From Methylococcaceae bacterium (lineage in GTDB: Bacteria; Pseudomonadota; Gammaproteobacteria; Methylococcales; Methylomonadaceae): 37,726 nt of DNA. Location of the stretch: NCBI GenBank assembly GCA_947504985.1, contig CANNKH010000004.1, positions 1 to 37,726 on the forward strand, in the 5' to 3' direction. Positions within the stretch are counted from its first letter, which is position 1, and every line of letters begins with the position of its first letter. Shown here piece after piece: positions 1 through 37,726 of the stretch. The notes under the pieces are model-generated. The model worked only from the letters and a program-made list of their open reading frames with translations. It was not told where the DNA came from and did no database searches. The translations under genes and the position numbers were made by a program.

Positions 1-142
1 CAGCGCCATGTCCTTGATAGACAACTGTTATAGCGTCCAGCGCAACCTGTTCAACGGGGTCATTGCGGGGTTCATCGGCAGCCTGATGCCTACCATGAAC
101 CACTTGAACCCAGATTTTCAGGCTGTCGTCAATGCGTAACTT

Positions 143-286
143 CTATTTACGTTCATAGCAGCCATGGCACCATAGCCGTCCAAAAGAACAATGTGGGCAA
201 ACCCTTGGCCGATAGATAACCGGATTATTGGCTAATGAATCGAGGTGTTGTTGGAGGGAGGTGATTGATGCGACAATTCGGTACAT
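143..286 (-). pseudogene. Truncated N-terminal fragment resembling a DUF6431-type (transposon-associated, zinc-finger-like) protein
   Basis: 47 aa MYRIVASITSLQQHLDSLANNPVIYRPRVCPHCSFGRLWCHGCYERK then stop; CPHC...CHGC pattern; ends abruptly compared with full-length proteins of this type as I recall them. Confidence 0.4.
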
Positions 287-623
287 GGGCTGGCCTTTTG
301 GGACTGCGGGTGGGTCGAAGCTTCCCACGATAACAGAGGAATGACAGCCTTTTAAATACCAAATTTGTCTCGCGCTTAGAAAGGGAATCTACAGCCAAAA
401 TCCCTGAATTACTTAGGGACTAAAGTCGTATCTGGGGATTAAATAGGGGCAGACGTAACACACAATCAAAATATTTCTGCCCGTACTGTTAATCAGGGCT
501 TTAAATACAATCAAAAATTTTAGCCAACAAGTTCTCTATCTGGTAATTATTACCTTTACTAAAAAGTTAAATTACCTATCATGACAGACACTTATTATGA
601 ACATATACGTTAGTGGGTAGCTT

Positions 624-1955
624 ATGTTTTTTAAAAATCTATGGTCTTTTCAGTATAAAAAGAACCCTGAAAAAGCTGACTATCAGAGCTATTCTTCATC
701 AGAAAAAGCTTATACCCCTGTAAGCCAACTGGTTATCGGTATGTATATTGTTGAATTGGATAGACCGTGGTTAGAAACTCCTTTTTTGTTTCAAGGCTTT
801 GAATTAAAAACTGAAGCACAGATTAAATCTGTCAAAAATTTTTGTAATTATGTTTACATTGATAAGACTAAAACGAAAACAATAAAACGCGTCATTTCAG
901 AAAATCAAGCTCAATCACAATCTAAAATTCTAAACAATATTGATACTTCAGAAATCCCCCTTAAAAAAACAGGAAGTTTCGAGCATGAAATTTCACAGGC
1001 GGATAATATTTATACCAATGCTGAACAATTGATGGCTAATTTCATGACAACAGCAGCAAAAGGTGCTGGAGTTGATGGCTGGTTAGCCAAAAAAGCTGTT
1101 ACAGATTGTGTAAGTAGTGTTTTGAAGTCTCCTGATGCGATGTTATGGCTAACGCAGTTAAAAAATAAAGATAAATATACCTTACAACACAGTTTGAACG
1201 TCTGTATTTTGGCGATTGTTTTTGGTCGATACCTGAACGTTTCAAAAGAAAACTTGGTTAATCTTGGCTTATGCGGAATGCTGCACGATATTGGCAAGAT
1301 GCGTATCCCGCTAAGGATTCTAAATAAACGGAGTCAATTGGAAAATGAAGAACTCGAAATTTTAAAAACACATACGACACTCGGCTATGAGCTATTAAAA
1401 TCAAGTGATTGCATGGATCCATGCGTAGCTGAAACTGCACTTACCCATCATGAATGCCTAGATGGTTCAGGCTATCCTCGTGGACTTAAACAAGGCAGTA
1501 TTTCAGATTTTGCAAAAATTATTTCGATTGTTGATGCTTACGATTCAATGACCAGTGACAAAATTTATCAAAAAGGTAAAACTCATCTTGAAGCCATTCA
1601 TGCCATGATGACTATGGCAGGGTACGCTTGGGATAAAAAGCTGGTTATCAAGTTTATCGAATGTTTGGGAGTTTATCCCCCAGGTAGTCCAGTTGTTATG
1701 ACAAACGGCTCGCTAGGCGTTGTTATTGAAGTCAATGACAAAATGAAATTACGACCTAAAGTAATATTGCTTATGGATGAGGAAAAACAGCCCTTACCGG
1801 AACAGGTTATTGATTTATCGGAAATGATTTGCGACAACCACGGAAACACATTTACGATTAAAAATATAATTAATGCGGAAGAGTGGAATATTGATATCAA
1901 CAAATATTATCGCGATGGCTTCATACAAAAAAGCTTTGCGAGAAATCTGAATTAG
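624..1955 (+). CDS. HD-GYP domain cyclic-di-GMP phosphodiesterase with N-terminal DUF3391-like region
   Basis: Motifs HDIGKMRIP and HHECLDGSGYP; N-terminal QLVIGMYIVELDRPWLETPFLFQGF typical of DUF3391. Confidence 0.92.
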   Translation: MFFKNLWSFQYKKNPEKADYQSYSSSEKAYTPVSQLVIGMYIVELDRPWLETPFLFQGFELKTEAQIKSVKNFCNYVYIDKTKTKTIKRVISENQAQSQSKILNNIDTSEIPLKKTGSFEHEISQADNIYTNAEQLMANFMTTAAKGAGVDGWLAKKAVTDCVSSVLKSPDAMLWLTQLKNKDKYTLQHSLNVCILAIVFGRYLNVSKENLVNLGLCGMLHDIGKMRIPLRILNKRSQLENEELEILKTHTTLGYELLKSSDCMDPCVAETALTHHECLDGSGYPRGLKQGSISDFAKIISIVDAYDSMTSDKIYQKGKTHLEAIHAMMTMAGYAWDKKLVIKFIECLGVYPPGSPVVMTNGSLGVVIEVNDKMKLRPKVILLMDEEKQPLPEQVIDLSEMICDNHGNTFTIKNIINAEEWNIDINKYYRDGFIQKSFARNLN

Positions 1956-1963
1956 GTTAGGAC

Positions 1964-1992
1964 GGCAGCCGGATTTTGCTTAACCGGCTGCC
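1964..1992. terminator. Hairpin between convergent HD-GYP and EF-G genes
   Basis: Perfect 9-bp stem ggcagccgg / ccggctgcc with 11-nt loop, between stop codons at 1955 and 2004; no clean T tract directly after. Confidence 0.55.
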
Positions 1993-2003
1993 TGCTTAGC
2001 GGG

Positions 2004-4091
2004 TTATTTTTTTGCTTTATTGCGTTCGTTTACTTCTTTAATCACTTCTTCAGCCACATTTTTCGGACATGGCATGTAATGTGAGAATTCCATAGAGAAC
2101 TGTCCACGACCTGAAGTCATGGTGCGCAAATCACCAATGTAACCGAACATTTCGCTCAACGGTACATCTGATTTGATACGTACACCCGTTACACCTGCAT
2201 CTTGTGATTTAATCATGCCACGGCGACGATTAAGGTCACCGATAACATCACCCACATGATCGGCTGGGGTAAAAGTATCAACCGCCATGATTGGCTCAAT
2301 CAATTGTGGAGCCGCTTTAGGAATCGATTGACGGAAAGCCGCTTTTGCAGCAATTTCGAACGCAATCGCTGAAGAGTCAACCGCGTGGAATCCACCATCA
2401 GTTAAAATAACTTTAAAGTCTAAACAAGGAAACCCGGCCAGTACGCCTTTATCGAGCATACTTTTAAAGCCTTTTTCGACAGCGGGCCAATATTCGCGAG
2501 GTACGTTACCGCCGGTTACCGCAGATTCAAAAACAAAACCACTACCTGGCTCGCCTGGTTCAATTTTGTAGTTGATTTTACCGTATTGACCAGATCCACC
2601 TGATTGCTTCTTATGGGTATATTCATCTTCCACTGCTCTGGTAATCGTTTCGCGATAAGCTACTTGTGGTTTACCAACAATAACATCCACACCATGAGTA
2701 CGTCTTAAAATGTCAACTTTAATATCAAGATGCAGCTCGCCCATCCCTTTAAGAATAGTTTCGCCACTGTCTTCATCGGTTTCAACATGAAACGATGGGT
2801 CTTCTTGAATCATTTTACCCAGTGCGATACCCATTTTTTCAGAGGCAGCTTTATCTTTCGGTGAAATAGCCAACGAAATAACTGGATCAGGAAATACCAT
2901 CGGTTCTAAGGTTGCCGGGAATTTTGGATCGCACAGCGTATGACCCGTTTGTACATTTTTCATGCCCAGTACAGCAACAATATCACCCGCTTGCGCTGAT
3001 TCCAGCTCATTACGTGCATTCGCGTGCATTTCTACGATACGACCAATACGCTCAGTTTTACCAGTAAAGGTGTTTAATACTGACGTACCTTTTTCCAGTT
3101 TACCGGAGTAGATGCGCAAAAAGGTCAATGCGCCAAAACGGTCGTCCATAATCTTGAATGCTAGGGCACGCAAAGGTTTTTCAGCATCAACGATAGCAAA
3201 GAGCCCTGTTGGGTTGCCTTCCATATCCACTTCAGGCTGTGGCTTAACTTCAGTTGGGCAAGGCAAGTAATCAATAACGCCGTCAAGCACCAATTGCACC
3301 CCTTTGTTTTTAAATGAAGAACCGCAGAAAGTCGGGAAGAAATCAAGGTTGATCGTACCTTTGCGGATACAGCGTTTAATGGTGTCAATATCAGGTTCTT
3401 CGCCTTCGAGGTATTTTTCCATGACATCGTCAAACTGATCGGCAACTTCGTCAATCAATTTTTCGCGCCATTTTTCGACATCTGCAACCATATCGGCAGG
3501 AACATCTTGCACGGTATAATTTAATGGATCACCAGAATCGTCCCATATCCATGCTTTGCGTGTTAAAACATCGACAACACCGGAAAAATCATCTTCCCTG
3601 CCAATCGGCAAGGTCATCACCAGCGGATGGGCACCCAGCACCTCTTCAACCTGTTTAACTACACGGTAGAAGTCGGCGCCAATACGATCTAGTTTGTTGA
3701 TATAGATAACCCGGGCAACTTCAGAGTCATTCGCATAACGCCAGTTGGTTTCTGATTGAGGCTCTACACCACCTGAACCACAAAATACGCCGATACCACC
3801 GTCGAGCACTTTAAGTGAACGATATACTTCGATAGTAAAGTCAACGTGACCTGGGGTATCAATAATGTTAAAGCGATGATCTTTCCAAAAACAGGTCGTT
3901 GCCGCCGACTGAATGGTAATGCCGCGCTCTTGCTCCTGTTCCATAAAATCTGTCGTTGCTGCACCATCGTGTACTTCACCGATTTTATGGATTTTACCGG
4001 TGAGTTTTAAAATTCGCTCGGTAGTTGTGGTTTTACCGGCATCGACGTGAGCGAAAATACCGATGTTTCTGTAAAGCGTTAGATCTGTCAT
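2004..4091 (-). CDS. fusA: Elongation factor G (secondary paralog type)
   Basis: 695 aa; GTPase motifs [32 protein letters not shown]; complete EF-G architecture. Confidence 0.93.
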
Positions 4092-4567
4092 GTGATTACT
4101 CTAAAGTTGGGCATAAAAAACTTTTTTGGTGACCATTCCTTTTAGTGCCAGTTCAAGAAGCAGCAGCTCAGAATGGTTTGGGTTCGGGCGAAGGACTACC
4201 ATCTGTAACCGCCAATGTTATTAACAAGGCGGTTTTTGAAACCATTGCTTTGGGAATGCGTAGGCTATCTGTCGATGTAGCTCAAAACAAAGTGAGAGAG
4301 CATTTTAACAATCGCAACACTTCTCGATTTCTTACTCGTCCAGCTTCGAAAGCCGGATATTTTAACCTAAAAATGGTACAAAAACACAGGAAACCATCAA
4401 TTTGTGTTCCAGCGATTCGTCTAAGACGATAGGAGCGAAATAATTTCGGTAACATAATGGCCGCGAACCCTCAAAGGGCTGGCAGTCATTGAATCCAACG
4501 GAAGTTACAAATTCCAGTGCTAAATGACTTTAATCCCCCCGCCTCATTTAACAGTATCATGCTTTGG

Positions 4568-4602
4568 TTATACACAAAATCTGTGGATAACATTGTGGAT
4601 GT
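4568..4602. promoter_or_regulatory. Cluster of DnaA-box-like motifs
   Basis: TTATACACA at 4568-4576, inverted TGTGGATAA at 4582-4590 and degenerate TGTGGATGT at 4594-4602. Confidence 0.5.
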
Positions 4603-4646
4603 CTTACTTTGTTTAGTGCTTACCGGCTGTCTTTATTACAGTTTTG

Positions 4647-5423
4647 TTAAATTGTATAAAAAGTCGACAATATCTGCTCTACACGCAATAAGTCTTCCTG
4701 CGTATCAACACCGGCAGGCGGTGTTTTATCAACAACTTTTACCAAAATTGCCTCACCTTGCCACAGTATTCTCAACTGTTCCAAGGCCTCAATAGACTCC
4801 AGTAATGATGCATCCCAACGGCAATAGTGCCTTAAAAAATCCACTGTGTAGGCATACATTCCGATATGCCGAAGGTGAGCTATTTTTCCTGATGGCTTAC
4901 CGCCTGAGGCAGTAAAACGGGCTCTTTCCCACGGAATTGATGCACGACTAAAATACAGTGCATAACCCGCTTTATTTAAAACCACTTTTACGGCGTTGGG
5001 ATTAAAAATTTCTTCTTCCTCGATAATTTCAGCCGCTAATGTAGCAATACCAGCCTGATTCTGCCCAGCTAATGCAACGGCAACCTCGCGAATATAATTA
5101 GAGGGAATCAGCGGCTCATCACCCTGCAAATTCACGATGATATCATTAGTATCCCAACCACATAACGTCGCGATTTCGGCAATACGTTCGGTTCCGCTTT
5201 CGTGATCTGGGCGCGTCATCATCGCCGTAAACCCTAAAGCATTAACGGCGCAGGCAATTCTATCATCGTCCGTGGCTACTATAATTGTTTCAGCACCCGC
5301 TTCTCTCGCCCGTTCACAAACATGGGCAATCATCGGTTTACCGGCAATGTTCAGCAGCGGTTTACCGGGTAACCGGGTAGAACCATACCGTGCAGGAATA
5401 ACAACTTTAAAAGCTAGACTCAT
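4647..5423 (-). CDS. kdsB: 3-deoxy-manno-octulosonate cytidylyltransferase
   Basis: [47 protein letters not shown]. Confidence 0.95.
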
Positions 5424-5614
5424 GAATATAACGCATCCACTTCTTCGCTACTCAACTGACGAGCTTCGTCTTCAAGCATCACGGGAATGTCGTCACGAAT
5501 TACAAAAGCCAATCGATCAGCGCGACAAATCAATTCTTGTTTGTCCTTGTCGTAGCGCAACGGGCTCTTACAAATCGGACAAGCCAGAATATCGAGTAAT
5601 TTTTTATCTATCAT
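5420..5614 (-). CDS. Trm112 family (YcaR-like) protein
   Basis: [23 protein letters not shown]...[26 protein letters not shown]; 4-bp overlap with kdsB. Confidence 0.93.
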
Positions 5615-5661
5615 GTTATTTTCTCTTAAGGTATAGGGACAGGTGCAAGGATAAACCCAAA

Positions 5662-6675
5662 CTATCTGACTTTTTTTCTGATTAAATCTAACAATTGTTC
5701 AGCAAACTGCGGTTCAGGTACGGCGGTGACTGGAACATACCAATGTTGCTCACTGGCAAATGAAGTGCATTTTACGGCGTCTTTTTCTGTCATTAACACG
5801 GGTTTATTATCCGAAAACAAAATATCACCAGCTTCAAACGGATAATGATCTGGAAAACTGCGTGTTTTACACGATAATCCAGCCGCTGCCAGCAACTTGA
5901 AAAATCGTTCTGGATTGCCTATTCCAGCTATCGCATAGCATTCGACGTCACTAAATTCGGCTAATGGCTTTTGCTCAGAGGTCACCATATTAATAGCAGT
6001 ATCGCCTACCAATCGCATGCTATATTCGTTGTCTTCGTATTTCTCACCGTTAACAATAATTAAATCGACGCTTTGCAAACGACTAATGGGCTCGCGTAAT
6101 GGACCTGCGGGCAGGCAATAGCCATTACCGAAGCGCCTTTCACCATCAATGACCGCTATTTCAATATCACGATGCAGCGCATAATGTTGTAGCCCATCAT
6201 CAGATAAAATAATGGTGCAATTGGCTTCCCGAAGTAGTTGTTTTGCATCGTCTATACGCAAAGGTCCGACGACGACCGGACAGCCGGTCTGCTTGGCAAG
6301 CAATACGGCTTCATCGCCAACGATTTCGGCCTGACTATTAGCGTTTACTGATTGCGGCCAAATATCAGCGTGACCACCGTATCCTCGACTGATAATTCCT
6401 GGTTGATAGCCTGCCTCTTTAAGTAACGTTGCCATCCAAATAATTAATGGCGTTTTGCCGGTTCCACCCACAGTGATATTACCAACAATGACAACTGGCA
6501 CAGGTAATCGGTGTATTTTTAGTACCCCCACTTGGTATAGAAATTTTCTAAATCGCACTATATCGCTGAAAATAAAACCAAGGGGAAATAACCATACGCC
6601 GATAAACGGGTCTTTATACCAGACTTTTTCTGCCCATTTACGCAACTGGGCACTACGATTGGGTGTTGTTTTCAT
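5662..6675 (-). CDS. lpxK: Tetraacyldisaccharide 4'-kinase
   Basis: [51 protein letters not shown]. Confidence 0.95.
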
Positions 6676-7109
6676 GGTTGGGTCTCTGGTCTGAGGGCAC
6701 TAAAGCTAATGTGGCTAAATCCCGCATGAGCCGTTGCTTCCAAGGCTTTAATAACAGCCTGATGAGCGGTGTTACTGTCAGCATTGATAATAACAGGCGT
6801 TTGTTCGGCGTTCGTTGACAGCTTTTGTAATGCCTGAATTAAAGTTTCAGTTTTTTGGTTGATTAACTCAAACGGTAATTCACCGTTTTTTTGCAGATAA
6901 TAATTGCCATCGGCATCAATGCTAAGGGTAACATTCTCCGGATAATCTTCAGCGGCGATGCTATCTGCTTCAGGCAGCTTGATCTTAATTTCTGTTTGCC
7001 GACTAAATGTCGTGCTAACCATGAAGAAAAACAGCAGTAATAACACGACATCAACCATTGATGTCATTGAAATTTCGGGCGCTACTTTTTTTTTACGGCG
7101 AAAATTCAT
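6672..7109 (-). CDS. exbD: ExbD/TolR family biopolymer transport protein
   Basis: Single N-terminal TM, SMVDVVLLLLFFFMVSTTF, small periplasmic domain; overlaps lpxK and exbB by 4 bp. Confidence 0.9.
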   Translation of the reverse strand: MNFRRKKKVAPEISMTSMVDVVLLLLFFFMVSTTFSRQTEIKIKLPEADSIAAEDYPENVTLSIDADGNYYLQKNGELPFELINQKTETLIQALQKLSTNAEQTPVIINADSNTAHQAVIKALEATAHAGFSHISFSALRPETQP

Positions 7110-7723
7110 AGCATAGGCTCACGGTCACCATGCAAAATATCGACTAATTTCAGTGCTTCTGCTTCCATATTGACGACATATTCATCAACCAAGCGTTCAA
7201 AATAGCGATGAAAAATAAGGCTCGGAATAGCCACTATTAAGCCCCCGGCGGTAGTAATCAATGCGACTGAAATACCACCTGCCAGCACGGCAGGATCGCC
7301 TATACCTTGGGCAACTATTGCAGAAAAAGCCTGGATCATGCCGACAACTGTACCCAATAATCCCAGCAACGGGGCAATAGAGGCAATCGTACCGAGTGTG
7401 TTCAAAAAACGCTCCAGTTTATTCACTACCTGACGACCCGCTTCTTCAATACATTCTTTCATCACCTCTCGACCATGATGACTATTGGCAAGCCCAGAGG
7501 CGAGCACAAAGCCCAGGTAGGAGCTGGTTTTCAAGCGGTACAGCGTGTTATCGTCCAGTTTTTTTTCACGAGCTAAACGCCAAACTTGAGGAACCAAGTC
7601 TGGCGGTAAAACTTTCTTTTTTTGTAACGTCCAAAAACGCTCGAAAATGATGGCTAGCGCGGCTATTGAACATAGGATAAGCGGCGTCATCATCCAACCG
7701 CCGCTTTTTATTATTTCAAACAC
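7106..7723 (-). CDS. exbB: MotA/TolQ/ExbB proton channel family protein
   Basis: GTIASIAPLLGLLGTVVGMIQAF and ISVALITTAGGLIVAIPSLIFHRYF. Confidence 0.92.
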   Translation of the reverse strand: MFEIIKSGGWMMTPLILCSIAALAIIFERFWTLQKKKVLPPDLVPQVWRLAREKKLDDNTLYRLKTSSYLGFVLASGLANSHHGREVMKECIEEAGRQVVNKLERFLNTLGTIASIAPLLGLLGTVVGMIQAFSAIVAQGIGDPAVLAGGISVALITTAGGLIVAIPSLIFHRYFERLVDEYVVNMEAEALKLVDILHGDREPML

Positions 7724-7780
7724 GATATTTCCTAAAGTGAGAGGGATAACACAAGATTGTTTTTCAAATACTGGCGTATT

Positions 7781-8941
7781 TTAACCCAAAGCCCTGCCAG
7801 CAGACACTTCCCGACCTATCCAGAAATAAGTAATAAGCCATGCCATAATGCAGGCCATCGCACTAATGGAGTAAACAAACAACGCTCCCGCCGAATCCCA
7901 GTAATAACCGCCATAAAAACTGCCTAATACACCGCCTAACCCATAACAAAGACTGCCATATAACGCCTGACCTTTACCTTGATGCTGGCGCCCAAAATAG
8001 CGATGCACAAGATGAATAGCCGCAACATGCACACCGCCAAATGTCGCCGCATGTAATAATTGAGCCAGTATTAATAACGCCAAATCATCAGGATACCAAG
8101 CGATCATCAGCCAGCGAATCGCCGCCAGCGCAATGCTAAACAGAAAAATAGTTCTGAGAGAAAGCTGTGCCAGCAAACGCTTCATATAAACGAATAAAAC
8201 AATTTCTGCGACGATGCCGAGCGTCCAAAGTCCACCGGTCAAGGTTGACGAGTAATGATGTTGATTAAGATAAATGGAATAAAAAACATAATACGGTGTG
8301 TGCGCAAGCTGTAGCAGCATACCGACAATAAAAAAAGCAATAACTTCTGGCTTTTTTATGATTTGCAAAATACCGATGGCATTTTTTTCGTGATGTGCAG
8401 CACTTGCTTCTGGAACAATCAGGGTCGTTAAACCCATCAAGACCAATAATGCGGTAATCGCTATCGGCAAAAGGGCAATGGGTTGGCTGTCTAATAATCT
8501 GCCAATAGCCAGTACAGCGACAATAAATCCGATAGAACCCCACAGTCTGATTTGGCTATAGCGATGTGACTCTTCTTTTAAATGAAATAATGTAATAGCT
8601 TCAAACTGCGGTAACGCCGCATGCCAGAAAAAACTGAATCCGGCGGTGATTAACGCAATCCAGAAATAACTATGGGCGAGTAAGAAAGTGCCACACAATA
8701 ACGCTGCCAATAAGGATGCCGTGCGGATAATAGGCATACTCTTTTGAGTATGATCAGCAATCCAGCCAAATAAATTAGGCGAAATAATTTTGGTACCGGC
8801 AAGTACAGCAAAAAGCTCGCCAATTTGCGCCGCATTGAAGCCAATATCTTTCAGATAAAGGCTCCAGTAAGGCGTAAAACCACCCAGCGCTGCAAAATAA
8901 AAAAAGTAAAATCCTGACAGCCGCCAGTAAGGAATGGCCAT
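7781..8941 (-). CDS. MFS transporter (MFS_1-like / HcaT-like)
   Basis: Start set to MAIPYWRLSGFYFFYFAALGGFTPYWSLYL because the longer ORF overlaps aroC; about 12 hydrophobic segments. Confidence 0.88.
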   Translation of the reverse strand: MAIPYWRLSGFYFFYFAALGGFTPYWSLYLKDIGFNAAQIGELFAVLAGTKIISPNLFGWIADHTQKSMPIIRTASLLAALLCGTFLLAHSYFWIALITAGFSFFWHAALPQFEAITLFHLKEESHRYSQIRLWGSIGFIVAVLAIGRLLDSQPIALLPIAITALLVLMGLTTLIVPEASAAHHEKNAIGILQIIKKPEVIAFFIVGMLLQLAHTPYYVFYSIYLNQHHYSSTLTGGLWTLGIVAEIVLFVYMKRLLAQLSLRTIFLFSIALAAIRWLMIAWYPDDLALLILAQLLHAATFGGVHVAAIHLVHRYFGRQHQGKGQALYGSLCYGLGGVLGSFYGGYYWDSAGALFVYSISAMACIMAWLITYFWIGREVSAGRALG

Positions 8942-8961
8942 AATCTTCGTGAGTCTTTGGT

Positions 8962-10050
8962 TTATCTTAAAACAGGTAAGCCCGACACAACGCCGGCATT
9001 TTGTGCCCGATGCCGTAAAAAATGATCCATTAGCACCATCGCCATCATCGCTTCTGCAATCGGCGTAGCGCGAATACCAACGCAAGGATCATGACGACCT
9101 TCGGTAACTACAGTAGCCGCTTCGCCTTGCTGGTTTATGGTATGACCCAGCAGACGCAAACTCGATGTTGGCTTTAAGGCAATGCTAGCAGTAATTGACT
9201 GACCGCTGGAGATACCACCTAAAATACCACCCGCATGGTTACTTAAAAAACCATCGGGCGTCATTTCATCGCGGAACTGTGTGCCTTTGCTAGTGATGCA
9301 GGCAAAACCATCGCCAATTTCAACACCTTTAACGGCATTGATACTCATCAGTGCATAAGCCAGCTCAGCGTCGAGACGATCAAAAATAGGCTCACCCAAT
9401 CCAGGCGGAACATGGCTAGCAACCACTTCGATTCTAGCACCAATAGAGTCACCTTCCTTGCGTAAGGCATCCATGTACCTCTCCATGTCAGCCACTTTAT
9501 CAACATCAGGACAGAAAAAAGGATTGCTGTCGATGACGCTCCAATCCAACTTATCAATTTTAATGGGACCCAGTTGTGACAAATAGCCACGAACTTCTAT
9601 GCCTACCTGTTCTTTGAGATATTTTTTAGCAATGCTACCAGCCGCTACCCTCATCGCCGTCTCGCGTGCTGAAGATCGACCACCGCCACGATAGTCCCTG
9701 AAACCGTATTTTTGCTGATAAGTATAATCAGCATGACCCGGTCTAAACGTGTCGGCAATTTTGGAATAATCTTTCGAACGTTGATCCGTATTTTCGATAA
9801 GCAAGCCTATCGGCGTACCAGTGGTTTTGCCTTCAAATACTCCGGACAGAATTTTGACTTCATCATCTTCACGGCGCTGTGTCGTGTGTCTGGATGTACC
9901 CGGTTTACGGCGATCCAGATCCCGCTGTATATCCGCTTCTGTTAACGCCATACCGGGTGGGCAGCCATCGATAATACAACCTAAAGCAAGCCCGTGGCTT
10001 TCGCCAAAAGTAGTGACTGTAAATAATTTTCCTAGCGTATTTCCTGACAT
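8962..10050 (-). CDS. aroC: Chorismate synthase
   Basis: [50 protein letters not shown]. Confidence 0.97.
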
Positions 10051-10982
10051 TATATAAGCGCCGAAACAAAGGATTGATGGTGAAAATTAACTTGTTCAGC
10101 AGTCAACAAAAACACACCGTAGCCACCGCGTTCAAAGTCTAGCCAATAAAACGGCACCTCAGGGAAGGTACTTTGCAGGGTTTCAGCACTATTACCCACT
10201 TCGACAATTAAAATGCCTTTTTCGGTCAGATAATTATCCGCATCAGCGAGTATACGTATCACAATATCCAGTCCGGATTCGCCGCCCTTAAAGCCAATAT
10301 CCGGCTCAGCTCTATATTCTATCGGCAATTGCTCCCACTCTTCTCGGCAGACATAAGGCGGGTTACTCACAATAATGTCGTAATGGGTTTCTGGTAAATC
10401 TTCAAAGACATCTGACAAATACAACGTTACGGAATCTTCCAGTTGATGTTTTTTGATATTTTTTTCTGCAACAGCAAGCGCATCTTCAGACAAATCCACC
10501 GCATCAACGAAAGCATCAGGAAAAGCGTAGGCGCAAGCAATAGCAATGCAGCCACTACCTGTACCTAAGTCCAGAATACCTTGAACCTGATCTTCATCAA
10601 CCCAAGGCAAAAAACGTTGCTCAATGAGTTCAGCAATAGGTGATCTGGGCACCAGTACCCGCTCATCGACATAAAACGATAATCCCGCAAAAATAGCTTC
10701 GTGCGTTAAATAGGCTGCGGGGACTCTTGTCTTGATACGTTTATCCGTAATTTCGATAACATGTTGGCGCTCATCCAGCGTCAATACGGTATCCAGATAA
10801 GCTTCAGAAAGATCATAGGGTTGATAAACGGTATGCAAAACTAATGCAGCGGCTTCATCAAGCGCAGTTATCGTGCCGTGACCAAAGCTAAGTTGGGCTT
10901 CAGTAAAGCGGCTGGCTGCCCAGCGAATATAATCACGCAGGGTAGATAAAGTGGTTAAAACTTCAGAAGGTGTTGATTGCAT
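10050..10982 (-). CDS. prmB: 50S ribosomal protein L3 N(5)-glutamine methyltransferase
   Basis: [23 protein letters not shown]; PrmB-like length and N-terminal domain. Confidence 0.92.
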
Positions 10983-11034
10983 AATTTATCTATAAAGGTA
11001 GTTTGAGTTGGGTTGATCCACTAATTTCAATTCA

Positions 11035-11823
11035 TTAGAAAGCATCCGCCTTCGCCTTAGCTTCTTTGGCGCCTTCAAAATTCTTTTGCATCTCTCTCGC
11101 CTTGGCAATTAACAACCAGCTATGTTTTTTCAAACGAGTATCGTTTGATGCTAATAGTGCTGATTTTTTTGCTAAATCTTCAGCAAGACGGGGTCTGGAT
11201 TCTTTTAACCTGAGCAAAGCCAATTTGTAATATAACGTTGGGTTCCTAGGTTCAATTCTGATGGCGCGTTCGATAGTTGTCGTGGCAGACTGAACATTAC
11301 CTTTTTGATCGCTTTGGTTAGCGGCAACAACCAATGCACCAACAGCAGGCGACAAAGGCACAAAAGTAGTTAACGGCTCAAAAGTCGGCTCAGGTGGCGG
11401 AGGGGGAGGTGGTGCAGGTAGCTGTTCAGATTCACTGGGTGAAGGCGGGGCTGTAGATTCCGGCACGGTATCTTGAGGTGCAATAGGCGGAACAGGGGTT
11501 ACGGCATGTTGGGTTTGTTCCAGTAATGCCAATTCTTTTTCCTGTGCTGGAGTCAATAATGATTGTGTCTGTTCCGACAATAAGGGTTCGGCAGGCAGCT
11601 CGACCGGCGTAACAATAACAGATTCTTGTAATGGTTTTATTTCTATAGTTTGCTCAACACCTTGGTCAGATTTGAGTTGTTCCGGTTCGGCAGGCATCTG
11701 CGGTGCATTACGATAAACGGCAGAATGATGACTTTCATAAACAGGCGCAGGGGGTCTGGAACCCGCGCAACCGACAATGACAGAAGGTAGGGCGCAAATA
11801 AAAAGAAGTCGTTTAATTAACAT
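11035..11823 (-). CDS. Proline-rich lipoprotein with C-terminal TPR-like domain
   Basis: Lipobox-like IVGCAGS near the N-terminus, proline/glutamate-rich linker, TPR-like helices (NPTLYYKLALLRLKESRPRLAEDLAKKS). Confidence 0.8.
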   Translation of the reverse strand: MLIKRLLFICALPSVIVGCAGSRPPAPVYESHHSAVYRNAPQMPAEPEQLKSDQGVEQTIEIKPLQESVIVTPVELPAEPLLSEQTQSLLTPAQEKELALLEQTQHAVTPVPPIAPQDTVPESTAPPSPSESEQLPAPPPPPPPEPTFEPLTTFVPLSPAVGALVVAANQSDQKGNVQSATTTIERAIRIEPRNPTLYYKLALLRLKESRPRLAEDLAKKSALLASNDTRLKKHSWLLIAKAREMQKNFEGAKEAKAKADAF

Positions 11824-12153
11824 GGATTGAACGGTTCACCTATCGTGGCCTAGAGTTTTGGAAAACAAAACAAGATTTGGATTATAAAGACCTTGGCGAT
11901 TTTCTACCAGCTTGATAGGTAGTCTTTTTAGTCCATAAGCATCTACACAAGTTTATTTATTAAAAATCATAAGGTTAACGTTATTTTATGTAGATAACTG
12001 CTGTTTCAAGCCAGATTTTGTGGTTAAAAAACTAAAAATATAACAATTATCTGCAAGACAACATCATGTAACACATTGTTTTTAAAATAATTAAAGCTAT
12101 GTAGATACTTATGCTCTTAGGGACAGGACGGCGACGGGCACCAGTAACACCAC

Positions 12154-12240
12154 TCAGGCTTTTTTGGTGCCGATGTCGATGAGATAGTCGATGATGACCA
12201 ACCAGGGTTCACTGATCAGTTGGACTTGTTTGAGTTGCAA
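12154..12240 (-). pseudogene. Short coding remnant, possibly of a mobile-element gene
   Basis: Reads LQLKQVQLISEPWLVIIDYLIDIGTKKA* in an otherwise AT-rich gap; protein-like C-terminal tail with no intact upstream ORF. Confidence 0.25.
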
Positions 12241-12387
12241 ATCTAAGCACAAGGTAACAGGTTTAATCCACTACCCAAATTACGAAGGATGTCATAATTG
12301 ACAGTTTTTGGAAAACTCGCAGCTATGATGATACAAAAATTATTTGGTACTTACTCCGGCTTCTAACTTGATTCTCTTCTTTGAGAG

Positions 12388-13209
12388 TTATGTTTTAAAT
12401 TGATGTAAGATAGATCTCGCGTTACCCCAGCTTGTATTTTCAATAATATCTGGTGACGAATTATTTAAAATTGTTGCCAAAATAACTTCTCTTGCGTCAT
12501 GACTGACTGAATGACGATTTTTTCCTGATGAATTAACTGTAGGAAGAAAGCTTAGATGCACCTCTATTTTGTCTAAGCTAAGAATTTTTATTAAATGCGG
12601 AACAAAAGCATCATCGCCAACAAAAGGCGCTTGTTCTTTGGCTAAACCTTGATATTGAATGGCAGTCGGCTGAATCACAGACTTGGTCAACAATGCTGGC
12701 TGGAATAATGAAGCATGAAAACTTAGAACGCTATCGCCTTTCGTCGTAGTCCCTTCAGGAAAGGCGATAATGTTGCTATTTTGTTTTAACAACCAAACCA
12801 TTTTTTCGGCGGTAGCCATAATATGTTTTTTATCGCCACGACGAATAAATATAGTACCTGCCTGCCGAGCTAAAAAACCTATTACCGGCCAGCTTAAGAT
12901 ATCGCTTTTAGCAACAAAATACGCAGGAAGATATTGACCAATAACAACAATATCTAGCCAAGAAATGTGATTACTGACGATTATAGCTGGTTGTTCAGGC
13001 AATTCACCTTCTTTGACAATTTGTAGATTTATAATCAGCCCAAACCATCTTAGCCATTGTTTTTTTATTAAATCTCGCCTGATTCTGGCTTTGCTGGCTA
13101 CTAAAAATAAGTTTATTACCGGAAAAATAACTATCGCATTAATAAAACCAATAATAAAAAGAAGCGCAATCAGAAAAAGCTTATAAAGCAGCCGTATTTT
13201 CAATTTCAT
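12388..13209 (-). CDS. olsA: 1-acyl-sn-glycerol-3-phosphate acyltransferase family; likely lyso-ornithine lipid O-acyltransferase
   Basis: PlsC motifs SNHISWLDIVV, FIRRGDK, FPEGTTTKGDSVLSFHASLF; directly downstream of and overlapping olsB. Confidence 0.85.
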   Translation of the reverse strand: MKLKIRLLYKLFLIALLFIIGFINAIVIFPVINLFLVASKARIRRDLIKKQWLRWFGLIINLQIVKEGELPEQPAIIVSNHISWLDIVVIGQYLPAYFVAKSDILSWPVIGFLARQAGTIFIRRGDKKHIMATAEKMVWLLKQNSNIIAFPEGTTTKGDSVLSFHASLFQPALLTKSVIQPTAIQYQGLAKEQAPFVGDDAFVPHLIKILSLDKIEVHLSFLPTVNSSGKNRHSVSHDAREVILATILNNSSPDIIENTSWGNARSILHQFKT

Positions 13210-13972
13210 GACCCGCCTGATAATCTCTCATATAATGTCTGCTATAACGCTCTTGCAATTGATCTAAAGGCAATAATACGAATAAATCCATGCAGTTAAA
13301 GTCTTCATCCCAACAAGGCTCACCACAAATTAATGCACCGAATCGTAAATAAGCCTTAAGCAGCGGTGGAATCCCTGATTCATCTCTTCCACATCTTAAA
13401 ACACTAGGAACGGGAGTATTTGGAGTTACTTGAATTGATGTTGGTGCAATATTTTTAGCATCGATATTTCTATAAACGGCATCAACAGCAAAACCACTAG
13501 GGCCGGGGGTAATACTGGCGCAGCCTAGCAAATAATTAAACTGTCCTTTTAATGCATATTCAACCAGTGCTGACCATAATGTAGTCAATACTGCGCCGCC
13601 GCGATAATCAGGATCTACACAAGTCCGACCAATTTCTAAGAAACGTCCTGGTAATGCCAAAACTTGATCAAGATTAAATTCACTTTGAGAATAAAATCGA
13701 CCCAACCGTTCTGCTTGATTTTGTGTAAGCAATCTCGTGTACCCAACGATTTTATTATTTACATTGTCATAAACTATCAAATGATCACAATATTCATCCA
13801 CTTCATCGTGATCAAGTCCTTCTGACTCAGATTTAAGCTTTGCACCCATCTCTTTGGCAAAAACACGGTAACGTAATATTTGGGCTTCTTTTATCATCGC
13901 ATCTGAATCTGCGATAAAACATTCCAGCCGTTTAGCTGACTTGACTTGTACTTCGGCAGTGAGTTTTTTCAT
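13181..13972 (-). CDS. olsB: L-ornithine N-alpha-acyltransferase (GNAT-related, OlsB type)
   Basis: EAQILRYRVFAKEMGAKL, GLDHDEVDEYCDHLIVYD, EIGRTCVDPDYRGGAVLTTLW, CASITPG, PPLLKAYLRFGALICGEPCWDEDFNCMDLFVLL; start set to internal MKKLTAEV. Confidence 0.88.
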   Translation of the reverse strand: MKKLTAEVQVKSAKRLECFIADSDAMIKEAQILRYRVFAKEMGAKLKSESEGLDHDEVDEYCDHLIVYDNVNNKIVGYTRLLTQNQAERLGRFYSQSEFNLDQVLALPGRFLEIGRTCVDPDYRGGAVLTTLWSALVEYALKGQFNYLLGCASITPGPSGFAVDAVYRNIDAKNIAPTSIQVTPNTPVPSVLRCGRDESGIPPLLKAYLRFGALICGEPCWDEDFNCMDLFVLLPLDQLQERYSRHYMRDYQAGHEIENTAAL

Positions 13973-14000
13973 AGTTATCCATACGTTCAAAATAATCAGC

Positions 14001-14061
14001 TTGACAGAATAGTCATGCAAAATGTCAGTTTAATGACAAAACCATTAAAGTTAAATGACAG
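14001..14061 (-). promoter_or_regulatory. Candidate Pho-box array upstream of olsBA
   Basis: Minus-strand heptamers CTGTCAT (14055-14061), CTTTAAT (14044-14050), TTGTCAT (14033-14039), CTGACAT (14022-14028) at exact 11-bp period, plus CTGTCAA (14001-14007); TATTCT -10-like at 14006-14011. Confidence 0.55.
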
Positions 14062-14199
14062 CAAAACGGTATAGAATGCTTGCATTAGCTTCGTTAAAGT
14101 AACGCAAAATAAGCACCTGTTACTAATAAATATACGCCTTAACGGAAAATGGCTTTATGCTATCAATTCATATCAAGCAATTAATCACGAGGATTTACT

Positions 14200-14439
14200 A
14201 TGCCCTATACCCAAGATATTGTAGAAGAACTAAATGTTTTGGTTTGCTACAATCTCGAAACAACACTAGAAGGAATTAAAGTTCACAAATCAACAGCAAC
14301 GCCTGCGACTATAGCGGCCACACAACGACTACACGCCAAGGGTCTTGTGTCACAAGAAGATGGCGGGTATTTAACTAATTTAGGTCATGAGGCTGCGGAA
14401 CAATCACAAATGCTTCTAAACTTACTACGCCCTGCTTAG
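14200..14439 (+). CDS. TIGR02647 family small protein (predicted DNA-binding)
   Basis: 79 aa MPYTQDIVEELNVLVCYNLETTLEGIKVHKSTATPATIAATQRLHAKGLVSQEDGGYLTNLGHEAAEQ. Confidence 0.8.
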   Translation: MPYTQDIVEELNVLVCYNLETTLEGIKVHKSTATPATIAATQRLHAKGLVSQEDGGYLTNLGHEAAEQSQMLLNLLRPA

Positions 14440-14482
14440 CAAAAAAGGCGTTTAGCCAATACTGGCGTTAATTCTGCCAATA

Positions 14483-14515
14483 AAAAAGCTTAACGGTAAA
14501 ACCGTTAAGCTTTTT
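14483..14515. terminator. Bidirectional rho-independent terminator between TIGR02647 gene and rpoH
   Basis: aaaaagcttaacggt aaa accgttaagcttttt: perfect 15-bp inverted repeat with A/T tails. Confidence 0.92.
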
Positions 14516-14541
14516 GTCAATCGATGCCTTATTAGCTATTT

Positions 14542-15399
14542 TTATGCTGCAAACACAACCGCTGATTTCAATTTTTTCATGGCGTTTTGTTCCAGTTGTC
14601 GGATTCTCTCTGCAGAAACATTATAACGATCGGCGAGCTCATGTAAGGTGGCTTTTTTCTCTGACAGCCAACGGGATACAAGAATATCCAAACTCCGTTC
14701 ATCCAATGTTGCCATAGCAACACTGAGCAAGTCATGCTCATGCCCACCCCAATCTGCGTTTTCAAGCAGTACAGCCGGATCTGCACCATGTTGTTGAAGA
14801 TAATTTACAGGCGCAATGTAACTTTCATCATCTGATTCATCTGCTGACATATCAAATGACATATCCCTGTTACCTAGACGTTTCTCCATTTCATAAACAG
14901 CACTCACGTCAACATCCAAATCATTAGCAATGGCGGTAGCTTCATCGTTAGATAACCAACCTAAATCTTCTTTGGATTTGCGTAAATTAAAAAACAGCTT
15001 GCGTTGCGCTTTTGTAGTAGCAACTTTGACTATGCCCCAGTTTTTGATCACATATTCATGAATTTCAGCTTTAATCCAATGAACTGCAAATGAAACCAAG
15101 CGCACTCCCATGTCAGGATCAAAACGCTTGACTGCTTTCATCAAACCTACGTTGCCTTCCTGAATAATATCTGGCATTGACAACCCATAGCCACTGTAAC
15201 CTCTGGCAACGTGAACAACAAAACGCAAATTGGTCATGACTAATTCGCGTGCAGCGTCCAAATCACCATGATCTCTATACCGTAGCGTCAACTCACGTTC
15301 TTGTTCGACTGTCAATTTAGGCATCTGTCTAACAAGATTTAAATAGGCATCGAATGTTCCAACTGACAAATTAACAGGTAAAGCTAATGCGCTGCTCAT
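14542..15399 (-). CDS. rpoH: RNA polymerase sigma factor RpoH (sigma-32)
   Basis: GYGLSMPDIIQEGNVGLMKAVKRFDPDMGVRLVSFAVHWIKAEIHEYVIKNW, QRKLFFNLRKSK (RpoH box); start taken at MSSALALPV. Confidence 0.96.
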   Translation of the reverse strand: MSSALALPVNLSVGTFDAYLNLVRQMPKLTVEQERELTLRYRDHGDLDAARELVMTNLRFVVHVARGYSGYGLSMPDIIQEGNVGLMKAVKRFDPDMGVRLVSFAVHWIKAEIHEYVIKNWGIVKVATTKAQRKLFFNLRKSKEDLGWLSNDEATAIANDLDVDVSAVYEMEKRLGNRDMSFDMSADESDDESYIAPVNYLQQHGADPAVLLENADWGGHEHDLLSVAMATLDERSLDILVSRWLSEKKATLHELADRYNVSAERIRQLEQNAMKKLKSAVVFAA

Positions 15400-15437
15400 G
15401 ATGTATATCCCCACTTAAGTAAAAATTCAGTCGAATT

Positions 15438-15464
15438 CTAGCACTCCACCACAAAGAGTGCTAA
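15438..15464. promoter_or_regulatory. CIRCE-like element (HrcA operator) upstream of rpoH
   Basis: CTAGCACTC-N9-GAGTGCTAA; 17/18 match to CIRCE TTAGCACTC-N9-GAGTGCTAA with exact 9-nt spacer, 38 nt upstream of the rpoH ATG. Confidence 0.88.
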
Positions 15465-15480
15465 TAATTTTCGATAGTCT

Positions 15481-16512
15481 TTACATGGGCTTGGTATGTT
15501 GGAGTTGATACATTAAAACAGCCCACGACCCCAATACACCGAGCGTAGAGGATATAGCGATAAGCTCTAGTGTTTCACCGAAACCGAAAAACAATAAGTG
15601 AAAGTCCCCACCATACAGACCAGACAGATTTTCAACGGGCTGTCTTAATATCAGCATCATCACGGTCACAATAAACCAGGCAACGACTCCTGAAATAAAA
15701 CCTATCCAAAACCCTGTGTATAAAAAGGGGCGCTGAATAAATGCACAGGTAGCACCTACCAGTTTTGCAATAACCACTTCCTCATGGCGACTTTGTAACT
15801 CCAACCGAATCGTATTTCCTGCAATAAACAGTACCGCTAATCCTAACATTAGATTTAACAATGTTGCCGCACGCTGCGACACCGCCATAATTGACTGTAG
15901 CCGTTCTACCCATTTCATGTCTAATTGAGCAGAATCAACTTCTACTGACTGTTGAAAACCTTGCAACAAATTTTCGAGTCCCCGCGAGTTTTCAAGTGTA
16001 TCTTTAGGCAACACCTGAATAACAATAGGTAACGGATTTGTTTTTAATACCGTGATAGCTGAGCCAAAACCGCTATAGGTTTTAAATTCAGCTAAAGCTT
16101 GTTCTTTAGTGATTAATTTAACAGACTGAATACTCGGGTTTTGTCGAATACTATCCGCAAGCTGCTTGGCATGTGTTTCGGAAACCTCATCTTTCAAAAA
16201 CAATGAAATTTGTGCGCTAGTTTCTAAGTTTTCGGTTAATTGCTGAAGATTTGCCAATACTAGATAAAACCCACTAGCAAGCGAAATAGCTATCGACAAG
16301 ACGGCAATGGTCATCACCGAGTTGAACGGTGAAGCAACTAATCGCCCGAGACTTGAAAATAAAGCATGTGCATGAAGATCTCTATAAGCTTTTAATTTAT
16401 CAGCAAAATTACCACCTGCAATTGTAGTGCGGCGGGTATCTTGCCTCGTTGGTTTAGCATACCGAGGTTGCTTGACTTCTTGTGTCTGATGCCGCCTATG
16501 GATAGGTTTCAT
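15481..16512 (-). CDS. ftsX: Cell division protein FtsX
   Basis: Permease with FtsX extracellular domain; RLELQSRHEEVVIAKLVGATCAFIQRPFLYTGFWIG; adjacent to ftsE. Confidence 0.93.
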   Translation of the reverse strand: MKPIHRRHQTQEVKQPRYAKPTRQDTRRTTIAGGNFADKLKAYRDLHAHALFSSLGRLVASPFNSVMTIAVLSIAISLASGFYLVLANLQQLTENLETSAQISLFLKDEVSETHAKQLADSIRQNPSIQSVKLITKEQALAEFKTYSGFGSAITVLKTNPLPIVIQVLPKDTLENSRGLENLLQGFQQSVEVDSAQLDMKWVERLQSIMAVSQRAATLLNLMLGLAVLFIAGNTIRLELQSRHEEVVIAKLVGATCAFIQRPFLYTGFWIGFISGVVAWFIVTVMMLILRQPVENLSGLYGGDFHLLFFGFGETLELIAISSTLGVLGSWAVLMYQLQHTKPM

Positions 16513-16515
16513 GAC

Positions 16516-17172
16516 TTAACTCGAAACCAGCTGACCATGTTCCAGCTTTAAGATGCGATGGTTCATTTTTGCAATTAAGGAAATATCATGTGACGCAATC
16601 AATACAGTAACGCCAACTTGCTGGAAGCTCTCGAATAATCTCATAATTTCTGCCGCTAACTCGGGATCAAGGTTTCCAGTAGGTTCGTCTGCAATAATGA
16701 CAGGCGGCTTGTTGACTACCGCACGGGCAATCCCGACACGTTGCTGTTCACCACCCGATAAAGCCATTGGATATTTTTTTTCTTTACCAGATAAACCAAC
16801 TTTATCCAACGCTGCCCGAACTCTTCGAACAATTTCCTGATGACCAAAACCCGCTATCACCAATGGCAAGGCAACATTATCAAAAACAGTTCTATCCTGC
16901 AGCAGCTTATAGTCCTGATAAATAAAACCCATTTTTCTGCGCAAAAAAGGAATTTGACTGTCTTTTGCCCCACTGAGATTTTCTCCATCTAATAAAATTA
17001 TGCCACGACTACAACGCTCCATTACCGCAATCAGCTTGAGTAATGTGCTTTTGCCGGCGCCTGAATGACCGGTAAGAAAAGCGATTTCACCATGCCTTAA
17101 ATGGAAACTGACATTACGCAAAACATCCCCGGTTTCAGGATAACGCTTAGTGACATTATCAAACTTTAGCAT
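16516..17172 (-). CDS. ftsE: Cell division ATP-binding protein FtsE
   Basis: LTGHSGAGKSTLLKLIA, ALSGGEQQRVGIARAVVNKPPVIIADEPTGNLD; start set to MLKFDNVTKRYPE. Confidence 0.95.
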   Translation of the reverse strand: MLKFDNVTKRYPETGDVLRNVSFHLRHGEIAFLTGHSGAGKSTLLKLIAVMERCSRGIILLDGENLSGAKDSQIPFLRRKMGFIYQDYKLLQDRTVFDNVALPLVIAGFGHQEIVRRVRAALDKVGLSGKEKKYPMALSGGEQQRVGIARAVVNKPPVIIADEPTGNLDPELAAEIMRLFESFQQVGVTVLIASHDISLIAKMNHRILKLEHGQLVSS

Positions 17173-17194
17173 CGTCTTTATAATCTCTGACAAA

Positions 17195-19207
17195 CTAATC
17201 TTTAACAAACAAAGCATCGACAAATGTTTCCGCATCAAAATCCTGCAGATCATCAATACCTTCACCGATACCTATATAACGAATAGGAATGCCTGATTGC
17301 CCAGCTAACGCAAAAATAACGCCACCTTTTGCTGTGCCATCAAGCTTAGTTAAAACTAAACCGGTTAGTGCGACCGTTTCATTAAACAGTTTTGCCTGGG
17401 ACAAAGCATTTTGTCCGGTACCTGCATCAAGTACCAACAACACCTCATGCGGCGCGGTTTCATCAAGCTTGCCCATAATACGTTTTACTTTTTTCAGCTC
17501 ATCCATCAAATTTGCTTTAGTGTGCAACCGACCTGCGGTATCGGCGATCAGCACATCGATGCCTTTGGCTTGGGCAGACTGCACACCATCATAGATCACC
17601 GATGCTGAATCTGCACCAGTATGCTGAGCCACAACATGAATACCATTACGCTCACCCCAAGTTTGTAATTGTTCAACTGCTGCTGCTCTAAAGGTATCAC
17701 CAGCGGCTAACATCACGCTATGCCCTTGCGCTTGTAAGCGTCTAGCTAACTTGCCAATAGTCGTTGTTTTACCTGCACCGTTAACGCCAACTACCAAAAT
17801 AACAAACGGCTTATCCTGCTTGGGAATTTGCAACGGTATGCTGCACGGCTTAAGAATCCTCAGCAACTCCTGTTTCAATGCCGCAGACAATAGCGCTGTA
17901 TCTTTTAACTGGTGTCGATCAAGATGTTGCGTCAATCTGCTGATAATTTCCGTTGTCACCGTAATACCTATGTCGGCCATTAACAAGCTGGCTTCAAGAT
18001 CTTCCAGCAGATCATCAGTATCTTGTCGTCCTAGTGACAAATTAGCTAGCAGACCACCTAGTCCAGAGCGAGTGCGCTTTAGCTGCGATTTAAGACGTAA
18101 ATACAACGTTTCAGGCGCAGGCTCTATATAAGGAGCAACATCTGGAACGGTTGCTAGCGTGTCAACAGGAAAATCTACGAAAGGGGAATACTCTACCTTA
18201 TCAACAGTAACTTCGCCTACTGTGCCCACAAATCCATATCGACTATAAAAGCCGATGGCAATCAAGGGTAACATCAAAAGAGCGGCAATAGTGTGATGCG
18301 CTAATGTCACCCATAAAGGCAACATCAATTTATAACCAATACTGCCTAAACCGATTTGCACAAACAATAATGCACTTAACCATAGACCTGCTGTTCTTAC
18401 TGATCTAGGAGCGGCTGTTGACAACGAAGCAAATGCCAACAGTGTCAGCACAATAAAACATAGCAACGCGCCCACTCTATGCAACCAATTTATTGCCACT
18501 TGAGCGCTGGCTGAAATATCACCGGTATAGCCTGTTAATGCGTCATGCACTATTGCCAATACATTCAACGCATTCTGATAGTCTGCGGCAGGCCACCACT
18601 GACCATTACACTGAGGAAAATCAGCACAGGCTAAAGCCGCGTGATTCACACTTACCCACACGCCAAGCTTAATTTGTACCCATAAAACCAATATGGCAAA
18701 TAACACAACAGTCAACGGGACAGTACGCCCCGTTGTTATCGGGACAGCCGAGCCACAGCATAAATAGAGCCAGAACATTAGCCAGAAGCTAATCATTCCC
18801 AGCAGTAAATTAGCAGCTGCAATCGTCGGCAGCATTAGTGCGTCAGGCATCCATACATTCAATAACACCTGTAAGGCCACTAATAAAAATAGACCAGAAA
18901 TTGTTAATATTACCGATAAACGATAGTTTTTCCCGCACCAGCCAAGCACACCCAACATAGAAATCAATAACACCAAACCTGCAATCAAGTAACGATACAG
19001 CATGTCCTTACCGGCATCGAAAAGAGCAAATATTTGTTCAAGCATGAGTGGTAGTTTTTGATCGTACTTATCACTGATAACTACGCTTCCATAACATTCC
19101 GCCCAGCCAGGGCATCCCTGCAAGGCATCAGATAAACGCACATAACAGCCAAATACACTAACAATTAACGCTAAAACAACGCTAAACAGAGTTACTTTTC
19201 TAAACAT
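17195..19207 (-). CDS. Fusion protein: COX15/CtaA (heme A synthase family) membrane domain + FtsY signal recognition particle receptor
   Basis: One 670-aa ORF; aa 1-~323 has about 8 TM segments with COX15 signatures (QGCPGWAECYG, ACADFPQCNGQWWP, NWLHRVGALL, LAHHTIAALL); aa ~366-670 is FtsY NG domain (VGVNGAGKTTTIGKLA, AAGDTFRAAAVEQL, DTAGRLHTKANLMDEL, TKLDGTAKGG). Confidence 0.93.
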   Translation of the reverse strand: MFRKVTLFSVVLALIVSVFGCYVRLSDALQGCPGWAECYGSVVISDKYDQKLPLMLEQIFALFDAGKDMLYRYLIAGLVLLISMLGVLGWCGKNYRLSVILTISGLFLLVALQVLLNVWMPDALMLPTIAAANLLLGMISFWLMFWLYLCCGSAVPITTGRTVPLTVVLFAILVLWVQIKLGVWVSVNHAALACADFPQCNGQWWPAADYQNALNVLAIVHDALTGYTGDISASAQVAINWLHRVGALLCFIVLTLLAFASLSTAAPRSVRTAGLWLSALLFVQIGLGSIGYKLMLPLWVTLAHHTIAALLMLPLIAIGFYSRYGFVGTVGEVTVDKVEYSPFVDFPVDTLATVPDVAPYIEPAPETLYLRLKSQLKRTRSGLGGLLANLSLGRQDTDDLLEDLEASLLMADIGITVTTEIISRLTQHLDRHQLKDTALLSAALKQELLRILKPCSIPLQIPKQDKPFVILVVGVNGAGKTTTIGKLARRLQAQGHSVMLAAGDTFRAAAVEQLQTWGERNGIHVVAQHTGADSASVIYDGVQSAQAKGIDVLIADTAGRLHTKANLMDELKKVKRIMGKLDETAPHEVLLVLDAGTGQNALSQAKLFNETVALTGLVLTKLDGTAKGGVIFALAGQSGIPIRYIGIGEGIDDLQDFDAETFVDALFVKD

Positions 19208-19221
19208 TTTATTTTCTTCTG

Positions 19222-19959
19222 TTATCCAATTTGTGAAATTCTTAGCAAATGCATGAGATCACTTTTTACTTTGTAGGGATCAAATCCGGGTTCGTATTGC
19301 ATCATTAAATTACCCAACGGATCCATTAAAAAAATCATGCCGTCAGGTATGCTACCTTTTCTAATACGTTGCAATTTATCAACAAGCATTGGACTAGGCT
19401 TGACTCTGATTAGATCGGAACCGAGTGCAAATTCACGATTTTCGTTACCTATCAATTTTGATACCAGTGCTTCGTCGATTAGATTTTCTTCGCGCTGCAA
19501 GCTCAGGAAAAGAGCAGTATCATCATTTTTTTCTGTTGGACGCAGCCTCCATAACAGCGCATCTTTAAGCCACCATTGCTTTGCCGTTTCAAGCGAAACG
19601 TCATTCAAAACGATGACGACACGACGGGTACGCGACAAATCCTTGTTTAACATCAGCCGCAGTTGTCTGGTTTTAAGCATAGCGTCCATACAGATTTGAT
19701 TACAGCCTTTCGCTGGAACGACATTGACCATTAGCCAGTGTCCGGTAAGTTCAGCAATATTATTTGTCGAAAATTCATCAAACCCGACAAAATCGCTACG
19801 TTCAGTTGAAACAGCGGGCGTTATCAGCTCGCCATTATTGACATGATTTTTTAATAACGCTGAATTTTCCCTTAATCCCCAAGCAATTAAAAAAGGGATA
19901 ATAGACATCCCAAAAATGGCCAGAATTAACAGTTGATTTTTTTTTTGCTGATTAATCAT
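19222..19959 (-). CDS. SCO-like/thioredoxin-fold cytochrome oxidase assembly protein
   Basis: N-terminal TM, CNQIC (CxxxC) motif, FLMDPLGNLMMQYEPG; lies between SURF1 and COX15. Confidence 0.7.
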   Translation of the reverse strand: MINQQKKNQLLILAIFGMSIIPFLIAWGLRENSALLKNHVNNGELITPAVSTERSDFVGFDEFSTNNIAELTGHWLMVNVVPAKGCNQICMDAMLKTRQLRLMLNKDLSRTRRVVIVLNDVSLETAKQWWLKDALLWRLRPTEKNDDTALFLSLQREENLIDEALVSKLIGNENREFALGSDLIRVKPSPMLVDKLQRIRKGSIPDGMIFLMDPLGNLMMQYEPGFDPYKVKSDLMHLLRISQIG

Positions 19960-20659
19960 TTTTTTTAAAACTATACCAAGTAAAGAGTGCCATAAGCGTC
20001 AATGCCAGCACCAGCCATTGAACCGCATAGGCGATATGTTGTTCGGGTGACATGACCGTTGTTGCCTGCCATTTCCGTTTAAACCCGTTTGGAGCATTTT
20101 CATCCAGTTCTACCTGAAACGGAAATAAGGCATAACCCAGTTTCTTCGCCAAAATCTCGCCATCAACCACCTGTACAACCGACGGCCAAGTAATTGTAGG
20201 TATTTCTGCGCCCGGTAATTTTACACCGACACTCGGAAACCTATTAATCCTCCCATTAATCGTCACCAGCCCCCTGTTAACCGATATTTCCGGCAACACA
20301 CTCCGGCTATAAGTCAGCGGAATCCATCCCCTATTCACCAAAACAGCTTTGGCCTCATCCTGCAATAGCAATGGGGTTAGTACAAAATACCCTGGTTTTC
20401 CACTGCTAATTTGATTATCTATCAAAAATTGGTGTGCTGTATCGTAATGACCGATGACTTGTACTTTTTTGTACCTTAAATTTTGCGCATCATCAAAAGC
20501 AGTATTTGATAAGTTAATTATTGCTGTATTGGCTGATTGTTCCTGCTGATGAAGTAATGCACGCTTTTCTACTGACCGATGCCATTGCCAATTGCTTAAG
20601 GTAAGCAGCAGCGCCAATAAACAAAGCATGGCCAATGTTGGGATAATTTTAAACGTCAT
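19952..20659 (-). CDS. SURF1 family cytochrome oxidase biogenesis protein
   Basis: VLVNRGWIPLTYSR, HIAYAVQWLVLALTLMALF; terminal TM helices. Confidence 0.9.
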   Translation of the reverse strand: MTFKIIPTLAMLCLLALLLTLSNWQWHRSVEKRALLHQQEQSANTAIINLSNTAFDDAQNLRYKKVQVIGHYDTAHQFLIDNQISSGKPGYFVLTPLLLQDEAKAVLVNRGWIPLTYSRSVLPEISVNRGLVTINGRINRFPSVGVKLPGAEIPTITWPSVVQVVDGEILAKKLGYALFPFQVELDENAPNGFKRKWQATTVMSPEQHIAYAVQWLVLALTLMALFTWYSFKKND

Positions 20660-20744
20660 GATAATTATGTGTTCCCCATTAATTTATTGGCAATCTGACT
20701 CAGATAACCGAAAATACCCAAATTTACAATCAGGCATCTTTATT

Positions 20745-21002
20745 ATGGTCGTCAAAAGTATTGCTATTGCAGTTTTTATCTTCATTATTATTAGCTTAGG
20801 TCTCGCACTGTTCAATTTAGTTAAAAGTAAAGACCAAAAACAATCTGAAAAGATAGTCAAGGCGCTAACTTTTCGCATTACCCTATCAATCATTCTGTTT
20901 ATTTTTATTTTTATTGCATTGAGTACAGGATTACTTCGTCCACAAGGGATAGGCGCGCATTTAAAAGTACAAAAACCAGCAATATCAGAACACATCAAAT
21001 AA
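20745..21002 (+). CDS. DUF2909 family twin-transmembrane protein
   Basis: MVVKSIAIAVFIFIIISLGLALFNLVKSKDQKQSEKIVKALTFRITLSIILFIFIFIALSTGLL; opposite strand to the surrounding cox genes. Confidence 0.75.
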   Translation: MVVKSIAIAVFIFIIISLGLALFNLVKSKDQKQSEKIVKALTFRITLSIILFIFIFIALSTGLLRPQGIGAHLKVQKPAISEHIK

Positions 21003-21034
21003 TCATCTTGGCTTTTCTACAAATCTACAAACAA

Positions 21035-21067
21035 AAAAAAAGCGCTGCCAAAGACAACGCTTTTTTT
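21035..21067. terminator. Terminator between convergent DUF2909 gene and ctaE
   Basis: aaaaaaagcgctgcc aaa gacaacgcttttttt; pairs fully with G-U wobbles in the minus-strand transcript. Confidence 0.8.
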
Positions 21068-21083
21068 GACATTTTTGTATACT

Positions 21084-21968
21084 TTACATGATATAAACAA
21101 AAATAAACAAGCCTAACCAAACTACGTCAACAAAATGCCAGTACCATGCCGCTGCTTCAAAGGCGAAATGATTTTCCGGTTTGAAATGACCTTTCGTGCT
21201 GCGAAAAAGAACAACACTAAGAATAATTGCACCGACACAAACATGAAAACCATGAAACCCCGTTAACATGAAAAAAGTCGAACCGTAGATGCCTGAACCT
21301 AAAGTCAACCCCATTTCGGTATAAGCTTCATGATATTCAATTGCCTGAAACGCTACGAATAAAAAGCCCAAGGCAACAGTTGCAATTAATCCTTTAATAA
21401 GTTGATCACGATTTTTTGCTAACAAACCGTGGTGCGCCCAAGTACAGGTCACACCACTTGTTAATAGAATTAGAGTATTTAAAAAAGGTAATCCCCATGC
21501 GCTCATCGACTCAAACTCACCGTTGCTGGTAGGTTTTCCGTCAACCAACTTACCTGGCCCATTGGTTGGCCAAGTTGCGTCAAAATTAGGCCATAATAGT
21601 TCTTTAGTTGCGGCACCTACACCTTCACCGCCCAGCCAAGGCACTGATAAATTACGTGTATACCAAAGTGTGCCGAAAAAAACGGCAAAAAACATTACTT
21701 CTGAAAAAATAAACCACATCATACCCATACGGAAAGAAATACCAACCTGTGAGTTATACATGCCAGTTTCACTTTCTGTCGCCTGCAAGGTAAACCAGCC
21801 ACCAAGCATAACGATGAAGATGGCAAAGCCTATCACCATCATGCTTGGCCCCACTGATGAACCATTTAAATAGTTTGCAAACCCTGCCAGTAATGTCACT
21901 AGGCCGAGTGTAGCCATAACTGGCCATGTCGCTTTATTCGGTATGTAATAAGTATCACTTGAAGACAT
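21084..21968 (-). CDS. ctaE: Cytochrome c oxidase subunit III
   Basis: MMWFIFSEVMFFAVFFGTLWY, FEAAAWYWHFVDVVWLGLFIFVYIM. Confidence 0.95.
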   Translation of the reverse strand: MSSSDTYYIPNKATWPVMATLGLVTLLAGFANYLNGSSVGPSMMVIGFAIFIVMLGGWFTLQATESETGMYNSQVGISFRMGMMWFIFSEVMFFAVFFGTLWYTRNLSVPWLGGEGVGAATKELLWPNFDATWPTNGPGKLVDGKPTSNGEFESMSAWGLPFLNTLILLTSGVTCTWAHHGLLAKNRDQLIKGLIATVALGFLFVAFQAIEYHEAYTEMGLTLGSGIYGSTFFMLTGFHGFHVCVGAIILSVVLFRSTKGHFKPENHFAFEAAAWYWHFVDVVWLGLFIFVYIM

Positions 21969-21991
21969 AATTTTCTCCTATCCTTTCACTC

Positions 21992-22537
21992 TTATTTAGT
22001 ATTATCGGGTTTTGTATTATCAAAAAACGTATAGGCAAGCGTAATTGTTTTATATTGTTTTGGTAAATCAGGGTTTACTACAAAGCGCACTGGCATGGTT
22101 CTACCTTCTCGAGCATTAAACGTTTGTTCCGTAAAGCAAAAACACTCAGTCTTTTTAAAGTATTCAGCAGCTAAACCAGGAGAAATACTTGGAATCGCCT
22201 GAGCTTTCATGACTTTATTGGTCTTGTTTTCGGCATAAAAATTCACGGTATAGTATTCACCCGGATGAACTTTCAATTTTTTCGTTTCTGCGCGGAATAA
22301 CATCGGAGCCGCTTCATTCAGTGAAGTTATGAATTCAACGGTAATTTCCCTATTTTTATCGATAGGATAAATTATTTCCTTAACAGCCTGCGATTCAACT
22401 TTGCCATTAAGCCCAGTTATATCACACAGCACATCATAAATTGGAACCAGAGCATAGCCAAAACCAAACATTGCCACCGCAATAAGAAGTAACTTACGAA
22501 CTAGCCTAGTGTTCTTTTTCTTAATCTCTTCGTTCAT
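21992..22537 (-). CDS. ctaG: Cytochrome c oxidase assembly protein CtaG/Cox11
   Basis: [40 protein letters not shown]. Confidence 0.95.
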
Positions 22538-22632
22538 TGAGAAATCGCTTTAACCACTGCAAATACATAAACGCCAATAGCAATAGCTGCCAAAAACAAT
22601 GCTGTCAAAATATTTTTTGTTTTTATATTCAT
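22534..22632 (-). CDS. 32-aa single-TM peptide of the cox operon
   Basis: [32 protein letters not shown]; its TGA overlaps the ctaG ATG (ATGA); missed by the ORF track because of its length. Confidence 0.75.
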
Positions 22633-22697
22633 GATTTAACCTGATACGTTATCCAATGAGGATAACGTATCCAATAACTTAAGTATCCTTCAGCCGT

Positions 22698-24317
22698 TTA
22701 AATATGCTCGGTAGGTATCACTTCAGGAGGGGTAGTAAAAGTATGGTAAGGCGGCGGAGATGGTAGTGTCCACTCCAAGCCATGCTTATGCGCATCTTCC
22801 CAAACTTCATCGGTTACTTTTTCACCAGTTCCGCCTCTAATAGTATCAATCACAATATACAAGAACAGTAACTGACTGGCACCAAAAATGAATCCACCAA
22901 TACTTGAAATCATATTCCAATCAGCAAACTGGACTGCATAATCGGGAATTCTGCGAGGCATACCTGCCAACCCTAAAAAATGCTGTGGGAAAAACAAAAT
23001 ATTTACTGAAACCACAGATAGCCAGAAATGTAATTGACCTATTTTTTCGTTATACATATTTCCAGTCCATTTAGGTAACCAGTAATAACCAGCTGCCATT
23101 AAAATAAATACGGATGCCGGAACAAGCGTGTAGTGAAAATGGGCAACGATGAAATAGGTATCATGATATTGAAAGTCTGTAGGTGCAACCGCCATCATCA
23201 AGCCTGTAAAACCACCTATCGTAAACAAAACTACAAATGCGATTGAAAACAGCATCGGTGCTTCAAAGGTCATAGCACCTTTCCACATGGTCGCTGTCCA
23301 GTTAAATACTTTAACTCCAGTTGGAATAGCAATTAACATAGTGGCGTACATGAAATATAACTCACCTGCCATCGGCATCCCTACAGTAAACATATGGTGA
23401 GCCCAAACAATAAAGGACAAAAATGCAATCGAAGCCGTGGCATAAACCATTGAACTGTAACCGAATAGAGGCTTACGAGCAAACACAGGAATAATGGTAG
23501 ATGCAACACCAAAAGTAGGTAAAATCATGATGTAAACTTCAGGATGTCCAAAAAACCAGAAAATATGCTGGTACAGAACGGGGTCCCCCCCCCCTGCAGC
23601 ATCAAAAAAGCTGGTTCCAAAAAAACGATCCGTCAACAACATCGTCACCGCGCCAGCAAATACCGGCATAACGGCAATCAAAAGGAACGCGGTAATCAAC
23701 CAAGTCCAAACAAACAGCGGCATTTTCATTAATGTCATGCCAGGAGCCCGCATGTTAAAGATAGTGGCAATGATATTGATTGCCCCCATAATTGATGAAA
23801 TACCCAACAAATGCACTGAAAAAACAGCAAAAGGCAGGGCTTTACCCGTTTGCAATACTAGTGGCGGATATAATGTCCAACCACCTGCAGGTGCACCGCC
23901 CTCCATGAACAAAGTGCTAGCCAATAACAAAACACCGGCAACTAACACCCAGAAACTCATGTTATTCATTCGCGGTAACGCCATATCTGGCGCACCAATC
24001 ATCATGGGAATCATCCAGTTAGCTAACCCAACAAAAGCGGGCATAACTGCACCAAAAACCATAACCAATGCGTGCATCGTAGTCATTGAGTTGAAAAATT
24101 TCGGTTCAACAAACTGCATACCAGGCTCAAACAACTCGGCACGAATAATCATTGCCATGATGCCGCCAACAAAAAACATCGCCAACGCAAAAAATAGGTA
24201 TAGCGTGCCGATATCTTTGTGGTTAGTGGTAATGATCCATCTTAATAATCCCTTTTCAGGACCGTGAGCATGATCATCGTGGTGATGATCATCATGTTCA
24301 TCTACAACAGCAGACAT
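22698..24317 (-). CDS. ctaD: Cytochrome c oxidase subunit I
   Basis: [15 protein letters not shown]-type motif ([19 protein letters not shown]), [24 protein letters not shown]. Confidence 0.97.
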
Positions 24318-24372
24318 AGTTTATACCTCAAAAATAGTAAAAAAAGATTGAACTGGTAAGAACATTGATCTC

Positions 24373-25887
24373 TTATTCATCATCGTCCTGTTCAGCTGGC
24401 AATGCCAATTGCAACTTTTGAATCACCGAAGGCTGCACCGCATCATTTACTGAATTACCTAAGCTATTACGGGTATAAGTGACTACCGCCGCAAAATCAG
24501 TTGCCTTTAATGCATGACCAAAACTTGGCATCATACCCTTACCGTTTAACATTAAATCAACTTGGGCATTAATATCACCCTTCACCACCACGCTACCCGT
24601 TAAAGCAGGAAACATAGGTGACATCCCCTGCCCTTCTGCCTGATGGCAAGAAGCGCAATTACTGGCATAAACGGATTTACCCAAGTTAACCAGCTCATCT
24701 TTTGACATGTCTGCGATAGGTTCAGGTTTTTCCGGCGCAACCTTAGCAGCTGGCGCTGATGATGTTTTTGGCAGCAAGTCCTGTACGGCTTTAGGCTGTA
24801 TTTCATCGCCCACCGAATTACCTAACGCATTTCTAGTATAAGTAATCACTTGGGACAACTCATCAGCTTTCAGCATCTTACCAAACGCTGGCATCCCGCC
24901 TTTACCATTTAGAACCAGATTGACCTGCGTATTAATGTCACCTTTAATTACCGCGCTACCTGTTATTGCAGGGAAAGCACCAGGCACACCTTTACCATCT
25001 GGCAAGTGACAGGTTGAGCAATTTTTGGCATAAACCGTGGCACCTTTAGTAACCAAGTCATCATGACTTTGATCGCTTAAATCCGCTCCTTTTTTCGATT
25101 CTTCCTGAGCTTTTTTTACCCACACATCATAATCAGGCTGATCCATAGCGATAACAACGATAGGCATAAAGCCATGATCTTTACCGCACAATTCGGTACA
25201 TTGACCACGGTAAGTACCTGCTTTATCAACCGAAGTCCATGCTTCGTTAATAAATCCAGGGATGGCATCTTTTTTCCAGCCCAAATCAGGTATCCACCAT
25301 GAATGGATAACATCCGCAGCAGTGAAAAGAAAACGGATTTTTTTCTTAGTTGGAATAACCAGTGGTTTATCAACATTCAACAGATAGTTAGGAACCGAAC
25401 GAGGATCTATACCAGAACCTACCTGACGTGCTTTATTGCTAGCTTCATCAAGGCTGCTGAAAAAGTGAATTCCATTATCCAGATATTCATATTCCCACTT
25501 CCATTGCCAACCCGTAACCTTGATAGACATTTCAGAATCTTGCACATCATCGAGTTCCAGCAAAGTTTTTGTTGCTGGAATCGCCATACCAATCAAAATC
25601 AAGGTAGGAATGATGGTCCAAATGATTTCCACAGTGGTATTTTCATGAAATTGCGCGGCCTGATGTCCCTTTGATTTACGGTGATGGTAAATCGAATAAA
25701 ACATCGTACCAAACACGCCAACACCTATGAATACACATATCCATAGAATTAGCATATGAAGGTCATAAATGTCATTACTGACTTTTGTAACCCCTTTCAT
25801 TAAATTGAGCGTATAGTCCGCCTGCGCTGTCCTTAAGGCTAAAGCCATCAGTATCAGACCTGCGGATAGTTGCTTTGTTTTGTTCAC
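24373..25887 (-). CDS. ctaC: Cytochrome c oxidase subunit II with two C-terminal cytochrome c domains
   Basis: CuA motif YRGQCTELCGKDHGFMPI plus two CxxCH sites (CSTCH aa 290-294, CASCH aa 411-415). Confidence 0.95.
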   Translation of the reverse strand: MNKTKQLSAGLILMALALRTAQADYTLNLMKGVTKVSNDIYDLHMLILWICVFIGVGVFGTMFYSIYHHRKSKGHQAAQFHENTTVEIIWTIIPTLILIGMAIPATKTLLELDDVQDSEMSIKVTGWQWKWEYEYLDNGIHFFSSLDEASNKARQVGSGIDPRSVPNYLLNVDKPLVIPTKKKIRFLFTAADVIHSWWIPDLGWKKDAIPGFINEAWTSVDKAGTYRGQCTELCGKDHGFMPIVVIAMDQPDYDVWVKKAQEESKKGADLSDQSHDDLVTKGATVYAKNCSTCHLPDGKGVPGAFPAITGSAVIKGDINTQVNLVLNGKGGMPAFGKMLKADELSQVITYTRNALGNSVGDEIQPKAVQDLLPKTSSAPAAKVAPEKPEPIADMSKDELVNLGKSVYASNCASCHQAEGQGMSPMFPALTGSVVVKGDINAQVDLMLNGKGMMPSFGHALKATDFAAVVTYTRNSLGNSVNDAVQPSVIQKLQLALPAEQDDDE

Positions 25888-26264
25888 GAGCAGCCCCTTC
25901 GATAGTTGTTATAAACTCTTGTTATGCGTTATATCGTTTCGTAATATCAAGACATGCTAAAGTGCGTTTTTAACTTTACGTCATAATTATCACAAATAAA
26001 CTGCGCGATTTTAACCCATGAAGGTGATCTATACCAGTTGTCCTTACCATGATTTTATCGGGGAAAAAGCCTGCAATCAAAAAATGGCGCTGACTAGCTG
26101 TCATATCAGCCGCTCAAGGTAACTATTCAGCCTCTGCCGCTTTAATTTTAGGGAGTATGGAGGGAATTACTGGAACTCAGAAGCCAAAGGATGGCAATTT
26201 GCATTTATATCCCTGTTGCTGAAATGACGGGTATCATTAGCACTGTCGTTCCTAAAAGGCCATT

Positions 26265-28382
26265 CTAAAACCTGACCGATGCCGTCACGCGAACCATACG
26301 CGGTTCTACCGGATGCTTGATGATGCCGTCTGTGCTGCCATCATCGTTAGGCCCTGCCGCTTCGTTGTTTAAACGGTAGCCATAAAAATAGGCGATGTCG
26401 TTGGCGGTTGACCCCAGCAAATTGAAGAGATCGACTTCTAGCTTGTAGGCTTTCTTTTGATAACCCAGCCCCAAATTGACTATGCTGGTGTCGCCGCCCC
26501 AAGCGCTGGCAGTTTCATTGAGTGGGACATCGCCGAAATGGCGTAGCCTCAAGCTACCGAATAAGCCTGACGGCAAATCCACGGTTGCGCCTACGCTGAT
26601 AACCCTGCCTACCGAATTGGGGATATGATTTTCAGATGCCGGCACGCCGATAAAATGTGCGGCGGTAAACGCAAAATCGGCGTCCAGCGTTAGCCAATCG
26701 TTGGGCTGGTAATAATTCGTCCATTCCACACCGTAACGCTCTGACTTACCCGAAGGCTCGGTCGTGCCGCCGTCACCGACGAAGACCAGTTCCGAATTGC
26801 TTTCCAGCCACCAGGCCGCCAGCGTCGTGTTCAGGCCACGGACAGACTGGCTACGCAGCCCCACCTCGCCGCCGCGCGACCAGACCAGCGGCGTCACGGA
26901 ACTGGCAATATCACCAGTCACCGGATCAATCTTAATGGTCGTGCCGCGTGCATCATTGGAATGGTAGCCATAGCCCATGTTGATGAAAAAATCGGTGTCA
27001 TACCAGGGGCCTGCAATTAAACTTAGCTTGGGGCTCAGCAATGCCGCGCCTTTATTGCCGGAGTTTGCGGCGATAGTCCGGCTGTCGACATTGAAATCAA
27101 AGAAATCGCTACGCAAACCAGTGATAGATCGGAATTTTTTCAGCCAATGGGTTTCATTTTTGATATACAAGCCAACGCTGGTTTCGCCGATGTCGTCCTC
27201 ACGCACGGTAGTCAGCAGTTGCCGCGCCTGGGTGCGGTTCAAGCCCAAACCCATAATATCGTCATGGCGGACCTGTATGCCAACGCTATTGTCCACTTCA
27301 AAACCGAACCAGTGGTCATAGCGCGTATGTTCAGCATTGCCGCCCAGTTGCACACGATGTTCCCGTTGCTGGATCTGATCGCCGTTTTGCTGGTCGATAT
27401 AGCCGGTAAAGTTCGAATACAGATCCAGATCCGAATACAGCGCATAGACATTAATATCGTTTTTCCAGGAATTGCTACGGTTCCAGAAATTGCCGGACAG
27501 GCTGTAACGGCTGCTATTACCGCCGTCGCTGGCATCGCCGGTACCGTAAAGCCCGATGACTCCGGCTGCTATGGCCCGCTCGGGAATCTGGTTGGTCGCC
27601 GTCCAGTTGGAATGATAGGCCTTGCCGTTGACAGCCATGCCCCAGTCATCCTTGTCTATCGTATAACGCAGCATCCCATTGTATTTATTGAGGTCTTCGG
27701 GTTGCTGCCAGACGCCGTCGTAAAAATTAACCTCGGTGCCATACAATAAATCGCCGTCACCGAGCTTGTGCGAGTTCGCCAGTACAGTGCGGTAATAGCC
27801 GAATTCGCCACCGGTAAATTTCAGCATGCCATCCGTCAACTTGTGCATCGTGTGCATTTTGGCGTAACCCGCCGCTGAAAAATCGCCGATTTCAGCGTAA
27901 TACGGGCCTTTGCCGTATTCCACTTTATCGACCAGCTCGGGAATAATACTGTTCAGATCCAGATAACCCTGGCCATGGGCATGGCTAGGCATGTTCATCG
28001 GTATGCCGTCTACCGAGACCGAAAAATCCGTACCGTGGTCGAGATTGAAACCACGCAGAAAATACTGGTTGGCCTTACCTGTGCCGCTGTGCTGGGTTGC
28101 CAGAGCGCCCGGCACAACTTCGACGAGTTCGCCGACGCGGGCCAGCGGACGGTATTTGAATTCGGGTTGCCCGACTATACCTTGGGATGCCGACGACGCA
28201 ATGCCGATAAGATCGGTGGCGCGGCCTTCGATTTCAATGGCCTCCAGCATTACGGGTTCTTTCCCGGTTGCTTCCGACTGGGGATGGGCATTCAGCATCG
28301 CACAGTGCAAACTGAGATAGACACCGACCCCAGCGCCTATGACACAATGCTTAATCTCTGAATCACGGTTAAATTTTTTCAT
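26265..28382 (-). CDS. TonB-dependent outer membrane receptor
   Basis: Plug region (VVPGALATQHSGTGKANQYFLRGFNLDHGTDFSVSVDGIPMN), beta-barrel repeats, C-terminal ...VRVTASVRF. Confidence 0.93.
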   Translation of the reverse strand: MKKFNRDSEIKHCVIGAGVGVYLSLHCAMLNAHPQSEATGKEPVMLEAIEIEGRATDLIGIASSASQGIVGQPEFKYRPLARVGELVEVVPGALATQHSGTGKANQYFLRGFNLDHGTDFSVSVDGIPMNMPSHAHGQGYLDLNSIIPELVDKVEYGKGPYYAEIGDFSAAGYAKMHTMHKLTDGMLKFTGGEFGYYRTVLANSHKLGDGDLLYGTEVNFYDGVWQQPEDLNKYNGMLRYTIDKDDWGMAVNGKAYHSNWTATNQIPERAIAAGVIGLYGTGDASDGGNSSRYSLSGNFWNRSNSWKNDINVYALYSDLDLYSNFTGYIDQQNGDQIQQREHRVQLGGNAEHTRYDHWFGFEVDNSVGIQVRHDDIMGLGLNRTQARQLLTTVREDDIGETSVGLYIKNETHWLKKFRSITGLRSDFFDFNVDSRTIAANSGNKGAALLSPKLSLIAGPWYDTDFFINMGYGYHSNDARGTTIKIDPVTGDIASSVTPLVWSRGGEVGLRSQSVRGLNTTLAAWWLESNSELVFVGDGGTTEPSGKSERYGVEWTNYYQPNDWLTLDADFAFTAAHFIGVPASENHIPNSVGRVISVGATVDLPSGLFGSLRLRHFGDVPLNETASAWGGDTSIVNLGLGYQKKAYKLEVDLFNLLGSTANDIAYFYGYRLNNEAAGPNDDGSTDGIIKHPVEPRMVRVTASVRF

Positions 28383-28423
28383 TAGCCTTACCTTTGCTTG
28401 TTGAGTCGCATAATCCGTGGTGG

Positions 28424-29563
28424 TTAGAAGACGCTAATCAACGCCGTCCAGCCCATATCCAGGCTGCGGTCAAGCAACCAGAACAACGCTATCGCGGCAA
28501 TCAGCAAAGAGCCGAAGCTTAATGTCAGTCTCTGATAATAGCAAGAGTGGCGCGATAAAAACGCCAACGGCAAAAACGCACTGACGATAGCGAACTGCCC
28601 TGCTTCCACGCCCAGATTAAAACCAACCAGGGCAACGGCTAGGGAATCGTCCGGCAAACCCAAGTCATTCAACACGCTAGCAAATCCCAGGCCGTGTATC
28701 AAGCCAAAGCCAAAAGCGACCAACCAGATACGTTTTGATACGAGCGGATAAATATTGTTCAACGCAGCCAGCAGCACCGACGCGGCTATAGCCGATTCGA
28801 CCCAGCGCGACGGCAGATGAATAAGGCCTAGTACCGCTAGGCTTAGCGTGATCGAATGGGCGACAGTAAACGCCGTGACGACTTTTAACACCTCGAAAAA
28901 AGCGTTGCGGAAGTACATGACAGGTTGCCAGTGTTTGCCGTCCCGCGACAAGACAGAAGGTAACAACAGACTGATTAAAAATAAAATGTGATCGTAACCC
29001 GTCCAGATATGCCAAACGCCTTCTTTCGCGAATTCTGAAAACTCACGCCATGACGAGCGCGTCGCCAATTCAATAGTGCGTTCCGGCTGTTCTGGGCTAA
29101 AAACTGCCGTTTGCGCATGACCTGCTTGTTGCAAGCGCAGCAACCCCCGGTGCGAGGGGTCGAGATCAAAAAACAGCCGGTAACGGATAGCCAGCGCACG
29201 CGGCATTGCCCCGCACAAAACAGCAAAGCGCAACACGGCATAAGCACCGTCGCTGTGTTTGTCAACCAAATGCAAGGTAGTGCGGTTAATGCAAGGAACA
29301 GCATCGGCCTTGATTTCCAAACGCGCCAAGCTATAGGCCGCCACGGCATCGTGATGGCGTTGCAATTCACCCCAGGTAATTTGTCCGTCCGCATTATCAT
29401 CCAGACCGATCGCATAATCCAGATCACGCAAGGCAATATCCCATTGTCCATGAATGGCCTGTTGCTGAATCTCGATAGACAAATAGCTGTCGCTGGGTTT
29501 ATGGGCATGAGCTGGCGTTACGCCCAACAACATCAACAAAACGATCAATAAATAGCGCATCAA
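28424..29563 (-). CDS. HupE/UreJ-like multi-TM membrane protein with periplasmic N-terminal domain
   Basis: IWTGYDHILFLISLLLPSVL, VVTAFTVAHSITLSLAVLGL, FGFGLIHGLGFASVL; EF-hand loop DDNADGQITWGE in N-terminal domain. Confidence 0.85.
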   Translation of the reverse strand: MMRYLLIVLLMLLGVTPAHAHKPSDSYLSIEIQQQAIHGQWDIALRDLDYAIGLDDNADGQITWGELQRHHDAVAAYSLARLEIKADAVPCINRTTLHLVDKHSDGAYAVLRFAVLCGAMPRALAIRYRLFFDLDPSHRGLLRLQQAGHAQTAVFSPEQPERTIELATRSSWREFSEFAKEGVWHIWTGYDHILFLISLLLPSVLSRDGKHWQPVMYFRNAFFEVLKVVTAFTVAHSITLSLAVLGLIHLPSRWVESAIAASVLLAALNNIYPLVSKRIWLVAFGFGLIHGLGFASVLNDLGLPDDSLAVALVGFNLGVEAGQFAIVSAFLPLAFLSRHSCYYQRLTLSFGSLLIAAIALFWLLDRSLDMGWTALISVF

Positions 29564-30765
29564 CGTTGCTCCAGTTTTTCCATCAATTGCTGCAACACCT
29601 TATCTTCCATTTTTGAACGCGCCAACCAGGCTATCACTGGTTTTGCTGCGTTAAAATCATCAGCTGCCAGTGCCGCTTCCAGCACCAGTCGCGCATCCCA
29701 GGGTTCGCGCTGCACTTCCCAGTTGAGCAATGCCAAACGCAAGGCTTCTTTAGGCTGCTTGAGCAACGCCAAGTTAATCCGCGCTTCCTCGCGCTGATGG
29801 ATATTATCGCCACGCAAACGGTACGCCGCCATCCGCGCTTTAAGCTCTTCGATGTGTTGCGCCGAGTTTGCCGAACCCAGCATCTGTTCAGCCAATGCCA
29901 GGCGCAATAACAAGCCGTCGGCACGGGTATCGTCTTTTAACAGCGCAACCACTTGGTCGGGACGGTTTTGATCGAGTAAAAAATCAGTATAAGCACTGAG
30001 CAAATACACATCGCGTTGCTTAAACGCCAGCGCTTGTAAATAGTGTGTTTCTGCTGCCCCGCTATCGCCTAATCTGGCGGCGATTTCAGCCAGTGCCGTG
30101 AGCGCCCACAGTTGTTCCTGCACCTCGGTAGTGCCTGGCAGCGTATCTTTGAGCAACTGATAAGCCGGTTTTGCCTTACCGCTGAGGCTGGCGGCATTTG
30201 CGGCGCAAGTGGCAGCAATCAAGCGGCTACTTAGCCGCTTTAATACCATGCAACTATTTAAAGCCAGTCCGTAATCGCCCTTAACGCCCTGAATCACCGC
30301 CTGGGTCAACCAGGCTTGGGCATTTCTAGGCTCTTCGGCAAGCACCTCATGCACATCCGCCAACGCGCCGTCAAAATCATGCCGGTGCTGGCGTATCGTG
30401 GCGCGCAACATCAACACGGCAGATGGCGGTTGCGGCTGCTTCCACCAATATCTGACGGCGGCTTCGGCATAGCCGTAATAGCGGGGATCGGCATCAGCGC
30501 GGGCTTTTTCGATTAAGGTATTAGTTGTGCGTATCGCTAACGCCAGATTCTGGGGATCATTATTTAATGAAAGCCGTAACTTCCGTAATTCCTGATCTGA
30601 GCCGTTTGCAAGCGTTGGCAACCGTTCCAGCACTTCATTGGCTGACGAAGGCAAATAGGGCGCAGCCTGGCTGGCATTGCCAAATACCAAGAGGCCTAGC
30701 AGTCCAGCTACCGCTAGAAAATAGGGCCTGTTTTTGTTCAGGCAAGGATTAGAAAGCGTAGTCAC
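29560..30765 (-). CDS. Secreted TPR-repeat protein
   Basis: TPR-like repeats; signal-peptide-like N-terminus (NRPYFLAVAGLLGLLVFGNASQA). GTG start at 30765 preferred to the ATG at 30819, which lies inside a terminator hairpin. Confidence 0.72.
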   Translation of the reverse strand: MTTLSNPCLNKNRPYFLAVAGLLGLLVFGNASQAAPYLPSSANEVLERLPTLANGSDQELRKLRLSLNNDPQNLALAIRTTNTLIEKARADADPRYYGYAEAAVRYWWKQPQPPSAVLMLRATIRQHRHDFDGALADVHEVLAEEPRNAQAWLTQAVIQGVKGDYGLALNSCMVLKRLSSRLIAATCAANAASLSGKAKPAYQLLKDTLPGTTEVQEQLWALTALAEIAARLGDSGAAETHYLQALAFKQRDVYLLSAYTDFLLDQNRPDQVVALLKDDTRADGLLLRLALAEQMLGSANSAQHIEELKARMAAYRLRGDNIHQREEARINLALLKQPKEALRLALLNWEVQREPWDARLVLEAALAADDFNAAKPVIAWLARSKMEDKVLQQLMEKLEQR

Positions 30766-30795
30766 GGATAATAATAAGCGCAGGGGTTTAAAAAA

Positions 30796-30845
30796 GCCGT
30801 TATTCCGGCCTATCCGCACGAGCGGCAGATAGCCGGAATAACGGC
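30796..30845 (-). terminator. Intercistronic rho-independent terminator after the DUF4331 gene
   Basis: Perfect 14-bp inverted repeat gccgttattccggc ... gccggaataacggc with T tract following in the minus-strand transcript. Confidence 0.85.
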
Positions 30846-30864
30846 AGACACTATGCGTCCAGAC

Positions 30865-32337
30865 TTAATTGCAAGGGTTGGCGCCTGTTTCGCCGCAGTC
30901 TATATGCCTGCGGTTACGGCCGTCATGTGGCTTTGGCAAAAATGGAAACACTTTATAAATACCGTTAGCTGTCAGATTGGCGCCTTCTGCACCGATATTA
31001 AAATTGACACCATCGCCGAGGTTTGGAACGGGGCCATTCAATGCCCCTGCGACAACACGCAACGCAATGTCAGTCACATCATCATTAGGGCGGCGACCGT
31101 TGGGGAAGCCTGCGCTGTCACCCGCCAGCACCGTGAGCCGTTTCTGTGCGTCAGGCGCAGTCGGCGGCACGCTGACATTAAGCCGCAGCAATTCAGAACA
31201 TGGATTCGCACGGCTACATTTGCCCGGATTTTGTCCCGGATATTTGAGCAAAGCGGCGACCAAATCGGAGCGGCCTGTCGTGGTAAAGCTCGTGCCGAAA
31301 GCCGTGTTAATCAGGCCGGTCAATCTGGGGTTCAGATAGAAATCAAGAAATTGCGCCTCATATTCCGGTTCGGTGGCATTCCACAGGTCTTTTTTGCCCG
31401 TGCCAATAATCACCTCATTAATCAACGGATTGCCCATACGCGAAACTTGTACGAATTTGCCTCCCGTCTGAGCCTGGCCGTCACTACGCAAGGTCTTCAC
31501 GCGCGGACGACTGGTTGACGCATACATGCCGATGACCGCATGGTCGGGATCTTTCGTCACCTCGCTGATAGGCACTTCAAGGGCTATGGTGTTGACGTTA
31601 AAACCCGAAAACATATCATTGCCAAAGGAATTTACACTATCGTTAGCATCTTGTGCAGCCGTCAAAATAGGCGGCATCCGAAAGTTAAGCGTATCGAAGG
31701 TGGCTCCCAGATCGATATAAAACGATTCATCGCGCTGGCCTGCAAAAACGCGACCGCCATTAGCAAGCGGGTAAATGCCCTGATCGCTGAGCGCTTCATA
31801 ATCGGCTATCGTGCGCGGCCCGATATTTGACGGCACGACAACCGGCGTGCCGATATTCAGCAGCCTGTGCTGTGCGCCCCGCATTTCGGTGACCGTATAG
31901 CCTTGGCGCAAACCCAATCCGACATCATTAGCGCCGTCAAGGTCACCAATCGAAGGAGGCAATCCTGCCACGCCATTGACACCCGCATAAGCTACCGGCA
32001 GACCATCAAACGGCGGCCTTATCTGGGTTTTGAATCTGACGCGGTAAACAATATCGTCCGCCTTGCCATCCTTATTGGTATCCAGATGAATGTCATAAGC
32101 GACTTCATCATCAAAATTAAAATAATTGGGCCCCGCGCTGGGTTCTTGTCCGGGGATCACATTCATAATAAACACCAGCTTGCTGGGGTCTTCCCAACTG
32201 CGGAACGCATAAACATCGGTGATATCGGCAGCAGGATCCAGCGCAATTAGCGGCGCTTCGCGGTGACTGGCCGCAAAGCTGAGTTGGGATATGGCGGCAG
32301 CAAGCGATACCGCCAGGAATTTGTGTGTCATTTTCAT
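30865..32337 (-). CDS. DUF4331 domain-containing secreted protein
   Basis: ASHREAPLIALDPAADITDVYAFRSWEDPSKLVFIMNVIPGQEPSAGPNYFNFDDEVAYDIHLDTNKDGKADDIVYRVRF; signal peptide. Confidence 0.9.
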   Translation of the reverse strand: MKMTHKFLAVSLAAAISQLSFAASHREAPLIALDPAADITDVYAFRSWEDPSKLVFIMNVIPGQEPSAGPNYFNFDDEVAYDIHLDTNKDGKADDIVYRVRFKTQIRPPFDGLPVAYAGVNGVAGLPPSIGDLDGANDVGLGLRQGYTVTEMRGAQHRLLNIGTPVVVPSNIGPRTIADYEALSDQGIYPLANGGRVFAGQRDESFYIDLGATFDTLNFRMPPILTAAQDANDSVNSFGNDMFSGFNVNTIALEVPISEVTKDPDHAVIGMYASTSRPRVKTLRSDGQAQTGGKFVQVSRMGNPLINEVIIGTGKKDLWNATEPEYEAQFLDFYLNPRLTGLINTAFGTSFTTTGRSDLVAALLKYPGQNPGKCSRANPCSELLRLNVSVPPTAPDAQKRLTVLAGDSAGFPNGRRPNDDVTDIALRVVAGALNGPVPNLGDGVNFNIGAEGANLTANGIYKVFPFLPKPHDGRNRRHIDCGETGANPCN

Positions 32338-32621
32338 GGGATTATTCTCATATAGATTTATAGCGTGGTAAAACGATGTAAAACCATCAGCTTGCCCTCC
32401 TGTTCTGGAGTGGCATTATCTATACGACAGGATCAGAAAATTAGATGCGGGGAAGGAAGAATTTTTCTATTCTTTCGGTAAAAGGCAACCTGGCTGGGCA
32501 ATGCACTTCGTGCCCCGCTGTATGTTTTGGAGCAGATGGATGATAGCGCGGCAACATGCGGGATGAGTGCTTCGGAACGGCAGGTAACTTGGAGTCTAAA
32601 ACATATTTTTAACGCCATACA

Positions 32622-33452
32622 TCAACAAACCGCACCGCGCACAAAAAGCAAAGCGCCGACATCAGTGTAGGCTTCCCCATGCAAACTTCCGGCAGGCGCC
32701 AATTGGTACTCACCTTCCCGCAACAAAATATCGCCGAGAAACATTTCGCCGGCAAGCATCATACATTCCTCGTTTTTAAGATGATGATGGCCTGCAACCG
32801 TTGCGCCCGGCTCCAAGCGATAAAAACAGGAAACCAGACTGCCGTCCGAATACAGCTCTTTTTTATACACACCCGCTTTGAGCTGTTGCCAACCCGCGTC
32901 ACCGGAAAAAACCGTTTGTGCATCGCCGCCGCTGAACGGCAATAGCCCACCCAACAGTTCGCGCATTACAGCAGCAGGATGGCCCAACGATGTGCCGCGC
33001 AGATACACCAACGCGCCCTGCCGCGATTGGATGTTGTCATGGCGACTGTCCGCAGGGGAGACATGATAATCAAAGAGACCCAGTTCCAGTTCGCCCATTT
33101 GCAAACCGCCGCGCAGCACGATGCCTTCTTCCAGCCAGTTATGGCGATGCACGGGCAAAGACGCACCTGCGGCAAATTCGATCAGCACCGAATTGCCCTG
33201 CGCCCCGTTCCACAATGTTTTAAACCGGATGCCGTCCCTGATAGCGTGCCACACGCCATCTTTCAACCTGACCGTCAACAGCCCGGCATGTTCGGTAATG
33301 CTGTGCGCCAAACGTTGCTGCAAGCGTCCAGTAATAGCCTCATGGCGCACGGCATCAGGCGAAATCGGCGCCAATGCGGCAGCCAATAAGCGGCTTAATT
33401 CGGCCTGTTCGAACAGGGCGGATTGATCTGGATATTCTGTTCTGCTATTCAT
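32622..33452 (-). CDS. ChrR-like (bicupin) candidate anti-sigma factor
   Basis: Two cupin repeats (ASLPVHRHNWLEEGIVLRGG; GATVAGHHHLKNEECMMLAGEM); 4-bp overlap with upstream ECF sigma gene. Confidence 0.82.
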   Translation of the reverse strand: MNSRTEYPDQSALFEQAELSRLLAAALAPISPDAVRHEAITGRLQQRLAHSITEHAGLLTVRLKDGVWHAIRDGIRFKTLWNGAQGNSVLIEFAAGASLPVHRHNWLEEGIVLRGGLQMGELELGLFDYHVSPADSRHDNIQSRQGALVYLRGTSLGHPAAVMRELLGGLLPFSGGDAQTVFSGDAGWQQLKAGVYKKELYSDGSLVSCFYRLEPGATVAGHHHLKNEECMMLAGEMFLGDILLREGEYQLAPAGSLHGEAYTDVGALLFVRGAVC

Positions 33453-34099
33453 AGTGAAGGATCGGCATCATCTGCCAGTGTTTGTCTGAGGCCAAGCAAC
33501 GTCCGCCGGATTTGGGATTTCACCGTCCCTAGCGGCAAGCCTGTATAGTCAGCGATCTCGTCGTGACTGATACCGCGAAAAAAAGCCAGTGCCAACAACT
33601 GGCGGGGGATTGGGTCAAGTTGCGCCAACGCGTCGTGGACACGACTGCCTTGTTGGACTGCCGCCAGTAAATCGTGGGGATTATCGCCGCCCGCCATTTC
33701 CATCACGGGCATAACCGATCCGCATTCAGCCGCATCAATCCGGCGCAACGCATCTAGGGCGCGGCTGCGGGCTATCGTCATGACCCAAGCCACCACGTTG
33801 CCGCGTACCGGATCGAAACGCGGCGCCTGTCGCCATACCTGCCAAAACGTATCTTCAGTGACTTCTTCCGCCAATTCCACGCAGCGCGTTATTCTCAGCG
33901 CGAGGCCATAAACCCGCTCCAGCAACTTGTCATAAAGCGCGGAAAACGCCGTTTGATCACGGTCTACTATGCGACCGATCAATTCCTGCAACAACTGCTG
34001 CCCGTCTGATTCCGTGCCGGAGGGTAGCCCAGCAGCATCAGCCCCCCTCGCTAATTCGCCGCCAGCCTTTCCGCTCATTTTGATTCCGTTATCATTCAA
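33449..34099 (-). CDS. ECF-type RNA polymerase sigma factor
   Basis: FSALYDKLLERVYGLALRITRCVELAEEVTEDTFWQVWRQAPRFDPVRGNVVAWVMTIARSRALDALRR and HDEIADYTGLPLGTVKSQIRRTLLGLR; TTG start. Confidence 0.93.
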   Translation of the reverse strand: MNDNGIKMSGKAGGELARGADAAGLPSGTESDGQQLLQELIGRIVDRDQTAFSALYDKLLERVYGLALRITRCVELAEEVTEDTFWQVWRQAPRFDPVRGNVVAWVMTIARSRALDALRRIDAAECGSVMPVMEMAGGDNPHDLLAAVQQGSRVHDALAQLDPIPRQLLALAFFRGISHDEIADYTGLPLGTVKSQIRRTLLGLRQTLADDADPSL

Positions 34100-34240
34100 T
34101 ACGCATGAAATGGCAAATCGGATGCAGCAGCTTTGGGCAAATCCAACAGTTGGGCGGCTGAGCTGTTTCTATAGCGGGATGAAACGTGAAGTTAAGCGAC
34201 CGTAAAACTAACTGCCGCAACCTGATGATTATGAGCACCG

Positions 34241-35362
34241 TCATTTAAACCGGTTAGGCAACCAGCCCCTTTCCACACATTCGCGGAAACACCAGTCCGG
34301 TGTCGTCTCAGTTTTGTAACTCCAAAAAAACCAGCCCAAATAGCGTTCAAACGTCGCCAATTGCGAGGCGGCATAGACACGGTAACCAACCGTGGTTTGA
34401 AAATCGTCCAAACCTTCAAGGGCATGGTTAAATGGCCCCTCTGCCCATAGCGACACGACCTTTAAATTAATGCCGAGACTCCATTCACCCACATAGGCCG
34501 ACATGCCTCGGTCACGGTTGATGCTATCCGCCTCGTTCCGCCAGTCGACAACCGTTTTTTGGACATGCCCGTAGATGTCGAGGTCGATTTCTTCGCGGAC
34601 AAAACATTGGTAGCGATGAATGTCGAAAACGACATTACTGAATTCCGGCTCAACCATAAAACCGTTGTACTCAGTGTGTGAACGGAAGCCGTCATGGAAA
34701 ACCACGGCAACCTCTTCAGGCTTGCAATGCTTACGGATACGATAATAGGCATCGGTATTATATTTTTTCAACACTGCCGTATCGACATCCCAACGCGGCT
34801 CATTCAAAACTTCAATGGCGTGTAAAGCGGGGCGATGTTGGTAGCGCTCTGCCAAACGTTCCAGCACTAACAATGAATGATCGAGATATTCCTGTTTGGT
34901 ATGCCACTCACAGACATCTTTGATACCGCCGTTATCGAAGCCATTTTGGCAACCAGGCGCCGCATGTAAATCCAATACGATATGCAAACCGAACGCCTCC
35001 GCCCAATCAAATGCACGATCCAATATAGCGATGCCACCAACTACAAAAGGATGGGTATACTCACCATAAGCGCTGTGATAAGGATAATCTGCCCCGAAAA
35101 TCCAGTGACCGACAGGAATCCGTACCGCATTGATGCCAGTTTTCGCAATCCATTCGAAATCATCGCGAGTGATAAAAGTATTCCAATGATGCTTCAGTAT
35201 TTGTTCAGCACGATCCCCTAGCTCAACACAAAATGACGTTTCATCGGTCGCCAAAAGCCCTTCAAAAAGACTGGGTACCATCCATTTTTCTATCACCAGC
35301 CAGCTACCGAGATTAACACCGCGCAGTTTTTTACCCATTTTTTTGTCGAATCGAGTGCTCAT
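34241..35362 (-). CDS. Glycoside hydrolase family 5, exo-beta-1,3-glucanase-like
   Basis: RGVNLGSWLVIEKWM, GINAVRIPVGHWIFG, HAIEVLNEPRWD (acid/base), SAYVGEWSLGI (nucleophile). Confidence 0.88.
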   Translation of the reverse strand: MSTRFDKKMGKKLRGVNLGSWLVIEKWMVPSLFEGLLATDETSFCVELGDRAEQILKHHWNTFITRDDFEWIAKTGINAVRIPVGHWIFGADYPYHSAYGEYTHPFVVGGIAILDRAFDWAEAFGLHIVLDLHAAPGCQNGFDNGGIKDVCEWHTKQEYLDHSLLVLERLAERYQHRPALHAIEVLNEPRWDVDTAVLKKYNTDAYYRIRKHCKPEEVAVVFHDGFRSHTEYNGFMVEPEFSNVVFDIHRYQCFVREEIDLDIYGHVQKTVVDWRNEADSINRDRGMSAYVGEWSLGINLKVVSLWAEGPFNHALEGLDDFQTTVGYRVYAASQLATFERYLGWFFWSYKTETTPDWCFRECVERGWLPNRFK

Positions 35363-35398
35363 ATACGTCCTTTAGCTATTAAATTAAAGAGTGATGCC

Positions 35399-37090
35399 TT
35401 ATACGATAATTTGTCGTTGATGAAATGCTTTTGCTGTCGGCTGATTGGTTACCGTAAGCAATGCCGCATCGGGCAATTCCTGACAAATCAACCGGTACAT
35501 CTCGATTTCACCATCAGGATCCAGTGAATCAAAAGATTCCTGTAATAAAATCCACTTTGGCCGCTGCAAGAGCAGCCTTACCAAACCTAAGCGTTGCTGC
35601 TGTTCGCGGGGAAGTATCTTATCCCAGCAATCAACCTGATCCAGTTGCTCGATCAATTCTGTCAAACCGGTAAGCGCCAAGGCTTGTTCCAATGTAGCCT
35701 GACTAAACGCTTCGGCAGAGGGATAACAAATTGCTGCGCGTAAAGTACCTGTAGGTAAATAGGGTCGTGGCGGCATAAAGAACATAGGTTCATCATCAGG
35801 CAGTTCAATGCGTCCAGAACCCCACGGCCACAACCCCGTTATTGCCTTAAATAACTTAGAGCCGGTGAAGGTATTACCGGTAATAAGCACACGTTCCCCC
35901 GCCCTAATATCAGCATTTAACGCAGAGACACAAACAATATTGTCTAACCTGGCAATACATAAATCCTGAAAACGTAGTACAGAATCTATCGATTTTTCCC
36001 GTACAATTCGATGCGGATCAACTCGAACAAGCTCCTGTTCCAAATCATCCAGTGCCTTTACCAAACTCAACACGCGCTCAACCGATGCACGCCATTGCGC
36101 CACCATAGACATGTTATCGACCGGCCAAGATAATGCAGATGTCATCTGTTGAAAGGCCTGCACCGATTGCATTAATGCACCCAGCGTAATATTGCCAAGA
36201 ATATAGCGCGGCGAAGAAACCAGTACAGGAAATGCCATCGACAATACCGAGTAACCAGAAGTGAACTGCATAATATGTGACATGGCATGAGTTTGCCGAT
36301 TGAAGGCATCGACAACCTCCCGAAATAATCTAAAAAAACGCCTTTGCTCATCCGCTTCGCTATGAATCAACGCTATTGCCAGCGAATGTTCGCGAGCCGT
36401 CGCCAAATCAAACCGAAAATTAGCCTCTGTCGTTTGTTTATTGTCTGTTGCATTAATTAAAGGCTTGCCAATACGCCATCCCAAAAATGAGGCAACAACG
36501 GCATAAATAACAGCGATCCAAACTAAATGCCCGTAAACAGGTATCTCAATGAAACCTAAATCAATACTCACCTTGCCCGACAGCGTCCAAAGTATGGTTG
36601 TAAAACCGATTAACACCAACACGCTATAAAACAATGAATGACAAAGCGTAATCGCTTCCTCGGTAGCAATACGAATATCCTCGGCAATACGCCCATCTGG
36701 ATTATCATGGTTTGCAGACTGTATATGAGTTACCAAATAGTGATGGGCATTATTCATCCATTGACCAATAACGCGCTGTGTTAGCCAGCTACGCCATTCC
36801 ACTTGTAAACGGCGCTTGATGTTTAAGTGTGTCACGGTGACCGCCATACTCGCGGCAAAAATCAGAAAAAGTAGTGCTATCTGTTTTAACAAGCCCGCCA
36901 TTGAATGTTGTTCAAGCGCATTAAATAAGGCAGCACTCCATTCAGTAATAACAACCGCAATACCCATTTGCATAATGGTAAGAAAGATCAGTGCAAGTGT
37001 CTGGCTACGAATAGCGGCCTTGTTTTCAGAACTCCAAAAAGGTCCTGCCAAGCGTATAAATTGAAAGAAAAATCCATTTGAATACTGCAT
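35399..37090 (-). CDS. SbmA/BacA/YddA-like ABC transporter (fused TMD-NBD) with degenerate ATPase motifs
   Basis: ABC_membrane_2-type TMD (WRSWLTQRVIGQWMNNAHHYLV, NPDGRIAEDIRIATEEAITL); NBD recognisable by ITGLWPWGSGRIELP and QQRLGLVRLLLQRPKWILLQESFDSLD. Confidence 0.85.
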   Translation of the reverse strand: MQYSNGFFFQFIRLAGPFWSSENKAAIRSQTLALIFLTIMQMGIAVVITEWSAALFNALEQHSMAGLLKQIALLFLIFAASMAVTVTHLNIKRRLQVEWRSWLTQRVIGQWMNNAHHYLVTHIQSANHDNPDGRIAEDIRIATEEAITLCHSLFYSVLVLIGFTTILWTLSGKVSIDLGFIEIPVYGHLVWIAVIYAVVASFLGWRIGKPLINATDNKQTTEANFRFDLATAREHSLAIALIHSEADEQRRFFRLFREVVDAFNRQTHAMSHIMQFTSGYSVLSMAFPVLVSSPRYILGNITLGALMQSVQAFQQMTSALSWPVDNMSMVAQWRASVERVLSLVKALDDLEQELVRVDPHRIVREKSIDSVLRFQDLCIARLDNIVCVSALNADIRAGERVLITGNTFTGSKLFKAITGLWPWGSGRIELPDDEPMFFMPPRPYLPTGTLRAAICYPSAEAFSQATLEQALALTGLTELIEQLDQVDCWDKILPREQQQRLGLVRLLLQRPKWILLQESFDSLDPDGEIEMYRLICQELPDAALLTVTNQPTAKAFHQRQIIV

Positions 37091-37315
37091 GCAATGTACT
37101 CCAAATTATCGAAAAAATAGTAAAGCAAGCGTTAGAGAACAACGTCTCTTATTTTTTATAATTGTTTTAATGAGACACAAATTTAGTGCCATCGCCTTAA
37201 TCTACCGTCACAAGAAATCCCTTCTCTTTCTATTGGAGCATTGTTAAGCAGATGTTAATACTATGTCAACTAGAGTTAGCAAACCGCCATATAGGATTGC
37301 CCGTTGTGACGGACT

Positions 37316-37360
37316 GCCTAGCGGCATAGGTATCTACACAGATACTTATGGCCTAGCGGC
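37316..37360. repeat. Hairpin flanked by 10-bp direct repeats
   Basis: gcctagcggc ... cataggtatct-acac-agatacttatg ... gcctagcggc. Confidence 0.55.
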
Positions 37361-37634
37361 GAAATGCCCTCTACAGTTTTACAGTAATGATGCCCAAACT
37401 ACGCGCGTAAAAACCCCAATTCAAAGAGCCAATTGCGCTGCTCTGTAAGCCACGATTTTCCTAACCTGCAGCCACCCCTAAAAATCGTTTACCCCAAAAT
37501 TTAACGAAAGAACCAGGGTTTGAGAGAGACGATCACGGTTTTTTTCGGATTTTCACCCCAAGATTGATGTGGCAGATAAACGCGGGATGACATATAATTA
37601 ACCTATTGATAATTATGCTAATTATAGGTATTTT

Positions 37635-37726
37635 ATGACTCAGATAGCCGCCGCATTATTTGATTGGGATGCCGTTGAAGCACGTTCGGATCTGGAGCGT
37701 TTTTTTCTGGTTCGTGACCACCTGCC
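37635..37726 (+). mobile_element. 5' end of an insertion-sequence transposase (truncated by window end)
   Basis: MTQIAAALFDWDAVEARSDLERFFLVRDHLP..., resembles N-terminus of IS transposases. Confidence 0.6.

Follow-up and report, generated by a model that had tools for sequence, protein, structure and literature searches.

The heat-shock sigma factor gene rpoH of a Methylococcaceae bacterium is preceded by a CIRCE element, which probably forms an HrcA operator overlapping the rpoH core promoter, with rpoH in an HrcA-repression circuit. HrcA control of rpoH is well supported by comparison between genomes, and what seems to be new is the architecture, in which the operator would overlap the core promoter of the gene and not lie in its 5' UTR.

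The predicted operator occupies positions 15438-15464 of the window (the whole stretch of 37,726 nucleotides that was analysed), which read CTAGCACTC-CACCACAAA-GAGTGCTAA, with one mismatch to TTAGCACTC-N9-GAGTGCTAA in a pattern search; on the minus strand, towards rpoH, it reads TTAGCACTC-TTTGTGGTG-GAGTGCTAG. The inverted repeat typical of CIRCE and the HrcA regulon is therefore present at 17 of 18 arm positions with the exact 9-nt spacer, as a preliminary description of the sequence had reported. It is the sole CIRCE with up to three mismatches in the entire 37.7 kb, and 100 shuffles of the window sequence yielded none. The location given in the same description, between ftsX and rpoH and 38 nt before the rpoH start, also agrees with the coordinates: CIRCE lies 16 nt past ftsX (15481-16512, minus strand, TIGR00439 above the curated cut-off), the last base of the ftsX stop codon being 15481; a gap of 38 nt (15400-15437) separates the element from the rpoH ATG at 15399 on the minus strand. 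The rpoH gene (14545-15399, minus strand, 285 codons, stop codon at 14542-14544) scores above the curated cut-off of TIGR02392. Elsewhere in the window, an ECF-type sigma factor ORF is followed by a cupin-like ORF resembling a ChrR-type anti-sigma factor (32622-34099), and a pair of neighbouring minus-strand ORFs (12388-14020) resembles an OlsB-like and a PlsC-like acyltransferase, possibly for ornithine-lipid synthesis.

The genome, a MAG that appears from named hits and gene content to belong to Methylococcales, is assembled into 321 contigs (2.9 Mb, 92.8% complete) and encodes hrcA on a different contig (TIGR00331, 308.9 bits against a cut-off of 197.2, E 5.7e-92); its product contains both Pfam HrcA domains, and a grpE-like gene comes after it. 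One further CIRCE with up to three mismatches is found in the assembly, upstream of hrcA, which suggests autoregulation, while a reversed control pattern searched over the assembly gave 0 matches. This second element sits behind a separate sigma-70-like promoter, TTGACA-N17-TATTTT, which is the usual layout. The preliminary description had proposed HrcA control of the sigma-32 gene, had advised a search for hrcA and other CIRCE sites, and had named the lack of hrcA from the genome as one ground for abandoning the idea; because hrcA is present, that ground falls away, and the proposal draws further support from the way in which the rpoH CIRCE tracks hrcA across genomes. A true rpoE above the cut-off is also encoded, followed by an RseA-like gene. 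Canonical groESL was not found in the assembly, so the full HrcA regulon, including any CIRCE at groESL, is not visible here. The single chaperonin found is a divergent GroEL-like protein of 561 aa without groES and below the TIGR02348 cut-off (G000:C29:2000-6941, L284); its neighbours are a small ORF and two more that are BLUF-like and reductase-like, and the region may correspond to the type of soluble methane monooxygenase cluster that includes an MmoG-like chaperonin.

Within the order Methylococcales, rpoH loci were fetched by protein similarity, the operator not being part of the query. In each of the first 30 loci rpoH is preceded by a CIRCE with 0-1 mismatch, which mostly ends about 20-45 nt before the start codon; an element of equal quality is found in seven of eight more distant loci, giving 37/38 in total. 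The arms are near invariant across these loci and show no compensatory changes, while the spacers vary. The exception, G036 (99% complete), is the only genome without hrcA among the 31 order genomes searched, and it contains no CIRCE, either at rpoH or anywhere else in the genome. Its congener G030 has both hrcA and the rpoH CIRCE, the latter with a longer leader than in the others. The site is thus lost where hrcA is lost, both in this pair and in the class-wide table below, and the natural loss in G036 is the best single argument that HrcA maintains the rpoH CIRCE.

Across the class, 369 evenly drawn gammaproteobacterial genomes were searched with a pattern combining the CIRCE core with an anchor in the rpoH coding sequence, placed at the appropriate distance. 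CIRCE precedes rpoH in 100 of them, from 67 families, and a control pattern over the same genomes found no match. This pattern fixes 12 arm positions, so that arm invariance in the class set is built into the search, a constraint that affects neither the order set nor the flanking columns. Genomes with the rpoH CIRCE encode hrcA in 94 of 100 cases, compared with 174 of the 269 others (Fisher p 1.3e-9), and at completeness of at least 90% and contamination of at most 5% the count is 79 of 80. In six class genomes that carry the rpoH CIRCE hrcA was not found, and five of these are 62-88% complete. G354, with 1.0 Mb and 96% completeness, keeps the element with hrcA not found, which points either to a gap in the assembly at hrcA or to a relic site. 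Among named genomes, at least 118 stretches with CIRCE before rpoH were found, and the matches listed include Nitrosomonas europaea, Pseudoalteromonas, Rheinheimera, Thioalkalivibrio, Silanimonas, Thauera, Polynucleobacter, Methylocaldum, Methylomonas and Crenothrix. In a phylum-wide sample 10 of 399 genomes match, nine of them within the same class; in one genome outside it (G492:C14:94591-94970) a CIRCE lies at rpoH distance without the -10 signature (TAATGA). Given the frequencies in order and class and a listing for Geobacter sulfurreducens from 2004, the rpoH CIRCE is neither rare nor wholly unknown. The preliminary description had set the site against the normal positions of CIRCE at groESL or hrcA/dnaK; the site at rpoH is real, but it is no oddity in Gammaproteobacteria.

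The placement of the operator with respect to the promoter emerges from an alignment on CIRCE of 136 non-redundant rpoH sites and 41 groES sites, the sequences being related to one another. In the rpoH profile the right arm merges with an extended -10 element, TGCTAAAAT, and continues as TGC-TAAAAT, with A at position 28 in 69%, A at 29 in 86% and T at 30 in 95% of sites; the variants TAATAT, TAGAAT, TAACAT and TAAACT all retain the TA...T signature. T at position 30 occurs in 130/136 rpoH sites but in 3/41 groES sites (p 9e-29), and the class sample gives 96/100 against 5/63. Conversely, TATnAT ends on CIRCE position 1 in 33 of 41 groES sites and in one of 136 rpoH sites, so the operator at groES covers the start region. 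A symmetric extension of the HrcA site was rejected as the cause of the flanking conservation, as the mirror position is not conserved (13/83), which argues that the flanking columns represent promoter and not repressor contact.

The window follows this profile. Its putative extended -10, TGCTAGAAT (TGC-TAGAAT, 15435-15443, minus strand), overlaps the right arm of CIRCE and resembles TGnTATAAT, with 5/6 positions and TG present, and a weak putative -35, TTAGCA (15459-15464, minus strand, 4/6 to TTGACA), lies inside the left arm at an 18-nt spacing. Together they form the sole sigma-70-like match (9/12) in 15300-15700, where 0.8 such matches are expected by chance; the single match is not significant alone, and the putative promoter is taken from the class-wide profile. 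Transcription would be expected to start at 15426-15428 on the minus strand, a purine-rich stretch 7-9 nt past the -10 that corresponds to profile columns 37-39.

A further set of elements surrounds CIRCE in many relatives. Upstream of the rpoH CIRCE, GGAACTT occupies positions -16 to -10 and is followed by 16 nt and TC-T-A/T-A, the TC of which belongs to the left arm. GGAACTT is the -35 box of RpoE (PMC8103513), and at least 5/7 of it is found at the exact offset in 74/136 rpoH sites, compared with 1.3% in shuffles and 0/41 groES sites. Over the 136 sites, this sigma-E -35 is linked to A at position 12 (p 1.7e-6). The linkage persists when the set is thinned at 85% RpoH identity (p 1.4e-4); at 75%, with 8 strong sites only, it no longer holds (p 0.23). 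Within the window, the promoter GGAACTT-N16-TCnnA is represented by poor elements, AGACTAT (15474-15480, minus strand, 3/7 to GGAACTT, apparently decayed) and TCTTT, and a sigma-E promoter in the window itself is therefore not supported. Because the extended -10 is clear and the sigma-E elements are poor, we propose HrcA repression of a sigma-70-type promoter in the window species, with the envelope-stress (sigma-E) input apparently lost. As the right arm doubles as extended -10, the left arm closes the sigma-E element in about half of the sites and the groES layout differs, HrcA would sit on the rpoH core promoter.

An explanation that would place the rpoH promoter elsewhere holds that HrcA acts mainly as a roadblock to ftsEX read-through into rpoH. 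The short distance from ftsX and the lack of a terminator-like site between ftsX and rpoH speak for it; we nevertheless consider it unlikely, since both the extended -10 and the sigma-E elements of the relatives coincide exactly with the operator, and CIRCE sites at groES lack them. Read-through also bears on the suggestion of the preliminary description that CIRCE may act in the 5' UTR of an ftsEX-rpoH transcript, which was rejected as the main mode of action, since a start set by the conserved -10 would lie about 10 nt past CIRCE. As the element most likely overlaps the promoter, it would enter RNA only on read-through. An action of CIRCE at the RNA level has been reported in other cases, and the strand towards rpoH does fold so that the palindrome forms a stem (z -2.0 versus shuffles). 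Nevertheless, a hairpin governing stability or thermosensing is very improbable here, as the near-invariant arms of the order set lack compensatory change while their spacers vary, the site disappears along with hrcA, and the start codon stays unpaired in the fold. The decay of the surrounding sigma-E elements might instead suggest that the palindrome is a relic, or arose by chance, and serves no function in the window species today, yet the arms have stayed intact at 17/18 despite a spacer that has diverged even from that of the nearest relative, G001, and hrcA is intact with its own CIRCE, which makes such a reading highly doubtful.

In the preferred circuit, with the operator on the core promoter, HrcA brought to its active form by GroEL would bind the palindrome and keep RNA polymerase off the extended -10 promoter TTAGCA-N18-TAGAAT with its TG. 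The GroEL-dependent folding of HrcA is established in other bacteria. Upon heat shock, unfolded proteins would titrate GroEL and HrcA would lose activity, so that rpoH and hrcA-grpE would be derepressed together; sigma-32 would then raise the chaperones, restoring HrcA and closing the loop. The left arm in many relatives also seems to hold the end of a sigma-E promoter, so that envelope stress would feed into the same operator.

Textbook sigma-32 control derives from E. coli, which lacks HrcA. By contrast, HrcA appears to control the sigma-32 gene at its core promoter in much of the class, nitrifiers, methanotrophs and marine genera among them. The two classical strategies of the heat-shock response would thereby be joined in a single circuit, whose architecture can be tested. 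The comparisons suggest that an HrcA switch controls the sigma-32 switch and that E. coli has lost this link.

Three known systems place this arrangement in context. CIRCE at groESL in the same class shares operator and regulator with the rpoH sites, but there the -10 precedes CIRCE, whereas at rpoH it is built from the right arm. In Geobacter sulfurreducens, a member of another phylum, a consensus CIRCE is listed at -51 of rpoH and another at hrcA-grpE-dnaK-dnaJ, and the HrcA-rpoH circuit proposed is the same as here (Rodionov et al. 2004, PMC545781, Table 8). The rpoH site is a prediction in that table, with no promoter overlap described there, and G. metallireducens is not listed with it (PMC545781). 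A literature search, in which prior art was incompletely covered, returned no report of CIRCE before rpoH besides that in G. sulfurreducens. E. coli has neither hrcA nor an rpoH CIRCE and carries TGAACTT-N16-TCTGA upstream of rpoH, which fits the known sigma-E promoter P3 (PMC8103513, PMC8745692). Its spacing equals that of the sigma-E elements found at the rpoH CIRCE of many relatives, and rpoH follows ftsX as in the window, although P3 lies further from the start codon. A tentative but plausible reconstruction is that the ancestral gammaproteobacterial rpoH region was a fused module with one HrcA operator over sigma-E and sigma-70 promoters, in which cytoplasmic chaperone status would gate the envelope-stress input to the sigma-32 gene; P3 of E. 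coli could then owe its origin to this module, as a remnant left after the loss of HrcA.
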